From Megasphaera stantonii (GTDB lineage Bacteria; Bacillota; Negativicutes; Veillonellales; Megasphaeraceae): a DNA stretch of 64,000 nucleotides. The position numbers were made by a program, and so were the translations under genes. Below the pieces are notes generated by a model. The model did no database searches. It had not been told where the DNA came from and saw only the letters and a program-made list of their open reading frames with translations. The stretch spans positions 1,426,001 to 1,490,000 of the forward strand of contig NZ_CP029462.1 in NCBI RefSeq assembly GCF_003367905.1. Reading direction: 5' to 3'. Of this stretch, positions 1 to 64,000 are shown piece by piece; position 1 is the first letter of the stretch, and each line of letters begins with the position of its first letter.

Positions 1-934
1 CCAGCGACGAATGATGAGCGGCGTCGTATTCGTCCAGCCCTTTCATCGTATCGTCGTAAAATTGCCGCAGCGTGCCTGGTGAAGGACCGTCCAGCAGCAG
101 CTTGTACACGCCGACGCGCTCATATTGTACGACAGGCCGCGTTTCCGAAACGAGAGCCGTCATAGCTGACGCCCGCGTATAGCTTTCAGACAACCGTTCG
201 ACAGAAGGTACGGCCGAGCCGACGCAAACCGTAACGGAAAGGTCTCGGCCCAGAAAGTATTCACGCCATTCCCAGGCCCTGCTCCATGCGTTTGATTCGC
301 CTTCGTCCGGCGCTACGCATACCAGAGCGTCGCCGTACGTCAAAACGTGGACGTCGGGCTCGCAAGCGCTCATCTGCGCCGCTGCCTCGTCGAGACGGCG
401 GCGTTCTGCCGGACGGACGACGAAAACACGGAAGGCCTTATCGATATCTATGCCGTATGTCCGCAGGGCTCGGCAAGCATTGCCGCACTGGCCCGGATGC
501 ATGAGAATAAACAGGAAATATTGGAGAAATTGTTGTTCTCTAGTTTCCTCTTCAATGATAAACTGGCATAAGTAGCGTGTAATATCGACTAACCGCACGC
601 TCCACGGAATAAGGAACAGGGGAAATCCGCGTTGTTCGCAAAAGGCCGCGACGGATTTCGGAACGCTGCGTATAAAAGGGCCGATGTTGATCACCAATCC
701 GCTAGCTCTGCTTTTCTGTAACTTCTTGATATAATCCAGCAGCCACTCTTCGCCGTTATAGATACTCCCCGTGCAAAACACCAGTTCCCCGCCGTGTAAA
801 AACAAAGCGGATTCCTTGTTTTCTATAATGTGTATCCACGAAACACGGCTGTCAAAGCCCTGCGTTCCTGTCAGGCACTGCATCTTGTATACTTTCTGAC
901 TTTTAGCATATAAAAATCCTACTGTGACAACCAC
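1..934 (-). CDS. PucR-family transcriptional regulator, N-terminal part (runs off the window)
   Basis: The open frame continues through the window edge, so the C-terminal helix-turn-helix lies outside. The start is a GTG at 934, with an AAGGGGG Shine-Dalgarno 8 bases upstream; the nearby ATG in another frame stops at once. The first about 130 residues match the PucR sensor domain layout: a WIHIIE motif, then FLHGGELVFCTG, then FPLFLIPW followed by VDITR. This domain is usual in regulators of purine, amino-acid or related catabolism. The middle region resembles the GGDEF-like CdaR segment. The effector and target genes cannot be told from here. It is divergent from gpsA, and a perfect 13-bp-arm inverted repeat lies in its leader. 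Confidence 0.8.
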   Translation of the reverse strand, partial: MVVTVGFLYAKSQKVYKMQCLTGTQGFDSRVSWIHIIENKESALFLHGGELVFCTGSIYNGEEWLLDYIKKLQKSRASGLVINIGPFIRSVPKSVAAFCEQRGFPLFLIPWSVRLVDITRYLCQFIIEEETREQQFLQYFLFILMHPGQCGNACRALRTYGIDIDKAFRVFVVRPAERRRLDEAAAQMSACEPDVHVLTYGDALVCVAPDEGESNAWSRAWEWREYFLGRDLSVTVCVGSAVPSVERLSESYTRASAMTALVSETRPVVQYERVGVYKLLLDGPSPGTLRQFYDDTMKGLDEYDAAHHSSL

Positions 935-958
935 ATGTTTCGCCCCCTTAAACGAAAA

Positions 959-994
959 CGAGCACGATGAACAGTGTACACTTCATCGTGCTCG
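959..994 (-). promoter_or_regulatory. Perfect inverted repeat in the PucR-type gene leader (operator or attenuator)
   Basis: Arms CGAGCACGATGAA and TTCATCGTGCTCG (13 bp) enclose a loop that itself contains the palindrome GTGTACAC. On the minus strand the hairpin is followed by TTTTCGTTT and then directly by the Shine-Dalgarno of the regulator gene. It could be an intrinsic attenuator or an autoregulatory operator; the sequence does not decide. Confidence 0.55.
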
Positions 995-1186
995 CGTTAA
1001 ACGCTTTTATGCTTTTGTATAACCTTACTACATTTTCGTAATTTAGTAAATATCATCACCAGATTTTCCTAATATATTTTATGTATATGCGTTATAATCT
1101 GTAAACATAAAACATTTACCCCACTCCACGCTGTAACGCCTATGTAAGTATGGTATAATGGAAAAAAATCTATCAGGAGGACACTC

Positions 1187-2146
1187 ATGAATATTACCGT
1201 CTTAGGCTGCGGCCGCTGGGGCGCTTTCCACGCCTGGTACGCCGACCGCATCGGCCACACCGTCACCTTATGGGGCCGCCCGTCGTCCCGCAATCTGGAA
1301 ACCCTTCGCTGTACGGGAAAAAACGAATACCTGACCCTGCCCTCGTCCATCGCCCTGACCGACGATTTGGCCGACGCCCTGCATAATGCCGACGTCTGCA
1401 TCATTTCCATCAGCGCCCAGCAGCTCCGCGCCTTCGCCGGACAGCTTCGGGAAACGGGATTTTCCCCGTCCCTGCCCTTCATCCTGGCCATGAAGGGGCT
1501 GGAAATCGGCAGCGGCAAGCGCCTCACGACGGTCATGGAGGAAGAGCTGGAGCCCGACGTGCAGACTGCCGTCTGGGTCGGCCCGGGCCACGTGCAGGAC
1601 TTCGTCGCCGGTATGCCGAACTGCATGGTCATGGCCTCCCGCGACATGGACCTGACGCGCCGCCTCGTCGACGTCTTTACCAGCCCCCTCATCCGCTTCT
1701 ACTACGGACAAGACCTCCTGGGCATTGAAATCGGCGCGGCTGCCAAAAACGTCATGGGCATCGCCGCCGGCATGCTCGACGGCGCAGGCCTCACGAGCCT
1801 CAAGGGAGCCCTCATGGCCAGAGGCACTCACGAGCTGTCCGTCCTGATTGAAACGCTGGGCGGCAACGCCATGACTGTCTACGGCCTGAGCCACTTAGGA
1901 GATTACGAAGCGACGCTCTTTTCGGCCCACAGCAACAACCGCCGCTTCGGCGAAGACTTCATCCAGGGCAAGCCCTTCCACAAACTGGCCGAAGGCGTAT
2001 ACACGACGGAAGCTCTCGTCGACCTGTCCCGCCGCGTCGGCGTCGAACTGCCCATTACGCAAGTCCTGTACAGCATCGTCAAGCTCGGCAAGGACCCCCA
2101 CGCCATGCTGGAGCAGCTCTTCCTGCGCTCCACCAAGGCCGAATGA
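1187..2146 (+). CDS. gpsA: NAD(P)H-dependent glycerol-3-phosphate dehydrogenase
   Basis: It reduces dihydroxyacetone phosphate to sn-glycerol 3-phosphate for phospholipid synthesis in the cytoplasm. The 319-residue product has the N-terminal Rossmann signature GCGRWGAFHA (family GxGxxG/A) and the WVGPGH segment. The catalytic lysine is in the IEIGAAAKNVMGIAAG motif, and the C-terminal HLGDYEATLFS and NNRRFGE stretches are typical of GpsA. The length is close to normal (330-340). AGGAGG lies 7-8 bases before the ATG. The gene converges on the next gene with only 2 bases between the two stop codons. No synteny clue points to a special role. Confidence 0.95.
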   Translation: MNITVLGCGRWGAFHAWYADRIGHTVTLWGRPSSRNLETLRCTGKNEYLTLPSSIALTDDLADALHNADVCIISISAQQLRAFAGQLRETGFSPSLPFILAMKGLEIGSGKRLTTVMEEELEPDVQTAVWVGPGHVQDFVAGMPNCMVMASRDMDLTRRLVDVFTSPLIRFYYGQDLLGIEIGAAAKNVMGIAAGMLDGAGLTSLKGALMARGTHELSVLIETLGGNAMTVYGLSHLGDYEATLFSAHSNNRRFGEDFIQGKPFHKLAEGVYTTEALVDLSRRVGVELPITQVLYSIVKLGKDPHAMLEQLFLRSTKAE

Positions 2147-2148
2147 GC

Positions 2149-2907
2149 CTACTCCATAAATCCCTTCCCCTGGTGAATACAGTCGATGGCCTGCTGCAGC
2201 CGCTCCAAGCCTTCCTGTAGTTCCGGCAAATTCCAGGAGTAAAACCGCGGCAGCATCCATTGGGACGTCCACATGATGTAGTGTATATACGTCAGGATAT
2301 CCTTGATTTCCTCCCGGTTATGCCGGGCCGCAAATGTCACGTTGTTATGCAGTAGCTGGCTGCATTTCGAGTCGATTTTCGAAAGGCTGCGGTTGAATTG
2401 GACGATATCCGGCGAGACGCTGCCTTGTATGAGCTGATTAAAGTCCCCCAGTACGTAATACCGCGTCAGGCGGTTGCAGCGGGAAATCTCCCATCGCTCC
2501 ATGAACTGCCGCTTATACGAGGCGGACTTCCGGCGCAGCGCCGCCCCTTCCCGGCTGTCGCCGGCCGTATAGGCTTCCATAGCGTTGGACTCGAAGTTCA
2601 AATACCACAAATACCATTCATAGGTCCGTCCCTTGGCGCATAAATTCGCCAGGTCGGCGTATTTCTCCAGGGAAGACCGCAAAATACAATACAAGGGCCG
2701 CAAATCAAAATAATCGATATCGGACATGCACTTGGCCAAAAAAGAGATCGTCGAATAATCGGCAAATATGGCATGATACAGCCAAAAGGGATAATCCTGC
2801 AGCATCAGCGTGCCGTTGACCGACAGGGAACGGGCCTCATGGGCAATCCTCCTTATCTTTGCCGCCGCTTCGTCCATATAGTGATTCAACACATAACTGG
2901 TCCGCAT
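2149..2907 (-). CDS. Conserved hypothetical alpha-helical protein
   Basis: I do not recognise this 252-residue protein. It has no signal peptide and no clear membrane segment. It is rich in Tyr, Trp and Arg and predicted mostly helical. The central motif RSSLEKYADLANL followed later by CSQLLHNN vaguely recalls DUF5677/HEPN-like proteins, but the similarity is too weak to name. I placed the start at the ATG at 2907, because AGGAGG lies 7 bases before it. The in-frame ATG 15 bases upstream overlaps that Shine-Dalgarno and is unlikely to be used. The gene is monocistronic and convergent with gpsA. Confidence 0.7.
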   Translation of the reverse strand: MRTSYVLNHYMDEAAAKIRRIAHEARSLSVNGTLMLQDYPFWLYHAIFADYSTISFLAKCMSDIDYFDLRPLYCILRSSLEKYADLANLCAKGRTYEWYLWYLNFESNAMEAYTAGDSREGAALRRKSASYKRQFMERWEISRCNRLTRYYVLGDFNQLIQGSVSPDIVQFNRSLSKIDSKCSQLLHNNVTFAARHNREEIKDILTYIHYIMWTSQWMLPRFYSWNLPELQEGLERLQQAIDCIHQGKGFME

Positions 2908-2954
2908 AGCCAGCCTCCTCATCTCGTAATTCGTATCTCTATTGTATCACACAC

Positions 2955-3015
2955 AAAAAACGACACGAAACACAGCAGGGGAAGATCCCCCAGTCCCTGT
3001 GTATCGTGCCGTTTC
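2955..3015 (-). terminator. Rho-independent terminator of the lipoprotein operon
   Basis: A long interrupted hairpin pairs AACGACACGA-ACACAG with CTGTGT-TCGTG-CGTTT and has an inner GGGGA/TCCCC stem. A run of six T follows on the minus strand, after the stop codon of the lipoprotein gene. Confidence 0.75.
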
Positions 3016-3027
3016 CTCTATGCCGCG

Positions 3028-3690
3028 CTACCGCAGTTCATTCTTATCTTCGCCGATGCGCGTGCCGTCCATAAACTTCATCGCCGTCGGCTCCCAGGTG
3101 ACCTTGAGGTCGCTGAGAGGAGAATCATAAGCTTTGACTTCTTTTTCGTTCGTGTCGTTTATATCAGTGTAAATCGTATCGGTCCGCGTCACGCCGGCCA
3201 TGACGGGCATCGTGTCCAGATAATCGGCGCGGAACAATTCATTGCCCGACGCATCGGAAACGACGAACCGCCCTTTGAAGGTCTGAATATCGTTTTGCGA
3301 TATGTTGGCGATGGAAATATCGAACTGTATCTGAGGATGCATGCGTCCGGCCGAGGCGTTCTGGTCGAGGCTCACCTTATCGACGACGGATATCTGCAGC
3401 GTTTGGTTCATCTGCTCCCGGTCCTTTTCAACCTGAGCCTTCCACTTGGCGTACACGTCGAGTATTTCGCCGACGGTCTTTCCTTCATAGGCCTTCTGAT
3501 CTCGCGATTTAGCGAGGGATTGGAAAAATTCCTGCTGATCCTTCGTCAGCGACGTATCGGACTGAATCTGTTTGACGATTTTCGACGATTCGCTGGAATG
3601 CCATACGATGGATTTCGTATCCTTCGAGCCGCATCCCGATGTCAGCATGACCGCAATCAGTGCCGCCGCCAGCCATTTTTTGTTCTTCAT
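3028..3690 (-). CDS. Putative exported lipoprotein of unknown function
   Basis: The 220-residue product starts MKNKKWLAAAL and has a lipobox ending LTSGC at residue 20, so it should be lipid-anchored. The mature part begins with a polar helical region (residues 30-95, with a coiled-coil-like KAQVEKDREQMNQ). A probable beta-sandwich follows (LQISVVDKVSL, FKGRFVVSDASGNELF) resembling FxLYD-type lipoprotein domains, although the exact FxLYD signature is not visible. The gene is 18 bases downstream of the small Imm17-like membrane protein gene and shares its transcript and terminator. Function unknown; a role at the cell envelope is likely from the anchor. Confidence 0.8.
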   Translation of the reverse strand: MKNKKWLAAALIAVMLTSGCGSKDTKSIVWHSSESSKIVKQIQSDTSLTKDQQEFFQSLAKSRDQKAYEGKTVGEILDVYAKWKAQVEKDREQMNQTLQISVVDKVSLDQNASAGRMHPQIQFDISIANISQNDIQTFKGRFVVSDASGNELFRADYLDTMPVMAGVTRTDTIYTDINDTNEKEVKAYDSPLSDLKVTWEPTAMKFMDGTRIGEDKNELR

Positions 3691-3708
3691 ACCGCTTCAT
3701 CCTTTCCC

Positions 3709-4002
3709 TTATAATAATTCAAACACAGACAGCGGATCGGCTTTGATCATCGGTATGATATACAAGACCGATATGCCCGTCATAAACGATATAAGGCCGA
3801 CGATACAAAAGCCCAATCCTAAGACAACATAAAAAATACGCATTCCCGTCGTTCCGCCTGTACGTCCGGCAACATTGCGGGCCCGGCTGTTATTGACAAA
3901 CCATGACCACTGCTTGACGGCCCCTCCTATGGAATACAGGCCGAGGGCCAGAAATAGTATGTCGCCGTAATCATGAAAAAATGCAATGATGGCGTTGTCC
4001 AT
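3709..4002 (-). CDS. Small membrane protein resembling Imm17
   Basis: This 97-residue protein has three hydrophobic stretches (about residues 12-27, 54-70 and 72-86). From memory, the central pattern WSWFVNNSRARN, then a Gly-rich turn, then GMRIFYVVLGL matches the layout of immunity protein 17: tandem membrane helices joined by a short WF(x)NxxRAR loop and an RIFY motif. Imm17 proteins are predicted immunity partners of polymorphic toxins, but no toxin gene is adjacent. Its partner is the lipoprotein gene 18 bases downstream. It could be a stand-alone envelope protein instead. The GGAGG before the ATG supports this start. Confidence 0.65.
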   Translation of the reverse strand: MDNAIIAFFHDYGDILFLALGLYSIGGAVKQWSWFVNNSRARNVAGRTGGTTGMRIFYVVLGLGFCIVGLISFMTGISVLYIIPMIKADPLSVFELL

Positions 4003-4140
4003 TCCCCCACCTCCTGCCTACGGCATCTTCACGAAGCAAATTTCCTCATCTCTTAATATTATTCTTTTTTTTTTGAGATACCTTCTTTTTTATGTAAAAT
4101 CTATGTATATGATAAAATATTATACAAGGGAGGCCCTCCT

Positions 4141-4632
4141 ATGCTGTCCGAACAAGCCCAAACCGTACTATCCGTATTACAAACTGCCCATATAGAATAC
4201 CATGTGAAAGAACACATTCCCGTCTACACCATAGACGAAATGTCCGCCCTGCACCTCCCCGACGGCGAGGCCGTAGCCAAAAACCTGTTTATCCGCGACG
4301 ATAAGAAGAGGACCTACTACATTGTCGTCATCCGTCAGGAAAAGACGGCCAACCTCAAGGCCCTGCGGCAGACCCTGGGCTCGCGCCCTCTGAGCTTCGC
4401 CTCTGAAGACGACCTGTGGAAGTACCTGAAGCTGACCAAAGGGGCCGTCACGCCCTTAGGCGCCCTGAACGACGAAACACAGTCGGTCGTCGTCGTCTTC
4501 GACAAAGACTTTATGGGAAACCAAATCGCCGTCCATCCCAACGACAACAGGGCCTCGGTCTGGATGCAAACCGACGACCTAATCCGCCTCATCCAAGAAC
4601 ACGGCAACCCTGTCGTCGTCGCCGAGATATGA
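4141..4632 (+). CDS. YbaK/ProX-type aminoacyl-tRNA deacylase
   Basis: This 163-residue single-domain protein belongs to the YbaK/ProRS-INS superfamily, whose members hydrolyse mischarged tRNAs such as Ala-tRNA(Pro) in trans. Diagnostic stretches are PVYTIDEM near residue 27, then VAKNLFIRDDKKRTYYIVVI, in which the KNLF lysine is the conserved catalytic residue. Later come KLTKGAVTPLGALND and FDKDFMGNQIAVHPNDN. These features fit the PrdX/ProXp-ala subgroup better than YbaK proper. The length is usual for that subgroup. Its start follows GGGAGG and it ends at a shared terminator. Confidence 0.88.
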   Translation: MLSEQAQTVLSVLQTAHIEYHVKEHIPVYTIDEMSALHLPDGEAVAKNLFIRDDKKRTYYIVVIRQEKTANLKALRQTLGSRPLSFASEDDLWKYLKLTKGAVTPLGALNDETQSVVVVFDKDFMGNQIAVHPNDNRASVWMQTDDLIRLIQEHGNPVVVAEI

Positions 4633-4664
4633 CGGAGAACGTAAGATAGCATACGAGACGACAA

Positions 4665-4700
4665 GAGAGGCAGGAGATCGACTCTCCTGCCTCTCGTTTT
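4665..4700. terminator. Bidirectional terminator
   Basis: Perfect 12-bp arms GAGAGGCAGGAG and CTCCTGCCTCTC are followed by GTTTT. It lies between the convergent deacylase and CBS-domain transporter genes. Confidence 0.85.
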
Positions 4701-4711
4701 ATATGCGTATG

Positions 4712-6079
4712 CTATTCTTCCGTATCTTCTTCTTTTTCTTCCGGTTCCTGCCGCGTGACGAGGATTTTATCGACGCGGAGGTTGTCCATATCCATGACTT
4801 CAAAGGTAAATTCGTTCCAGACGTACGTATCTGTTTCCTTAGGAATGCGGCCTACGCCGTAGGTGACGAAGCCGGCCAGGGTCTTGTACAGGTCGTCTTC
4901 TTCGCCGGGCAGGTCATCTTCCAACTCGAAGAAATCCTTGAATTCTTCGATGGTCAGCAGGCCCTCCATGAGCCATTCGTTGGGGCCGCGCTGGATGATG
5001 CGGTTGTCATTTTCCTTCTTTTCCTTTTCGCCTGACGGCATGCTGCCTACGAGCTCTTCCAGGATGTCGTGGAGGGTCAGCAGGCCGCTGAAATTGCCGT
5101 ATTCGTCGAGGACGGCCGCTTCGTGGACGCTGTGCTCGCGGAAGACCGGCACGACCTTCATGATATCCATCGATTCGGGCACGAAGACTGGCTTCTGGAC
5201 GCTCGATTCGACGAGGGATTTCATGGTCACGTTTTTCCCGGAATGGACGGCGTCGTAATATTTTTGGAAGACCATGTTGACCGAAACCATGCCGAGAAAT
5301 TCGTCGAGCGAGCCCCTGCCTACGGGCAGGTGGATGTGATTGAAAGCGATCATTTCATTCATAATCGTCTCGTCGGGATCTTCTACGTCAATCCAGTCAA
5401 CCTGGGTGCGGTTGGTCATAATATCGCTGACGTTCATATCGGCCAGGCGGAATACGCGGTCTACCAGCTCGGGCTCTTCCTTTTCAAAGGCCCCCAATTC
5501 CGCGCCCTGCTCCAGAAGGATTTTGATTTCCTCTTCCGTTACGGGCTGCACCTCCGGCTTGCCCATGCCGATGACCTTCGTCACCAAGGCCGTCGAAGCC
5601 GACAGAAACCAAATGAGGGGCGTACTGACCGTGCAGAAATACAGCATCGGCCGGGCCAGAAAGCAGGCGATGGCTTCAGGCTTGTTGATGGCGATGCGCT
5701 TCGGCACGATTTCCCCTAAAATGATGGTCAAATAGGTGATGACGGCGACGATAGTCGTCAGGCTGACGCTGTAGGCATAAGGCTCCAGGCCGGGAATCAT
5801 GGCCACGTACTGCGACATGGGGCCGGCCATTTCCGTACCGCCGTATACGCCCGTCAGCAGGCCCATCAGGGTGATGCCGAACTGTACGGCCGAAAACATC
5901 TTATTCGGGTTTTCCCGCAGCTTCAGGACGATTTTCGCCGACTTGCTGCCCTCTTCGGCCATGGCCTCCAGCCGCGGCTGATGGCAGCTGACGATGGACA
6001 TTTCCAGCAGCGAAAATACGCCGTTGCCAAAAATCAGCAATAATATGACGATGCACTCTTTCCCTAGGGAAACTTCCAA
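4712..6079 (-). CDS. CNNM/CorC (HlyC-type) transporter with CBS pair
   Basis: This 455-residue membrane protein has the standard order of the CNNM family: a DUF21 membrane domain (about residues 5-190, with SxVS, GGTE and EIVPKR motifs), a CBS pair (about 205-330, with NRTQVDWIDVED and VLDEYGNFSGLLT), and a CorC_HlyC C-terminal domain (360-440). Family members export Mg2+ or sense divalent ions; the old name hemolysin is historical. It is monocistronic on the minus strand. The C-terminus is very acidic. The specific ion is not readable from sequence. Confidence 0.9.
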   Translation of the reverse strand: MEVSLGKECIVILLLIFGNGVFSLLEMSIVSCHQPRLEAMAEEGSKSAKIVLKLRENPNKMFSAVQFGITLMGLLTGVYGGTEMAGPMSQYVAMIPGLEPYAYSVSLTTIVAVITYLTIILGEIVPKRIAINKPEAIACFLARPMLYFCTVSTPLIWFLSASTALVTKVIGMGKPEVQPVTEEEIKILLEQGAELGAFEKEEPELVDRVFRLADMNVSDIMTNRTQVDWIDVEDPDETIMNEMIAFNHIHLPVGRGSLDEFLGMVSVNMVFQKYYDAVHSGKNVTMKSLVESSVQKPVFVPESMDIMKVVPVFREHSVHEAAVLDEYGNFSGLLTLHDILEELVGSMPSGEKEKKENDNRIIQRGPNEWLMEGLLTIEEFKDFFELEDDLPGEEDDLYKTLAGFVTYGVGRIPKETDTYVWNEFTFEVMDMDNLRVDKILVTRQEPEEKEEDTEE

Positions 6080-6285
6080 AACAAATCACGTCTCCTTTAA
6101 TACGCAAAAAATAATTTTTTAGTTTATATTATATCGTGTTTTTCCCATTCCTACAAGCGCAGCACAGCATGGGACACAAGGAAGGCCTCATGCCGAAATA
6201 TTCCGCTGAAATGCTGCCGAATAACGGCCCGATACCTTGCCCGGCCGTCATCGTGACTTGCAAAGTACGCAGACATAGGCCGACT

Positions 6286-7290
6286 TTATTCACGTATCAA
6301 TTCGTTGTCGCACGATCCGGTCTGGGCATACTGGCGCAGATTCTGAATCGTCGTTTCGCATAAATTATAATCAGCCTGATCCGTATAGAAAGCCGTATGA
6401 GCCGTAAATATGACGTTTTCGTAAGACAGCAGTTTTCTAATATCGGAAGCGACGTCTTTTTGAGATCCCGACGATTTTCGCAGCGCTCCTTCTCCTTCGA
6501 TCACGTCGATTCCTAACGCGCCAATCTTACCGCTGTGAAAGCCCCGCAGTACGGACTGCGTGTCAAATAAAGGGCCTCGGGCGCTGTTGACAAGGACGAC
6601 GCCGTCTTTCATAGCCTGAATGGCCTCGTCGTTTACCATATGGTAATTCTCTTTCGTATAGGCGCAATGGAAAATGATCACGTCGGCCTTAGCGTATAAT
6701 TCGTCCAGCGTCACATAGGATGCATACTGGCGTACGTCATTGTTCTCGTAAATATCGTAAGCCAGGATAGCTTTAGGATGAAACCCGCTCAAACACTGTA
6801 TCGTCGTATATCCGATACGGCCGGCGCCGACGATGCCTACGACCATATTGCGAAGTTCCCGCCCTTGCAATCCCGTCGTAGTAAAATTGCCATGTTCTAC
6901 ACGCAGTATCTGCGTCCGCAGCTTGCGAAGAAGGGCCAGCACGATCATCACCGTGTGTTCTGATATGGCGTTGGGCGAATATCTCGGCACATTGGCCCCT
7001 TTGATGCCGTACCTTTTCATCGCCTCTATATTGAGATGATCGTAACCGGCGCTGCATGTCACGACGTATTTGACGCCGCTCTCGGCCAGAGCCTTATAAA
7101 AGGGTTCATCTTCCTTATGATCGCTGTAATAAATAAGGCCTTCGCACTTCGCCTTCTTAACCGTTTCTATCGTATCCAACGCCGCTTCGCAAGGCAGGCC
7201 GATTAACTCTATATCGTCGCATCCAAGGCGTACATACGGCGCAAATCTGGCTGCGCCGCCTCTGACATTGCTGAAAATTCCAACTCTCAT
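6286..7290 (-). CDS. NAD-dependent D-2-hydroxyacid dehydrogenase (D-lactate dehydrogenase type)
   Basis: It interconverts a 2-oxoacid and a D-2-hydroxyacid with NAD(H); candidate substrates are pyruvate, 2-oxoisocaproate or 2-oxoglutarate. The 334-residue product has the Rossmann motif VGIVGAGRIG near residue 148. The catalytic triad of the family is visible: Arg in NSARGPL, Glu in GIDVIEGEG, and His in FTAHTAFYT. I chose ATG 7290 (MRVGIFSN), which follows AGAAAGGATGAG. An ATG 60 bases upstream adds 20 residues that do not look like the family. The gene is monocistronic with a rather AT-rich upstream region. Confidence 0.88.
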   Translation of the reverse strand: MRVGIFSNVRGGAARFAPYVRLGCDDIELIGLPCEAALDTIETVKKAKCEGLIYYSDHKEDEPFYKALAESGVKYVVTCSAGYDHLNIEAMKRYGIKGANVPRYSPNAISEHTVMIVLALLRKLRTQILRVEHGNFTTTGLQGRELRNMVVGIVGAGRIGYTTIQCLSGFHPKAILAYDIYENNDVRQYASYVTLDELYAKADVIIFHCAYTKENYHMVNDEAIQAMKDGVVLVNSARGPLFDTQSVLRGFHSGKIGALGIDVIEGEGALRKSSGSQKDVASDIRKLLSYENVIFTAHTAFYTDQADYNLCETTIQNLRQYAQTGSCDNELIRE

Positions 7291-7512
7291 CGCATTCTCA
7301 TCCTTTCTGCAAAACGGCGCATGAAAATACGATATGCCAATATATTTCATACGCCGTCGTATTCAATGATATTTGATTAAATAGCCTCCTTTTGGTTATA
7401 TCACAAGAAACGCATCGTTTCAATTTATCATACGTATTTCCATTCTCTTTACCACTATATAGAAATCGTATGGAAATGTATTCAATATTGTCTTTTTGTT
7501 ATACGAAATTGG
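7291..7512. other. AT-rich intergenic region without a recognisable gene
   Basis: This is the upstream region of the hydroxyacid dehydrogenase. It contains an AAGGAGG-like sequence on the minus strand near 7384-7390 but no ATG or GTG at a suitable distance. I see no clear promoter pair or RNA. Confidence 0.5.
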
Positions 7513-7833
7513 GTGCATTACGCTATCCATGCTATACTGGAAGACAGCTTTGATGTTGAACACTCAGCTTTCATTACTCGTTGCGGCCCGCTGGAGGACA
7601 GCCTTGTCATACGTCGCATACAAAATCATGACGCGCCGCCAGTCCGTCGTATTGACGTCGACCCAAACGGTCTCAGACAAACGCTAATTGACAAAGGATT
7701 TTTTGAACACCTGAATCATTCGCTACTGCGCATCTCCGGAATACCTTCTCATTCCCTGATACGATCACAACAGGATACCCCCCTTTTAGAGAACTATCAT
7801 CTGAAGATGCGCCAACTTGTTTTTCTTATATAG
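7513..7833 (+). CDS. Doubtful 106-residue ORF, possibly a gene remnant
   Basis: I do not recognise the product, which has no signal, motif or membrane segment. In its favour, its stop codon abuts a strong terminator hairpin on the same strand, so a transcript appears to end there. Against it, there is no good Shine-Dalgarno and the base composition is less GC-biased at third positions than the neighbours. It may be the surviving end of a decayed gene. Confidence 0.3.
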   Translation: MHYAIHAILEDSFDVEHSAFITRCGPLEDSLVIRRIQNHDAPPVRRIDVDPNGLRQTLIDKGFFEHLNHSLLRISGIPSHSLIRSQQDTPLLENYHLKMRQLVFLI

Positions 7834-7872
7834 AGGAGCTGCCGCGCTTTTGCACGCGGCAGCTCCTCTTAT
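7833..7872 (+). terminator. Strong hairpin terminator
   Basis: Perfect 14-bp arms GAGGAGCTGCCGCG and CGCGGCAGCTCCTC enclose an 8-base loop, with a short TT tail. It sits exactly at the end of the doubtful ORF. Confidence 0.7.
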
Positions 7873-7879
7873 AGTATTG

Positions 7880-7916
7880 AAAAAACAGAGCGGAATACAA
7901 TGGGTATTCCGCTCTG
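7880..7916 (-). terminator. Terminator of the secreted-protein gene
   Basis: Arms CAGAGCGGAATAC and GTATTCCGCTCTG (13 bp, perfect) are followed on the minus strand by TTTTTT. Confidence 0.85.
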
Positions 7917-7939
7917 TGCCTATGCATATGATATAACTC

Positions 7940-8698
7940 TTACCACCAGGGGCCTACACCGATTCCGATGCCGCCGCCATGATGCCAGCCGCTGCCCCAT
8001 CCTACGCCGATACCAATGCCGACGGAGGGGCTCATGCCTCTGTCGCGGCCGTCGTCGGCCGTATCGATAATGGAGACGGTTTCCGTAAAAGTGCGCGTCG
8101 CCGAGCCGATCTTCAAGTCGACGACGATGTCCGTCTTGCCGGCGCTGACGGGGACGATATTCATCTTATCGGAGATTTGCGCCACGTTGGCGTTCAAGCT
8201 GGTCAGCTTGATGTCGTAGGGGAGCATGCCCGGCACGTGAACCCGGATGATGCCGTAGCTGCCCAAGGCGATTTTCTTGGGATAGACGACGATTTCCGTC
8301 TTTTTCAGCAGATTTTCTGCGCTGCCGTAAATCATCACCGCGTCGCCTGTCGGGTCGAGACGCCATACGCAGCTTTCATCCTTGGCGAAGAAATAATTTC
8401 CCTTCTGAACGTGCGTATTCGTATCGTAGGCTTTGACGTGATAAAAATAGTCGTGAGTCAGCTTCTTTTCAATTCGGAAATAATAGTCTCCCGAAAGGCC
8501 CGACGCCTCGGAAGGAAGATTTTGCAGAAGGGCTGTAATTTTATCATACGTACTGCCCTTCGTAATGTAGTAGTCGTCCAATGTTTCCATACGGACCGAC
8601 GGGTCGATCTGTACGGCTGCCCCTGCCGGCGCAGCGGCAAAGGCGGAGAAGCTGCCTAAGCAGCACAATACGCTGAGTACTAACGCAGGCCATTTCAT
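7940..8698 (-). CDS. Exported protein with a Gly/His/Trp-rich C-terminal tail
   Basis: The 252-residue product has a signal peptide (MKWPALVLSVLCCLG..., probable cleavage after the AFAAAPAGA region, about residue 27). The mature part has an N-terminal alpha/beta region (residues 30-130) and a likely Ig-like or Big-type beta domain (about 140-215: VVYPKKIALGSYGIIRVHVP, VSAGKTDIVV). It ends in a low-complexity tail of GIGIGVGWG repeats with a His pair and a terminal Trp pair. No family is recognised. GGAGGG lies 8 bases before the ATG. The His/Gly tail could bind metal or associate with the envelope; this is inference only. Confidence 0.75.
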   Translation of the reverse strand: MKWPALVLSVLCCLGSFSAFAAAPAGAAVQIDPSVRMETLDDYYITKGSTYDKITALLQNLPSEASGLSGDYYFRIEKKLTHDYFYHVKAYDTNTHVQKGNYFFAKDESCVWRLDPTGDAVMIYGSAENLLKKTEIVVYPKKIALGSYGIIRVHVPGMLPYDIKLTSLNANVAQISDKMNIVPVSAGKTDIVVDLKIGSATRTFTETVSIIDTADDGRDRGMSPSVGIGIGVGWGSGWHHGGGIGIGVGPWW

Positions 8699-8728
8699 AC
8701 AAAATCCCTCCTTTAACGAAGCATAGAA

Positions 8729-9889
8729 TTACCGTTTCATGCAATGAATACCTTCCAGACGGTTCAGCGCTTCATAGAGCGTTTCGTCCTTGACGGCAAA
8801 TTGAAGGCGGACAAGGTTGTGTACGTCTTCGTGGAAAAAGGTCGAGCCGGGCACGAGGGCTACGCCCAGTTTCCGGATCAAGTCCTCGCAGAAGGCCGTA
8901 TCGTCGTCGTAGCCGTATTCCGAAATATCCATCAGCATGTAAAAGGCCCCCTGAGGCACGTTGTGGGGAATGCCGATGGCGTCGAGGCCCTTCATGACGA
9001 TGTCGCGCTTCTTCGTATATACTTCCCGCAGCCCTTCGTAATAGGACCGGTCGAAGCCGAGGCTGGTCACAGCCGCTTCCTGGAGCGGGCTCGGCGCGCT
9101 GATGGTCATGAACATGTGGAGCTGCCGCAGCGCTGCGGCCAGATGAGGCGGCGCGAAGATGTAGCCGACGCGCCATCCCGTAATCGAATAGGTCTTCGAC
9201 AAGGAACCGCAAGATATGGTCCGTTCGTACATGCCCGGCAAATTGGAAAAGTACGTATATTCCGTCGGCTTGTACACGATGTGCTCGTATACTTCGTCGA
9301 CGATGGCGAAGGCGTCGTATTTCTGCACCAGGCCGGCTATGATTTCCAGCTCGGCCTTAGAAAATACCTTGCCGCAGGGATTGGACGGATTGCAGAGGAT
9401 GATCGCCTTCGGATGCTGCCGGAAGGCGTCTTCCAACACGTCGGCGTCGAAGGTGAAGTCCGGCTGGCCGAGAGGCACGTAAAGGGGCTCGCCGCCGGCC
9501 AGCAGCACGTCCGTGCCGTAGGCTTCGTAAAAGGGCGAAAATACGACGACCTTATCGCCTGGGTCGACGAGGGCCATCATCGTCGTCATCAGGGCCTCCG
9601 TGCCGCCGCAGGTGACGATGACTTCCTGTTCCGGGTCCAGCGTCTGGCCGGCGAAGGTCTGACGGTAGTTCGCCAAAGCCTGCCGCAGGTTCTGCGCGCC
9701 GCTGTCAATACTGTATTGGTGCGGCCCCTGGGAGGCTATGTCCTTCAGGCGGTTCCGCAGGGCTTCCGGCGGGGGAAAATCGGGAAAGCCTTCCGATAAG
9801 TTAATCGCCTCGTACGTTTCGGCCATGTGGGAGATTCTGGCAATGGCCGATTCGGAAAACAAGGAAATTCGTTTCGATATATTCGGCAT
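8729..9889 (-). CDS. PLP-dependent class I/II aminotransferase
   Basis: This fold-type I aminotransferase (386 residues) transfers amino groups to 2-oxoacids in the cytoplasm. The Schiff-base lysine is in SGSLSKTYSITGWRVGY form (CGSLSKTYSITGWRVGY). Other family marks are the NPSNPCGKVFSK loop, the IVDEVYEHIVY strand with its Asp, and the C-terminal Arg in LVRLQFA. The pattern is closest to methionine or kynurenine aminotransferase (YbdL-like) enzymes, but the substrate cannot be fixed from sequence. I take ATG 9889 as the start, since AGGAGG precedes it by 8 bases; a GTG two codons earlier is too close to that site. It follows gyrB by 12 bases and may share its transcript. Confidence 0.9.
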   Translation of the reverse strand: MPNISKRISLFSESAIARISHMAETYEAINLSEGFPDFPPPEALRNRLKDIASQGPHQYSIDSGAQNLRQALANYRQTFAGQTLDPEQEVIVTCGGTEALMTTMMALVDPGDKVVVFSPFYEAYGTDVLLAGGEPLYVPLGQPDFTFDADVLEDAFRQHPKAIILCNPSNPCGKVFSKAELEIIAGLVQKYDAFAIVDEVYEHIVYKPTEYTYFSNLPGMYERTISCGSLSKTYSITGWRVGYIFAPPHLAAALRQLHMFMTISAPSPLQEAAVTSLGFDRSYYEGLREVYTKKRDIVMKGLDAIGIPHNVPQGAFYMLMDISEYGYDDDTAFCEDLIRKLGVALVPGSTFFHEDVHNLVRLQFAVKDETLYEALNRLEGIHCMKR

Positions 9890-9901
9890 AGACACATCCT
9901 C

Positions 9902-11848
<1,947 letters not shown>

Positions 11849-11890
11849 TTAACATCTTATTATACAGCAAATCCCCCTGGGATAGCTAGT

Positions 11891-12157
11891 TTACAATCGC
11901 TGCACGGGCCCCTTTGACGAAAACAGCCGCTTGTACCGCCCGATAATCGTTTCCAGCGTAATGGGCGAAGCGTAAATGCATTCCTCCGTTACGATGTAGC
12001 AGCGAATCTGCCCTTCGTCCATGCCGTCGAGCAGCACGAGGGGGCGGTAATACTGCCGCAGCGGGTTCGACTTGTTCATCTTTCGCGGATGGGCCTTGAA
12101 CATCGCGACAATGCGGCGTATATCAATCATTTTCTGTCCGCCTATGTGAAGATACAT
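11891..12157 (-). CDS. remB: RemB/YaaB-like DUF370-type protein
   Basis: The 88-residue protein sits exactly where Bacillus subtilis has remB (yaaB), between recF and gyrB. It has the family features MYLHIGG at the start, RRIVAMF near residue 15, and YIVTEECIYASPITLETI in the second half. RemB-like proteins are small DNA-binding or regulatory proteins linked to matrix gene control in Bacillus; the role here is unknown. The start follows CAGGAG, and the gene overlaps the 3-prime end of the DUF721 gene by 35 bases, which suggests translational coupling. Confidence 0.85.
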   Translation of the reverse strand: MYLHIGGQKMIDIRRIVAMFKAHPRKMNKSNPLRQYYRPLVLLDGMDEGQIRCYIVTEECIYASPITLETIIGRYKRLFSSKGPVQRL

Positions 12158-13031
12158 CGCTTTTTCTCCTGTATTTTTCCGTTAAATTGCGAATAAACGC
12201 GTCGGTCATCTCCGTCGGGTTCCGCCGCGTAATCAGCAGGGCCAGCATCATATCGTCTTCCGGCGTGTCGCAGCCGTGGTAAATGCGCTCCATGTATTTA
12301 TAAATGCACTCGCGCCGCACCTCGTTGTACAATTCCTCGTACAGCCGTTCCTCGTCTCCGATCATGCCGTAAGCCTTCAATTCGTCCAGCGTCAGCCAGG
12401 GCATGTCCATAACCGTGGCATAGACGGCTTTTTTCTTTTCCTGACGGGCCCGGAGCCGGCAGATAAAGCACAGCTCCTCGCCCTTTTCCAGCCACCGCCC
12501 GCACGACGGGCACTGCCGGACTCCTGCTGCCTGGTACGCCGTCTGCCGTTTCGCCTGGGCGAAGCGCAGCTGGGCCATTTTTTCCTGGATGGCCTCGGGA
12601 AGGGCCGCCGTCTCCTGCCGGATGCGCCGCACCGTTTCTTCCGAAAGCCGCGCGTTCCCCACGCGTACAGCAAAGCCTTCCTCTTCTTCCCCTGCAGTAT
12701 TGGCGTACGTAACGGCTGGGGGCTTTCGGCCGCTCCGCACGAAACGGATGTCCGTGACGAAGGGTTCCTTGATATACTCGTTGATGGCCTCAATGATCTT
12801 TTTCTTGTACATGAACAGCTGGTTCATCCATACGGAATTCAGCACGGCTACCTGTACGACGGACTCGTCGAAGCCCTGAATATAGGAGTATTTGGCAATT
12901 TGAGGGCCGACGATGGTCTTCCAGTCCAGCTTCGCCTGATACAGCTTATAGGGGACGAGAAGCCGGTTCCGTTCCAATATTTTGGGAATGGAAAGGCCAG
13001 CCTTCTCCATCTTATGATTCCGTTCCTCCAT
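12123..13031 (-). CDS. DUF721 (DciA-like) protein with zinc-ribbon insertion
   Basis: The N-terminal about 100 residues carry the DUF721/DciA pattern (LDWKTIVGPQIAKYS, then VVQVAVLNSVWMNQLFMYKKKIIEAIN). DciA proteins help load the replicative helicase in bacteria that lack DnaC/DnaI; the position beside recF and dnaA fits a replication role. At 302 residues this is about double the length of a minimal DUF721 protein. A CPSCGRW...CFIC pair near residues 174-192 looks like a small zinc ribbon, followed by a helical tail of unknown function. The gene overlaps recF by 20 bases and remB by 35. Confidence 0.8.
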   Translation of the reverse strand: MEERNHKMEKAGLSIPKILERNRLLVPYKLYQAKLDWKTIVGPQIAKYSYIQGFDESVVQVAVLNSVWMNQLFMYKKKIIEAINEYIKEPFVTDIRFVRSGRKPPAVTYANTAGEEEEGFAVRVGNARLSEETVRRIRQETAALPEAIQEKMAQLRFAQAKRQTAYQAAGVRQCPSCGRWLEKGEELCFICRLRARQEKKKAVYATVMDMPWLTLDELKAYGMIGDEERLYEELYNEVRRECIYKYMERIYHGCDTPEDDMMLALLITRRNPTEMTDAFIRNLTEKYRRKSDVSSHRRTEND

Positions 13032-14121
13032 GGGATATTACCTTTCCCTGCGCGATGCAGATATGACAGCAGCCGGCCATGGATTCGAAAATCAGCGGCT
13101 CTGTCGTCGTAATAAAGGTCTGTATCCGGCCGCGCACAAAATCCAGCAGGGCCTGACGGCGGCCGGCGTCGAGCTCGCTCATCACGTCGTCCAGCAGCAG
13201 GACGGGATACTCGCCCGTTTCGGACTTCATATATTCCAGCTCCGACAGCTTGAGGGCCAGCACGGCCGTCCGCTGCTGCCCCTGGGAGCCGTATTTTTTT
13301 AAATCGGCTCCGCCTACAGCCAGGGCCAGGTCGTCCCGATGAGGTCCTATCGACGTGGACATGCGGTATATGTCGTCCTGCCGGTGCTCCTGCAGCAGGT
13401 CGTAGTACCGCTGAGCGTCGGTAATGCCTCCCGCCCCGTCGCCGTAGGGCTGCACGTAATCCATCGTCAGCAGCTCTGATCCGCCCGTCAGGCGGCGGTG
13501 AATGACGCCGGCCAGAAAGCTCATCTTCCGCAGGGCGTTGAGGCGCCTCCGCACGATTGCGGCGGCGAAGGAAGCAATCTGCCGGTCCCATTCCTCCAGC
13601 GACGCCCCGCCTTCGTACTTCAACTGCTTCAGCAGCAGGTTCCGCTGCGATACGGCCCGGTTATACTGCAGCAGCAGGCGGTAGTAGGCCGGATTGACCT
13701 GGGATATTTCCATATCCATAAACCGCCGCCGCAGGGACGGGCTGCCCTTGATCAGCTGCAGGTCTTCCGGTGAAAACAAGACTTCGTTCAGCGTCCCTAC
13801 CAATTCTTTCTGGGGGACCTTCGTCTCGTTGACCCATAATTCCTTTTTGCTCGTCTTCGATAAGATAACCTTGATCTGCTGGGCGACGCCGCTGCGGACA
13901 AAATCCAGGATGACGCTGCCTTCGCCGCAGTCCCATTGAATCAAGTCCATGTCGGCTATCCCTTTATAGGATTTCCCTATACCTCCCAGGTACAAGGCTT
14001 CCAGCAAATTCGTCTTACCTTGTCCATTCTGGCCGTACAACAAGATAATAGACTTGGGAAAGGTTATCGTTTCCTGTGTATAATTTCTGAATTGATGAAG
14101 CCGTACAGACTGTATATTCAT
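13012..14121 (-). CDS. recF: DNA repair and recombination protein RecF
   Basis: RecF loads RecA at gaps through RecOR. The 369-residue SMC-like ATPase shows the Walker A motif LLYGQNGQGKTNLLEALY near residue 30, the signature SGxxQ-type region GSQGQQRTAVLALKLSELEY, and the Walker B/D-loop LLLDDVMSELDAGRRQALL. The length is normal. It is 2 bases from the S4-domain gene upstream and overlaps the DUF721 gene downstream, so the origin block is translated as a tightly packed operon. Confidence 0.97.
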   Translation of the reverse strand: MNIQSVRLHQFRNYTQETITFPKSIILLYGQNGQGKTNLLEALYLGGIGKSYKGIADMDLIQWDCGEGSVILDFVRSGVAQQIKVILSKTSKKELWVNETKVPQKELVGTLNEVLFSPEDLQLIKGSPSLRRRFMDMEISQVNPAYYRLLLQYNRAVSQRNLLLKQLKYEGGASLEEWDRQIASFAAAIVRRRLNALRKMSFLAGVIHRRLTGGSELLTMDYVQPYGDGAGGITDAQRYYDLLQEHRQDDIYRMSTSIGPHRDDLALAVGGADLKKYGSQGQQRTAVLALKLSELEYMKSETGEYPVLLLDDVMSELDAGRRQALLDFVRGRIQTFITTTEPLIFESMAGCCHICIAQGKVISHGGTES

Positions 14122-14123
14122 AC

Positions 14124-14339
14124 TTATGCACCAACGATTTCATACGTCCCGATGCCCTTGATTTCTACGATGTCGCCGACATGAAGCTTTTTCCGCTTTG
14201 CCGAGCACAGTTCGCCGTTGACAAAAATCCGCTGTTCGTCCAGCAAAAAGCGGATTTCGCCGCCGCTCTGCAAGATGCTGGCCCACTTTAAAAACTGGTC
14301 CAGCTGTATCATTTCCGTTTCAATTTTTACTTTTTCCAT
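14124..14339 (-). CDS. S4-domain RNA-binding protein YaaA
   Basis: This 71-residue protein lies between dnaN and recF, the classic position of YaaA (RlbA). It has the S4 pattern: LDQFLKWASILQSGGEIRFLLDEQRIFVNGELCSAKRKKL followed by a GDIVEI strand, as in ribosome-associated S4 proteins. Its ATG overlaps the dnaN stop codon, which implies translational coupling. YaaA proteins have been linked to 50S ribosome assembly; no further function can be read here. Confidence 0.92.
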   Translation of the reverse strand: MEKVKIETEMIQLDQFLKWASILQSGGEIRFLLDEQRIFVNGELCSAKRKKLHVGDIVEIKGIGTYEIVGA

Positions 14340-15454
14340 TATTTTGTCCTCATCGGCGTCACGACGAATACGCTCGCTTCGTTCCCTTTATCCTGTACCA
14401 GCATGGGGCTGTTTTGCCGCGTATTTAACACGACTTCGTCGTCGTGGCAGTGTTTTAAAATATCTAAAATAAACTTGCCGTTAAAGGAAATTTCCAACGG
14501 CTCCCCGGTCATTTGGCAGGCTACGTAGTCTTCGATGGTGCCGTAATCGGGGTTCTGGCTCATGAGATGGATTTCCCCGTCACCGAATACGAAGTTGATG
14601 ACGTTGTACTGAGCGTCTTTGGCAACGATGGAAGCTCGTTCAACGGCTCCCGTAAATTCGCTGCGGCCGACGGTGATGCTGCACTGGAAGTCCGTCGGGA
14701 TGACGCGGCGGTAGTTGGGGAATTCCCCTTCGATCAGGCGGGTGCGGATGTAGACGTTGCCGAACTTAATGGCCAAATAGCTGCGGACCGCCGTAATTTC
14801 CACCGGTTCGGGAATGTCCGTCGGCAGCTGGCGGGAAATTTCCGTGAGAAGCCTGCTGGGAATGACTGCCTGGAGGGGATTTTCAATCGGCGTATCCAGA
14901 GGCGCCGTCTTCAGCGCCAGCCGGTGGGTGTCCGTAGCGACCATGGAAATCGTATCGCCCTGCACATCCAAATAGGTGCCCATAAAGATGGGACGGGCTA
15001 CGTCTGTCGCGCAGGCGTAAGACGTATTGTCGATCAAATCCTTTAAGACGACGCTGGTCGTCGTAAAGTGGGAATAGCCGTTTTCCAGGATTTCCACTTC
15101 GTTGAAGTCGTTGGGATTCATGGTCAGGCATTCGAATTTCAGCTTGCCGCCTTTGATGATCATCTGAGTGTCGGCGTCTTTTTTGGTGATTTCAATTTCA
15201 TCGCTGGGAAGCTTGCGCGTCAGCTCCATCAAGTAGGGATTGGCCACAAAGGCTTCGCCTTTTTCTTCGATGATGCCGGGAACGATGGTTTTTATTCCCA
15301 TGTCGTAGTCGTTGGCCTGAAATTCGATTACGTCGTTCATGGCCTTGATAAGCAGGCCGTTTTCTGAGGTCAGGTTGTTGTTTTTATTCTGGGCGACCTT
15401 TTGGACGGTCTGAAGGCCTTTATTTAAATCTTCCTTTTTTAAGATAAGTTTCAT
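14339..15454 (-). CDS. dnaN: DNA polymerase III beta subunit (sliding clamp)
   Basis: The clamp tethers DNA polymerase to the template. The 371-residue product shows the family start MKLILKKEDLNKGLQTVQK, the NPYLMELTRKLPSDEIEI segment, IGTYLDV-like and ATDTHRLALK motifs, EGEFPNYRRVIP, and a C-terminus ending VTPMRTK (family VMPMRL). It is downstream of dnaA, separated by a 225-base gap that holds the origin unwinding module. Confidence 0.98.
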   Translation of the reverse strand: MKLILKKEDLNKGLQTVQKVAQNKNNNLTSENGLLIKAMNDVIEFQANDYDMGIKTIVPGIIEEKGEAFVANPYLMELTRKLPSDEIEITKKDADTQMIIKGGKLKFECLTMNPNDFNEVEILENGYSHFTTTSVVLKDLIDNTSYACATDVARPIFMGTYLDVQGDTISMVATDTHRLALKTAPLDTPIENPLQAVIPSRLLTEISRQLPTDIPEPVEITAVRSYLAIKFGNVYIRTRLIEGEFPNYRRVIPTDFQCSITVGRSEFTGAVERASIVAKDAQYNVINFVFGDGEIHLMSQNPDYGTIEDYVACQMTGEPLEISFNGKFILDILKHCHDDEVVLNTRQNSPMLVQDKGNEASVFVVTPMRTK

Positions 15455-15501
15455 GGGTGTATCCCCTTTTCTGCGTTTAGTTTTTTAATTGAAGTAAGTT
15501 A

Positions 15502-15538
15502 AAAGAGTAGAAGAAGTAGTAGTAGAGGGTGTGGATAG
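15502..15538 (+). other. oriC unwinding module: DnaA-trios beside a DnaA box
   Basis: On the plus strand six trinucleotides TAG-AAG-AAG-TAG-TAG-TAG (15508-15525) are followed by AGGG and then the DnaA-box-like TGTGGATAG (15530-15538). Read 3-prime to 5-prime away from the box this is GAT-GAT-GAT-GAA-GAA-GAT, as in the DnaA-trio element of Bacillus subtilis. The order box, GC patch, trios, then AT-rich DNA (15481-15500) toward dnaN is the known basal unwinding layout. Confidence 0.8.
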
Positions 15539-15582
15539 TGTGGAAAACTGGGGAAAACTCTGAATTTTCAGCTATGCACAGC

Positions 15583-15658
15583 TGTGTATAACCTGTGTAT
15601 AACTCATGCCTGCCTATCCACAAATTCACTTTTCTTCCGCAAATTTTCGCTGTCCACA
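15583..15658. other. DnaA-box cluster in the dnaA-dnaN gap
   Basis: Two TGTGTATAA boxes lie at 15583-15591 and 15594-15602 (reverse of TTATACACA), 11 bases apart and so on the same helical face. CTATCCACA is at 15614-15622 and a weaker CTGTCCACA at 15650-15658. Together with the DnaA-trios they form the dnaN-side part of a bipartite oriC. Confidence 0.8.
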
Positions 15659-15679
15659 AACTATCTACAGACTATGCAC

Positions 15680-17155
15680 TTACTTGTCCACGTCTAAAAT
15701 CTTCTCTTTCAGCCGCTCGATCATTTCCTTGAAGGTGTCGCTGTCGTTCATCATCTTGGTAATTTTTTCGCAGGCGTGCATGACCGTCGTATGATCGCGG
15801 CCGCTGAAGGCCGTGCCGATGTGAGGGTACGTGTTCCCTGTCAGCTCGCGGCATAAGTACATAGCTACCTGCCGGGCCAAAGCGATATTTTTCGTCCGCT
15901 TCTTGCCCATGAGCTCGTTGTAGTTTACGCTGTAAAACCGGCAGACCGAACTGGTGATTTCGTCGATGGTGATGTACTTCTTTTCTTCCTTTTCCGCAAC
16001 CAGGTATTTCAGGGCCCGCTGCGTCAGCGACAAGGTCACGTCGTTTTTTTCAATGGAAGCCATAGACAGGACGTTGTTGTACGCGCCGTACAGGTCGCGG
16101 ATATTGTCGCTGACGTTGGCGGCGATGTAGTTGATGGCGTCCTTGTCGATGTTGATTTTTTCCTTTTGGGCCCAGGTCCGCAGAATCGCCGTCCGCGTTT
16201 CCAGATCCGGCGGCTCGATGCCCGTCACCGTGCCGCTCTGGAAGCGCGAGCGCAGGCGGTCTTCCAGGCTTTTAATATCCAGGGGCGGCCGGTCGCTGGT
16301 AAATACCATCTGCTTTTGACCCTGATAGAGCTTGTTGAAGGTGTGGAAAAACTCTTCCTTCGAGCTGTCCTTGTCGCCCTGTCCTAAGAACTGGATATCG
16401 TCGACGAGGAGGACGTCGATGTTGCGGTACTGCTGGCGGAAGTTTTCCGTGTTTTTATCCTGTATGGCCTGGATGAAATCGTTGACGAAGTCTTCGCTCG
16501 TAATGCAGCGCAGGCGCATGTGGGGGAAGTTTTTCAGAATCTGGTGGCCGATGGCGTGCATGAGGTGGGTCTTGCCCAGGCCGCTGCCGCCGTATATATA
16601 TAAGGGATTATATTTCTTGGCCGGCGCTTCCGCCACGCTGGCGGCGATGGAATAGGCGATGCGGTTGCTGTTGCCGACGATGAAATTGTCGAAGGTATAA
16701 TTGGGAATGAGGTTGTCTTCCGTCGTCGGTTCTTCCGGCGGCGGCGAGATCGATTCGTTCGCTTCCTTGACCATGACGGCCTTCGGCTCGGGCTCCGCCT
16801 TTTTCTTTGGCGGCGCTTTCGGCAAGTCTTCGTCGGAAAACAGAGTGTCCTTATATAAATCGTCCGTTTCCGCTGGCTTTGCCGGTTCCGCGGCGGGGGC
16901 GTTCATATCTTCCAACTTGACCGTCGTAGGCCTCCCCGTGACGGCTTCGGCGGCTTCGTTGAGCTGATCGGCATAATTCTTATTGACGAAATTGCATACG
17001 AATTTCTGCGCCGCCGCCAGTACGAGGACGTCGTTTTCGTAGGACGTCGGGATGAGGGACGAGACGAACCACGTTTCGTAAATCGGTTTTGGCAGAACCT
17101 TTTTCAGCTGTTCCAGCATTCCCGCCCATAATGTAGCTAGATCCATTGATTCCAT
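15680..17155 (-). CDS. dnaA: Chromosomal replication initiator DnaA
   Basis: DnaA binds the DnaA boxes and opens oriC. I start at ATG 17155 (MESMDLATLW), after GGGAAGGA; the open frame extends 23 residues upstream but those look like origin DNA. This gives 491 residues: domain I (1-85), an unusually acidic and Pro/Lys-rich domain II linker (about 88-150), the AAA+ domain III with Walker A GGSGLGKTHLMHA and Walker B LLVDDIQFL, and domain IV with the DnaA-box-binding FSGRDHTTVMHACEKI. It is transcribed away from the rpmH side and flanked by DnaA boxes on both sides. Confidence 0.98.
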   Translation of the reverse strand: MESMDLATLWAGMLEQLKKVLPKPIYETWFVSSLIPTSYENDVLVLAAAQKFVCNFVNKNYADQLNEAAEAVTGRPTTVKLEDMNAPAAEPAKPAETDDLYKDTLFSDEDLPKAPPKKKAEPEPKAVMVKEANESISPPPEEPTTEDNLIPNYTFDNFIVGNSNRIAYSIAASVAEAPAKKYNPLYIYGGSGLGKTHLMHAIGHQILKNFPHMRLRCITSEDFVNDFIQAIQDKNTENFRQQYRNIDVLLVDDIQFLGQGDKDSSKEEFFHTFNKLYQGQKQMVFTSDRPPLDIKSLEDRLRSRFQSGTVTGIEPPDLETRTAILRTWAQKEKINIDKDAINYIAANVSDNIRDLYGAYNNVLSMASIEKNDVTLSLTQRALKYLVAEKEEKKYITIDEITSSVCRFYSVNYNELMGKKRTKNIALARQVAMYLCRELTGNTYPHIGTAFSGRDHTTVMHACEKITKMMNDSDTFKEMIERLKEKILDVDK

Positions 17156-17182
17156 AATAGCAAAGTCCTTCCCGCATAATAT

Positions 17183-17629
17183 TGTGGATATGTGCGTTGC
17201 AGCACAATGTGGATAAGTGCGCATTTAGAGGCTGAAAAAAGCGGAAACGCGATAAATATCGAATTTCCGGCCTGATTTTGATTTATCCACACATTGTGAA
17301 CAACCTGTTGATAACTGAACTTTTTATCCACACATCTGATTACATTGTACAACAAAATCCTCGAAAAATACATAGAAGCAGCTGAATTTGTCAAAAAATT
17401 CATAATGCCATTCTCTCTCGTCCTCTGTTCATACCGTAAACAGAATCCTTCTTCGCAAGGATGATTGGGGATATGTTTACGGCCATATTGTGGATATAGT
17501 GCATAACTCGATTTGAAAGAAGGGAGAAACGCTAGTATACACCTGGGCTTATAGGTATTTTCTACTTGTCCACATTTTGTGAACAACGTGTTGATAACTT
17601 GCCATGCTGTCCACAATGCATGTGGAAAC
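17183..17629. other. oriC: upstream DnaA-box region
   Basis: Between dnaA and rpmH are perfect boxes TGTGGATAA at 17208-17216 and TTATCCACA at 17283-17291 and 17324-17332. One-mismatch boxes are at 17183 and 17489 (TGTGGATAT), 17306 and 17589 (TGTTGATAA) and 17566 (TTGTCCACA), with weaker ones to 17629. The stretch is AT-rich and carries no convincing gene. With the dnaA-dnaN cluster it forms a two-part origin as in Bacillus subtilis and Helicobacter. Confidence 0.9.
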
Positions 17630-17776
17630 ATCTTTCCATGAGAATTTCCTCCCTCTGACAGCTTCAGTATAGCAAAGGGCGGCGACACCCTGTGCCGCCA
17701 TGTACAAACGGTATACGTTCACGACGCTGTCCCTATGACAAATGCGGCATCATCGCCGCGATTCCGGAAAAAACGA

Positions 17777-17805
17777 TTGACAGCCCTATCCTTTTTGAAT
17801 ATAAT
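17777..17805 (+). promoter_or_regulatory. Consensus promoter of rpmH
   Basis: TTGACA (17777-17782) and TATAAT (17800-17805) are separated by exactly 17 bases, 58 bases before the rpmH start. Both hexamers match the sigma-A consensus perfectly. Confidence 0.9.
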
Positions 17806-17862
17806 TATGCTGTTATGGTGTAAGTTCATCTACTGTTGATTGAGACAAAGGAGGTGCCTATC

Positions 17863-17997
17863 GTGAAACAGACATATCAGCCGAATACGCTGTGGAGAAA
17901 AAGAACGCACGGCTTCCGTGAAAGAATGAAAACCAAAGGCGGCCGCATGGTTTTGAAAAGACGCCGTTTGAAAGGCAGAAAGAGACTCTCCGCGTAA
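17863..17997 (+). CDS. rpmH: Ribosomal protein bL34
   Basis: This 44-residue basic protein reads [14 protein letters not shown], then HGFRERM, then [18 protein letters not shown], the complete bL34 signature. It starts with GTG, with AAAGGAGG 8 bases upstream. As in most bacteria it opens the rpmH-rnpA-yidD-yidC-jag operon leading away from oriC. It is too short for most ORF callers. Confidence 0.97.
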
Positions 17998-18009
17998 TTA
18001 TTACAAGAT

Positions 18010-18043
18010 GAACAGAAAAGTTCCGCTAAGGAATTTTTCTGTT
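18010..18043 (+). terminator. Hairpin between rpmH and rnpA
   Basis: GAACAGAAAA-TTCC pairs with GGAA-TTTTTCTGTTC. Its site just after rpmH suggests partial termination or mRNA processing, which would allow more bL34 than RnpA to be made. Confidence 0.5.
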
Positions 18044-18070
18044 CTTCTGGCATTTTCGGGACAATAACGT

Positions 18071-18433
18071 ATGTATGAGTTAAAAAAAGAAAAAAGGCTG
18101 TGCAAAAATCGGGAATATCAGGTTGTGTACCGACGGGGAAAATCCTATGTGAACCGCTTGGCCGTCTTGTACGTCTTGAAGCGGTCGCCTAAGCAGCCGG
18201 CCCGCATCGGCTTCGTAACGGGCAAGAAAATCGGCTGCGCCGTAGAGCGGAACCGCTGCCGGCGCCTGATGAAAGAGGTATACCGCCTTCATCAGTTCGA
18301 GCTGGCAAACGGCGTCGACTTGGTGCTTATCGGACGCAGCAGCCTGAAATACGCCGGATACGCCCAGGCGGAACGAAGCATCCTGCAGCTGTTCCGACAG
18401 GCCGGGATATTGCGAAAGAACGAGATGCCATGA
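18071..18433 (+). CDS. rnpA: Ribonuclease P protein component
   Basis: RnpA assists the RNase P RNA in maturing tRNA 5-prime ends. The 120-residue basic protein shows [22 protein letters not shown], then [28 protein letters not shown], the family RNR motif region. It overlaps yidD by 4 bases. The Shine-Dalgarno before this ATG is weak, which is common for rnpA after rpmH. Confidence 0.95.
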
Positions 18434-18639
18434 AAAGATGTTTCATCATTCTAATACGGTTTTATCAGCTTTGTATATCACCATTAAAACCGCCGTGCTG
18501 CCGGTTTTACCCTACTTGTTCTGCTTACGCTATCGAGGCGCTGCAGAAATACGGCGCTGTGAAGGGGAGTTATTTAGCAGTCAGGCGCATTTTGAAATGC
18601 CATCCCTTTCATAAAGGCGGATATGATCCTGTGCCGTAA
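18430..18639 (+). CDS. yidD: Membrane protein insertion efficiency factor YidD
   Basis: The 69-residue protein has the YidD signature: [29 protein letters not shown] followed by [25 protein letters not shown]. It lies between rnpA and yidC as usual and is membrane-associated through an amphipathic N-terminal helix. ATG overlaps the rnpA end (ATGA-type coupling). Confidence 0.96.
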
Positions 18640-18702
18640 GTATCAGGCAGATGAAATAGAGGCTGCCTGCTGGTATTTTATCCTTGACTGGAGTTGAGAA
18701 TA

Positions 18703-19386
18703 TTGGATTTTTTTAGTGGAATAATGGATTTTCTCAGTGGCATCATGACCACGTTTATGGATTATTGCTATGCCTTTACGCAGAGCATCGGATATCCCAG
18801 CTACGGTTTGGCCATCATCATCCTGACGCTGGTAATCAAGCTGGCCCTCTCGCCTCTTACGGCCAAGCAGATTCGTTCCATGGAAGGCATGCAGACCCTG
18901 CAGCCGAAGATTAAAGAATTACAGCAGAAATATAAAGGCAATCAGAAAAAGCTTCAGGAAGAAATGGCGAAGCTGTACAAGCAGACCGGCGTCAATCCCC
19001 TGTCCGGCTGCCTGCCGATCCTGATTCAGATGCCTTTCCTCATCGCTATTTTTTACGCCCTTCGTTCCTACCCTTACGATCCGGCGTACGAAAGCTTTTT
19101 ATGGCTGCCCAGCTTAGGCGCGGCCGACCCGACGTATATCATGCCGATTTTATCCGCTGCGTCTACCTACGTCATCCAGAAACAGATGTCGGGCACGCAG
19201 GTAGCGGCTTCGGAAGCGCAGGAAAAGCAGCAGAAAATCATGCGCGTCATCATGCCGCTGTTTATCGGCTGGATCAGCTTGAGCTTCCCCAGCGGCCTGG
19301 TTATTTACTGGTTCCTTTCCAACGTGTTCCAGTGGGCCCAGCAGATGATTATGTTCCGTAATAAGGGAAAGGGTGCAAAAGCATGA
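18703..19386 (+). CDS. yidC: Membrane protein insertase YidC (short form)
   Basis: YidC inserts and folds inner-membrane proteins. The 227-residue protein has the five-helix core (YGLAIIILTLVIKLALSPLTAKQ, with the conserved Arg in KQIRSMEGMQ, then GVNPLSGCLPILIQMPFLIAIFYALR). It lacks the large periplasmic P1 domain of Proteobacteria. I place the start at TTG 18703, 9 bases after GGAG; the TTG at 18694 directly abuts it. It has no lipoprotein signal, unlike Bacillus SpoIIIJ. Its last codons overlap jag. Confidence 0.93.
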   Translation: MDFFSGIMDFLSGIMTTFMDYCYAFTQSIGYPSYGLAIIILTLVIKLALSPLTAKQIRSMEGMQTLQPKIKELQQKYKGNQKKLQEEMAKLYKQTGVNPLSGCLPILIQMPFLIAIFYALRSYPYDPAYESFLWLPSLGAADPTYIMPILSAASTYVIQKQMSGTQVAASEAQEKQQKIMRVIMPLFIGWISLSFPSGLVIYWFLSNVFQWAQQMIMFRNKGKGAKA

Positions 19387-20180
19387 GAACCATTGAAGCG
19401 ACAGGAAAAACGATAGAAGACGCAGTCCGTTCCGGCCTGGTCCGCCTCGGATTGATGGAAGAAGAAGTGACGATCGAAGTACTGGCCGAACCGAAAAGCG
19501 GCTTTCTTGGCTTCGGCAGCAAGCCGGCCAAGGTGCGCCTGACGGAAAAGGCCAGAAAGAATGCTCCGATTTATGATATTGAAGAAGAAGAGCGGAAAGC
19601 AGCTCCTCCGGCAGAGCCCAAGGCGGCGGAAGCTGCGCCGGCCGAAGACGTGACGGCGGAAACGCCGGAAGAACCGGTCGAAGAACCGGCTGCCGTCGAA
19701 GCCGAACCGGCAGAGGAAACCTTTACGGCTGAAGAAGCGGCCGCCAAGGCCAAGGCCTTCCTGCAGGACGTGCTGCGCAACATGGGCATCGAAGTGATGA
19801 TCGAAAAGATGATCAAATCCGATAAAATCATCCTTCACCTGCACGGCAAGAACCTGGGCATCCTCATCGGCAAGCATGGCCAGACGCTGGACGCCCTTCA
19901 GTATTTGACGAATTTGACGACGAACCAGGGCGAAGAAACGCGCCATTTCATCATGCTGGACGTAGAAAATTACCGCCAGCGCCGCGAAGAAACGCTGAAG
20001 CAGCTGGCCGTACGGCTGGCCGGGCGGGTGAAGCGCAGCGGCGAAAAGGTCGTCCTCGAGCCGATGAACGGCTACGAACGCAAGATTATCCACGTCGCGC
20101 TTCAGAACGAAGCCCATGTGCGGACGGAAAGCGAAGGCCAGGACCCGTATCGCCACGTGGTTATTTATTACGAAAAATAA
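19383..20180 (+). CDS. jag: Jag/KhpB-type RNA-binding protein
   Basis: The 265-residue protein has the Jag-N domain at the start (MRTIEATGKTIEDAVRSGL...GFLGFGSKPAKVRL, about 1-52). A long acidic Ala/Glu/Pro linker follows (about 65-120). The KH domain carries GKNLGILIGKHGQTLDALQYL (about 154-175), and the R3H domain contains ERKIIHVAL and a final RHVVIYY. KhpB binds mRNAs and affects cell elongation in Firmicutes. It is the last gene before a strong terminator. Confidence 0.93.
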   Translation: MRTIEATGKTIEDAVRSGLVRLGLMEEEVTIEVLAEPKSGFLGFGSKPAKVRLTEKARKNAPIYDIEEEERKAAPPAEPKAAEAAPAEDVTAETPEEPVEEPAAVEAEPAEETFTAEEAAAKAKAFLQDVLRNMGIEVMIEKMIKSDKIILHLHGKNLGILIGKHGQTLDALQYLTNLTTNQGEETRHFIMLDVENYRQRREETLKQLAVRLAGRVKRSGEKVVLEPMNGYERKIIHVALQNEAHVRTESEGQDPYRHVVIYYEK

Positions 20181-20240
20181 GCTTGAATATGACACGGCAG
20201 TGAGTCGGCAGCTATGAGCGGACGAGTCACTGGTACAATA

Positions 20241-20269
20241 AAAACCGGCGCCGCAGCGCCGGTTTTTTT
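20241..20269 (+). terminator. Terminator after jag
   Basis: AACCGGCGC-cgca-GCGCCGGTT is followed by a run of T. It ends the rpmH-jag operon and is only 17 bases before the mnmE start, so mnmE is probably fed by read-through or by a promoter overlapping the hairpin. Confidence 0.88.
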
Positions 20270-20285
20270 GAAAGGAGCGTTCACT

Positions 20286-21665
20286 GTGTACGATACAACC
20301 GATACGATAGCCGCCATCGCCACGCCGCTGGGCGAAAGCGGCATCGGCGTCATCCGAATCAGCGGAAGCAAGGCCTACGACGTAGGCGACGCGATTTTTC
20401 AGAGCAAATCTTCCCTTCCCTTAGCGCAGCGGCGCGATCGGTCCATACAGTACGGCCTTATCGTGGACGACGACGGCAAAGCGGTGGACGAAGTCATTCT
20501 TCTCATCATGAAGGGCCCCCGTTCTTATACGGCGGAGGACGTGCTGGAAATACAATGCCACGGCGGCCGCCAGTCCCTGAGCGAAATCCTGGGGCTGGTC
20601 CTGCGCCACGGCGCGCGGCTGGCCAATCCCGGCGAATTTACCCAGCGGGCCTTCGTCAACGGCCGCATCGACCTGGCTCAGGCCGAAGCCGTCATGGACG
20701 TCATTCAGGCCAAGAGCGCCCAGGGCCTGACCAGCGCCGTCAGCCAGCTTGAAGGCCGCCTGTCCCGGGTCGTCGGCGACATGCGCCTCCACCTGACCGA
20801 CTTTATCACGCGGCTGGAAGTGACTGTCGATTATCCCGAAGAAGACCTGGAAGAAATAGAGGTGCCCGATATTGCCGGCGCTATTCGGGACATGGAGCGG
20901 CGTCTGGACGATATGCTGGCCGAGTCCAAAAGCGGCCGCATGATGCGGGACGGCGTCATGGCGGCTATCGCCGGCACGCCTAACGCCGGAAAGTCGAGTC
21001 TGCTCAACCGCTTTTTGGAAACGGAACGGGCCATTGTCACCGACGTGCCGGGCACGACGCGCGATGTCATCGAAGAGTGGATTTCCATACAGGGCGTGCC
21101 GATCTGCCTTGTCGATACGGCGGGCATCCGCAGCACCGACGATACGGTCGAGCAAATCGGCGTGCGCCGGGCGAAGGAATACATGGATCGGGCCGATATT
21201 ATCCTCGTCGTCGTCGACCAGTCCCGGCCTTTGCAGGAAGAAGACCGGCAGATTTTGGAAACGGCCAAAGGCCGGCAGGCCCTGATCGTATTGAATAAGG
21301 AAGACTTGCAGCCGGCCTTTAAAACGGAAGAACTGCAGTCCTACGGGCTGCCCATCCTTTCGATTTCCGCCAGTACGGGAGCCGGCATGGGAGCATTGAA
21401 GGACGCCATGCTGTCGCTGGCCCTGAAGCAGGGGCTGACGGCGGCCCAGAGCGCCCTGCTGGCCAATACGCGCCATATCGAGCTGGTCCGGCAAAGCCGC
21501 GAAGCCCTGCAGCGGGCCCTGGACACGATAGAAGCAGGCATGCCCGTCGACTGTGCTATCGTCGATATCCGCGAAGCCTGGGAGCTCCTGGGTTCTATTA
21601 CGGGCGATACGGTCCACGACGACATCATAGAAGAAATATTCAGCAGATTTTGTTTAGGTAAGTAG
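20286..21665 (+). CDS. mnmE: tRNA modification GTPase MnmE
   Basis: With MnmG it makes the cmnm5U34 modification of tRNA. The 459-residue protein begins at GTG 20286 (AAAGGAG 8 bases upstream). It has the folate-binding N domain (IAAIATPLGESGIGVIRISG), a helical domain, and the inserted G domain with G1 GTPNAGKSSLLN, G3 DTAGI and G4 NKED. It ends in the conserved CLGK C-terminus with the catalytic Cys. It is followed by mnmG after 15 bases. Confidence 0.97.
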   Translation: MYDTTDTIAAIATPLGESGIGVIRISGSKAYDVGDAIFQSKSSLPLAQRRDRSIQYGLIVDDDGKAVDEVILLIMKGPRSYTAEDVLEIQCHGGRQSLSEILGLVLRHGARLANPGEFTQRAFVNGRIDLAQAEAVMDVIQAKSAQGLTSAVSQLEGRLSRVVGDMRLHLTDFITRLEVTVDYPEEDLEEIEVPDIAGAIRDMERRLDDMLAESKSGRMMRDGVMAAIAGTPNAGKSSLLNRFLETERAIVTDVPGTTRDVIEEWISIQGVPICLVDTAGIRSTDDTVEQIGVRRAKEYMDRADIILVVVDQSRPLQEEDRQILETAKGRQALIVLNKEDLQPAFKTEELQSYGLPILSISASTGAGMGALKDAMLSLALKQGLTAAQSALLANTRHIELVRQSREALQRALDTIEAGMPVDCAIVDIREAWELLGSITGDTVHDDIIEEIFSRFCLGK

Positions 21666-21680
21666 AAAAAGGGTGAAATC

Positions 21681-23561
21681 ATGTTTGTAGTCGATACATA
21701 CGACGTCATCGTCGTCGGCGCAGGCCATGCAGGCTGCGAAGCGGCCCTGGCCAGCGCGCGGTTAGGCGCGCGGACCCTCGTCGCGACGCTTAATTTAGAT
21801 AATATCGCCCTCATGCCCTGCAATCCCGCCGTAGGCGGCCCCGGCAAGAGCCACCTCGTACGGGAAATCGATGCGCTGGGCGGCGAAATGGGCATCAATA
21901 CGGATAAGACGTGCATCCAAATGCGCATGCTCAACACGGGCAAGGGGCCGGCCGTCTATTCCCTGCGGGCCCAGTCCGATAAGAAGATGTACCAGATGAC
22001 CATGACCCAGGTGCTGGAAAATCAGGACAATCTGGACGTCAAGCAGCTCATGATCACGGATATTCAGATAGAAAACGGCGCCGTTACGGGCGTCGTCACG
22101 GAAATGGGCGAAGTGTACAAGGCGAAATGCGTCATCCTGGCGACGGGGACCTATTTAAAGGGAAAGATCATTACAGGCGAATGCGTCTATTCCGGCGGCC
22201 CCATGGGACAGCGGTCTGCAGAAGACCTGTCTGATTCCCTGCTGGCAGCGGGCATCAAGCTTATGCGCTTTAAGACGGGCACGCCGGCCCGCGTCGACCG
22301 CCGCACCTTGCGGACGGAAGAAATGCAGAAGCAGGAAGGCGACGAGCAGGGCCACGCCTTTTCCTTTTTGTCGGAACGGAAGAACCGCAACAAGGAATGC
22401 TGCTGGCTGACCTTTACGAACGAGGAAACGCACCGCATCATTCGGGAAAACCTCGACAGGGCGCCCATGTGCAACGGCGTCATCCAGGGCGTTGGCCCGC
22501 GCTACTGCCCGTCTATCGAATCGAAAATCGTCCGCTTTGCCGATAAGAAGCGCCATCAGCTCTTCGTTGAGCCCGAAGGCGAAATGACTGAAGAAATGTA
22601 CGTCCAAGGGATGAGCACCAGCCTTCCCGTCGACGTGCAGTACGCCTTCCTGCGGACGATTCCCGGCCTGGAAGACGTGCGGATCATGCGCCCCGGCTAC
22701 GCTATCGAATACGACTGCCTGGACCCGACGCAGCTGACGCCGTCACTGGAAACGAAGGCCATCAGCGGCCTCTTTTCGGCAGGCCAGTCCAACGGCACCA
22801 GCGGCTACGAGGAAGCGGCGGCCCAGGGCCTTATGGCCGGCATCAACGCGGCCCGTAAGGTGCAGGGCAAGGAGCCTTTTATCCTCACCCGCTCGGAAGC
22901 CTACATCGGCGTCCTCATCGACGATTTGGTCACCAAGGGAACGGAAGAACCGTACCGCATGATGACCAGCCGCTCGGAATACCGACTCATCCTGCGGCAG
23001 GACAACGCCGACCTGCGCCTGACCCAGAAGGGCTACGACATCGGCCTGGTCACGCAGGAACGGTACGACGCCTTTATAGAGAAGAAAGAAGCCGTCGAAG
23101 CGGGACTGGAGGCGCTGAAGGCCCTGCCCGTCACGCCGACAAAGGAAAATCAGGAAAAGCTGGCTTCTATCGGCACGGCTCCCGTCCGCACCGGCCTCAA
23201 GGCTTACGATTTGCTGCGGCGCAACGAAGTGACCTATCATACGCTGAGCCAGGTATTTCCCCTGCCGCAGCTGGCCGACGACGTGTGCGAGGAAATCGAA
23301 ATCATGGTCAAGTACGAAGGCTATATCAACCGCCAGCTGGAACAGGTGGAAAAGATGAACCGCCTGGAACAGAAGCTGATGCCGGAAGATATCGTATACG
23401 CCGACATCGATACCCTGTCGGGCGAAGCGCGGCAGAAGCTGGACGCTATACGGCCCCGTTCCTTAGGGCAGGCCAGCCGCATTTCCGGCGTATCGCCGGC
23501 GGATATTACGGCCCTGCTCATCGTGTTAGAACAGCGCCAGCGGGAGGAAAAACATGTTTAG
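21681..23561 (+). CDS. mnmG: tRNA uridine-5-carboxymethylaminomethyl modification enzyme MnmG (GidA)
   Basis: This FAD enzyme partners MnmE. The 626-residue protein has the FAD Rossmann motif [19 protein letters not shown] near residue 12, [21 protein letters not shown], the GTYLKG and [11 protein letters not shown] motifs, and the C-terminal helical tRNA-binding domain. The length is standard. Its 3-prime end overlaps rsmG by 8 bases. Confidence 0.98.
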
Positions 23562-24264
23562 AGATGAACTCATCGCGGCGGCGAAGGACTTCGGCCTGGT
23601 TTTGACGACGGAGCAAATCGACCGATTCTGTTTGTTTGCAGAGCGCCTGGTCGAGACGAATAAGGTCATGAACCTGACGGCCCTTACGGAGCCAGCCGAC
23701 GTAGCCGTAAAACACATGATAGACAGCCTGTCGTGCTACGACGCGGCGTGGTTTCCCGAAGGGGCCTCCGTCCTGGATCTCGGCACGGGAGCCGGATTTC
23801 CCGGCCTGCCCCTGCTCATCTACCGGCCCGATTTGAAGGTGACCTTTTTCGATTCCCTGCAGAAGCGGCTGACGTTTTTACAGGGCGTGACGGCGGAGCT
23901 GGGCCTGACGGCTTCCTTCCTGCACGGCCGGGCCGAGGAAATGGCCCACAAAGAGGAATACAGGGAACGCTTCGATATCGTGACCAGCCGGGCTGTAGCC
24001 CGCCTGCAGATATTGGCCGAATGGGCCCTTCCCTATACAGCTCGCCAGGGCGTATTTATCTCCTTAAAAGGCGCCCAGTACGAGGAAGAGCTGGCCGAAG
24101 CCCAAAAGGCCCTGTCCATCCTCGGCGGCGCGGTGGCGGAAGTCCGCCCCGTCCATTTGCCGGGGCTGGATGACAAGCGGGCCGTCCTGTATATCAAAAA
24201 GACGAAGAAATGTCCGGCCAAATACCCGCGCAAGCCGAAAATGGCCGCTAAAAATCCGTTGTAA
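23554..24264 (+). CDS. rsmG: 16S rRNA (guanine527-N7)-methyltransferase RsmG (GidB)
   Basis: The 236-residue enzyme uses SAM to methylate G527 of 16S rRNA. Visible are [24 protein letters not shown], the SAM-binding motif [17 protein letters not shown], and [21 protein letters not shown]. The C-terminus ends in a basic tail ([19 protein letters not shown]) typical of the family. In most Firmicutes noc, soj and spo0J follow; here a carboxypeptidase gene follows instead. Confidence 0.97.
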
Positions 24265-24300
24265 TCATCTATAAGTTTATGCTCAAGGGAGGCATGTATC

Positions 24301-25317
24301 ATGTCTTTAAAGAAAACAATCTTAGCTGCGCTGACTGCCTGCGTAGCCCTATCTTCCATAGCCTTCGCCGAAAATCCGGAATCGCCGGCAGTAGCGGCTC
24401 AGGCCGCCTACGTCATGGACGCCGATACGGGCGACGAGCTGTACGCCAAACAGCCTGACCTGAGAGGATATCCCGGCAGTACGACGAAGATGATGACCTG
24501 TATCGTCGCCTTGGAAAACGGACAAGGCATCATGGATAAGACGATTCGCATTACCGATAAGGCCCTGAGCGTCGAAAGCGATGCCTCTGTCCTCGGCCTG
24601 CAGCAGGGCGACCAGATTACCCTGCGCAACGCCCTGACGGGCATGATGCTCGTGTCGGGCTGCGATGCCGCCGTGGCCATTGCGGAAACGGTTGAGCCGA
24701 CGGAAGATGCCTTCGTCGCAAAAATGAACGCGAAGGCGGCGGCTCTCGGTGCGACCCATACGCATTTCGTCAATCCCCACGGCCTTCCTGACGCCAATCA
24801 CTATTCGACGGCCCGGGATCTGGCCAAAATTGGGGCTTACGGCATGAAGCTGCCGGCCTTCCGGGATATCGTCAAGCGCAGTACCTTTGACATGCCCTAC
24901 GTCGACGGCAGCTATAAGCATTGCGTTTCGACGAACGAATTCCTGACTAGCGGGTTCCCCGGAGCAAACGGCATTAAAACCGGCACGACGAATGCCGGCG
25001 GGCCGTGCCTCGTCGTTTCGGCGACTCAGAACGGGCGGACGGTCATCGCGGCTATCATGAATTCGGAAGACCGCTACGGCGATGCCCAGGCCCTGATGAA
25101 ATACGGCTTTTCCGTATTGAAGCCCCTGGAAAACGTCTACATCATCCGCAAGGCCCCGGCAGGTCAGACGCTGACCGAATTGGGCCGGCAGCAGATGGAG
25201 CAGGCCAAGGCTGCGGCAGACGCCAAGGCTAAGGGTCAAGCCGCGCAGGAAACAGCTTACGGAACGGACGCCGATACGGCCGACATGGCTGCGGCAGCTG
25301 TGAAAAAATCTGCATAA
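24301..25317 (+). CDS. D-alanyl-D-alanine carboxypeptidase (PBP5/DacF family)
   Basis: This exported enzyme trims the terminal D-Ala from peptidoglycan stem peptides. It has a signal peptide (MSLKKTILAALTACVALSS, cleaved near AFA-EN, residue 23-24). The penicillin-binding motifs follow in order: SxxK as GSTTKMM (Ser60), SxN as SGC (an N-to-C variant), and KTG as IKTGTTN. The 338-residue length lacks a full C-terminal PBP5 domain and amphipathic anchor; instead there is an Ala/Lys-rich tail. GGGAGG precedes the ATG. Confidence 0.92.
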   Translation: MSLKKTILAALTACVALSSIAFAENPESPAVAAQAAYVMDADTGDELYAKQPDLRGYPGSTTKMMTCIVALENGQGIMDKTIRITDKALSVESDASVLGLQQGDQITLRNALTGMMLVSGCDAAVAIAETVEPTEDAFVAKMNAKAAALGATHTHFVNPHGLPDANHYSTARDLAKIGAYGMKLPAFRDIVKRSTFDMPYVDGSYKHCVSTNEFLTSGFPGANGIKTGTTNAGGPCLVVSATQNGRTVIAAIMNSEDRYGDAQALMKYGFSVLKPLENVYIIRKAPAGQTLTELGRQQMEQAKAAADAKAKGQAAQETAYGTDADTADMAAAAVKKSA

Positions 25318-25320
25318 TTC

Positions 25321-25349
25321 TTGACAGGTATGCTCTAAATCCGTATAAT
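25321..25349 (+). promoter_or_regulatory. Consensus promoter of the riboswitch-OFA transcript
   Basis: TTGACA (25321-25326) and TATAAT (25344-25349) with a 17-base spacer match the sigma-A consensus perfectly. The predicted start is about 25356, just before the riboswitch. Confidence 0.92.
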
Positions 25350-25373
25350 CATATCATAACAACGTACCTATAC

Positions 25374-25486
25374 AGTGCAGGACTGACGGAATGAAGTGGA
25401 ATAACCACGTGGACTGCACGGTGACATACACGCCGACCGTCTGGGCAAGAGTACATCTATTCTTTGTCCAGCCGGCCGGCTTTTTA
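25374..25486 (+). ncRNA. ZTP (pfl motif) riboswitch with overlapping terminator
   Basis: The leader contains GACTGACGGAA, GTGGAATAACCAC, a GGTGACA bulge region and the 3-prime block GCCGACCGTCTGGGCA. From memory these follow the conserved order and nearly the same bases as the Fusobacterium ulcerans ZTP riboswitch. GTGCAG (25375-25380) pairs with CTGCAC (25414-25419) to close the first helix. The 3-prime block GCCGACCGTCTGG (25432-25444) can instead pair, with two mismatches, with CCAGCCGGCCGGC (25468-25480), which is followed by TTTTT. This gives a terminator that competes with the aptamer, as expected of an ON switch for ZMP/ZTP (signals of 10-formyl-THF shortage). Confidence 0.93.
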
Positions 25487-25521
25487 TTGCCCCGGTGGGA
25501 CAAGTCAAAGGAGACGATATC

Positions 25522-26790
25522 ATGAAAAGAAATCGCTGGCTCATTGCCCTGTCCGCCATGGGAATTCATATCTGCATCGGCAGCGTCTACGCTTGGAGCG
25601 TATTGACCAAGCCCATTATGGAATCGATGGGCTTTACGCTGCAGCAGACGACGTGGACCTTTTCTCTGGCTATCTTATTTTTAGGTTTATCTGCCGGATG
25701 CCTGGGCAGCTTCGTCCAAAAGGCCGGCCCCCGCAAGTCGGGCCTCGTGTCGACTTTATTTTTCGTTTCGGCTATGTTCGGCACGGCGGCGGCCATGGAG
25801 TTCCGCAGCCTGCCGATGCTGTATCTGTTTTACGGCGTCATCGGCGGCATCGGCCTGGGGACGGGATATATTACGCCTGTCTCGACTTTGGTCAAATGGT
25901 TTCCTGACAACCGCGGCTTTGCCACGGGCCTGGCCATCATGGGCTTCGGCTTTGCCAGCATGATCGCCGGTCCGGCGATGCAGCTTCTCGTCGCTAATTT
26001 TGGCTTGGCGACAAACTTCCTCATCCTGGGCGCAGTGTATCTCGTCGTCATGACAGCTTCGTCCCTGTACTTAGCGCCACCGAAGGACGACGAAATACCC
26101 CGTCCCGATGCAGAGCTGGCGAAGCCATCCGGCCCGGTTTATGCCGATGCCATGCCGCAGTTTTCCTTGAAAGAGGCCATGAAGACCTGGCAGCTCTATA
26201 CGATTTGGTGGCTCTTTTTCGTCAATATCACCTGCGGCATCGCCCTCTTAGCCGTCGCCTCGCCGATGGCCCAGGAAGTCGTCGGCATGTCGCCCATGGC
26301 TGCCGCGTCCATGGTCGGCCTCATCGGCTTTTTGAACGGCGCCGGCCGCATTGCCTGGGCGACTGTATCGGATTATATCGGCCGGGCTAATACGTACGTC
26401 CTCTTTTTCTTCATCGAGGCCCTGGCCTTCTTCAAGCTGTCGACGGAAACGAACGCTTTCAGCTTTCAAATCGTCGTGCTGCTCATCATTACCTGCTACG
26501 GCGGCGGTTTTTCCTGTATGCCGGCCTACCTCAGCGACCTGTTCGGCACCAAGGCCCTGAGCGCTATCCACGGCCGCATCCTCACAGCCTGGGGGGCCGC
26601 CGGCGTGGCCGGCCCCCTGCTCCTGTCGTGGATCAAGGAGACGACGAACAGCTACTCCCTCACCCTGCAGGTCTTCTCGGCCCTCTTCGTCACGTCCCTG
26701 CTGGTTATGGCCGTCCTGAAATACAAGACGCGCCACGGCATCGCCGGTCAGGACGCCTATTGGTCGGCAAGGAAAGCGTCTGTCAAATAG
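25522..26790 (+). CDS. OFA-family major facilitator (oxalate/formate antiporter type)
   Basis: This 422-residue 12-helix MFS transporter has the OFA pattern at the start, RWLIALSAMGIHICIGSVYAWSVL, and YGVIGGIGLGTGYITPVSTLVKWFPDNRGFATGLAIMGFG between helices 4 and 5. Family members exchange oxalate for formate or carry other small carboxylates; the substrate here is unproven. The start ATG 25522 follows AAAGGAG. It is directly controlled by the ZTP riboswitch, which ties it to one-carbon metabolism: formate is the substrate for 10-formyl-THF synthesis. It ends at a terminator shared with the convergent abgT-like gene. Confidence 0.92.
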   Translation: MKRNRWLIALSAMGIHICIGSVYAWSVLTKPIMESMGFTLQQTTWTFSLAILFLGLSAGCLGSFVQKAGPRKSGLVSTLFFVSAMFGTAAAMEFRSLPMLYLFYGVIGGIGLGTGYITPVSTLVKWFPDNRGFATGLAIMGFGFASMIAGPAMQLLVANFGLATNFLILGAVYLVVMTASSLYLAPPKDDEIPRPDAELAKPSGPVYADAMPQFSLKEAMKTWQLYTIWWLFFVNITCGIALLAVASPMAQEVVGMSPMAAASMVGLIGFLNGAGRIAWATVSDYIGRANTYVLFFFIEALAFFKLSTETNAFSFQIVVLLIITCYGGGFSCMPAYLSDLFGTKALSAIHGRILTAWGAAGVAGPLLLSWIKETTNSYSLTLQVFSALFVTSLLVMAVLKYKTRHGIAGQDAYWSARKASVK

Positions 26791-26801
26791 ATTTCAGTAA
26801 T

Positions 26802-26846
26802 AAAAAATCAGGGTCTTCCTTCATGGTGGAAGATCCTGATTTTTTG
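26802..26846. terminator. Bidirectional terminator
   Basis: AAAAAATCAGG-TCTTCC pairs with GGAAGA-CCTGATTTTTT, between the convergent OFA and AbgT-type genes. Confidence 0.88.
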
Positions 26847-26867
26847 TTGTCTATTCAACGATTCAAT

Positions 26868-28409
26868 TTATAACCGCTGGGGAATACCCGGGCCGACGGG
26901 CCAGCCTGTGAGATACCAGAAGATGAACAAGGCGTACCACATGACCAGGAAAGCCATGGCGTAGGGCATCATGAGGGATAAATAGGTGCCGATGCCGCTG
27001 TCTTTTTTGTAACGGCGGATGATTTCCAAGAACAGGGGCAGGAACGGGTTGACTAAGGCGACGGTATTCAGAGCGCCGTCGCCGGCCCGGAAGGCGGCCT
27101 GTATGAAGGCCGGATGATATCCCAGAAGCATGAACATGGGGACGAAGACTGTCGACAGCAGGGCCCATACGGCGGAGCCGCTGGATGTAAAGAGGCCCAG
27201 GAGCTGGCCGAAGAGCATGAAGCAGATGAGGGCCGGCAGGCCGGTCATGCCTACGTCTTTCAGGAACAGGGCCCCCTTCATGGCGATCATCGTCGACATG
27301 TTGGTCCAGGCGAAGGCTGCGATAAACTGGGCGATGAAAAAGGCCATGACCAAAAAGCCCGACAGGCCTTTGACGGCGTTGGTCATACAATGTATCATGT
27401 CGTCGGCGTTTTTGATTTTACGGATCGACACGCCATAGGTCAGGCCGACGGTCAGGAGAAAGCCGCACAGCAGCGGGATGACGCCGCGCAGCAGAGGCGA
27501 CCCCAGGAGCGAATGGGTCTGGGAATTGCGGAGCAGGCCGTTGTCGGGAAAGGCCATGAGGAAGACGACGGCCAAATACAGGACGGCGGCGATGAGGGTG
27601 TGGCGCAGGGCCTTTTTTTCCTCCGGCGATACGTCGGGAATAGTCAGATTTTCCTGGGCGTGGGCCGGGTCATATACGCCCATGCGCGGTTCGACGAATT
27701 TTTCCGTAATGAAGGTCGTCACGGCCGTCAGGTAGAATACGGCGAAGGACATGAAATACCAGTTATCGATCGGCGTGACGGTCATCGTCGCGTCGATAGT
27801 ACGGATGGCCTGGGTCGTAATACCCGACAAGAGGACGTCCGTCGTGACGATGAGGATGTTGGCCGTAAATCCCGAATAGATGGCGGCCAGGGAACAGGCG
27901 AAGCCGACTAAGGGATGGCGTCCCATGGAATAAAACAGCATGGCCGCTAAGGGCGGCATAATGACGATGGCCGCGTCAGAGGCGATATGGCTCATGAGGC
28001 TGATGAAGACGACGGCCAGGGTCACGTACTTCCGCGGGATATTGTGCATGGAGTGATGGATGAGCGTCTGGAGCAGCCCCGTTTCCGACGCCACGCCCAG
28101 GCCGAAGGTCAGGACGATGATCATGCCCAGGGGCGGGAAATTAATGTAGTTTTTGATGAGGTTCGTCAGGAGCCAGTCCAAGCCTTCAGCGCTGATGAGG
28201 CTGCGGATATGGATGATTTCATTGGTCTTGAGATTGACGGCCGTTACGCCGGCCAGCTGCAGGACGTAAGAGCAAAGGGCCAGCACCATGAAGAAAATCA
28301 AAAAAAGAATAGCTGGATTGGGAAGCTTGTTGCCTACCCGTTCCAACCATTTGAGAAAAGAGCCGCGCGTGTCGTCGCTTACGGCGACGGCGGCAGCGGT
28401 GTGTTTCAT
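26868..28409 (-). CDS. AbgT-family transporter
   Basis: This 513-residue protein with 11-13 membrane segments belongs to AbgT (p-aminobenzoyl-glutamate transporter family). Typical stretches are GNKLPNPAILFLIFF, then FGLGVASETGLLQTLI, SHIASDAAIVIMPPLAAMLFYSMGRHPLVG, FTANILIVTTDVLLSG and the C-terminal NPFLPLFLEIIRRY. Characterised members import p-aminobenzoyl-glutamate, a folate breakdown product, or export sulfonamides. It is convergent with the ZTP-controlled OFA gene. AGGAGGGG precedes the ATG. A perfect 10-bp-arm inverted repeat upstream looks like its operator. Confidence 0.92.
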   Translation of the reverse strand: MKHTAAAVAVSDDTRGSFLKWLERVGNKLPNPAILFLIFFMVLALCSYVLQLAGVTAVNLKTNEIIHIRSLISAEGLDWLLTNLIKNYINFPPLGMIIVLTFGLGVASETGLLQTLIHHSMHNIPRKYVTLAVVFISLMSHIASDAAIVIMPPLAAMLFYSMGRHPLVGFACSLAAIYSGFTANILIVTTDVLLSGITTQAIRTIDATMTVTPIDNWYFMSFAVFYLTAVTTFITEKFVEPRMGVYDPAHAQENLTIPDVSPEEKKALRHTLIAAVLYLAVVFLMAFPDNGLLRNSQTHSLLGSPLLRGVIPLLCGFLLTVGLTYGVSIRKIKNADDMIHCMTNAVKGLSGFLVMAFFIAQFIAAFAWTNMSTMIAMKGALFLKDVGMTGLPALICFMLFGQLLGLFTSSGSAVWALLSTVFVPMFMLLGYHPAFIQAAFRAGDGALNTVALVNPFLPLFLEIIRRYKKDSGIGTYLSLMMPYAMAFLVMWYALFIFWYLTGWPVGPGIPQRL

Positions 28410-28470
28410 ACGGATCCCCTCCTATGTAATTATGCTGTAAAGGTATACGTTATCATTCCCCTATTGATAT

Positions 28471-28504
28471 AAAGTAATACTTTACTATAGTAGCGTATTA
28501 CTTT
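28471..28504 (-). promoter_or_regulatory. Inverted-repeat operator upstream of the AbgT-type gene
   Basis: Perfect 10-bp arms AAAGTAATAC (28471-28480) and GTATTACTTT (28495-28504) are separated by 14 bases. A TTGACA (minus strand, 28520-28515) lies immediately upstream, so a repressor bound here would block transcription. The regulator is unknown. Confidence 0.65.
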
Positions 28505-28582
28505 ACACGCAGCATGTCAAGAAAAAGTATTTAATCTATCCATAGGAAATTCGTATGGTTTTAATGTAATGGGGATATAATC

Positions 28583-28611
28583 GAAAAAATCCCCTGCTTT
28601 ACCGGCAGGGG
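28583..28611 (-). terminator. Terminator of the YbjN-like gene
   Basis: CCCCTGCCGG-TAAAG-CAGGGG-type hairpin followed on the minus strand by ATTTTTTC. Confidence 0.8.
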
Positions 28612-28622
28612 ACGTCAAATTG

Positions 28623-29048
28623 TTATTTCCAGATTTCTTTCATAATGTTCTTATACGATTCGTTCAGGTGCTCGATGACGGTCTGGAACAAGGCGTATAC
28701 GAGGTCGCCGTTCAGCGATTCGTCGGCGCTGACGATGGAAATATCCAGGATCAGGGAGCCCTTGTTGTCAACGTAATACTTAAAGGCCTTGAAGGTCTGG
28801 TTGTACGTGTTGAGCAATTTAGCGAGGCCTTCGCTTCCTTCGGGGACCTTCGGGGCGACTAAGATGCGGATCATGCTGTAAATGCTGTCGTCGGCGATGA
28901 CGATGGTTGGCAGGTTATTGCCGTCGATATTGAGCTGCGAGCGGAAGACGACGGTATGGAAGGGGTCGTCCTTGATTTCGTCGACTGTAAAGGCGGACAG
29001 ATTTTTTTCTTTTAAATATGCCTGGAAGCTTTCGGCTTTTTTATTCAT
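28623..29048 (-). CDS. YbjN-domain-like small protein
   Basis: The 141-residue cytoplasmic protein has the alternating alpha/beta pattern of YbjN / type III chaperone-like domains: an N-terminal helix (KKAESFQAYLKEKN), strands (HTVVFRSQLNIDGNNLPTIVI and SMIRILVAP), a helix (LLNTYNQTFKAFKYYVDNKG), a strand pair (LILDISIVS) and a long C-terminal helix. The domain is a fold-level guess. The start ATG 29048 follows TAGGAG; the frame extends 168 bases upstream without support. Function unknown. Confidence 0.72.
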   Translation of the reverse strand: MNKKAESFQAYLKEKNLSAFTVDEIKDDPFHTVVFRSQLNIDGNNLPTIVIADDSIYSMIRILVAPKVPEGSEGLAKLLNTYNQTFKAFKYYVDNKGSLILDISIVSADESLNGDLVYALFQTVIEHLNESYKNIMKEIWK

Positions 29049-29198
29049 GACAATCACTCCTAATGTAGTAAAATCAGTAAGCTTATACGTTATTATATCA
29101 TAAATTGCGCCTTCTGGCTTCCGTATTTGCGTCCACCCTGGCGGTTGTTCTGTGATATAAATCACAATGTATGATTCGTGCGCATAATTGACTGTTAA

Positions 29199-29261
29199 TG
29201 ATTGAAAAATACGCAATTATGATAGAAAATGATTGAAAAAGAAAGAATTTGATTGTATAAT
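29199..29261 (+). promoter_or_regulatory. fru promoter with DeoR-type repeats
   Basis: TTGAAA (29233-29238), a 17-base spacer and TATAAT (29256-29261) form the promoter. TGATTGAAAAA occurs at 29199-29209 and 29230-29240, with a third TGATTG at 29250. These repeats overlap the -35 and spacer and are likely the sites of the adjacent FruR. Confidence 0.75.
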
Positions 29262-29298
29262 GCAGGTGTAAAGGAACTTAGCAGAAAGGATGAGGGTC

Positions 29299-30057
29299 AT
29301 GCTGACCGAAGAAAGACAAGCTGAAATCATGCGCATCGTCAACGTGCACGGCGCCGTGTCGGTTCAGGAGCTGGTCAATTACCTGGATATTTCCGAATCG
29401 ACAGTCCGGCGGGATTTGGCCGCCTTAGATGAAGAAGGGCTGCTGCGGCGCGTTCACGGCGGGGCGACGTCCTTGAAGGAAGGAGCCTACGACGCGGCCA
29501 TGGAAGATTTGCAGGACAAGTACTCCCTGCACATCGGGGAAAAGCGGCGCATCGCCCAGTTTGCCGCCTCTCTGGTCCGTCCGGACGACTTCGTGTATCT
29601 CGACGGCGGCTCGACGGTCGAGCAGATGGCCGATTTTCTCGTCGGCTCCGAGGCGTCCTTTGTGACCAGCGGCCTGCCGACGGCCCAGAAGCTGGCCCGC
29701 AGCGGCGTAAAGGTGTACGTCCTGCCCGGCCTGGTCAAGGGAAAGACCGAATCGGTCATCGGCAGCGAAATGCGGGACATGCTGAGCCGCTACCACTTTA
29801 CGAAGGGCTTTTTCGGCACGAACGGCCTGACGCCTCAGGAGGGCTGCACGACGCCCGACGTGGAGGAAGCAGCCTGCAAGGGCGCAGCCGTGCGGCAGTG
29901 CCGGCAAGCCTACGTATTGGCCGACGTCAGCAAGTTCGGCCAGTCGGCGCACATTACCTTTGCAGACCTGGCCCAGGTCACGGTCGTCACGGCCAAGGGC
30001 GAAGAAGACATGGACTATAGTTCTTACGAATCTTTGACGGAGGTGCATATCCTTTGA
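29299..30057 (+). CDS. fruR: DeoR-family regulator of the fructose operon
   Basis: The 252-residue repressor has an N-terminal winged HTH (MLTEERQAEIMRIV, VSVQELVNYLDISESTVRRDLAALDEEGLLRRVHGGA) and a C-terminal DeoR sugar-phosphate sensor domain (DFVYLDGGSTVEQMADFL, TSGLPTAQKLA, GFFGTNGL). It should respond to fructose 1-phosphate by analogy with other FruR/DeoR proteins. I take the ATG at 29299, since AAAGG lies 11 bases before it and the ATG 9 bases upstream abuts that site. It is the first gene of fruR-fruK-fruA and overlaps fruK. Confidence 0.93.
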   Translation: MLTEERQAEIMRIVNVHGAVSVQELVNYLDISESTVRRDLAALDEEGLLRRVHGGATSLKEGAYDAAMEDLQDKYSLHIGEKRRIAQFAASLVRPDDFVYLDGGSTVEQMADFLVGSEASFVTSGLPTAQKLARSGVKVYVLPGLVKGKTESVIGSEMRDMLSRYHFTKGFFGTNGLTPQEGCTTPDVEEAACKGAAVRQCRQAYVLADVSKFGQSAHITFADLAQVTVVTAKGEEDMDYSSYESLTEVHIL

Positions 30058-30962
30058 TTTATACGGTTACGTTCAATCCCTCGCTGGATTATGTAGTGCA
30101 GATGAAGGAATTTAAGGCCGGCGACATCAACCGGGCCGAAGCGGAAACGATTTATCCCGGCGGAAAAGGCGTCAACGTGGCGCTGGTACTGGGAAATCTT
30201 CACATTCCGGCGAAAATGCTCGGCTTCATCGCCGGCTTTACGGGACGGGAAATAGAACGGCTGGCTTTGGAATGCGGCAGCGACTGTGATTTCATCGTGC
30301 TGGACGAAGGCTATTCGCGCATCAACCTGAAGATCAGCGCAGATGACGAAACGGCGGTCAACGGCATGGGGCCGGTTATCCCCGACGACAAGCTGCAGGC
30401 CCTGATGGCCCAGATCGACGGGATGGCCGACGGCGATACCCTCGTATTGGCCGGCAGCATCCCGGCCGCCCTTCCCGACGACATATACGAACGGATCCTG
30501 CGCCGCCTCGAAGGCCGCTCCGTACGGGTCGTCGTCGACGCGACGGGCGATTTGCTGAAAAACGTCATGAAATATAAGCCCTTTTTAGTCAAGCCGAATA
30601 ACTTCGAGCTGGGCGAATTGTTCGATACCGTCCTCAAGACGGACGAAGAAATCGCCGAATGCGCAAGAAAGCTTCAGGATATGGGCGCGCGAAACGTCCT
30701 CGTATCCCTCGGCGGCGACGGCGCCCTGCTCCTCGGCGAAGACGGCCGGGTATACCGCATGCAGTCGCCTAAGGGCAAGCTGGTCAATTCCGTCGGCGCC
30801 GGCGACAGCATGGTAGCCGGGTTCTTAGCCGGCTTCGAATCGTCGGGCGGCGACCTGCAGGAGGCCCTCAAGATGGGCATCAGCGCCGGCAGCGCTTCGG
30901 CCTTCCACGATTGGCTGGCGACGGAAGACGATATTAAAGAAGTATACGGCCAGCTGCCGTAA
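30054..30962 (+). CDS. fruK: 1-Phosphofructokinase
   Basis: It phosphorylates fructose 1-phosphate to fructose 1,6-bisphosphate. This 302-residue PfkB-family kinase starts MIYTVTFNPSLDYVV and has YPGGKGVNVALVLGNL, LAGSIP, KPNNFELGEL, and the catalytic loop NSVGAGDSMVAGFLAG with the Asp base. The start is TTG 30054, which overlaps the fruR stop (TTGA); GGAGG lies about 10 bases upstream. It lies between its regulator and the matching PTS. Confidence 0.95.
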   Translation: MIYTVTFNPSLDYVVQMKEFKAGDINRAEAETIYPGGKGVNVALVLGNLHIPAKMLGFIAGFTGREIERLALECGSDCDFIVLDEGYSRINLKISADDETAVNGMGPVIPDDKLQALMAQIDGMADGDTLVLAGSIPAALPDDIYERILRRLEGRSVRVVVDATGDLLKNVMKYKPFLVKPNNFELGELFDTVLKTDEEIAECARKLQDMGARNVLVSLGGDGALLLGEDGRVYRMQSPKGKLVNSVGAGDSMVAGFLAGFESSGGDLQEALKMGISAGSASAFHDWLATEDDIKEVYGQLP

Positions 30963-30996
30963 CGCAGGTTTGTAGGTAAAAGGAGATTGTAAATTC

Positions 30997-32943
30997 ATGC
31001 GGATTGTAGATTTATTGAAAAAAGAAAGTATCGACTTACAAGCCGTCGTCGCCGACAAGGGCGCGGCGATCGACCATCTCGTATCCCTGATGGATAAAGG
31101 CGGCAACGTGACGGATCTGGAAGGATACCGCAAGGCCGTGCTGGCCCGCGAAGCCGAAGGCAGCACGGGCATCGGCGAAGGCATCGCCATCCCCCACGCC
31201 AAGACGGACGCCGTGTCGGCTCCGGGGCTGGCGTCGATGATCGTCCGTTCGGGCGTAGAATATGAAAGCCTGGACGACGAACCGGCCTTCCTGTTCTTCC
31301 TCATCGCCGCCCCGGCCGGCGGAGCCAACGTCCACCTGGAAGTGCTGAGCCGCCTGAGCCGTATGCTCATGGACGACGAATTCCGGGAAAAATTGATGAA
31401 CGCCAAGACGGCCGACGAATACCTGGCCGTCATCGACGAGACGGAAACGGCCCAGCTGGCGGCGGAAGCGGAAGAAGAAGCTGCCGAAGCAGAAACGGCT
31501 CCGGCTGACGAACCGGCCTCCCCCGCTCCGTCGGACCGGCCCTTCGTCATCGGCGTCACGGCCTGCCCGACGGGCATCGCCCACACCTACATGGCGGCGG
31601 AAGCTCTGGAAAGCAAGGGAGCCGCTATGGGCGTCGACATTAAAATCGAAACGAACGGTTCCGGCGGCGTCAAAAACCATCTGACTGCCGAGGATATCGA
31701 GCGGGCCGTCGGCGTCATCGTCGCCTGCGACAAGGACGTGCCGACGCAGCGCTTTGCCGGCAAGCCCGTCGTCTTTACGAAGGTCGCCAACGGCATCAAG
31801 ATTCCGGAAGAACTGATCCAGACTGTCCTCGACGGCAAGGCCCCCATTTTCCACGGCGAAAGCTCGTCGTCCGAGGCCGTATCGCTGGATGCGGCGGAAA
31901 AGGAAAGCGCCGGCCGTCAAATCTATAAGCACCTCATGAACGGCGTATCCCACATGCTGCCCTTCGTCATCGGCGGCGGCATCCTCATCGCCCTGGCCTT
32001 CCTCTTCGACATGGAACACGCCGGCACGGCCCAATTCGGCACGGGCACGCCTCTGGCGGCCTTCCTGAAAAACATCGGCGGCCTGGCCTTCAGCATGATG
32101 ATGCCTATCCTGGCCGGCTACATCGCCATGAGCATCGGCGAACGGCCCGCCCTCATGCCGGGCATCGTCGGCGGCTTTTTGGCCACGACAGGCGGCTCGG
32201 GCTTTTTCGGGGCCCTCTTTGCCGGGTTCATCGCCGGGTACCTCATCATCCTGCTCAAGAAGGTATTTTCCAACCTGCCCCAGGCCCTGGACGGCACGAA
32301 GCCCATCCTGATTTATCCCGTCTTGGGACTCGTCCTCATCGGGGTCATCATGACCTATATCATCAACCCGCCGACGGCCCTGTTCAACACGTGGCTCTTT
32401 GACGTCCTGAACAGCATGACTACGACGAGCCGCATCGTCCTCGGCTTTATCCTGGGCGGCATGATGTCCATCGACTTCGGCGGCCCCATCAATAAAGCGG
32501 CCTACGTCTTCGGCACGGCCTCCCTCATGAGCGCCTCCGGCGAAGCGATTTCTTCGGGTATCATGGCTTCGGTCATGATCGGCGGCATGGTGCCTCCCAT
32601 TGCCATTGCCCTGGCTATGCTGCTGTTCAAGCAGAAATTCACGGCGAAGGAACGGCAGTCTACGGTGACGAACTTCATCATGGGATTGTCTTTCATTACG
32701 GAAGGGGCTATCCCCTTTGCCGCATCCGACCCGGTGCACATCATTCCGCCCTGCGCCGTCGGCGCGGCCGTCGCCGGGGCCCTGTCCATGCTCTTTCACT
32801 GCGCCGTTCCGGCTCCTCACGGCGGCATCTTCGTCTTCGGCGTCGTGACCAATCCGCTCATGTACGTCGCGGCTTTGGCGGCAGGCGTCGTCGTCGCGGC
32901 CGTGCTGATGGGAATTGTTCGTAAAAAACAGTCGGCTGATTAA
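30997..32943 (+). CDS. fruA: PTS fructose transporter, EIIABC fusion
   Basis: It imports fructose and phosphorylates it to fructose 1-phosphate. The 648-residue protein has an EIIA-Fru domain (1-150, phospho-His67 in GIAIPHAKTD), an acidic Ala/Glu/Pro linker (about 150-180), an EIIB domain (about 182-285, phospho-Cys190 in GVTACPTGIAHTYMAAEAL) and a ten-helix EIIC domain (about 305-645, with FGGPINKAAYVFG and the EGAIPFAASDP substrate motif). All catalytic residues are present. It is followed by ptsH and ptsI, so the whole phosphorelay is encoded in one cluster. Confidence 0.97.
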   Translation: MRIVDLLKKESIDLQAVVADKGAAIDHLVSLMDKGGNVTDLEGYRKAVLAREAEGSTGIGEGIAIPHAKTDAVSAPGLASMIVRSGVEYESLDDEPAFLFFLIAAPAGGANVHLEVLSRLSRMLMDDEFREKLMNAKTADEYLAVIDETETAQLAAEAEEEAAEAETAPADEPASPAPSDRPFVIGVTACPTGIAHTYMAAEALESKGAAMGVDIKIETNGSGGVKNHLTAEDIERAVGVIVACDKDVPTQRFAGKPVVFTKVANGIKIPEELIQTVLDGKAPIFHGESSSSEAVSLDAAEKESAGRQIYKHLMNGVSHMLPFVIGGGILIALAFLFDMEHAGTAQFGTGTPLAAFLKNIGGLAFSMMMPILAGYIAMSIGERPALMPGIVGGFLATTGGSGFFGALFAGFIAGYLIILLKKVFSNLPQALDGTKPILIYPVLGLVLIGVIMTYIINPPTALFNTWLFDVLNSMTTTSRIVLGFILGGMMSIDFGGPINKAAYVFGTASLMSASGEAISSGIMASVMIGGMVPPIAIALAMLLFKQKFTAKERQSTVTNFIMGLSFITEGAIPFAASDPVHIIPPCAVGAAVAGALSMLFHCAVPAPHGGIFVFGVVTNPLMYVAALAAGVVVAAVLMGIVRKKQSAD

Positions 32944-33040
32944 TTGCATTCGGCTGTAAAATCAGATACACTTATAGTATGTAATATATTTTCACATAAT
33001 ATAATATTGGGCGCACGCGCCTGCGAAGGAGGAACTACAC

Positions 33041-33298
33041 ATGAAAGAATTTACGTTTACTGTCACCGATCCTATGGGTATCCACGCTCGTCCGGCCGGA
33101 CTCTTGGTCAAGGAAGCCAAAAAATATGAATCGGCTATTACGATGCTCAAAGGCTCCCGCAAGGGCGATTTGAAAAAGATTTTTACCATTATGGCTCTCG
33201 GCGTTAAACAGGGCGAAACCGTTACGGTCCAGGTAGAAGGCGCCGACGAAGAAGCAGCCGCCGCGATGGTTGAAACTTTCCTCAAGGAAAACTTCTAA
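33041..33298 (+). CDS. ptsH: Phosphocarrier HPr with Lys at position 46
   Basis: HPr passes phosphate from enzyme I to EIIA. The 85-residue protein has His15 in GIHARPAG as required. In low-GC Gram-positive HPr, Ser46 in LKSIMGVMSLG is phosphorylated by HprK for catabolite repression; here the aligned segment is LKKIFTIMALG, with Lys at 46. The carrier function should be intact, but Ser46-based CcpA control cannot operate through this copy. AAGGAGG precedes the ATG. Confidence 0.95.
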   Translation: MKEFTFTVTDPMGIHARPAGLLVKEAKKYESAITMLKGSRKGDLKKIFTIMALGVKQGETVTVQVEGADEEAAAAMVETFLKENF

Positions 33299-33325
33299 TA
33301 TCTACGACATAAGGGGGATGTATCC

Positions 33326-34957
33326 ATGCTGACGTTAAAAGGGAAAAGCGTCTTTCCCGGCATTACGATCGGGCCGCTGGCGCTGTTCCACCGCAACACG
33401 ATTTCGACGGCCCAGCGTCCGATTCAGGATGCCGAAGCCGAAGTAGCCCGCTTTCAGGATGCTCGCAAGGTAGCCATTGAACAGCTGAAGGACTTGTATG
33501 AAAAAGCCCTGGAAAAAGTAGGCGAAGAACAGGCCGCCGTGTTTGAAGTACACCAGATGATGCTGGACGACGACGATTATATCGACTCTATCGAAGGGCA
33601 GATCCGCGATGAAATGCTCAACGCCGAAGCGGCCGTCGACCGGACGGCCCAGCAGTTTGCCGAAATGTTCCGCTCTATGGACGACGCCTACATGCAGGCC
33701 CGCGCCGCCGACGTCCTCGACATATCGCGCCGCGTGGAACAGCAGCTGTGCGGCGGACCGGGCGTCGATTTCAGCAAATACGACCACGTCATCATCGCCG
33801 CCGACGACCTGGCTCCCAGCGAAACGCTGCAGCTCGACACGGACAAGATCCTGGGCTTCGTGACGTCGGCAGGCAGCACGAATTCCCACACGGCGATTTT
33901 GGCCCGTACCCTGGGCATCGCCGCCGTCGTCAGCACGGATACGCCCCTGCATACGGATGTAGACGGCATGATGGCCATTATAGACGGCCTGACCGGCACG
34001 GTATACATCAATCCCGACGAAGAAACGCTGCAGGCTATGGAAGCAAAGCAGCGCGAAGAAGCGGACCGCAAGCGCCGTCTGGAAGAAGTGCGGGGCGCGG
34101 CGTCGGAAACGAAAGACGGCCGTTCCGTCAAGATCTTCGCCAACATCGGAAATCCCGGCAATATTCCCCAGGTCCTCGACAACGACGCCGAAGGCATCGG
34201 CTTGTTCCGCAGCGAATTCCTCTATCTGGAAAACAGCGACTATCCGACGGAAGACCAGCAGTTTGAAGCCTATAAGAAGACGGCCGAAGCGCTGGGCGGC
34301 AAGACCGTCGTCATCCGTACCCTCGATATCGGCGCGGACAAGCAGGTCGACTACTTCCAGCTGGATAAGGAAGAAAACCCGGCTATGGGCATGCGGGCCA
34401 TCCGCATCTGCCTGACCCGTCCGGAACTGTTCAAGACGCAGCTGCGGGCCCTGCTGCGGGCTTCGGCCTTCGGCAAGATTGCCATCATGTTCCCCATGAT
34501 CATCTCCGTAGACGAAGTGAAGCAGTGCAAGGCTATCCTGGCCGGCGTCCGGGCCGAGCTGGACGCCGAAGGCGTCGCCTACGATAAGGACATGGAAGTC
34601 GGCATCATGGTAGAAACGCCGGCGGCGGCTATCATGAGCGACGAGCTGGCGAAGGAAGTAGACTTCTTCAGCATCGGCTCCAACGACCTGACGCAGTACA
34701 CCCTGGCGATTGACCGCCAGCAGACGAAGCTGGACGCCTTCTTCGACGCTCACCATCCGGCGGTGCTCCGCCTCATTCAGCAGACCGTCGAAAACGGCCA
34801 TAAGGCCGGCATCTGGGTCGGTATCTGCGGTGAGCTCGGCGCGGATCTGACGCTGACCGAAGCGTTCCTGCGCATGGGCGTCGACGAATTATCCGTCAGC
34901 CCTCCCCTGGTGCTTCCCCTGCGGGAAAAGGTACGCTCCCTTGATTTGAGGAAATAA
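33326..34957 (+). CDS. ptsI: PTS enzyme I (phosphoenolpyruvate-protein phosphotransferase)
   Basis: It takes phosphate from PEP and passes it to HPr. The 543-residue protein has an N-terminal HPr-binding helical domain, phospho-His188 in SAGSTNSHTAILARTLGI, and the C-terminal PEP-binding TIM barrel with GLFRSEFLY, MIETPAAAI-type VETPAAAIMSD, SIGSNDLTQYTLAIDR and the catalytic Cys in WVGICGELGAD. It is 27 bases after ptsH and ends at a strong terminator. Confidence 0.97.
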   Translation: MLTLKGKSVFPGITIGPLALFHRNTISTAQRPIQDAEAEVARFQDARKVAIEQLKDLYEKALEKVGEEQAAVFEVHQMMLDDDDYIDSIEGQIRDEMLNAEAAVDRTAQQFAEMFRSMDDAYMQARAADVLDISRRVEQQLCGGPGVDFSKYDHVIIAADDLAPSETLQLDTDKILGFVTSAGSTNSHTAILARTLGIAAVVSTDTPLHTDVDGMMAIIDGLTGTVYINPDEETLQAMEAKQREEADRKRRLEEVRGAASETKDGRSVKIFANIGNPGNIPQVLDNDAEGIGLFRSEFLYLENSDYPTEDQQFEAYKKTAEALGGKTVVIRTLDIGADKQVDYFQLDKEENPAMGMRAIRICLTRPELFKTQLRALLRASAFGKIAIMFPMIISVDEVKQCKAILAGVRAELDAEGVAYDKDMEVGIMVETPAAAIMSDELAKEVDFFSIGSNDLTQYTLAIDRQQTKLDAFFDAHHPAVLRLIQQTVENGHKAGIWVGICGELGADLTLTEAFLRMGVDELSVSPPLVLPLREKVRSLDLRK

Positions 34958-34974
34958 CTTGCAGATAATAAAAA

Positions 34975-35013
34975 GGTAATTCCCAAGTATGCGATTTGGG
35001 AATTACTTTTTTT
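34975..35013 (+). terminator. Terminator of the fru-pts cluster
   Basis: AAAAAGGTAATTCCCAA pairs with TTGGGAATTACTTTTTTT around an 8-base loop. Confidence 0.92.
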
Positions 35014-35023
35014 ATGCTATCTA

Positions 35024-35053
35024 TTGCATTTTTACTAATAAATGTTGTATAAT
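35024..35053 (+). promoter_or_regulatory. Promoter of the solute-binding lipoprotein gene
   Basis: TTGCAT (35024-35029) and TATAAT (35048-35053) with an 18-base spacer, 50 bases before the gene. Confidence 0.65.
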
Positions 35054-35103
35054 TTTGCTTAATTAATTCATATGTATTTGAGATTACTAAGGGGATGAAC
35101 GAT

Positions 35104-35916
35104 ATGAAATTTACAAAATACGTTGTTACAGCCTTGGCCGGCATGATGGCCGCGTCGATGATTGCCGGCTGCGGCGGCCAGGACAAGGCGGCTGCCGAAA
35201 AGAAGGAACCGCTCCGCGTCGCGACCAACGCCACCTTTGTGCCCTTTGAGTTTAAGGACGACGCCAATCCCGAAGATTACAAGGGCTTTGAAATGGATTT
35301 GATCAAGGCCGTCGGCAAGGAACTGGGCCGGGAAGTCCAGATTAACAACCTTCCCTTCTCCGGCATCATTCCGGTCATCCAGCAGGGCGATATGGATATT
35401 GCCGCCGCCGGTATGACGATGACCCAGGAACGGGCTAAGAACGTCCTCTTCGCCGCTCCCTTCTACGAATCGAAGCTGGTTATCCTCGCTCCCAACGGCA
35501 GCGGCATCACGTCTATCGACGACTTGCAGGGCAAGACCGTAGCCGTGCAGATGGGCACGACCGGCGCAGGCTATGCCGAACAGAAGGGCTTGAACATCAA
35601 GCAGTTTGACCACAACTCCGAGCTCATCATGGATTTGCAGGTCGGCGGCGCCCAGGCCGGCATTCTGGATAAGCCCGTAGCCGATTACTTCCTGGCTCAG
35701 GACGGCAAGGGCAAGTATGAAATCATCGACATTCCCGATACGAAATCGGAATACTTAGCCTTCGCCCTCAATAAGAACAACACGGAGCTGCAGAAGGAAG
35801 TCAACGCGGCCCTGGCGAAGCTGAAGGAAACGGGAGAATTCCAGAAATTGTATAAACAGTGGTTCAATACGGACGCTCCTAATCTGCCGGCTACGGCTGA
35901 AGAAGCGTTAAAATAA
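35104..35916 (+). CDS. Amino-acid-type ABC transporter substrate-binding lipoprotein
   Basis: The 270-residue family 3 solute-binding protein has a lipoprotein signal (lipobox SMIAGCGG, Cys near residue 23). The fold marks are LRVATNATFVPFEFKD, GFEMDLIKAVGKELG, GDMDIAAAGMTMTQERAKNVLFAAPFYES, VAVQMGTTGAGYAEQKG and the C-terminal FQKLYKQWFNTD. Such proteins deliver polar amino acids to an ABC permease. No permease or ATPase gene is adjacent, so it must work with components encoded elsewhere. The ATG 35104 fits the AAGGGG spacing better than the ATG 9 bases upstream. Confidence 0.9.
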   Translation: MKFTKYVVTALAGMMAASMIAGCGGQDKAAAEKKEPLRVATNATFVPFEFKDDANPEDYKGFEMDLIKAVGKELGREVQINNLPFSGIIPVIQQGDMDIAAAGMTMTQERAKNVLFAAPFYESKLVILAPNGSGITSIDDLQGKTVAVQMGTTGAGYAEQKGLNIKQFDHNSELIMDLQVGGAQAGILDKPVADYFLAQDGKGKYEIIDIPDTKSEYLAFALNKNNTELQKEVNAALAKLKETGEFQKLYKQWFNTDAPNLPATAEEALK

Positions 35917-35928
35917 TATTGTCTGTGC

Positions 35929-35976
35929 AAACAGGCTGACTCGCGCATATTACGGCGAGCCAGCCTGTTTTTTTTG
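35929..35976. terminator. Bidirectional terminator
   Basis: AACAGGCTG-CTCGC pairs with GCGAG-CAGCCTGTT followed by TTTTTT, between the convergent lipoprotein and MATE genes. Confidence 0.9.
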
Positions 35977-37272
35977 CCATAGGATGTACGGGACGTAGCA
36001 TATCAGCATGACGATCCACTGCAGCCCTTCGGCGTGGGCGATGGCCATGTTGCCGAGATATGGGGCCAGGGCGTAGGATAAGGCGATGCGGGCCAGCAGG
36101 GACGCGATGCCGACGATGCTGGAATACAGGACCAGGCCCATCCCCTCTACGGTGCCGCGGAGGGCTGAGGCGATGCCGAAGCACAGGTAGTAGACGGCGA
36201 TTTGCCGGAAGAATTCGCTGCCGATGGACGCCGCTTCGGCTCCAACGCCGAACAGGGCTACCAGCTTGCCGCCGAAGGCCGCCATGACGACCATGAGCAG
36301 GAAGGAAATGACTGCGTTCAGGGCGACGCCGTACCGGCAGAACGATTGAGCCTTGGTTAAATTGCCGGCCCCCTTGCTCTGAGCGACCATCGTCGAGACG
36401 GCCGAGCCGAGGTTGATGATGGGAAGAAGCATGATGAGGTCGATGCGGTAAGCCGTCGTAACGGCGGCTACGGTAGCAGAGCCAAAGCCGTTCATAAACT
36501 GCTGGAGGGCCATATTACCCAGGGCCATGACGCTGCTCTGGACGGCCGGCGGCAGGGCGAACCGCCATCCCTGGGCGACGATATGGGGCTGGACGAGTTT
36601 TTCTTTCAGGGACAGGTGCAGCAGGGGCCGCTTCGTTTCTGCGTACCAGACGATGAAGATGGCCATGGCGATTTGCGATATACTCGTAGCCCAGGCCGCC
36701 CCGCTTACGCCCCAGCGGCAGACGGCGACGAAGACGAGGTCGAGGACGACGTTGACGACAGACGACAGGACGATGGCGAAAAAGGGCGTCCTGCTGTCGC
36801 CGATGGCCCGCAGCAGGGCCGAGTAGAGATTATAGACAGCCAGAAAGGGCATGCCGAGCAGGATGACGCGCAGGTACTGGCCCGTAAACTCGGCGATGTC
36901 CGCCGGCGTGCGGAGGGCGTCGAGAAGGGCTTTCTCCCAGATACAGCCGGCGGCGGCACAGAGGGCGCAGGCCGGGACGAGGAGGACGAGAAAGGCCGAC
37001 AAGATGCGGGGCAGCGTCTCGTATTCTTTTTTGCCGTATTTCTGGGCGGCTAAGATGGACAGGCCCAGGGTAAAGCCCGTCATGGACATAGTAAACAAAT
37101 TGCTCACAGCCGTCGTCATGCCGACGGCGGCCAGGGCCTCTTCGCCGACGACGTGGCCGACGATATAGGCGTCGGCCCAGCTGTACAGCTGCTGCAGCAT
37201 CCCGCTCAGGATCAAGGGCAGGCTGAAGACGAGCAGGACGGCGGCAGGATGGTCTTTGGAATACAGGGTCAT
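35950..37272 (-). CDS. MATE-family efflux protein
   Basis: This 440-residue protein with 12 predicted helices belongs to the MATE (multidrug and toxin extrusion) family. It starts at MTLYSKDHPAAVLLVFSLPLILSGMLQQLYSWADAYIVG, typical of the NorM/DinF-like branch, with internal repeat symmetry and GFGSATVAAVTTAYRID near the middle. It likely exports cationic compounds using Na+ or H+. Two hairpins with T runs lie upstream on the same strand, one only 30 bases from the ATG. Its C-terminus overlaps the bidirectional terminator. Confidence 0.9.
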   Translation of the reverse strand: MTLYSKDHPAAVLLVFSLPLILSGMLQQLYSWADAYIVGHVVGEEALAAVGMTTAVSNLFTMSMTGFTLGLSILAAQKYGKKEYETLPRILSAFLVLLVPACALCAAAGCIWEKALLDALRTPADIAEFTGQYLRVILLGMPFLAVYNLYSALLRAIGDSRTPFFAIVLSSVVNVVLDLVFVAVCRWGVSGAAWATSISQIAMAIFIVWYAETKRPLLHLSLKEKLVQPHIVAQGWRFALPPAVQSSVMALGNMALQQFMNGFGSATVAAVTTAYRIDLIMLLPIINLGSAVSTMVAQSKGAGNLTKAQSFCRYGVALNAVISFLLMVVMAAFGGKLVALFGVGAEAASIGSEFFRQIAVYYLCFGIASALRGTVEGMGLVLYSSIVGIASLLARIALSYALAPYLGNMAIAHAEGLQWIVMLICYVPYILWQKKQAGSP

Positions 37273-37301
37273 GGCTTGGACTCCCCTCTCCTCTGATATA
37301 G

Positions 37302-37332
37302 AAAAAAACAGCCAGACTTTTCAGCCTGACTG
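37302..37332 (-). terminator. Hairpin with T run just upstream of the MATE gene (terminator or attenuator)
   Basis: On the minus strand CAGTCAGGC pairs fully (two wobbles) with GTCTGGCTG, followed by seven T, 30 bases before the MATE start. It could end read-through from the upstream symporter gene or attenuate MATE expression. Confidence 0.6.
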
Positions 37333-37410
37333 TCGGTAGGTGCTCACCCGTACGTTTACTATATCGTATATTTTTTCACCGGTCAAGATTCGCCCCGTCT
37401 TCGGCGATAC

Positions 37411-37444
37411 AAAAAGCAGCCAGGCCCGCAGGCCTGACTGCTTG
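37411..37444 (-). terminator. Terminator of the SSS symporter gene
   Basis: AAGCAGTCAGGCC pairs with GGCCTGGCTGCTT (minus strand), followed by TTTG, 17 bases after the stop codon. Confidence 0.8.
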
Positions 37445-37460
37445 TACGAGGCGTATGCAA

Positions 37461-38933
37461 TTAGTTCGCCGTTTTGACCGAGCCCGAAGGGAGCACGCGC
37501 TGCACCGGCTTCGTTTCTTCGGCGTATTCCGCCTTGACGGTAGGCAGCGTAATCGGCGTCTTGTCGACGACGCGGACGACGAGGAGCGTGATGATGCAGA
37601 TGAGCCATTCGAAGTAGATGACGTGCGGCAGTACGCGGACTTCCGGGAACAGCTGCCAGGCCACGAGGCCGACGATGCCGACGAGAGTCGTCCAGAAGGC
37701 TGTGTTTTTACGGCATAGGGACGGGCAGAACATGGTGCACAGGAAGACCAGCGTGAAGGCCGTCGTCAGGCTCAAACCGATGAGCATGACCTTGACGATG
37801 CCGACGGCGTTGAAGGCCAGCCACAGCGTGCCTAAGCCGATGATCAGGATGATCAGCCGGTTGGCCTTGACGTAATTGGCCTGGGAAATATCGGGCTTGA
37901 AGAAGCGCTTGAAAATATCCTGGGCGACGAGGGTGCCGGCTCCGAGGAGAATCGTGCAGGCCGTCGATACGTCAGCCGCCCAAAGCGCTGCCAGGGTCAT
38001 GCCCGACGAGAAGGGATCGAGACTCATGATGATCTGCGGCAGGGCCATCGTCGGGTTCAGTTCGGGGAACTGGGCTTTAGCCGCCAGTCCCAGTACGGCG
38101 CAGAGGAAGCCGACGGGGAAAATCAGGATGCCGCCTAAGATATAGCCTTTGCGGGCGGCGTTGACGTCTTTGGCGCCGCAGGCGATCTGCACGGGGCCCT
38201 GGGCCGTAATGGCCTGGGTCGTCATGACGATGATCCAGCCGATGAGGACGGCGAAGGACAGGCCGCCCATCGGCGTAAACCAGCCGAAATCAGCCTGGGG
38301 CAAGGCGGCGTTGATGCCGCTGATGCCGCCGTCGCGGATGAGGATGCGCACCATCGAGTAGATGATGCCGAGGTAAATGACCGTAACGCTCAGAATATTG
38401 GACAGTCCCGACGACCAGAGGCCGCCGATGGCCGTAATGCCGATGAAGACGACGGCGCTGGTAATCATGCCGGCGTGCATGGAAAAGATATCGGGCATGA
38501 GGGCGTGCAGGATAGACCCGCCGGCGACGTACTGCAGCGACGTAATGCAGATCATGATGAGAGATAAGCCGATGACGCTGATGACCCGGGCCTTTTTATC
38601 GTAGCTCCGTTCAAAGAGCTCGGGAATGGTCGTACAATTCAGGGCCCTGTACTTGCCGGCGGCGACGAAGCCCATGATGACGGCGCCGATGGCCCAGGCG
38701 GCGTTGTACCAGCCGGCAGCCAGGCCGATGGTCGTGGCGCTTTCGGCTACGCCGACTGTCGATGCGGCGCCGACGGCCATGCCGGTGATGCTGACGGCGA
38801 CGAGGCCCGTAGAGAAGCGCCGTCCGGCAAACAAGTATTCCGTCGGGTTTTTGCTGGCCCGCCGTTTGACGTAAAATGAAATGGCGAATAATAAGACGAT
38901 ATATAAAATGACAATACACAACTGAATAGACAT
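37461..38933 (-). CDS. Sodium:solute symporter (SSS family)
   Basis: This 490-residue membrane protein has about 13 helices. SSS family marks are the N-terminal RRASKNPTEYLFAGRRFSTGLVAVSITGMAVGAASTVGVAE, then GWYNAAWAIGAVIMG, and AALWAADVSTACTILLGAGTLVAQDIFKR (Na2-site serine/threonine region). The substrate may be a carboxylate, amino acid or proline-like compound and cannot be fixed. The start ATG 38933 follows GGGGATGAATGG; the open frame extends 111 bases upstream without a ribosome site. It ends in a polar tail. Confidence 0.9.
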   Translation of the reverse strand: MSIQLCIVILYIVLLFAISFYVKRRASKNPTEYLFAGRRFSTGLVAVSITGMAVGAASTVGVAESATTIGLAAGWYNAAWAIGAVIMGFVAAGKYRALNCTTIPELFERSYDKKARVISVIGLSLIMICITSLQYVAGGSILHALMPDIFSMHAGMITSAVVFIGITAIGGLWSSGLSNILSVTVIYLGIIYSMVRILIRDGGISGINAALPQADFGWFTPMGGLSFAVLIGWIIVMTTQAITAQGPVQIACGAKDVNAARKGYILGGILIFPVGFLCAVLGLAAKAQFPELNPTMALPQIIMSLDPFSSGMTLAALWAADVSTACTILLGAGTLVAQDIFKRFFKPDISQANYVKANRLIILIIGLGTLWLAFNAVGIVKVMLIGLSLTTAFTLVFLCTMFCPSLCRKNTAFWTTLVGIVGLVAWQLFPEVRVLPHVIYFEWLICIITLLVVRVVDKTPITLPTVKAEYAEETKPVQRVLPSGSVKTAN

Positions 38934-39202
38934 TTTCCATTCATCCCCTTCAGAAAAGCTGTTTATCGCAACTGTAGTTCCGTACAATGCAACAACAGTA
39001 ACATAAGATGTTATTATTGTATTCCAAAACGGAGAAAAATACAAGGTAGTTTATTGAAAAAAGAAGAAAATATCCGCAGTTTTCCAATAAATTTTACATA
39101 GCCTTTGTCCTTTATCTCAATATTTAATATTTTTTCTAAGAAGTTAAACGTTTGTCTCAAAAGATGCGTTCATACTTGAATAGATAAATCTATTTTTTGG
39201 CA
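38934..39202. other. AT-rich intergenic region
   Basis: This is the upstream region of the symporter gene and the end of the uppP transcript. It holds AT-rich promoter-like DNA near 39020-39170. I see no gene or RNA in it. Confidence 0.5.
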
Positions 39203-39243
39203 AATAAAATCGGGCCCCTGCGGAAACGCCTGCAGGAGCCCGG
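39203..39243 (-). terminator. Terminator of uppP
   Basis: Interrupted GC-rich hairpin GGGCTCCTGCAGG / CCGCAGGGGCCC (minus strand), then ATTTTATTTG. Confidence 0.75.
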
Positions 39244-39248
39244 GCTCG

Positions 39249-40073
39249 TTACTGGAAGATAAAGAAATATAAGGAGGCTACGGCGGCCAGGATAATCCGG
39301 TACCAGCCGAAGACCTTGAAGTCGTTGGTCTTGATGAAGGACATGAGGAAGCGGATGGCCAGCACGGATACGATGAAGGCCACGATCATGCCGGTCAGGA
39401 GGACGGCTCCCTCCGTAGCCGTGAAATGGAGGCCGAAGTCCAGCAGCTTGACGGCGCTGGCTCCTATCATAATCGGCACGGCCAGCAGAAAGGTGAACTC
39501 CGCCGCGGCGACGCGGGATACGCCGATCATGAGGGCGCCGATAATCGTCGAGCCCGAACGGGACGTCCCGGGAAATACGGCGGCGATGAGCTGGAAAAAG
39601 CCGATCCACAGGGCGGCCTTGTAGGTCAGGTCGGCTGTTGTTTTGATAACCGGCTCTTTTCCCTTGTTCCTGTTTTCCACGACGATAAACAGGACGCCGA
39701 ACAAGGCCAGCATGACGATGACTACGGGATAGGTAAAAAACAGGGAGTTCAGCTCGTTGCCCCACAGCAGGCCGACGACGCCGGCGGGAATGCTGGCTGC
39801 GACGATCTTCGGCCATAAGGCCAGGGCTTCGGCCTTGAGGCGGAAGCCGCCGCGAAGGGAAAAGGGCAGGAGCTTGTCGCCGAACAGGACGAGCACTGCC
39901 AATATGGCGCCGAGCTGGACGACGACGAAAAACATTTCCATGAATTTTTCCGACATGTTCATGGTCACGAATTCGTTCAACAGGATCATATGGCCTGTGC
40001 TGCTAATGGGTAGCCATTCCGTAATGCCCTGGACGATGCCGAACAATACGGCTTTTGCGATTTCAATAAGCAT
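39249..40073 (-). CDS. uppP: Undecaprenyl-diphosphatase (UppP/BacA)
   Basis: It dephosphorylates undecaprenyl pyrophosphate to recycle the lipid carrier of peptidoglycan synthesis. The 274-residue membrane protein has both family motifs: QGITEWLPISSTGHMILL near residue 17 and PGTSRSGSTIIGALMIG in the second half, which supply the catalytic Glu, His and Arg residues. The start ATG 40073 follows GAGGAGA; the frame reads through 93 more bases upstream. BacA-type proteins can also confer bacitracin tolerance. Confidence 0.95.
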   Translation of the reverse strand: MLIEIAKAVLFGIVQGITEWLPISSTGHMILLNEFVTMNMSEKFMEMFFVVVQLGAILAVLVLFGDKLLPFSLRGGFRLKAEALALWPKIVAASIPAGVVGLLWGNELNSLFFTYPVVIVMLALFGVLFIVVENRNKGKEPVIKTTADLTYKAALWIGFFQLIAAVFPGTSRSGSTIIGALMIGVSRVAAAEFTFLLAVPIMIGASAVKLLDFGLHFTATEGAVLLTGMIVAFIVSVLAIRFLMSFIKTNDFKVFGWYRIILAAVASLYFFIFQ

Positions 40074-40402
40074 AGGGGGGTCTCCTCTTTTGTGAACCCT
40101 GACGGCAGCGAAACCGGCCCGTCCCCTGCCCTGGCAGTGAGAACGGCCCGCGGAATCGTCGCGCATCGGCGTTTAATTTATACAACATATGTGCATACAG
40201 ATAAAGAAAGTATTGCCGCCGGTAGTGGTAATACATGTCAACTTGCTGCGGCAAATAATAGTTTATTTTAACAGCATGGGGATAATCTTGTCAATTCGTT
40301 TTTTTGATAAGACAACACGTATTGTTGTATATGCTGCTGCGGTATGGCCAGTGAAGAGGCGTTGCTCTTTTCGCCTTGGGAAAAGTTTGTGAAATTTTGC
40401 TC
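40074..40402. other. Intergenic region between divergent uppP and panS
   Basis: No gene is supported. The stretch contains AT-rich promoter-like DNA for uppP and several short frames without ribosome sites. Confidence 0.5.
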
Positions 40403-40431
40403 TTGTTTCTTTCAGCCCGATGTGGTAAGAT
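40403..40431 (+). promoter_or_regulatory. Promoter of the pan leader
   Basis: TTGTTT (40403-40408), a 17-base spacer and TAAGAT (40426-40431). This predicts a start near 40438 and a 250-base leader before panS. Confidence 0.6.
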
Positions 40432-40509
40432 ACGGGCAAGGCAAAAGATGACATCACCTTTGTGAGTTATACTTTTTCGGATCATTATATTTGCGCGATG
40501 TACGTGCAT

Positions 40510-40652
40510 CTGCTTGGATCGTAACGGACCGAGACAGAAAGGGTCACTCATCATAATCAGGCGTGCAGGGAATTGCTGCGTTCGTGTCTCTGCGCGCTGG
40601 TTGCAGCACTTGTGTATGTGCGCCTTTCGGTCTACGCCGGAAGGCGTTTTTC
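40510..40652 (+). ncRNA. Candidate pan-motif RNA leader with transcription terminator
   Basis: At 40510-40537 a hairpin CTGC-TTGG-A-TCG / CGGA-CCGAG-A-CAG leaves exactly one bulged A in each arm (40518 and 40534). From memory this is the defining feature of the pan motif found before pantothenate genes. A second long stem pairs GCGTGCAGGGA (40561-40571) with TCTCTGCGCGC (40587-40597). The leader ends with a terminator hairpin CGCCTTTCGG-tctacg-CCGGAAGGCG followed by TTTTTC (40621-40652). The whole layout suggests attenuation of panS-panC-panD in response to a pantothenate-related signal. Confidence 0.7.
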
Positions 40653-40687
40653 TTTTGCCCCAACTATTTTATTAGGAGGTTGATACC

Positions 40688-41650
40688 TTGAAAAAATGTT
40701 GCGGCTTTTTAGTGAACAACATGGCTCTCTTCGTCCTTCTCATAGGCGTCGTCGGGGCCGTGCGGCCTCAGACCCTGACCTGGGTCGGCCCCTACGTGGG
40801 CTGGCTGCTGGGCGTCGTCATGTTCGGCATGGGCATGACTCTCACCTTTCAGGATTTTAAGCGGGTTCTGCAGCGGCCCTGGGAGGTCCTGCTGGGCGTC
40901 GCAGCCCAGTTTCTCATCATGCCCCTGGCGGCCTGGTTTCTGGTCTGGCTCTTCGCCCTGCCGCCGGAGCTGGCTATCGGCGTCGTCTTAGTGGGAACCT
41001 GCCCGGGCGGCACGGCGTCCAACGTCATTTCCTACCTGGCTAAGGGCGACGTAGCCTTGTCCGTTTCCATGACCATGGCGACGACCCTACTGGCGCCGGT
41101 CGTTACGCCGACCCTGACCTGGCTCCTGGCCGGCTCGTGGATAGAAGTATCCTTTACGGCCATGATGATTTCCATCGCCCAGATGGTCCTCCTGCCCTTG
41201 CTGCTGGGGCTGACGGCGCACCATTTCTTTGAAAGGACTGTAGAAAAGATACTGCCTGTCATGCCCGTCGTATCGGTCGTCACCATCGTCCTGCTCGTCG
41301 GCGGCGTCGTGGCCCTGGGGGCTGAAAGCCTGCTGGACGTTGGCCTGCTCATGGCGGCTATCGTCGTGCTGCACAACGCCTTCGGCCTGGTCCTGGGATA
41401 CGGCATGGCCCGCCTGTTCCGCCTGGATTCCAAAAAGGCCCGCACCGTGTCCATCGAAGTGGGCATGCAGAATTCCGGCATGGCCGCCTCGCTGGCCGTC
41501 CTGTACTTTAGCCCGGCCGCGGCCATTCCCGGCGCGATTTTCAGCGTATGGCACAATATTTCCGGCTCTATCGTAGCGAACTACTTTGCCCGCCGCGATG
41601 AACGGAAGCGCGTAGACGTAAAGAATGTAGAATCAATTCACTTGGCATAA
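40688..41650 (+). CDS. panS: BASS-family transporter, probable pantoate/ketopantoate importer (PanS-like)
   Basis: This 320-residue protein with ten predicted helices belongs to the bile acid:sodium symporter family: MFGMGMTLTFQDFKRVLQRPWEVLLGVAAQFLIMPLAAW, GVVLVGTCPGGTASNVISYLAKGDVALSVSMT, and SIEVGMQNSGMAASLA. Salmonella PanS of this family imports ketopantoate and pantoate. Here it heads an operon with panC and panD behind a pan-motif-like leader, which strongly supports a pantothenate-precursor role. It starts with TTG 40688, 8 bases after AGGAGG. Confidence 0.85.
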   Translation: MKKCCGFLVNNMALFVLLIGVVGAVRPQTLTWVGPYVGWLLGVVMFGMGMTLTFQDFKRVLQRPWEVLLGVAAQFLIMPLAAWFLVWLFALPPELAIGVVLVGTCPGGTASNVISYLAKGDVALSVSMTMATTLLAPVVTPTLTWLLAGSWIEVSFTAMMISIAQMVLLPLLLGLTAHHFFERTVEKILPVMPVVSVVTIVLLVGGVVALGAESLLDVGLLMAAIVVLHNAFGLVLGYGMARLFRLDSKKARTVSIEVGMQNSGMAASLAVLYFSPAAAIPGAIFSVWHNISGSIVANYFARRDERKRVDVKNVESIHLA

Positions 41651-41665
41651 AGGAGCATTTCTATC

Positions 41666-42523
41666 ATGAAAATTTTTACAACTGTAGCAGATATGCAGGC
41701 CTTTTCGGCTGCCTTAAAAAAAGAAGGAAAATGCATCGGCCTCGTCCCGACGATGGGAGCCCTGCACGAAGGCCACCTGACCCTCATGCGGGCGGCGAAG
41801 GAAAAGTGTGACGTCGTCATCGCCTCGGTCTTCGTCAACCCGACCCAGTTCGGGCCGAACGAGGATTTCGACGCCTATCCGCGCCGCTTTGAAGAAGACT
41901 GCCGCAAGCTGGAAAGCGTCGGCGTCGACGCCGTGTTCCATCCCGAACCGGCTGAAATGTATCCTGAAGGATACTGCACCTACGTCAACGTAGACGGCGA
42001 CATTACCCATAAGCTGTGCGGAGCCCAGCGGCCTATCCACTTCCGCGGCGTGGCGACGGTCGTCACGAAGCTCATGAATATTACCCGGGCTGACGAAGCC
42101 TTTTTCGGCCAGAAAGACGCCCAGCAGGTCGTCGTCGTCCGCCGCTTCGTCGATGATTTGAACATTCCCGTTCACATCAACATGGTGCCCATCGTCCGCG
42201 AAGACAGCGGCCTGGCCCGCAGCTCCCGCAACGCCTACCTCTCGCCGGCGGAAAAGGAAGCGGCCCTGGTCTTGTCGCGCAGCCTGAGAAAGGCTAAAGC
42301 CGCTTACGACGGCGGCGAAACGAATGCCGAAGCCCTGAAAGCCATCGTCACGGAAGAAATCCAGAGCGAGCCCATGGCCGTCATCGACTACGTAGACCTG
42401 TTTTCCTTCCCAGCCCTCCTGCCTGTGGAAACAGTGAATGAACCGTGCCTGCTGGCCATCGCCGTCCGCATCGGCAAGACCCGCTTAATCGACAACATTA
42501 TTTTAGGAGATGCCGCAAAATGA
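41666..42523 (+). CDS. panC: Pantothenate synthetase
   Basis: It joins pantoate and beta-alanine with ATP to give pantothenate. The 285-residue protein has the HxGH-type [20 protein letters not shown] motif, [47 protein letters not shown] and [16 protein letters not shown], all standard. It lies 15 bases after panS, and its stop overlaps the panD start (ATGA). panB and panE are not in the window. Confidence 0.97.
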
Positions 42524-42903
42524 TACTGAATTTACTGAAATCTAAAATCCACTGCGCTACCGTTACGGAAGCCAACCTGCAATACATGGGAAGCATTACC
42601 ATCGACGAAGCCCTGATGGAAGCGGCCCATATCCTGCCGAACGAACGAGTCCAGGTCGTCGACAACAACAACGGCGCCCGCCTGGAAACGTACGTCATTC
42701 CCGGGCCGAAGAACTCCGGCGTCATCTGCCTAAACGGCGCGGCGGCCCGCTGCGTCCAGCCCGGCGACGTGGTCATCATTATGGCCTACGCCTTTATGAC
42801 CGAGGACGAAGCCCGGTCCTACGTGCCGACTGTCGTCATGGTCGACGGACAGAACGCCGTCCGCGAAGTGCGCCAGGCAGAACATCACGGCCAGACCCAT
42901 TAA
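42520..42903 (+). CDS. panD: Aspartate 1-decarboxylase proenzyme
   Basis: It makes beta-alanine from aspartate. The 127-residue proenzyme has the self-cleavage site Gly24-Ser25 in YMGSITID, which yields the pyruvoyl group. Later motifs are [36 protein letters not shown]. It starts at ATG 42520, overlapping panC, and is the last gene of the operon. A parS-like palindrome begins 11 bases after the stop. Confidence 0.96.
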
Positions 42904-42913
42904 GGCCGGCCCA

Positions 42914-42929
42914 TGTTTCACGTGAAACG
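42914..42929. promoter_or_regulatory. parS site 1
   Basis: TGTTTCACGTGAAACG matches the bacterial parS consensus TGTTTCACGTGAAACA at 15 of 16 positions (last base differs). It lies just downstream of panD. ParB/Spo0J proteins bind such sites. Confidence 0.85.
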
Positions 42930-42940
42930 CCTCTTTCCTG

Positions 42941-42996
42941 TCTTCACATTTTCTTAACAATTTCTTCATGACTTTTTCATAGGCAGGCAGTATACT
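42941..42996 (+). promoter_or_regulatory. Four 11-bp repeats and promoter of His-rich peptide gene 1
   Basis: Four 11-bp repeats TCTTCACATTT, TCTTAACAATT, TCTTCATGACT and TTTTCATAGGC run from 42941 to 42984. After 6 bases comes a -10 TATACT (42991-42996). The repeats cover the -35 position, a layout typical of activation by an OmpR/PhoB-type response regulator. Confidence 0.75.
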
Positions 42997-43062
42997 ATAG
43001 ATGTACTGAAGAACAGATATACTTTCTTTTACATAACTCACGTATTGCAAGGAGGCGTACCT

Positions 43063-43239
43063 ATGAAACTCTTTTTGGCTAAAAAGCTGCGCGTCGCCCT
43101 GGCCGTCATGGCCTTCGCCGGCTGCACGGCGGCCTTTGCCGCTGACGGACAGGCTGCTTCCGTTCAGGTCAGCCCCGACGCCTATTCCTATTGCCACGAC
43201 GGCTCCGGCCACGGCCATCATCACGGCTGCGGCTGGTAG
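43063..43239 (+). CDS. Small exported His-rich peptide 1
   Basis: The 58-residue product has a cationic, hydrophobic signal (MKLFLAKKLRVALAVMAFAG...). It may be cleaved by signal peptidase I after AAFA (mature ADGQAASVQ...), or at the Cys of AFAGC as a lipoprotein. The mature peptide is about 33 residues and ends YCHDGSGHGHHHGCGW, with five His and two Cys, which is suited to metal binding. GGAGG precedes the ATG. It is paralogous to the next small gene, and the two share a promoter architecture. No known family is recognised. Confidence 0.8.
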   Translation: MKLFLAKKLRVALAVMAFAGCTAAFAADGQAASVQVSPDAYSYCHDGSGHGHHHGCGW

Positions 43240-43256
43240 CGCTGGCGCAGGAGCGT

Positions 43257-43308
43257 AAAAAGCTTTCTCTCCTTATCCATTGCAGATGAGGAGAGAAAGC
43301 TTTTTTTG
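43257..43308 (+). terminator. Terminator of His-rich peptide gene 1
   Basis: AAAAAGCTTTCTCTCCT pairs with AGGAGAGAAAGCTTTTTTT. Confidence 0.92.
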
Positions 43309-43341
43309 TCTATTCTTGCCCGCCCTTTCGGATGATGAAAA

Positions 43342-43397
43342 TCTTCATACTTTCTTCATAACTTCTCCATTCTTTGTTCACAGGCCTCTTATATACT
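43342..43397 (+). promoter_or_regulatory. Four 11-bp repeats and promoter of His-rich peptide gene 2
   Basis: TCTTCATACTT, TCTTCATAACT, TCTCCATTCTT and TGTTCACAGGC run from 43342 to 43385, then 6 bases, then TATACT (43392-43397). Repeat number, phasing and distance to the -10 (50 bases from first repeat) are identical to those of the first peptide gene. Confidence 0.75.
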
Positions 43398-43451
43398 GTA
43401 CTTGTAATCAGGAACACATCATACAATGGATTTCAGCATAGGAGGTATAGT

Positions 43452-43706
43452 ATGAAAACGATCATTATGGCTAAAAAATTCCGGTATATCTTGGCAGTCG
43501 TCGCCTTAGTCGGCTGTACGGCAGCCTTTGCCGCCGACGGAACGGCGGATACGGCTCTGACGAATCAGAGCCAGAGCCAGTATACCTGCCCTTATCATCA
43601 GGACTGCCCTTACGGCGACGGCCGGGGACGCGGCCAGGGACGAGGGCATCACCACCACCGCGGCTACTGCCATCAGAACGACGCCCAGACAGTGACACAG
43701 AAATAA
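43452..43706 (+). CDS. Small exported His-rich peptide 2
   Basis: The 84-residue paralogue of the preceding peptide starts MKTIIMAKKFRYILAVVALVGCTAAFAADG, so the signal region is nearly the same. LVGC could be a lipobox and AFA-AD a signal peptidase I site. The mature part contains CPYHQDCPYGDGRGRGQGRGHHHHRGYCH: four consecutive His, three Cys and an Arg/Gly stretch. AGGAGG precedes the ATG at 43452. Metal binding or redox buffering outside the membrane is a reasonable guess, unproven. Confidence 0.8.
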   Translation: MKTIIMAKKFRYILAVVALVGCTAAFAADGTADTALTNQSQSQYTCPYHQDCPYGDGRGRGQGRGHHHHRGYCHQNDAQTVTQK

Positions 43707-43709
43707 CGG

Positions 43710-43756
43710 ACAAGCTCCCTTCAGCGGATATCCCTCCGGAGGGAGCTTGTTTTTTC
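43710..43756 (+). terminator. Terminator of His-rich peptide gene 2
   Basis: ACAAGCTCCCT pairs with AGGGAGCTTGT followed by TTTTT. Confidence 0.92.
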
Positions 43757-43966
43757 TGCCGCTCATAAATTTATGAGCGACTTATAAATTTGCTAATATA
43801 TTGTTCGGTTAATTGTAAAATGAATTTGAACAGGTAATCAAAAAAAACAAAAATCCATAGTGAAGCTTCATGTTAAAATGGTTTTGCGAGAAATCATCAA
43901 CAAAGGAGCAATCACTATGGATCACATCCATTCTAACACAATTGAGGACGTACGTACACCCGGCCG

Positions 43967-43975
43967 CCATCTTTC
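43967..43975. repeat. 9-bp target duplication of ISLre2 (left copy)
   Basis: CCATCTTTC here and again at 45546-45554. Confidence 0.92.
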
Positions 43976-45545
43976 GACAGTGTCAAGTTGTTGTGGGTAT
44001 ATATTTGACAGAAACATCTTGGCATGTAAATCCGGCCTTTTAGTATCTAATGTATATGGTGATATCCACTGTTTTGGATATCTTTCATCCATCTTCCGTG
44101 TAATGCGCCTTCGCTCCCCGGCATACGGCAGCTGTGCTCTGCATCATACACGCAGTACGGCAGCCGCCGGCGTCGGCATTGCCTCGTCAATTCCTGTTCA
44201 TTCAGGTCTGGTACTGTATCGGAGTGTTTCTTCGTCAGGCAATCTAAGGCATAGCGCCACACGTCGCCGCCGTTTTCTGCCAGCGTCCGCAATCGGGCAA
44301 TCCGTTCCGCCCCGTCTTTGCTCCAGCCCATTCCACGTGAGCTCAGCCGGGCCGACAGGATATGGCTGACATGACCTTCCGTACTGCTGGCGAATGTCTC
44401 CCGGTTCTGCAGCCAGTCCCGAATCCCTTCCCAATGGTTCAGGATATATTGCTGACCTCTTCGAATCGCCTTTCTCCGATACGGACGGTGCCGTATCTTC
44501 TGTTCAGCTTCCCAGCAGAATTGCTCCCGGTCATTGGCCAGCAAGGCGTCATACAGAGGTTGGATCGTTTCCGTCCCCGCTATCTGCCGCAAGTATTTGA
44601 CAACATGAAATCCGTCCGTGACGCAGCGGCTCTTTTCCAGGTACGACGTCGCGCTCTGTATCCACGCCGCCCCGTCTCCCAGAATCGTAATCTCTGGACT
44701 GTCGTATACGGTTTGGATATATTCCTTGATTTCCTTCCAAGGCATCCCATATCCCGTAAACACCCGTTTGGCTGTCAGTGTTCTCCGTTTTTTTCCCTCC
44801 GCTACTTTCCCTTCATATACATAGGCCAGCCGCAGCTGCCGGCTGTTTCCCTGCTGCATAGCCACATGGTCTTCGTCGGCTTCGATGAACAGTTCGGATA
44901 CCTTCGGCCTCCGTTCCGGCAGGGGAGCCGCCGTATTGGGGATCGTCCCCAACCGGCATAAGACGTTCCGCACGCTCTGTTTGCTTACCGGGACCGGAGT
45001 GGCTACTTGGGCTGCTTTCGCATAACTCATATCCTTGGCATGTTCTGCCATTCGGGCCTGACAGGAAGCCTCGATCCGGCTGTACGCCGGTAGCTGGCAC
45101 CATTCGTCCAGCAGATAGGTGTAGCGGCCCGTGTCTTTCTGTCGGTAATACCGGCGGTGAAAGGTGATTTCTCCAAACGTGGTTACCAAGGTACGCGAAC
45201 GGGCTGTTTCTTTGATCTGATAGGTACGTTGCGGCTTCACCGTTTCATAGATGGCTTCATCGGCCTGTTCTAACATTGCCGACAACACCTCCCGCCCCAG
45301 GTTCTGCACAAACTCTTGTACAGCCAGCGTCACGTCGGTCAGGGACGCCTGGCCCGTTACTAACGATTCCATGTTTGTATTAAAAAAGTCTGTACTGAGA
45401 GAAAGAATCTGTTGTATAATGTTCATGAGAAGGACTCCTTTGCGTGAGATTGTGGTGATTTCATTATACCAAAGAAGTTCCTTCTCTTTTTATATGTTCT
45501 TCACTTTTGTGCAGTAAAGTTTTCCCACAATTATTTTACACTAAC
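43976..45545 (-). mobile_element. ISLre2-family insertion sequence
   Basis: A 1570-bp element inserted in the IS30 transposase gene. The ends GACAGTGTCAAGTTGTTGTG and (reverse) GTTAGTGTAAAATAATTGTG form imperfect inverted repeats, flanked by the 9-bp duplication CCATCTTTC, as expected for ISLre2. Its gene is complete, so it may be recent. Confidence 0.92.
44047..45426 (-). CDS. ISLre2-family transposase
   Basis: The 459-residue protein has the UPF0236/ISLre2 pattern: N-terminal helical region, FGEITFHRRYYRQKDTGRYTYLLDEW, LFIEADEDHVAMQQG (with catalytic-type acidic residues), ILGDGAAWIQSATSYL, VTDGFHVVKYLRQ and the C-terminal GHVSHILSARLSSRGMGWSKDGAERIARLR. The length is normal for an intact copy. 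It fills most of its element and lies antisense to the IS30 gene it disrupts. Confidence 0.95.
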   Translation of the reverse strand: MNIIQQILSLSTDFFNTNMESLVTGQASLTDVTLAVQEFVQNLGREVLSAMLEQADEAIYETVKPQRTYQIKETARSRTLVTTFGEITFHRRYYRQKDTGRYTYLLDEWCQLPAYSRIEASCQARMAEHAKDMSYAKAAQVATPVPVSKQSVRNVLCRLGTIPNTAAPLPERRPKVSELFIEADEDHVAMQQGNSRQLRLAYVYEGKVAEGKKRRTLTAKRVFTGYGMPWKEIKEYIQTVYDSPEITILGDGAAWIQSATSYLEKSRCVTDGFHVVKYLRQIAGTETIQPLYDALLANDREQFCWEAEQKIRHRPYRRKAIRRGQQYILNHWEGIRDWLQNRETFASSTEGHVSHILSARLSSRGMGWSKDGAERIARLRTLAENGGDVWRYALDCLTKKHSDTVPDLNEQELTRQCRRRRLPYCVYDAEHSCRMPGSEGALHGRWMKDIQNSGYHHIH

Positions 45546-45554
45546 CCATCTTTC
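45546..45554. repeat. 9-bp target duplication of ISLre2 (right copy)
   Basis: CCATCTTTC, identical to 43967-43975. Confidence 0.92.
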
Positions 45555-46612
45555 TTTGGAGGAACGTGGCATGATTCAGGCCCTGCATCGCCAGGGGCTT
45601 TCCCTTCGCAACATCGCTGCCGCAGTAGGATGTGCTCATACGACTGTTTTCTATGAACTTCGGCGTGGAACGCCGGATCGGAAAAGCAAGCACGGTCGTG
45701 CCCCTCAGTATATGGCAAAGCGCGGTCAGAAGGCTTATGCAGAGAATCGCAAGAGCTCCAGGAAGCCTTGTAAAATCGATCATGACGACTGCGAGCTGTT
45801 TATCCAATGGATGGTGGAACGAGTCCGCCAGGAACGCTGGTCACTGGATGCCTGCGTTGGCTATGCCAGACAAAATAAGCTATTTACGCCGGAACAGATT
45901 CCCTGTACCAAGACGCTCTACAACATGCTTTGGGCTAACAAACTTCCACTGTCACTCTTCGAGGTACCGCAGGTCTTGAAGCACAAACGCCGCCGCAAAT
46001 GGGTGCGTAAGAACAAACGTATGAAGGGCCGCTCCATTGAGGAACGTCCTGCCGTCGTCGATGATGGTACCGAGATGGGCCACTGGGAAGTGGATACGGT
46101 CGTTGGTCGGCGCGCAGGCCGTGAGGCAGTAGTCTTCACCGCTGTTGAAAAGGTTACGCGCAACTACATCGCTATCCGAATTCCTGGACGTACCTGCGCC
46201 GGCGTTGAAGCTGCTCTTGCACAGTTGCAGGAGCGATATGGCGCAGAGTACTTCAGCCAGATCTTTAAGACGATGACGGCCGATAACGGTCCAGAGTTTG
46301 AGAACTTATCGCAGTTCGAGAGCCTCGGTACTAAGATATACTTTACACATCCGTACAGCTCATGGGAGCGGGCTCAGAACGAACGCCACAATGGCCTGCT
46401 GAGGGATTTCATCCCAAAGGGCATGTCCATGGAGCGGTTCTCTGATGAGGATATCCTGAACATGGCAGATACGCTGAACCAGCGCCCACGGCGTGTTTTG
46501 GGCTACCATACGCCGTCAGAGCTATTTGATGCATTCCTCGATGAAGTTTATGCTAGTGAGTGTGTTTCCTGATTATGGTTGTTCAAATTCAACTTGCAAT
46601 TTACCTAATATA

Positions 46613-46641
46613 TTGTTCGCCGCGAGTTAATTTTTTATAAT
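46613..46641 (+). promoter_or_regulatory. Promoter of the FMN-binding protein gene, -35 lying in the IS30 target duplication
   Basis: TTGTTC (46613-46618), 17 bases, TATAAT (46636-46641). The -35 hexamer is the last part of the duplicated 13-bp IS30 target, so the insertion left the promoter intact. Confidence 0.7.
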
Positions 46642-46692
46642 GAGTTCAGACAAAATCAATTAAGAGGCATTGCATGGGAGGTATGCATCATG

Positions 46693-47085
46693 ATGAATGA
46701 ACAGGTTATAGCGTTATTGAAGTCGGGCATTTGGGATTTGGCTACCTGCGCGGACGGCGAACCGAACGTCGTGCCCGTCGCCTTTAAAGACATGACGGAA
46801 GATGGCAAATTGGTCGTCGGCGACGTATTTTTAGAAACGACGCTGCGCAATATCAAGGCCAACGGCGGCAAAATCGCGATTTCCGTATATGACGGGCAAA
46901 GCCTGGAAGGGTATCAGATTAAAGGCGTCGCCGAATACGTGACGGAAGGCCCTGTCGTCGATACGTTTAAGAACATGGTCGAAGCGATGTTCAACGGCGC
47001 GGCGACAGCTAAAGGCGCTTTAATTATTTCTACGGAACAGGTTATCGTGACGACGCCCGGCGCAGACAATAAGAAAGTATTATAA
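46693..47085 (+). CDS. Pyridoxamine 5-phosphate oxidase-like FMN-binding protein
   Basis: This 130-residue split-barrel protein belongs to the PNPOx-like group: ALLKSGIWDLATCADGEPNVVPVAFKDMTEDGKLVVGDVFLETTLRNIKANGGKIAISVYD. Members bind FMN and many have unknown reductase roles. The two adjacent ATG codons (46690 and 46693) both fit GGGAGG. It is followed by a ferredoxin gene after a terminator-like hairpin, and together they may be a small redox unit. Confidence 0.85.
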   Translation: MNEQVIALLKSGIWDLATCADGEPNVVPVAFKDMTEDGKLVVGDVFLETTLRNIKANGGKIAISVYDGQSLEGYQIKGVAEYVTEGPVVDTFKNMVEAMFNGAATAKGALIISTEQVIVTTPGADNKKVL

Positions 47086-47146
47086 ACTAAAGGAAAAATA
47101 ACGGTACGCGGCGATACCTTTAGCTGCATGAGTATGATACGGCGGC

Positions 47147-47185
47147 GAGCCTGAAGACATGTCTTTGTTTTCGGGCTCCTTTTAT
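47147..47185 (+). terminator. Terminator after the FMN-binding protein gene
   Basis: GAGCCTGAAGAC pairs (one or two wobbles) with GTTTTCGGGCTC, followed by CTTTT. Confidence 0.75.
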
Positions 47186-47214
47186 AAGGAAGAGCGGCGT
47201 AAGGAGAGATGAAG

Positions 47215-47415
47215 ATGTATACGGCGTATATTGACCAAACAGTCTGCGTCGGCTGCGGAGCCTGCATAGGCCTATGTCCCGTCGGGGCAATTCGCATGAT
47301 GCCGGGATGGATTTGCGCAGTACGGCAGGATGCCTGCATCGGATGCGGCGCGTGCGCCGCCGTGTGCCATAAGAAGGCTGTCCGGCTGCAAGAAAAAGGC
47401 TCGTACATTTCATAG
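47215..47415 (+). CDS. 2[4Fe-4S] ferredoxin-type protein
   Basis: The 66-residue protein has two cluster motifs: CVGCGACIGLCPVGA and CIGCGACAAVCHKKA. In the second, the usual Pro after the last Cys is His. It is a clostridial-type low-potential electron carrier or a small subunit of an unknown oxidoreductase. The ATG 47215 is 9 bases from GGAG; an ATG two codons earlier is too close. Confidence 0.9.
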   Translation: MYTAYIDQTVCVGCGACIGLCPVGAIRMMPGWICAVRQDACIGCGACAAVCHKKAVRLQEKGSYIS

Positions 47416-47472
47416 CTGCTTAACCATAATGAACCGGCATGGTACAATAAAAGAAAAAAGGAAGTGTCGCCT

Positions 47473-47847
47473 ATGTATCAGAAAAAATTACAGCCCGATA
47501 TCCGCTGCCCCCTGGAATACGGTTTGGACGTATTCGGCGGCAAGTGGAAATCGCGGATCATCTGCGTGCTGGCGGCTATGGAAACGCTGCGGTACGGCGA
47601 GCTGCGCAAGGAAATGAGCAATATTACCGACGCCGTGCTGGCTTCGACGTTGAAGGAGCTCATAGCCGACGAGATGGTACTCCGTAAATCCTATGATGAA
47701 ATTCCGCCCAGAGTCGAATATTCGCTGACAGAGAAAGGCCGGTCCGTCGTCCCTATTTTGCAGAGTATCTGCCATTGGGCCGGCGTCTTTTACAAAGAAG
47801 ATACGGAGCATAAAATGACGCAATGTCAACGATGCGATTATCTGTAA
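47473..47847 (+). CDS. HxlR-family transcriptional regulator
   Basis: The 124-residue winged-helix regulator has RCPLEYGLDVFGGKWKSRIICVLAAMETLRYGELRKEMSNITDAVLASTLKELIADEMVLR, the standard HxlR core. It is followed by PPRVEYSLTEKGRSVVPIL and ends in a Cys pair (CQRC) that could sense redox or metals. Many HxlR proteins control adjacent oxidoreductases; the upstream FMN protein and ferredoxin genes are candidates. AAGGAAG precedes ATG 47473. A parS site begins 18 bases after the stop. Confidence 0.9.
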   Translation: MYQKKLQPDIRCPLEYGLDVFGGKWKSRIICVLAAMETLRYGELRKEMSNITDAVLASTLKELIADEMVLRKSYDEIPPRVEYSLTEKGRSVVPILQSICHWAGVFYKEDTEHKMTQCQRCDYL

Positions 47848-47864
47848 TGCGATGGAAGGCGTTG

Positions 47865-47880
47865 TGTTTCACGTGAAACA
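47865..47880. promoter_or_regulatory. parS site 2
   Basis: TGTTTCACGTGAAACA, a perfect match to the parS consensus. Confidence 0.93.
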
Positions 47881-47909
47881 TGACGTAGTTTTCCCTGCGA
47901 CGATACAAC

Positions 47910-47952
47910 GCTCTCCGTCCGCAAATACGACGATGCGGAGGGAGATCTTTTT
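47910..47952 (+). terminator. Terminator after the HxlR gene and parS
   Basis: CTCTCCGTCCGCA pairs, with one mismatch, with TGCGGAGGGAGA, followed by TCTTTTT. Confidence 0.8.
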
Positions 47953-47991
47953 ATGGCGCAATGAAGGGATACGCTCCTGCCTGGGGGCAGT

Positions 47992-48414
47992 CTAGCGCAG
48001 CAGGGGCATCTGTCCCGTCAATTTGTTTATTTTCTTTTTTACTCCGCACATGGCGATTCCAAAGTAGTTCAGGTCCCTTTCAGGCGCGTCCTTCATCTTC
48101 TCTATAAATTCGTCGTAGGTCTTGCAGCCCTGGGCCAAATCGGAAAAGTCGACGACGGTCACGTCAGAAAATTCCGGCTCATACAGCCTTTCGCGGAGGA
48201 CCTTTATGCTTTCCGTATCGCCCTTTAAAATGGGGACGGGAAATTGGATAATGCCGGCGTGCTCCCGGCCTGTTTTGTCGGTGACGTCGGCGCCGACGAC
48301 TTCCGGCATGGCCTTTCCTAAGGTAATCCCCAGAATTGCCGCCGTATTCGCGATGATCCCAAAGGGCAATCGTTCGTCGAGTACTATGACACATTTTTCA
48401 TTTTGCACGTTCAT
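47992..48414 (-). CDS. DUF2000-family protein
   Basis: The 140-residue protein shows the DUF2000 start KCVIVLDERLPFGIIANTAAILGITLGKAMPEVVGADV, then IQFPVPILKGDTESIKVLRERL and a C-terminal NYFGIAMCGVKKKINKLTG. The family is of unknown biochemical function and is often encoded with AraC-type regulators, as here. I use the ATG at 48414 because family members begin near the KCVIV strand; an ATG five codons upstream is possible. Confidence 0.82.
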   Translation of the reverse strand: MNVQNEKCVIVLDERLPFGIIANTAAILGITLGKAMPEVVGADVTDKTGREHAGIIQFPVPILKGDTESIKVLRERLYEPEFSDVTVVDFSDLAQGCKTYDEFIEKMKDAPERDLNYFGIAMCGVKKKINKLTGQMPLLR

Positions 48415-48496
48415 TGGTTTCAACCTCATTTCTCTTATTTTTATTGGAACGCTGTGTTGCTGCGAGTCCTATGGGCTATGGGAAAAGGGCCTGCTT

Positions 48497-49343
48497 CTAT
48501 GGAGCATCCTGCCCTTCCCTGCTCGCCTCGTCGCTTTTTAGAAAGATGTCCCTATAAGCGCCGGGCGTTAAGCCGATGAAGCGGGTAAAGTAATTGGTGA
48601 AGTGGCTTTGGTCGGAAAATCCCGTCTGCAGCGCCGCTTCCATAGGAGACGCGCCTTGTTCCAGTAATTTTTTCGCCCTGCCAATGCGGAGGCTTTCCAA
48701 ATAGCAGTACGGCGTGACGCCCTTTGATTTGGTGAAGGCCCGCAGTAAGGTGGATTTGCTCAAGCCAGCCTGACGGCATATCTGGTCTAGGGAAATGCGT
48801 TCGGCAGCGTGTTCCTCCATAAACGCGCAGGCCTGCTCGATTTCTTCCCGGCATTCGGGAATACAGTCTTCAAAGGGCTGTCCGCAGCGCCGCATGAGCA
48901 GGGACAGCATGAAGAGGAGGCTTTCTTCTTTTCCAAATTCCAGGGAGCCGTTTAGGACGAGGTCATGGAGGGGCCGTAAATAGCAGGACACGTCTTCGTC
49001 GCGCAGTACGGCCGGCGAAAATCCCGGCAGCGCCCTTTTCCCCGTGATTTCTTCGGCCAAATCTAACATGATTTCCGTTGCGATGTTAAATCCCCGAATC
49101 TAAGGTGCCGCCGTCTGTCTGAACGCAGGCGTGGGTGTCGCCGGGATTGAACAGCAGGACGCAGCCTGGCCCGATTGCGTATTCCCGGTTTCTGTACCAT
49201 AAGCGGCGCTTCCCTTGTTCTATGAACCCGATGACGTAGTAGTCGTGGAAATGGTTGGGAAAGGGCCGGCCAATGCCCTCAAACCGATAGGCTTCCAGGC
49301 GGAGCTCCTCGTCGTAGACCAGGGTCTTAATTTCTTTCCTCAT
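48497..49343 (-). pseudogene. AraC-family regulator with a single-base frameshift
   Basis: The first frame (49343-49086) encodes the cupin sensor: FPNHFHDYYVIGFIEQGKRRLWYRNREYAIGPGCVLLFNPGDTHACVQTDGGTLDSGI, then stops. The second frame (49069-48497) encodes the helical linker and two HTH motifs (ISLDQICRQAGLSKSTLLRAFTKSKGVTP, then GFSDQSHFTNYFTRFIGLTPGAYR). Removing one T from ATTT (plus-strand A run 49088-49090) gives GINIATEIMLDL and one continuous 282-residue protein. So this is either a recent pseudogene or a sequencing error in a short homopolymer. GGGGG precedes ATG 49343. Confidence 0.85.
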
Positions 49344-49452
49344 AGGTGATTCCCCCTCATGGCTTATTGTATCACTTGGCCTTGCCGGCGGCTTGTAATA
49401 TATCTTCAACGAAGAGAATTTCGAGGCCCTTCTCTTTGCCTATACGCCAATG

Positions 49453-49468
49453 TGTTTCACGTGAAACA
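49453..49468. promoter_or_regulatory. parS site 3
   Basis: Perfect TGTTTCACGTGAAACA, in the tail of the truncated dehydrogenase. Confidence 0.93.
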
Positions 49469-49486
49469 TTTTCTCTATAATGATAC

Positions 49487-49532
49487 AAAGCTCTCTGTCC
49501 GCAGATGCATTACTGCGGGCAGAGAGCTTTTT
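49487..49532. terminator. Terminator hairpin near parS 3
   Basis: AAAGCTCTCTGTCCGCAG pairs with CTGCGGGCAGAGAGCTTT, then TT. It resembles the terminator that follows parS 2 in sequence (both carry GATACAA then CTCTCyGTCCGCA). Confidence 0.85.
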
Positions 49533-49761
49533 GCGATGTCTTTCAAACGAGCTGTCGCCGGGATCGGTGACGACGCCGCAGGCCGACACGGCGATTTCGA
49601 TTTCGCCGGGATGAATTTCCGGTACGGCGACTTCTTTGACGACGATCTGACGGGGCCCGGCGAGGACGGCTGCTTTCATCATACGAGATTTCATCATCAT
49701 GCACTCTCCTTCATCGTACAGTATATAAATTGGCGGAATGTCTTGACGTTTGGTCAGCCTT

Positions 49762-49792
49762 ACTATATTATTAAAGTTAGCTTTAAAGTCAA
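49762..49792 (-). promoter_or_regulatory. MerR-type promoter and operator
   Basis: On the minus strand TTGACT (49792-49787) and TATAGT (49767-49762) are 19 bases apart, the long spacer of MerR-activated promoters. The spacer holds the dyad TTAAAG-CTAA-CTTTAA. It drives the truncated dehydrogenase and lies next to the divergent merR-type gene. Confidence 0.85.
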
Positions 49793-49851
49793 TCTTGTCT
49801 TTCAAAAAATTTGAAAAAATTTTACTCAGGCTTCTCTAAGGAGGTTTTCCT

Positions 49852-50283
49852 ATGTATACGATTCAGCAGGTGGCGAAGATGACCCATATCCCGGCGACGA
49901 CGCTGCGCTACTACGATAAGGAAGGGCTGCTCCCCTTTTTGGAACGGCGCGAGTCGGGCTATCGGGCCTTTTCCGACGTCGATTTAGCTATGCTGCAGGT
50001 GCTGCAGTGCCTGAAAGCGACGGGCATGTCTATCAGCGAGATGAAGCAGTTTTCCCAATGGGTGCAGGAAGGCGACAGCTCTTTGAAGGAGCGGTACGAC
50101 TTATTTGTCCGCCGCAAGGAAGCTGTAGAGCAGCAGATCGCCGAGCTGCAGAAATCGCTGGAAGTCATCAATCACAAGTGCGACTACTATCGCCGGGCCG
50201 TCGAGGCCGGGACGGAAAAGCACATGATGGGCAAGGACACCCTGCCCTACGCCGACGAATTTCTCCACGGCGGCGGAAAATAG
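49852..50283 (+). CDS. MerR-family transcriptional regulator (AdhR-like)
   Basis: The 143-residue regulator has the MerR HTH at the start (YTIQQVAKMTHIPATTLRYYDKEGLLPFLERRESGYRAFSDVDLAMLQVLQCLKATGMSISEMKQF) and a coiled-coil dimer helix (RKEAVEQQIAELQKSLEVINHKCDYYRRAVEAG). Its layout matches AdhR-type members that respond to aldehydes and activate alcohol dehydrogenase genes. A 19-base-spacer promoter with a dyad lies in the divergent gap. Its natural target appears to be the now truncated dehydrogenase. AAGGAGG precedes the ATG. Confidence 0.9.
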   Translation: MYTIQQVAKMTHIPATTLRYYDKEGLLPFLERRESGYRAFSDVDLAMLQVLQCLKATGMSISEMKQFSQWVQEGDSSLKERYDLFVRRKEAVEQQIAELQKSLEVINHKCDYYRRAVEAGTEKHMMGKDTLPYADEFLHGGGK

Positions 50284-50289
50284 TATCGT

Positions 50290-50305
50290 TGTTTCACGTG
50301 AAACA
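50290..50305. promoter_or_regulatory. parS site 4
   Basis: Perfect TGTTTCACGTGAAACA, 7 bases after the MerR-type gene stop and upstream of the two-component operon. Confidence 0.93.
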
Positions 50306-50342
50306 TAGTTGACTGCATAGACACATTACGGAGGTGTATCCT

Positions 50343-51041
50343 ATGGTCCCCTACTCTATCCTCATCGTCGACGACGACGAGAAATTGTGCGCCCTGCTGC
50401 GCTCCTACTTCGAGCAAGAGCAATGCCTGGTATATATTGCCAATGACGGCATGACGGCCGTCTCGATGGTACGGCGGCACGAGCCGCAGATTATGGTGCT
50501 GGATTTGATGCTGCCCGTCATGGACGGCTTTGAAGTCTGCCGCCGCGTCCGCCAGTTCAGCGACGTCCCCATCATCTTCTTGACGGCCAAGGACGACGAG
50601 CTGGACCGCCTCGTGGGGCTGAATATCGGCGCCGACGATTACGTGACGAAGCCCTTCAACGTCAAGGAACTCATCGCCCGCGTCCACAGCCTGCTGCGCC
50701 GGGCCCGGGGCGAAGTCATTCAGAGCTCGTCTTGCTACGCTGTCAGGGATTTGCTCATCGACAGGGACAAGTTCACCGTGTTCCGCAGCGGCGAGCCCAT
50801 CGTGCTGACGCCGACGGAGTTCAACATCCTCGACGCCCTGGCCTCTTCGCCGGACCGGGTGTTCAGCCGCATGCAGATCATGGAAAAGGCCCAGGGCGGC
50901 TACGGCTTTGAAGGCTATGAGCGGACCATCGATACGCACGTCCGCAACCTGCGCAAAAAAATAGAGCCGGAGCCGGCCAAGCCGACGTATATTCTGACCG
51001 TATACGGCATCGGCTATAAGTTTTCCGGAGGCGGCCTATGA
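50343..51041 (+). CDS. OmpR/PhoB-family response regulator
   Basis: The 232-residue protein has a receiver domain (1-120) with acidic pocket Asp10/Asp11, phospho-acceptor Asp54 in IMVLDLMLP, FLTAKDD, and Lys in DYVTKPFN. The winged-helix output domain (about 135-230) contains VLTPTEFNILDALASSPDRVFSRMQIM and ERTIDTHVRNLRKKIEP. ATG 50343 lies 8 bases after GGAGG. It overlaps the sensor kinase gene by 4 bases. Being of the PhoB type, it should bind phased 11-bp repeats like those before the His-rich peptide genes, though the link is inferred. Confidence 0.93.
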   Translation: MVPYSILIVDDDEKLCALLRSYFEQEQCLVYIANDGMTAVSMVRRHEPQIMVLDLMLPVMDGFEVCRRVRQFSDVPIIFLTAKDDELDRLVGLNIGADDYVTKPFNVKELIARVHSLLRRARGEVIQSSSCYAVRDLLIDRDKFTVFRSGEPIVLTPTEFNILDALASSPDRVFSRMQIMEKAQGGYGFEGYERTIDTHVRNLRKKIEPEPAKPTYILTVYGIGYKFSGGGL

Positions 51042-52153
51042 AACGGACAGACAGCTTAGTATTCCGCCTGACGGCGATGGTCTTCATCCTGCTGGCCGTG
51101 ACGATTGCCGTCATCCTCTTTTTGGTAAACAGCCAGATGGATACGCATTTCACCCAATACCTGCAGATGGCTCCCCGCCGGGGAATGGGCATGGGGCATC
51201 ACATGATGCGCGGCGCAGCGGAGCTGCAGTACGTCGAGTCCATCCATCGCTCCCTCCTGTGGGTCGGCCTGGGCATGACGGTCATCAGCGTCGGCGTCAG
51301 CTACATCGTCGTGCAGAAGCTCGTCCGTCCCCTTCTCTCCCTGACTGAGGCCGTGCGTTCCGTACAGGAAGGGAAATTCGGGCAGACCGTACCTGTAGAA
51401 CGGATGGACGAAGTGGGCATCCTGGCCAAGACCTTCAACGACATGTCGACGGAGCTGGAGCAAAACGAAACCATGCGCCGCCACCTCTTTGCCAGCGTAG
51501 CCCACGAGCTGCGGACGCCCTTGGCGATTATCCAGGGAAACTTGGAAGGCATGATCGACGACGTCATTCCGGCCAACAAAAAGATGTTTTTGTCCATGGA
51601 AGACGAAGTCCTGCGGCTGGGGCGATTGGTACAGGATTTGAACGATTTGTCTTTAGCGGAAATCGACAAGCTCGTCCTCCATAAGGAACGGGCCGATATA
51701 AACATACTGCTGGAACGGGCCGTCAGCATGCTCCAGCCCTTGTGCGACGAAAAGGAGCTGACCGTCCGGCTGCACCTATGCCCTGAGCTGCCGAATGTCT
51801 CCATCGACGTGGACCGGATCAACCAAGTCGTCTACAATATTTTGAACAACGCTATCCGCTATATCAACCGGGGCGATACGATAGCCGTAACTACGGAGCG
51901 GGCCGTCAAGGAAGGAAAAGAGTACGTTCTAGTCTCTATTGCCGATACGGGAAATGGCATTTCTCCTGAAGACTTGCCCCATATTTTCCAATATTTCTAC
52001 CGCGGCGAAAAATCGCGGAGCCGTAAGAGCGGCGGCAGCGGCATCGGGCTGGCCCTGGCGAAGCAGTTCGTCGTCAGCCACGGCGGCCTGCTTGACGTGG
52101 AAAGCGAAGTCGGCAAGGGCACGACCTTTTACATATACCTTCCCCTGGGCTGA
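51038..52153 (+). CDS. Sensor histidine kinase with Met/His-rich outer loop
   Basis: The 371-residue kinase has TM1 (about 10-30), a short outer loop (about 34-70) rich in Met, Gly, His and Arg (QMAPRRGMGMGHHMMRGAAE), and TM2 (about 72-92). HAMP (95-147), HisKA (phospho-His156 in ASVAHELRTPLAII) and HATPase_c with NNAIRY, DTGNGI and GSGIGLAL motifs follow. The loop is a plausible site for sensing Cu, Ag or similar ions, but no ligand is proven. It is the partner of the response regulator it overlaps. Confidence 0.92.
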   Translation: MKRTDSLVFRLTAMVFILLAVTIAVILFLVNSQMDTHFTQYLQMAPRRGMGMGHHMMRGAAELQYVESIHRSLLWVGLGMTVISVGVSYIVVQKLVRPLLSLTEAVRSVQEGKFGQTVPVERMDEVGILAKTFNDMSTELEQNETMRRHLFASVAHELRTPLAIIQGNLEGMIDDVIPANKKMFLSMEDEVLRLGRLVQDLNDLSLAEIDKLVLHKERADINILLERAVSMLQPLCDEKELTVRLHLCPELPNVSIDVDRINQVVYNILNNAIRYINRGDTIAVTTERAVKEGKEYVLVSIADTGNGISPEDLPHIFQYFYRGEKSRSRKSGGSGIGLALAKQFVVSHGGLLDVESEVGKGTTFYIYLPLG

Positions 52154-52209
52154 GACGGCAGTATACGGGAGGGATGGACGTATATGACAACGCGGCAGGA
52201 GGCAGTTTT

Positions 52210-52734
52210 ATGATACAGATTCGCAGAGCCGGCACAGCGGAATTTGCGGCAGTGCGGGAGTTTTATTGCGCTGTGATCGACGAAATGAAGGACGCCGAAT
52301 TTAAACCGGGATGGGAACAGGATGTATACCCGTCGCAGGACTTTCTGCGGGCGTCGCTGGACAGGGGCGAGCTCTACGTCGGCGAAATAGGAGGCCATCT
52401 TGTAGCGGCGATGGTCGTCAATCACGAATACAACGAAAGCTATGACGGCGCGCCGTGGTCTGTCGACGCGGCGGACGAAGAACTTCTCGTCGTCCACGCC
52501 TTAGGCGTGCGCCCGTCCTTTGCCGGCCAGGGCATAGCCCAGGCGATGACGGAGTACGCCATCCGCTTGGGACGGGAGGCCGGAATGAAGACAATTCGCC
52601 TCGATGTGCTGAAGGGTAATATTCCGGCAGAGCGGGCCTATCGAAAGGTTGGATTTGCCTACTGCCGGACGGCCTGTATGTTTTATGAAGATACGGGATG
52701 GACCGAATTCGATCTGTTTGAGTATATTCTGTAA
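52210..52734 (+). CDS. GNAT-family N-acetyltransferase
   Basis: The 174-residue protein has the GNAT fold: IQIRRAGTAEFAAVREFYCAVIDEM, then a strand pair (LYVGEIGGHLVAAMVVNHEYNE), the acetyl-CoA-binding loop LGVRPSFAGQGIAQAMTEYAIRLGREAGMKTIRLDVLKGNIPAERAYRKVGF. The substrate is unknown. ATG 52210 is 7 bases after GGAGG; the frame begins 36 bases earlier without support. It follows the kinase gene by 56 bases and may share its transcript. Confidence 0.88.
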   Translation: MIQIRRAGTAEFAAVREFYCAVIDEMKDAEFKPGWEQDVYPSQDFLRASLDRGELYVGEIGGHLVAAMVVNHEYNESYDGAPWSVDAADEELLVVHALGVRPSFAGQGIAQAMTEYAIRLGREAGMKTIRLDVLKGNIPAERAYRKVGFAYCRTACMFYEDTGWTEFDLFEYIL

Positions 52735-52796
52735 GGGCCCTTCTCTTCTGAGAGTGTCGGGCCGTCTGGCCTTCAGCATAAAATCTATTGATATAT

Positions 52797-52842
52797 ATAA
52801 ACAGGGACATACTGTTTCACGTGAAACATATGCCCCTGTTTT
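52797..52842 (+). terminator. Terminator hairpin with parS in its loop
   Basis: AAACAGGG-CATA pairs with TATG-CCCTGTTTT; the parS palindrome forms the inner part of the hairpin. Confidence 0.75.
52813..52828. promoter_or_regulatory. parS site 5
   Basis: Perfect TGTTTCACGTGAAACA. Confidence 0.93.
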
Positions 52843-52987
52843 GCAGTATATGATTTGAAAGACAATAGCAGCATATTTCTGCATTCAGCGCTCTTGCGAT
52901 ACACTTTGGTTTTGCAGCGTTTCTTCATAAGATGGCAAGGTTTATGGTTATTGCCTGTAGATGCGCAGCGCGTTGGATATGACATAT

Positions 52988-53041
52988 AAAAACGGGACTG
53001 GCGATGAAGGATTGCTTTTCTTCATCAGCGGTCCCGTTTTG
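52988..53041 (-). terminator. Terminator of csoR-copA
   Basis: AAAACGGGAC and GATGAA pair with TTCATC and GTCCCGTTTT; the minus strand ends in a T run after the copA stop. Confidence 0.82.
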
Positions 53042-53052
53042 CTTGCTGCCTC

Positions 53053-55641
53053 TTATTTTACCAGCTCGTATCCGGCGTCGGTAATGACCTTGGCGAATTC
53101 GTCCGTCGTAATGTCCTTCGTCGCCGTGACGTCGGCCGTCTTGCCTTCCAGGTCGACGGTTACGTCCGTTACGCCGTCCATGGCGGCTAAGGCGTCGTGA
53201 ACGTGTTTCTGGCAGTGCTGGCACATCATGCCTTCGATGTGTAATGTTGTTTTCATAGCAGGTTCTCCTTCCTTCTGTTCAGATATAGGTGTATTTGGAG
53301 TTTCATGTGATGTTTCACGTGAAACAGTTCCAGCAGAATGGTTGGGCTTAAAGAAGCGCAGGCGCAGGGCGTTTAGGACGACGCAGACGCTGCTCAGGCT
53401 CATGGCCGCCGCCCCGATCATGGGGTTCAGCTTGAGGCCGTAGGCCGGGTAAAACAGGCCAGCCGCCAACGGAATGGCGATGACGTTGTAGAAGAAGGCC
53501 CAGAACAGGTTTTCTTTGATGTTTTTGATGACGGCCTTGCTGAGGCGGACGGCGCTGACGGCGTCGAGGAGGTCGCTGCGCATGAGGACGGCGTCGGCGC
53601 TTTCGATGGCGACGTCGGTCCCGGCGCCGATGGCGATGCCTACGTCGGCTTTAGCCAGGGCCGGCGCGTCGTTGACGCCGTCGCCGATCATAGCGACGGT
53701 GCGCCCCTGGGCCTGCAGCTCGGCGATGTGCCGTTCCTTATCCTGAGGCAGGACGCCGGCGATGACCTTGGGAATGCCCAAGCGCTTGCGGATGGCTTCG
53801 GCCGTGCGAGCGTTGTCGCCAGTCAGCATGACCACGTCGATGCCCATAGCGGCAAAGCGGGAAATGGCTTCGGCGCTGGTGGCTTTTTCTACGTCGGCGA
53901 CGGCGATGATGCCGATGACGCCGCTGTTATCGGCGAATATGAGGGGCGTCTTGCCCTGATCGGCTAAGGCGTCGAGACGGTCTGTATAGCTGCCGATGGC
54001 GATGCCCTGCTCTGCCATGAGGGCGGCGTTGCCGGCGTAATAGGTTTTCCCATCGGCGGAGGCGATGACGCCCTTTCCAAAGACGGCACGGAAATCAGAT
54101 ACGGCCTTCGGCGCGATGCCCCTTTCTTTTCCGCAGGCTACGATGGCTTCGGCCAGGGGATGTTCGCTCCCCTGCTCCATGCCGGCAGCCAGGGCGAGGA
54201 GCTCTGTTTCGCTGCAGGTCAGGGCCTGTACATCGGTGACGCGGGGCTTGCCTTCCGTAATGGTGCCGGTCTTGTCCATGACGACGGTGTCGATGGCGTG
54301 AGCCCGTTCCAGGGCTTCGCCGGACTTGATGAGGATGCCGTTTTCCGCGCCCTTCCCCGTGCCGACCATAATGGCGACAGGCGTCGCCAGCCCTAAGGCG
54401 CAGGGGCAGGAAATGACCAGGATGGAAATGCCGATGGAAAAGGCGAATTCCAAGTCGGCTCCCATGGCGAAGTACCACAGGGCTGTAACGGCGACGGCCA
54501 AGGTAATGACAGCCGGGACGAAGATGCCGGCGACGGCGTCGGCGATTTTGGCGATAGGCGCTTTGCTGGCGCTGGCTTCATCGACGAGGCGGATGATCTG
54601 GCTGATCGTCGTATCGTCGCCGACCCGTTGGGCCGTGACGTGAATGTAGCCTGACGTATTGATCGTCGCCGATGTGACCTTGTCGCCGACCTGTTTTTCG
54701 ACGGGAATGCTTTCGCCCGTAATGGCCGATTCGTCAATGCTCGTCGTGCCCTGAGACACGATGCCGTCGGCAGGAATGCGCTCGCCCGGGCGGACGACGA
54801 TTTCATCGCCGACGGCTAAGTCTTCGACGAGAATGACCGTTTCGACGCCGCCGCGCAGGACCGTCGCCTCCTTAGGCGCTAACTTCATGAGCTTTTCAAT
54901 GGCCGCGCTGGTCTTGCCCTTGGCCCTCGTTTCCAGATACTTGCCTACGGTGATGAGGGTGACGATCATGCCGGCCGACTCGAAGTACAGGTTGGCGCTA
55001 TAGGTCTGTACCAAGGCCCAGTCGCCGTGGCCCATGCCCCAGCCCATGCGGAAGATGGCGAAGGCCCCGAAGGCCGCCGAGGCCATGGAGCCCATGCCGA
55101 CGAGGCTGTCCATGTTGGGCGCGCCGCGAAGCAGGTTGGAAAAGCCGTTGATGTAGTACTTGCGGTTCAAATACATGATCGGCAGGATGAGCAGGAACTG
55201 TGCGAAGGCGAAGGAAATGGCATTTTCCGGGCCGTCGAATACTGCTGATATAGCTGACGGGACGGGAATTCCCAGATGAGAGGCCAGCATATGATGCATG
55301 GCGATGTAGACTGTAGGAATGAGAAAGACGATGGACCACAGGAGGCGCCGCTTCATCTGCCTGACTTCCTGCTCGGCCGTATTGGCCGGACTTGCCTGCG
55401 GCGAAGCGCCCTTTGTTCCGGCTTGCCCGCCGGCCAGGGACGCGCCGTATCCGGCCTTGACGACGGCGTCTATAATCGCCTGGCTCGTAAGGATCGTTTC
55501 GTCGTAATCGACCTGCATGCTGTTGGTCAGCAAATTGACGCTGGCCTTTTCTATGCCCTCCAGCTTGGAGACGGCTTTTTCGACGCGGGACGAGCAGGCC
55601 GAGCAGGACATGCCCGTTACCTGATATGTTTCATGCTTCAT
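53053..55641 (-). CDS. copA: Copper-exporting P1B-type ATPase fused to a C-terminal CopZ-like domain
   Basis: It pumps Cu(I) out of the cytoplasm. The 862-residue protein has an N-terminal HMA domain (GMSCSACSS), six to eight membrane helices with the CPC motif ([12 protein letters not shown]), phosphorylation site [11 protein letters not shown], and hinge [22 protein letters not shown]. After a linker there is a second HMA domain ([15 protein letters not shown]) at about 797-862. Such a C-terminal HMA is unusual; CopZ is normally separate. The linker residues TVSRET are encoded by a perfect parS site. AAGGAG sits 8 bases before the Met that opens the second HMA, so free CopZ may also be made. 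It lies downstream of csoR. Confidence 0.95.
53311..53326. promoter_or_regulatory. parS site 6, inside the copA coding sequence
   Basis: Perfect TGTTTCACGTGAAACA; read on the minus strand within the copA frame it encodes VSRET of the inter-domain linker. Confidence 0.93.
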
Positions 55642-55653
55642 GCAATCACTCCC

Positions 55654-55968
55654 TTACTTCATCAATTTTTGCAGGGTACAGACGAGCTCATCGACGACGT
55701 CGTCCTTCCCCTCGCGGATATCGTGGACGACACAGCTCTTGATGTGCTGGCCGAGGAGCTCCTTGTTGAAGGAATTCAGGGCCGACTGGATGGCCGTGAC
55801 CTGCATCAGGATATCGATGCAATAGCGGTCCGTCTCCACCATGCGCTTGATGCCCCGTACCTGCCCTTCAATCCGGTTTAACCGGGAAATCAGTCGTTTA
55901 TATTCCTTCTCGTCGCGGTGCTTCAGCTTCACGCCTCCGCAGCAGCTCGTATCGTTCATAGAATCCAT
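55654..55968 (-). CDS. csoR: CsoR-family copper-sensing repressor
   Basis: CsoR represses copA until Cu(I) binds. The 104-residue protein shows DEKEYKRLISRLNRIEGQVRGIKRMVETDRYCIDIL, and has the Cu(I) ligand set Cys50, His75 and Cys79 (RYC, then GQHIKSCV). Extra Cys at 9-10 in the N-terminal tail are not part of the standard site. ATG 55968 is 7 bases from AGGAGG. It is 12 bases upstream of copA. A CsoR-type operator lies between the -35 and -10 of its own promoter. Confidence 0.95.
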   Translation of the reverse strand: MDSMNDTSCCGGVKLKHRDEKEYKRLISRLNRIEGQVRGIKRMVETDRYCIDILMQVTAIQSALNSFNKELLGQHIKSCVVHDIREGKDDVVDELVCTLQKLMK

Positions 55969-56000
55969 ATGTATCCCTCCTGACATAGGTGCAGAGATGA

Positions 56001-56053
56001 TATACCCCATACCGGTATATAAACATAATATACCCAGTAAGGGTATATGTCAA
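56001..56053 (-). promoter_or_regulatory. csoR-copA promoter with CsoR operators
   Basis: On the minus strand TTGACA (56053-56048), 17 bases, TATTAT (56030-56025). The spacer contains the perfect palindrome TATACCC-AGTAA-GGGTATA (56029-56047, plus-strand reading). A second, less perfect one, TATACC...GGTATA (56001-56019), lies downstream of the -10. This is the expected layout for CsoR autorepression. Confidence 0.88.
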
Positions 56054-56099
56054 GATGCCGAAGAGAGATTGGACGGACGTACGGAAGGAGCTGAGAAAT

Positions 56100-56156
56100 A
56101 AAAAACGGTACGGGACGACAGCTGCTATAAGCTGGCTGCCGTTCCATACCGTTTTG
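56100..56156 (-). terminator. Terminator of the CoA-transferase operon
   Basis: AAAACGGTA, GG, CAGC and matching GCTG, CC, TACCGTTTT form a long hairpin; the minus strand ends TTTTTTATT. Confidence 0.82.
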
Positions 56157-56178
56157 TCGTTTTATACGTTATATACTG

Positions 56179-56838
56179 TTATTCCATGACGCCGATTTCG
56201 TCGGGGACGATGAAATCCGCTTCGGTGCAGGCCTTGATGTCATCTACGGTGTAGCCTGCGGCCAGTTCCCGCAGGACTAAGCCTTCCGGCGTGACTTCAA
56301 AGTAGCACCGTTCGGTGACGATGTCGGTGACGCATTTCGCGCCCGTCAGGGGCAGGGTGCATTTTTTCAGGATCTTCGATTTGCCGCTCTTTTCGCAGTG
56401 GTCCGTCGCTACGATGATCTTCTTGACGCCAGCGCACAGATCCATGGCGCCGCCCATGCCGGGGACGAGCTTGCCCGGGATAGTCCAGTTGGCCAGGTTG
56501 CCTTCCTGGTCGACCTGCAGGGTGCCCAGTACGGTAGCGTCGATGTGTCCGCCGCGGATGAAGGCGAAGGACATTTCATGGTCGTATACGCTGCCGCCGG
56601 TGATGATGGAGGCCGGCTGGCCGCCTGCGTCGATGACGTCGATGTCGACGCTGTCCCAGGGCGGCGTCGCGCCGCTGCCGACGGTGCCGATTTCCGCTTC
56701 CAGCCAGAGGTTGACGCCTTCAGGCAGATAGTTGACGCACAAGAGAGGAACGCCGATGCCCAGATTGACAAAGTCGCCGTTTTTGAAGAATTTAGCGCAC
56801 CGCGATGCGATGAGCGCCCGTCCAGTTAATGCCGCCAT
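56179..56838 (-). CDS. Acyl-CoA:acetate/acetoacetate CoA-transferase, beta subunit
   Basis: The 219-residue subunit of a family I (SCOT-type, AtoA/CtfB-like) CoA-transferase. It has ALIASRCAKFFKNGDFVNLGIGVPLL and the catalytic-Glu region WLEAEIGTVG (family SENG/ESENG). FIRGGHIDATVLGTLQVDQEGNLANW and GMGGAMDLCAGVKKIIVATDHCEKSGKSKIL follow. It exchanges CoA between short-chain acids in fermentation. Its ATG overlaps the alpha-subunit stop. Which acid pair is used is unknown. Confidence 0.92.
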   Translation of the reverse strand: MAALTGRALIASRCAKFFKNGDFVNLGIGVPLLCVNYLPEGVNLWLEAEIGTVGSGATPPWDSVDIDVIDAGGQPASIITGGSVYDHEMSFAFIRGGHIDATVLGTLQVDQEGNLANWTIPGKLVPGMGGAMDLCAGVKKIIVATDHCEKSGKSKILKKCTLPLTGAKCVTDIVTERCYFEVTPEGLVLRELAAGYTVDDIKACTEADFIVPDEIGVME

Positions 56839-57581
56839 TATTTTCCGCCTCCTTCCGCAGCCTTAGCCTTTGCTTCGGCCTTGGCCTTCGCCCGCTGCCA
56901 CATGGGGCACATCGGCCGTTTTTCGCCGGTCCGCACGTATACCATGTCGACGATGGGTGCCGGCACGTCGATTTCTTCAGGGCCCAATTCGCCGACTTCA
57001 ACCAGCTCTTCGACTTCGGCGATGACGAAATCCGCCGCCAGGGCGATGGTGCTGTTCGTCGCCCGCGAGTTCAGGCGGAAGGAAATGTTGCCGGCCTTGT
57101 CGGCCTTCGTCGCCTTGACCAGGGCGACGTCAGCCCGCAGGGGCAGCTCCAGGAGATAGTCCTTGCCGTTGATGGTCAATACCTGCTTGCCTTCAGCCAC
57201 TTCCGTGCCGAGGCCCGTCGGGGTCAGGCAGCCGCCGAGGCCTGCGCCGCCGCAGCGGATGCGTTCGGCCCAGGTGCCCTGGGGGCTGAATTCGACGTCC
57301 AGCTCGCCGGCCAGCATCTGGTCCTTCGCTACGGGATTCAGGCCGATATGGGTCGTAATAATGCTCTTGACCCGTTTGGCTACGATCAGCTTGCCGACGC
57401 CTTGGTCGGGCATGCCGGCCGAAACGGCGATGGCGTGGATGTCCGTAACGCCCTTTTCCAGCATGCCGTCGATGATTTCATCGGCGGCGAATTCGCCGTG
57501 CCAGTCGCCGAACATAATCGTCTGGCCGTCGTGAATCTTGCTCAGCGCTTCTTCTTTGGTCACTACTTTGTTTGCAAACAC
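56838..57581 (-). CDS. Acyl-CoA:acetate/acetoacetate CoA-transferase, alpha subunit
   Basis: The 247-residue AtoD/CtfA-like subunit has ALSKIHDGQTIMFGDWHGEFAADEIIDGMLEKG, the CoA-binding RCGGAGLGGCLTPTGLGTEVAEGK motif, and FRLNSRATNSTIALAADFVIAEVEE. It ends in a Lys/Ala-rich tail. It pairs with the overlapping beta subunit and lies 41 bases after a crotonase-family gene, so the three form an operon that likely acts on short-chain acyl-CoA in chain-elongating or butyrate fermentation. Confidence 0.92.
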   Translation of the reverse strand: MFANKVVTKEEALSKIHDGQTIMFGDWHGEFAADEIIDGMLEKGVTDIHAIAVSAGMPDQGVGKLIVAKRVKSIITTHIGLNPVAKDQMLAGELDVEFSPQGTWAERIRCGGAGLGGCLTPTGLGTEVAEGKQVLTINGKDYLLELPLRADVALVKATKADKAGNISFRLNSRATNSTIALAADFVIAEVEELVEVGELGPEEIDVPAPIVDMVYVRTGEKRPMCPMWQRAKAKAEAKAKAAEGGGK

Positions 57582-57622
57582 AAAATGACCTCCTTTCCTC
57601 CTATAACACTGCGTCTATACGC

Positions 57623-58417
57623 TTATTTCCCTTGGAATATGGCTTTGCGTTTTTCCATAAAGGCCTTGCAGCCTTCCTGGAAGTCCATGGACGCCGAGCA
57701 TTCGCGCTGCGTCGGCACTTCCGTTTCGTCGAGCCATTTCTTGTAGTCGACATACATGGCGTCGTATATCTGCTTTTTGATGTTCTTGTACGACAGGAGA
57801 GGTCCTGCGGCGATCTTCTTGGCAAAGGCCATGGTCACGCTGTCCAGCTCTTCCACCGTCGTGACCTTATAGGCCAGGCCCAGGGCTTTGGCTTCTTCCG
57901 CGCCGACGGGGCGGCCCGTAGCGGCCAGTTCCATCGTGCGGTTCGGGCCGATGAGGCGGGTCAGGAGATACGTCGCGCCCGTGTCGGGGACGAGGCCCAG
58001 GTTGACGAAGGCCAGGATGAATTTCGCGTTGTCGGCGCAGATCATGAAGTCGCCGCCGATGGCCAGGCTCACGCCGGCTCCGGCCGCCGCGCCGCTGACC
58101 GAGGTGATGACGATCTTGCTCATCTTCTTCAAGCCGTCGGCGACGCTGCCGACCTTGCTGATCAGGCCGTCCATGTTGACTTCGCCGCCGGCCTGGATGA
58201 GCTTGTAGAAATAGCCGATGTCGCCGCCGGCGGAGAAGGCCTTTTCCGCCCCTTTAATGACCAGGACGCGCACGTCCGGGTCGTGTTCCGCCTTGTCGAC
58301 GACGTACATGAGCTCGTCGGCCATCTGCTCGTCAATGGCGTTGAGGTTCTTCATGTAATTCATCGTAACGACGGCGATGCCGTCTTCTACCGTGTAAATC
58401 AACTTCTGCAATTCCAT
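57623..58417 (-). CDS. Enoyl-CoA hydratase/isomerase (crotonase family)
   Basis: The 264-residue crotonase-fold protein has KGAEKAFSAGGDIGYF (first oxyanion-hole loop) and SGAAAGAGVSLAIGGDFMIC (second). At the catalytic region the sequence is FVNLGLVPDTGATYLL, with Asp in place of one of the two Glu of true crotonase (QPEI / GAGGTQ). That is more like isomerase or PaaG-type members, so hydratase activity is uncertain. ATG 58417 follows AAAGGAGG; the frame extends 36 bases upstream. It opens the CoA-transferase operon. Confidence 0.88.
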   Translation of the reverse strand: MELQKLIYTVEDGIAVVTMNYMKNLNAIDEQMADELMYVVDKAEHDPDVRVLVIKGAEKAFSAGGDIGYFYKLIQAGGEVNMDGLISKVGSVADGLKKMSKIVITSVSGAAAGAGVSLAIGGDFMICADNAKFILAFVNLGLVPDTGATYLLTRLIGPNRTMELAATGRPVGAEEAKALGLAYKVTTVEELDSVTMAFAKKIAAGPLLSYKNIKKQIYDAMYVDYKKWLDETEVPTQRECSASMDFQEGCKAFMEKRKAIFQGK

Positions 58418-58627
58418 ACCAGTTCCTCCTTTACAGGTCTTCTCTATCACCAAAACTGCCTTGGGCAGCCTTTAGTCGGGGGAATATAAAAATTAACCGT
58501 TTATACGAAGGGCGGGCCATGCTCCTGTCTGCGGCGCGGCAAACCTTCTTACTGACGCCTGTTGCGGCGTCTCTGCTGGTTTCTCTATATTTAATTTCCA
58601 TGTACACGTTCGGTTTCTTATAAGTAA
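58418..58627 (-). other. Long leader of the crotonase-CoA-transferase operon
   Basis: About 200 bases separate the predicted start (about 58620) from the crotonase ATG. It contains a small hairpin GACGCC-GCAACA-GGCGTC (near 58555-58575) and a run of T, but I recognise no known riboswitch. Confidence 0.4.
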
Positions 58628-58656
58628 ATAATATATGGATTATGCTAAATTGTCAA
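58628..58656 (-). promoter_or_regulatory. Promoter of the crotonase-CoA-transferase operon
   Basis: Minus strand TTGACA (58656-58651), 17 bases, TATTAT (58633-58628), close to consensus. Confidence 0.8.
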
Positions 58657-58743
58657 TAATGAGTCGTTTTAGAATGGACATTAGTTCTATATTTCATGGA
58701 TTTGCCATGCAAATAGAGACGGTACCCAAACTGTACGATATCA

Positions 58744-58787
58744 AAACTGCAAGAACGCCCTGCACCGTCGCAGCCGTGCAGGGCGTC
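58744..58787 (-). terminator. Terminator of the butyryl-CoA transferase-type gene
   Basis: ACGCCCTGCA pairs with TGCAGGGCGT around a 12-base loop, with TTTT nearby on the minus strand. Confidence 0.72.
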
Positions 58788-58815
58788 GTCCATGGTCCGT
58801 ATGAAATTGCGGGGC

Positions 58816-60153
58816 TTACCGCTTGTTGCTCCGCCGCCAGATGCGCTGCTTTTCCGCGGCCTTGATCAGGGCGTCGCGGAAATCGGGATGGGCGATGCTG
58901 ATAAGGGCCTCGGCACGCTGCCACGTCGCCAGGCCCGACAGGTTGACGGCGCCGTATTCCGTCGCCACGTAGGGCGTCTGGGTCCGCGGCGTCGTGATGA
59001 TGTCGCCGTCCGTGAACTTCGGCAGGATATTGGAGCGGCCGACGCCGTAGGCGTCGAAGTACATGGAGGGCATGGCCAGGAAGGCCTTGCCGTGAGAGGC
59101 CATATAGGTGCCCGTCACGAAGTCCAGCTGGCCGCCGGTGCCGCTGATCTGCCGCGTCCCGACCGATTCGGCGCAGACCTGGCCGTACAAATCGACGGCG
59201 ATGCAGCTGTTGATGGAGATGAAGTCGTCGAGCTGGCGGATGGTTTCGGCGGCGTTGACATAGTACATGGGGGCCGAGAGAATTCCCTGATTGCAGTGCA
59301 GAAATTCGTACAGCTCCTTCGAGCCGAGGCAGACGGAGAATACGCCCTTTCCCCGCTGGAGGGGCTTCTTTTTATTAGTAATTTTTCCCGACTGATAGAG
59401 CTTTAAATAGCCGTCGCTCATGATTTCGGCATGCATGCCTAAGTCTTTCAGATCCGATTCGGCAATGAGCTCGCCTAAGGCGTTGGGCATGCCGCCAATG
59501 CCCAGCTGCAGGGTCATGCCGTCGTGGAGATAGGGGAAAATCTGGGCGGCGATTTTCTTATCCAATTCGCTGGCCGGCCGTCCCGGCGCGGCGCTGATCG
59601 GCTCGTCGCTTTCGACGACCCAGTCCACGTCGGAAATATGGATATGGTCATTGGCTACGCCGTACACGACGGGCATGTCCCGATTGACTTCCAGAATGAT
59701 GTGGTCCGCCGCGTCGAGGACCTCCTGCTGGCAGCAGTTCGTCAGGCCGAAGGAGAAATTTCCCTGCCGATCCATAGGCGCAACGGTAATCATGGCCACG
59801 TCGACGGGGGCGAATCCCCTCTCGTAGTAGGAACCGCAGTTGCGGAACAGCATGGGCTGATGATAGGCTCGTCCTTGGTCCAGGTACTTCCTGTCGATGG
59901 CCGAGCAGTGCCATACGTTGTACGTAAAGGTCTCGTTATCTGGGTCCTGCTCCAGCACCTGTACGGGCCGGCAGGTCACGCTGCCCCGTACATTTACGTT
60001 CTTCAATTCGTCCCGCCGCCCTGCCAGGGCCTTGTCCAAGGCCGCCGGGAAGGAGCAGCAATGGCTGTAATCTACCCAGTCGCCGTCTTTGACAATCTGC
60101 ACGGCCTGCTCCGGACTGCGGAGCTTGGCCTGATACTCGCGGTATACGTCCAT
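58816..60153 (-). CDS. Butyryl-CoA:acetate CoA-transferase-type enzyme
   Basis: The 445-residue protein belongs to the acetyl-CoA hydrolase/transferase family. Its pattern (DGDWVDYSHCCSFPAALDKAL, GIGGMPNALGELIAESDLKDLGMHAEIMSDGYLKLYQSGKITNKKK, SVGTRQISGTGGQLDFVTG, HPDFRDALIKAAEKQRIWRRSNKR) closely follows, from memory, the butyryl-CoA:acetate CoA-transferases of gut butyrate producers. 4-Hydroxybutyrate CoA-transferase is the next best match. In fermentation it moves CoA from butyryl-CoA to acetate, releasing butyrate. It is transcribed separately from the other CoA-transferase operon and has its own terminator. Confidence 0.9.
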   Translation of the reverse strand: MDVYREYQAKLRSPEQAVQIVKDGDWVDYSHCCSFPAALDKALAGRRDELKNVNVRGSVTCRPVQVLEQDPDNETFTYNVWHCSAIDRKYLDQGRAYHQPMLFRNCGSYYERGFAPVDVAMITVAPMDRQGNFSFGLTNCCQQEVLDAADHIILEVNRDMPVVYGVANDHIHISDVDWVVESDEPISAAPGRPASELDKKIAAQIFPYLHDGMTLQLGIGGMPNALGELIAESDLKDLGMHAEIMSDGYLKLYQSGKITNKKKPLQRGKGVFSVCLGSKELYEFLHCNQGILSAPMYYVNAAETIRQLDDFISINSCIAVDLYGQVCAESVGTRQISGTGGQLDFVTGTYMASHGKAFLAMPSMYFDAYGVGRSNILPKFTDGDIITTPRTQTPYVATEYGAVNLSGLATWQRAEALISIAHPDFRDALIKAAEKQRIWRRSNKR

Positions 60154-60277
60154 AGTATCACCTCGTATATAGCCAATTTTTAGGAAAACAGTTCACGTCG
60201 GTATGTATGTGTTTATTATATACGAATTAACATAAAAAGTCATGGCAAAAGAGCCTTCTGCGGAGCTGAAATACCGT

Positions 60278-60369
60278 CCTGCCCGTGAAACCTCCTATGG
60301 GAAGCTGACAGCACGGCGTGAGAGCTGAGGGCGAAAATCCCTTGTGCGGCTGAACCGATACGGGCAAGG
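60278..60369 (+). other. Unidentified structured segment (possible RNA or intron remnant)
   Basis: CCTGCCCGT (60278-60286) pairs with ACGGGC-A-AGG (60360-60369), with one bulged A, to enclose a folded unit. Inside, CAG-CAC pairs with GTGCGGCTG, and AGGG-CGAAAA-TCCCT forms a hairpin. No frame codes here. The look of it (CCGATACGGGCAAGG, and GGGCGAAAATCCCTTGTG) recalls pieces of bacterial group II introns, but no reverse transcriptase is present. I do not claim that identity. Confidence 0.4.
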
Positions 60370-60382
60370 ACTATCGATGGTA

Positions 60383-60436
60383 TTGACAAGCTGCGGCATA
60401 AAGCCTATACTAATCACATCAAAATAATTTGATGTG
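60383..60436 (+). promoter_or_regulatory. arsR promoter and ArsR operator 1
   Basis: TTGACA (60383-60388), 17 bases, TATACT (60406-60411), then the inverted repeat CACATCAAA-ATAA-TTTGATGTG (60415-60436) just downstream of the -10, where ArsR binding would block transcription. Confidence 0.88.
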
Positions 60437-60446
60437 AGGTAACGCT

Positions 60447-60761
60447 ATGAAAACGGAATACCAAGAACAAGCGAAAGTCTTTAAGGCACTATGTGATCCT
60501 AAGCGCCTGGCTATTCTGGAGCAGCTGCGGGGCGGCGAAAAATGCGCCTGCGTGCTGCAGGAGCCGTTGGATTTGACCCAGTCGGGCTTATCGTACCATA
60601 TGAAGATCCTTTGCGATTCCGGCATCGTAGTCAGCCGGCAGGAAGGAAAATGGACGCACTACCGGTTGAGCTCTTCCGGCAGAGACCGGGCCGTGCAATT
60701 ACTGAAAAAGCTCACGACGCCTACTATTGAACAAGAAACGCCCGTTCCTCCGTGCAGATAG
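60447..60761 (+). CDS. arsR: ArsR-family metal(loid)-responsive repressor
   Basis: The 104-residue winged-helix repressor has FKALCDPKRLAILEQLRGGEKCACVLQEPLDLTQSGLSYHMKILCDSGIVVSRQEGKWTHYRLS. The Cys-Ala-Cys in GEKCACVL corresponds to the CxC of alpha-3-type As(III)/Sb(III) sites (family ELCVCDL), with another Cys in KALCDP as possible third ligand. It represses its own operon through two near-identical dyads, one before this gene and one before the permease. GAGGT precedes the ATG. Confidence 0.93.
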   Translation: MKTEYQEQAKVFKALCDPKRLAILEQLRGGEKCACVLQEPLDLTQSGLSYHMKILCDSGIVVSRQEGKWTHYRLSSSGRDRAVQLLKKLTTPTIEQETPVPPCR

Positions 60762-60801
60762 AAAAGACATCGGACTCTGGACGGCGTTTCTTTTAACCCA
60801 A

Positions 60802-60823
60802 CACATCAAAAAATATTGATGTA
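60802..60823 (+). promoter_or_regulatory. ArsR operator 2, upstream of the permease gene
   Basis: ACATCAA (60803-60809) and TTGATGT (60816-60822) repeat the dyad found before arsR, so the permease gene has its own ArsR-controlled site. Confidence 0.8.
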
Positions 60824-60851
60824 TTATGGAAATAGAAAGGAAGCGGTTGAC

Positions 60852-61865
60852 ATGCATATCTGGGAATTTATTCAATATCAGCTGCTCGGCATGAAATGGC
60901 TTGAGCACCTGGTCGGGACGGGGCTATCGTCGCTCGGCCTGGACCTGAACGGACGTATAGGAGGCAGTATCCATTTTTTTGTATATGACGCATTGAAAAT
61001 CACGCTGTTGCTTTGCCTGTTGATTTTTATGATTTCGTACGTTCAAAGCTACTTTCCGCCAGAACGGAGCAAACGCATTTTAAGTCGTTTTCATGGATTT
61101 TCAGCCCATATCCTTTCGGCCCTGCTGGGAACCGTCACTCCCTTTTGCTCCTGCTCGTCGATTCCCTTGTTTATCGGCTTTACAAGGGCAGGACTGCCGC
61201 TGGGCGTCACATTTTCCTTTTTAATTTCCTCTCCCATGGTCGATTTAGGAAGCTTGGTGCTGCTCATGAGTATTTTCGGCGCCCAGGTAGCCATTATCTA
61301 TGTGGCCCTCGGTCTTGTCATTGCCGTCACCGGCGGCGCTATTATCGGACAGCTGGGTATGGAAAAACATGTAGAACCTTTTGTCCGCGCAGCGGACAGC
61401 GCCGATATAGATGAGCCGGTTCCGACAAGGCGAGAACGTCTGACGTACGCAAAGGAGCAAACGCTGGACACGTTCAAAAAGGTCTTTCCGTATATTCTGG
61501 CAGGCGTCGGCATCGGCGCAGTCATTCACAACTGGATTCCTGAAAGCTGGATAGAAACAGCTCTTGGCAGGGACAACCCCTTTGGCGTTCTTGCGGCAAC
61601 GATTGTGGGCATTCCTATGTATGCCGATATTTTCGGGACCATCCCTGTAGCGGAGGCCTTATTTGCCAAAGGCGCGCAGCTTGGAACGGTCCTGTCCTTC
61701 ATGATGGCCGTTACGACCTTATCCCTGCCTTCACTCATTATGCTCCGCAAGGCCGTTAAGCCGGCGCTGTTGGCCCTGTTTATCGGCGTTTGCGCAGCCG
61801 GTATTATCCTCGTCGGCTGCGTATTTAACGCATTTCAATATATGTTGATAAAAGGAGTGTGGTAA
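60852..61865 (+). CDS. DUF318/ArsP-type permease
   Basis: The 337-residue membrane protein has about eight helices. The family marks are TPFCSCSSIPLFIGFTRAGLPLGVTFSFLISSPMVDLGSL (with the Cys-Ser-Cys-Ser pair) and GIPMYADIFGTIPVAEALFAKGAQLGTVLSFMMAVTTLSLPSLIMLRK. DUF318/ArsP members export trivalent organoarsenicals or other thiophilic compounds. ATG 60852 is after AAAGGAAG. It lies between arsR and a small thioredoxin gene, the usual trio in this family. Confidence 0.9.
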   Translation: MHIWEFIQYQLLGMKWLEHLVGTGLSSLGLDLNGRIGGSIHFFVYDALKITLLLCLLIFMISYVQSYFPPERSKRILSRFHGFSAHILSALLGTVTPFCSCSSIPLFIGFTRAGLPLGVTFSFLISSPMVDLGSLVLLMSIFGAQVAIIYVALGLVIAVTGGAIIGQLGMEKHVEPFVRAADSADIDEPVPTRRERLTYAKEQTLDTFKKVFPYILAGVGIGAVIHNWIPESWIETALGRDNPFGVLAATIVGIPMYADIFGTIPVAEALFAKGAQLGTVLSFMMAVTTLSLPSLIMLRKAVKPALLALFIGVCAAGIILVGCVFNAFQYMLIKGVW

Positions 61866-61867
61866 GT

Positions 61868-62215
61868 ATGAATTTATTTAACAAGAAAAAAGAAACCTCA
61901 AAAAACGACGGTAGCGAAGCCAGCTGCTTGCCGAAAATCGGAGGGCAAGGCACCGGCGGATCTGTCCGAATCAAAATATTAGGCTCGGGCTGCGCTAAGT
62001 GCCATGCACTGGAAAAATCTGTCCGCGCCGCTTTGGAAGAACTGCACCTGGAGGCGGCAATCGACGACGTGACAGATTTTTCACAAATTGCCGCCTACGG
62101 CGTCATGACTACTCCTGCCCTCGTCGTAGACAACGTCGTCGTATCGTATGGGAAGGTATTAAAAACAGAAGAAGCCAAAGGGCTTATTGCGGCGGCCCGA
62201 AAAAAATCGGAATAA
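61868..62215 (+). CDS. Small thioredoxin-fold protein (redox-active disulfide type)
   Basis: The 115-residue protein has a Lys/Asn-rich N-terminal extension (1-35), followed by the core RIKILGSGCAKCHALEKSVRAALEELHLEAAIDDVTDFSQIAAYGVMTTPALVVDNVVVSYGKV. The active site is CAKC and the cis-Pro is in TTPALV. This matches the small thioredoxin (redox-active disulfide protein 2) group, often encoded with DUF318 permeases and ArsR. It probably reduces or delivers a thiol-bound substrate to the permease. An AAAGGAG precedes ATG 61868. Confidence 0.9.
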   Translation: MNLFNKKKETSKNDGSEASCLPKIGGQGTGGSVRIKILGSGCAKCHALEKSVRAALEELHLEAAIDDVTDFSQIAAYGVMTTPALVVDNVVVSYGKVLKTEEAKGLIAAARKKSE

Positions 62216-62220
62216 CATTT

Positions 62221-62259
62221 AAAGGCAGCGTGTCATGGATTTCTGGCAGGCTGCCTTTT
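62221..62259 (+). terminator. Terminator of the arsR operon
   Basis: AAAGGCAGC pairs with GCTGCCTTTT around a 20-base loop. Confidence 0.75.
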
Positions 62260-62287
62260 ATCTCTATAAAGTATAGTTTCCCCATAT

Positions 62288-62331
62288 GCAAACCAGCAGG
62301 GAGTCAATCCCTGCCGGTTTGCTGTTTTTTA
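62288..62331 (+). terminator. Second hairpin terminator
   Basis: CAAACC-GCAGGGA pairs with TCCCTGC-GGTTTG, then GCTGTTTTTT. Confidence 0.78.
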
Positions 62332-62428
62332 CCTTCTTATCTTGTCAGTAAAGCGTTTTTAGCTGTCAGCGTGCGCGGATGACACGAAGCCGTACATAAA
62401 TCTGTACTTCGTCTAAAGGAAGGGCCTA

Positions 62429-63361
62429 TTACAATACGTTGAACATCAAGTAGGACACGATGGTCATCGTTCCCAGGCAGGCTACCGTCGTTAGGAGGAC
62501 CATGCTCAGGGCGTAGTCGCCGTGATTGCGGTTGGACTGGGCGAACATGGCCACGGCGGCCATCGTCGGCAGGGCCGCGATGAGCGTCGCCGCCTGCACC
62601 ATTTCCAAATCATCGCACAGGCTGCGGGCGATGAGGAAGAAGCCGATGGGAAAGAGCAGCATCTTCGTCGCAATGCCTGCGTACAGGTCCTTCGTCCTGG
62701 CTCCGACGCTCCAGTCCGTATAGTAGATGAGGCCGCCCAGGTAGAGGAGCGACAAGGGCGTCGCTGCCCGCCCGACTGTCAGCAGGGATGTTTCCAGCAC
62801 GTTGGGAAGGCCTATGCCGGCCAGGATCAGGACGATAGCCAAGACGATGGCGCATAAGGCTGGATTAAAAAATTTTTTCAGCGAAAAGGCGGCCTTTTTT
62901 TCGCCCGGCGTCGTGAGGTACATGCCGTAGGTCCACAAGACGAGCTGGTCGATAATGCTGAACAAGGCGATGTACAGGCCGCCCCGTTCGGGGAAGGCTG
63001 CCGACAATAAGGGGATGCCGAGAAAGCCTACGTTGCCGTAAATCATCGTGGCCTGGTATATGCGGCCCAGGTTTCCCCTGCGGCCCAGCAGCCGGGCCAT
63101 CACGGCCTGCACGATGATCAGGCCGCCGTATATGCCGGCAGATAGGAGGATCATGGCGTAGCAGTCGAACAGGACCTGCCGCGTCGTGCCGTTCATGGCG
63201 TTGGCGAAGATGAGGATGGGCAGCAGGATGCCGATGATGACCTTGGACAACACGTCCAGCGAGGGCTGGGACAAGATTCCCCGGCGGGCGGCGATATACC
63301 CGCAGACCATCATGACGAAGAATTGAAACAGCTGATTGGAAATGATATAAAATAAATCCAT
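62429..63361 (-). CDS. AEC-family (auxin efflux carrier-type) transporter
   Basis: This 310-residue membrane protein has ten helices. Family marks are FFVMMVCGYIAARRGILSQPSLDVLSKVIIGILLPILIFANAMNG, ATMIYGNVGFLGIPLLSAAFPERG and LIAALPTMAAVAMFAQSNRNHGDYALSMVLLTTVACLGTMTIVSYLMF. Bacterial AEC proteins move dicarboxylates such as malate or malonate. The substrate is unknown. It follows the OmpH gene on the minus strand after that gene's terminator. Confidence 0.9.
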   Translation of the reverse strand: MDLFYIISNQLFQFFVMMVCGYIAARRGILSQPSLDVLSKVIIGILLPILIFANAMNGTTRQVLFDCYAMILLSAGIYGGLIIVQAVMARLLGRRGNLGRIYQATMIYGNVGFLGIPLLSAAFPERGGLYIALFSIIDQLVLWTYGMYLTTPGEKKAAFSLKKFFNPALCAIVLAIVLILAGIGLPNVLETSLLTVGRAATPLSLLYLGGLIYYTDWSVGARTKDLYAGIATKMLLFPIGFFLIARSLCDDLEMVQAATLIAALPTMAAVAMFAQSNRNHGDYALSMVLLTTVACLGTMTIVSYLMFNVL

Positions 63362-63440
63362 AGTACACGCACCTTTTGTTTAGAATATAGGCTGGCAAGA
63401 GCCAGTATCATACGTCTATGACCCTGCCCCTTGGCGGATA

Positions 63441-63468
63441 AAAAAATACTCCCTGAACGGGAGTATTT
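63441..63468 (-). terminator. Terminator of the OmpH-type gene
   Basis: AAATACTCCC pairs with GGGAGTATTT; the minus strand ends TTTTTT. Confidence 0.88.
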
Positions 63469-63486
63469 GTAAGGGACTGGGTTTCC

Positions 63487-63918
63487 TTATTTTTTCAGGA
63501 TATTGACGACTTCCTGCGTTTCGTCTGTCGCGTTTTCGAAGCCGGCGATGATGGAGCCCTGAACGACGATGGCGTCTAAGCCCTTGTTCTTGCGAACCTG
63601 GTCGACGGCCTGTACGACGTCTTTTTCCATGGGAACGACCAGTTTATTTTCCAATTCGGCGATGTTCTGGTTCAGCTGTCTTGCCAGATCGCGTTTTTCC
63701 TGGTCCGTCTTCATGTTGGCAGCTTTTTTCGTAAATTCTGCGTCGGCTTTTTTGATGGCTTCCTGCATCTGAGCGCTGACTTTCGGATAATCTTTATGAG
63801 AAGAAATCAAGGTATCGAAGTTGACGTAACCGACGCCGGCTGCAAAGGCGGACGTAGCGGCCACTACGCTCATCATACCGATTACTGCGAGAGAAGCTAT
63901 CTGCTTTTTCAATTTCAT
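63487..63918 (-). CDS. OmpH/Skp-family periplasmic chaperone
   Basis: The 143-residue protein has a signal peptide (MKLKKQIASLAVIGMMSVVAATSAFA, cleaved about residue 26). The mature part has the Skp pattern: GVGYVNFDTLISSHKDYPK, a long coiled-coil arm (MQEAIKKADAEFTKKAANMKTDQEKRDLARQLNQNIAELENKL) and a closing beta/helix region (LDAIVVQGSIIAG). Skp escorts outer-membrane proteins through the periplasm, so its presence supports an outer membrane. AGGAGG precedes the ATG. Confidence 0.92.
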   Translation of the reverse strand: MKLKKQIASLAVIGMMSVVAATSAFAAGVGYVNFDTLISSHKDYPKVSAQMQEAIKKADAEFTKKAANMKTDQEKRDLARQLNQNIAELENKLVVPMEKDVVQAVDQVRKNKGLDAIVVQGSIIAGFENATDETQEVVNILKK

Positions 63919-64000
63919 TCTAACAATCCTCCTGCGTTGAATAGATTTAACTTTATTCGTTTTTTTATTATATCAGACTCATTGAAAAACTACAACGGGC

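Follow-up and report, generated by a model that had tools for sequence, protein, structure and literature searches.

Genes of the SilE/PcoE type are controlled by CusRS-type pairs, and PhoP promoters of Bacillus subtilis carry four TTAACA-like repeats with an 11-bp period that overlap the -35 position. The closest described system found for the locus presented here is, by analogy, copMRS of Synechocystis. In this organism, an exported Met/His-rich protein and an RND export system are under the control of a two-component pair that responds to copper, and the putative CopR site is TTCATN4-5TTCAT (PMC4182526); CopM is described as periplasmic and extracellular and as binding Cu(I), and its loss renders the cells copper-sensitive (PMC4335983). 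SilE is disordered when free and has been termed a molecular sponge (PMC5008109), and AgrR of Cupriavidus metallidurans is an OmpR-family silver-resistance regulator, for which a role as type II activator was proposed (PMC7380067).

The DNA analysed (the window) is a stretch of 64,000 nucleotides from Megasphaera stantonii (class Negativicutes), corresponding to positions 1,426,001-1,490,000 of the genome. It encodes two short exported-type peptides, each behind a block of four direct repeats (the box), and, further downstream, a two-component pair and copper-type genes. We consider it probable that the two peptides are box-controlled outputs of a copper/silver-type envelope system.

Two peptide genes and their promoters

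The features of the peptide region are as follows.

42941..42984, plus strand: box of promoter P1, a putative response-regulator box of four imperfect 11-bp repeats (TCTTCAC..., TCTTAAC..., TCTTCAT..., TTTTCAT...)
42991..42996, plus strand: -10 element of P1, TATACT, 10 nt 3' of the last TTCAY
43063..43239, plus strand: peptide 1, 58 aa, with signal region and Gly/His/Cys tail (...CHDGSGHGHHHGCGW)
43257..43305, plus strand: terminator-like hairpin after peptide 1, inverted repeat (arms 43257-43277 and 43285-43305) with T run
43342..43385, plus strand: box of promoter P2, four imperfect 11-bp repeats
43392..43397, plus strand: -10 element of P2, TATACT, 10 nt 3' of the last TTCAY
43452..43706, plus strand: peptide 2, 84 aa, with paralogous signal region and Cys/Arg-Gly/HHHH tail
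43710..43756, plus strand: terminator-like hairpin after peptide 2, inverted repeat (arms 43710-43727 and 43733-43750) with T run

The original prediction of two small paralogues of 58 and 84 residues with a common signal region was borne out by the open reading frames found at these positions. Each is preceded by a good Shine-Dalgarno sequence, as judged by eye, and begins with a signal-peptide-like region ending in AFA-A; the 5' parts of the two genes are 72% identical across 96 aligned nt, and 29 aligned codons contain 8 synonymous and 10 nonsynonymous differences. The mature parts contain no Met, with 5 His and 2 Cys in peptide 1 and 6 His and 3 Cys in peptide 2, and for His plus Cys past residue 25 the two peptides rank first and second among the 64 open reading frames of at least 50 aa that were retained in the window by our own gene caller. 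No Pfam or NCBIfam family was found over cut-off for either peptide. The predicted peptides share with SilE/PcoE-type sponges their small size, signal-like start and richness in metal ligands, and no family homology to these was detected in Pfam or NCBIfam. Since a terminator-like hairpin is located 3' of each gene, the two genes are probably transcribed separately, as short transcripts.

A third copy of the signal region is located elsewhere in the genome (about 394,589-395,755; positions 2090-3256 of locus L005). It is 67% identical to peptide 1 over 37 aa and lies in frame ahead of an apparent alpha/beta-hydrolase gene with an internal ribosome-site-like sequence; no box was found upstream of this copy.

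The half-site of the box is TTCAY, repeated with a period of 11 bp (N6 between half-sites), and the predicted four 11-bp repeats starting 50 bases before TATACT were measured with the same spacing at both promoters. These had also been called identical, which holds for their arrangement and spacing but not for their sequence, as the P1 and P2 blocks agree at 33 of 44 positions. The pattern of four TTCAY at 11-bp spacing, with up to three mismatches, matches three times in the window (the two blocks and one overlapping shift), compared to a mean of 0.02 matches in shuffled versions of the window, none of which reached three in 100 shuffles. A search of the whole genome (2.65 Mb, one contig), which had been suggested together with the prediction, returned the P1 and P2 blocks as the only matches at one mismatch and thus no equally good block elsewhere; the rest of the genome contains two unrelated places with three mismatches, and the reversed control pattern matched once. 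A chance origin of the repeats was rejected on the basis of the shuffles and the reversed-pattern controls. No box with up to three mismatches was found at the window's own regulator genes.

Regulator pair, copper genes and counterparts in congeners

The following features are located downstream of the peptide genes.

44047..46572: two insertion-sequence-type genes, by Pfam (UPF0236, 44047-45426, minus strand; HTH_38/rve, 45556-46572, plus strand, presumably IS30-like)
50334..51041, plus strand: OmpR/PhoB-type response regulator, the proposed activator (profile matches, orthologue comparison)
51038..52153, plus strand: sensor histidine kinase with a short Met/His-rich extracytoplasmic loop (GMGMGHHMM)
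53053..55641, minus strand: copper-type P1B ATPase (CopA-like), containing HMA domains (scores over cut-off with TIGR01511 and below cut-off with the equivalog CopA model)
55654..55968, minus strand: CsoR-type metal-sensitive repressor (PF02583 over cut-off; best NCBIfam match, RicR, below cut-off)
56030..56046, no strand assigned: palindrome ATACCC-AGTAA-GGGTAT upstream of csoR, which we take to resemble a CsoR operator

The gene order in the window is symporter, panC, panD, box, peptide 1, box, peptide 2, the two insertion-sequence-type genes, unrelated genes, regulator, kinase, a 186-aa open reading frame, convergent copA, and csoR; the peptides are separated from the regulator by 6.6 kb, with the insertion-sequence-type genes standing in between. 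The true start of the regulator, from comparison with orthologues, is probably the ATG at 50343. Just 5' of the response regulator (49440-50283), a MerR-family regulator gene (NmlR-like, below cut-off) is faced by a shortened-looking zinc-alcohol-dehydrogenase start.

The pair was assigned to the OmpR type by the Pfam domains Response_reg and Trans_reg_C of the regulator and the HAMP-HisKA-HATPase architecture of the kinase. The curated heavy-metal models TIGR01387 and TIGR01386 were not reached (151.3 of 279.2 bits and 151.9 of 292.55 bits, respectively), and the CusS sensor domain was below cut-off in the window kinase (E 0.25); for this reason, the pair is not filed as a member of the CusRS family and is claimed only to work like one. 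A linkage to copper/silver export is given by copA and csoR close by and by CusA/CzcA-type islands in relatives. Maximum-likelihood analysis placed the window regulator in one group with the regulators of box-bearing loci (99/97 support), and the other OmpR-type regulators of the same genome, including the PhoB-like ones, outside this group; the identity of the window regulator is 47-76% to the box-locus regulators versus 26-41% to five own paralogues. From the five-paralogue tree, own_L052 was left out and own_L056 was dropped as an extreme long branch; a second tree comprised six own paralogues in a partly different set, excluding own_L055, and both trees were built without L168_5648 (shortened gene call) and the duplicates L112_1351 and L115_2421.

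The kinase is present in eight of 14 congeners. Five of these eight (G003, G006, G009, G012, G013) have the order symporter, panC, box, exported peptide, DUF6803, regulator, kinase, with convergent copA, the symporter being of the sodium/bile-acid type. G003 and G006 carry a nucleotidyltransferase-like gene pair between DUF6803 and the regulator, and G006 also a reverse-transcriptase-like gene; csoR past copA is complete in G009, G012 and G013 and partly seen in G006, and the sequence examined for G003 ends before the csoR position. The order in G011 is panC, panD, box, regulator, kinase, with copA and csoR, and its DUF6803 gene is found at a separate location (L110) with a box of its own, while G001 and G002 have box, DUF6803, regulator, kinase. 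DUF6803 is absent from the genome of M. stantonii; the insertion-sequence-type genes at 44047-46572 occupy, after peptide 2, the place that DUF6803 has in the congeners.

The absence of the repeats from orthologous loci, which would have spoken against the prediction, was not observed, as the peptide gene is preceded by a box in each of the five congeners in which this slot holds a peptide (G003 and G006, 2 mismatches; G009, G012 and G013, 4 mismatches). At up to four mismatches, ten loci of the family contain exactly one block each, 5' of a peptide, DUF6803 or regulator gene, and the repeats and the -10 element are kept in an alignment of 11 promoters (P1 and P2 of the window and nine from related genomes).

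The slot peptides of the five congeners are Cys/Tyr/Gly-rich and of exported type (71-99 aa). In an alignment of these five with the window pair, AFAA is invariant, and all seven peptides have one Tyr, one Cys and one Gly of the tail in common. Direct but weak matches of peptide 2 (E 0.001-0.016) were obtained to the slot peptides of G009, G012 and G013, on the same strand and in the same frame, and 17 of the 22 base differences between the G003 and G006 genes are at third codon positions, which indicates that the slot peptides behave as genes. The ligands change between species, with 8 Cys and no His in the mature G003 peptide and 4 His and 2 Cys in that of G009; judged from these predicted sequences, high His content is not the conserved property of the slot peptides. 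Other matches of the protein search were mostly signal-peptide similarity to larger proteins of other families, and other loci from the direct peptide search looked like reading-frame noise inside known genes; both were discarded.

The box in related genomes and alternative readings

The box was searched for at up to two mismatches, blind to gene function, in 100 genomes (M. stantonii and 99 relatives), which yielded 148 matches versus 41 for the reversed pattern. A kinase orthologue (E cut-off 1e-60) is present in 34 of these genomes, M. stantonii included, for which 77 matches versus 8 reversed were obtained; the excess is weaker in the 66 genomes without the orthologue (71 versus 33), 32 of which have a match. 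Blocks were found in 23 kinase-bearing genomes (66 blocks in total), and half of them (33 blocks, in 15 genomes) are located within 5 kb of the kinase orthologue, with 0.37 expected under uniform placement; within 10 kb, there are 38 blocks in 16 genomes (0.71 expected), and the window itself belongs only to this wider class. The other 33 blocks, e.g. all five in G071, are either separated from the kinase by a distance of over 5 kb or located on a different contig. A kinase search of named genomes yielded at least 80 loci and was filled with kinases of other phyla. The loops of the orthologous kinases of G015 and G016 are not Met/His-rich.

The spacing to the -10 element was determined for 89 distinct site windows, merged into 71 blocks. 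TANNNT is located exactly 10 nt past the last half-site in 57 of the blocks (61 of the site windows), compared to 13 blocks for the next best offset, and the reversed pattern occurs at one site in these loci. The composite motif (box, 10 nt, TATANT; up to one mismatch) matched 56 times in a search of 250 genomes of the class, of which 31 contain it, and the reversed control yielded no match; M. stantonii and G011 are the only Megasphaera among the 31. Since boxes, some of them with this spacing (family f4), also occur in genomes that lack the kinase orthologue, similar boxes may be recognised by a further regulator. In family f4 (L118, L119, L124, L125), tandem TTCAT blocks were observed 5' of exported proteins, which are Met-rich in L125 and Met/His-rich in L124.

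Downstream genes were read for a chosen part of the box matches. The genes of the relatives were called with a simple script of our own, Pfam and NCBIfam were used for some proteins, and the names RseC-like, OMF, multicopper-oxidase-like and Met-rich were given by eye. The box is located upstream of the OmpR-type regulator gene in G011, G082 and G086, and upstream of DUF6803, regulator and kinase in G001 (3 mismatches), G002 (2) and G016 (3). Also found behind boxes were outer-membrane efflux (OEP) proteins, accompanied by HlyD/CusB-type adaptors and by pumps of the CusA/CzcA family (two of which pass the NCBIfam cut-off), and, in G079, a CCGG/His-rich protein that contains an HMA-like domain and does not reach the cut-off of the CopZ models. 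Boxes further precede DUF6803 proteins (Pfam confirmed two of them; tails in Megasphaera with Met/His runs like MDHSQMNHDQM), Met-rich exported proteins, and exported peptides of 60-63 aa ending in NEHSGHHM, NEHSSHHG or HAGHHATS (G064, G062 and G086, respectively). Genes without an evident metal link comprise SHOCT, DedA-like, chemotaxis-receptor-like, FAD-enzyme, Lgt-like, repeat-protein and rhodanese-like genes. For the 31 sites in the 13 newly examined genomes among the 31 with the composite motif, the first gene is DUF6803, Met-/His-rich, outer-membrane efflux or an OmpR-type regulator at 19 sites, a count by eye without matched control promoters; the remaining 12 first genes are four RseC-like genes (by eye) and eight others, including L264, in which the regulator is the second gene after the box. 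This co-localisation of the box with kinase orthologues and copper/silver-type genes across the class supports the predicted metal-responsive peptide system and its candidate activator, the OmpR-type pair of the window.

Some further proteins behind boxes were recorded. In G160 and G151 (L277, L278, L298, L300, L302, L306), their N-termini are long Met/Gly/Asn runs (MMMMNQGMGGMNQGM...), after which a single membrane helix is likely, and multicopper-oxidase-like genes are located further downstream in L293 and L298. RseC-like genes with a DCENCGSCPGN motif (L280, L301, L303, L305; by eye) have the regulator after them in L280, L301 and L303, and a chemotaxis-receptor-like gene in L301, L303 and L305. 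The box at L098 (about 1868) and L116 (about 2454) precedes an exported protein of repeated blocks, e.g. IDHNPTHYNK, which has 209 aa in G064 and no obvious metal link.

The box might instead be a Pho box, through which a PhoB/PhoP-type regulator induces the peptides at low phosphate: the two blocks fit four TTHAYA at 1 and 2 mismatches, the four TTNAYA-like half-sites (about -60 to -22) match the geometry of B. subtilis PhoP promoters, and PhoB-like regulators are encoded in the genome, as are two pstB genes that pass the family cut-off. However, the box that a Pho regulon would share with the pst promoters of the genome was not found there: no block of four TTCAY with fewer than five mismatches is located in two 12-kb pst regions, which makes phosphate control unlikely, and TTTACA/TTACAT-type repeats are found upstream of both pst clusters instead. 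In addition, the PhoB-like regulators of the genome are outside the group of box-locus regulators, and the genes beside boxes are of metal type far more than of phosphate type, so that we regard this reading as highly improbable. The TTTACA/TTACAT-type repeats (L066, about 6163-6215; L067, about 6322-6370) are themselves a candidate Pho box for the genus. A general envelope-stress response (BaeSR/CpxAR-like), with the peptides as small envelope helpers and an incidental metal link, is unlikely, since a linkage to copA/csoR, to pumps of the CusA/CzcA type, to HMA-type proteins and to Met/His-rich tails was found repeatedly, although the top NCBIfam scores of the pair are spread over MtrA, BaeR, WalK and BaeS, all below cut-off, and the RseC-like, SHOCT, rhodanese-like and DedA-like downstream genes are not metal-specific.

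Runs such as HHHH and HGHHHG, as carried by the peptides, readily bind Ni and Zn in general, and the CusA/CzcA model cannot split copper from zinc/cobalt pumps; the signal could hence be a different metal (Zn, Ni or Co), with the His runs as its ligands. We consider this very unlikely, as the adjoining ATPase passes the copper-type model TIGR01511 and has a CsoR-type repressor beside it, and Met-rich loops or tails, typical ligands of Cu(I)/Ag(I), are found in many loci. Finally, the peptides could be lipoprotein-like or surface peptides that do not bind metal and are under copper control for another reason. A possible lipobox (LVGC) in peptide 2, a Cys in the signal region of peptides 1 and 2 and of the third own paralogue, and tails that differ strongly between species would fit this reading. 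However, the five congener peptides have Phe at the position of this Cys and AFAA does not vary, which favours ordinary signal-peptide cleavage, and the three tail residues named above (Tyr, Cys, Gly) are shared by all aligned peptides; we therefore judge it improbable, if the least so of these alternatives. From the linkage of the box in relatives to a copper/silver-type sensor pair and metal genes, it is most likely that the pair is part of a copper-defence system.

Proposed system and comparison with described systems

For the copper/silver-type envelope system, we propose that the short Met/His loop detects an excess of Cu(I) or Ag(I) on the outer side of the inner membrane for the kinase (51038-52153), which would phosphorylate the OmpR-type regulator (50334-51041). 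The regulator may bind the four direct half-sites as two dimers beside the polymerase and switch on the peptide genes, and two short exported peptides would be expressed from separate promoters. Their Cys/His-rich, probably unfolded tails could bind metal, either periplasmically or extracellularly, as a putative sponge and act in parallel with CopA in the inner membrane, for which CsoR would control copA from the cytoplasmic side.

On balance, we lean towards a wider reading, with less confidence than for the two peptides themselves: a class-wide, undescribed copper/silver regulon of Negativicutes with a rigid switch (four TTCAY half-sites, 11-bp period, -10 element at 10 nt), the outputs of which would be orphan families, i.e. 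DUF6803 with Met/His tails and a syntenic slot peptide that is remade or replaced between species while the switch is kept. The slot in Megasphaera would then hold mini-metallothionein-like secreted peptides with changing ligands (His/Cys here, Cys/Tyr elsewhere). Among the best-ranked matches in the open-licence literature, no published copper envelope response or regulon of this kind in Negativicutes and no publication naming DUF6803 were found. The box thus offers a testable candidate regulon for a group of gut and environmental anaerobes, its linkage suggests a role for DUF6803, and the slot represents a case of a conserved promoter driving a fast-changing peptide. Megasphaera species are gut bacteria. 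As piglets are raised on high-copper diets (PMC13064011, which does not mention Megasphaera), the system may bear on survival under dietary copper.

The promoters of B. subtilis PhoP have the same layout of four half-sites with an 11-bp period as the Megasphaera box, but with TTAACA rather than TTCAY; further, the pst regions of M. stantonii lack the block of four TTCAY, and the neighbours of the box elsewhere are of metal type. The AgrR box is an inverted repeat (ATKACANNNNTGTMAT), in contrast to the four direct repeats in Megasphaera (PMC7380067). SilE and PcoE are small periplasmic metal-binding proteins, to which the Megasphaera peptides, with predicted export and predicted metal binding, are comparable; the peptides differ in having no Pfam or NCBIfam family over cut-off, mature parts without Met and very short tails, and in belonging to a different bacterial class. 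The likeness to copMRS/copBAC of Synechocystis lies in a copper-responsive pair with an exported metal-ligand protein and in a direct repeat of TTCAT, as in the Megasphaera box. However, CopM is larger (recombinant residues 25-196, with two DUF305 domains) than the Megasphaera peptides of 58 and 84 aa, which have no Pfam family; copM is in one operon with copRS, whereas the Megasphaera peptide genes appear to be monocistronic; and the Synechocystis site comprises two half-sites with N4-5, whereas the Megasphaera box comprises four with N6.
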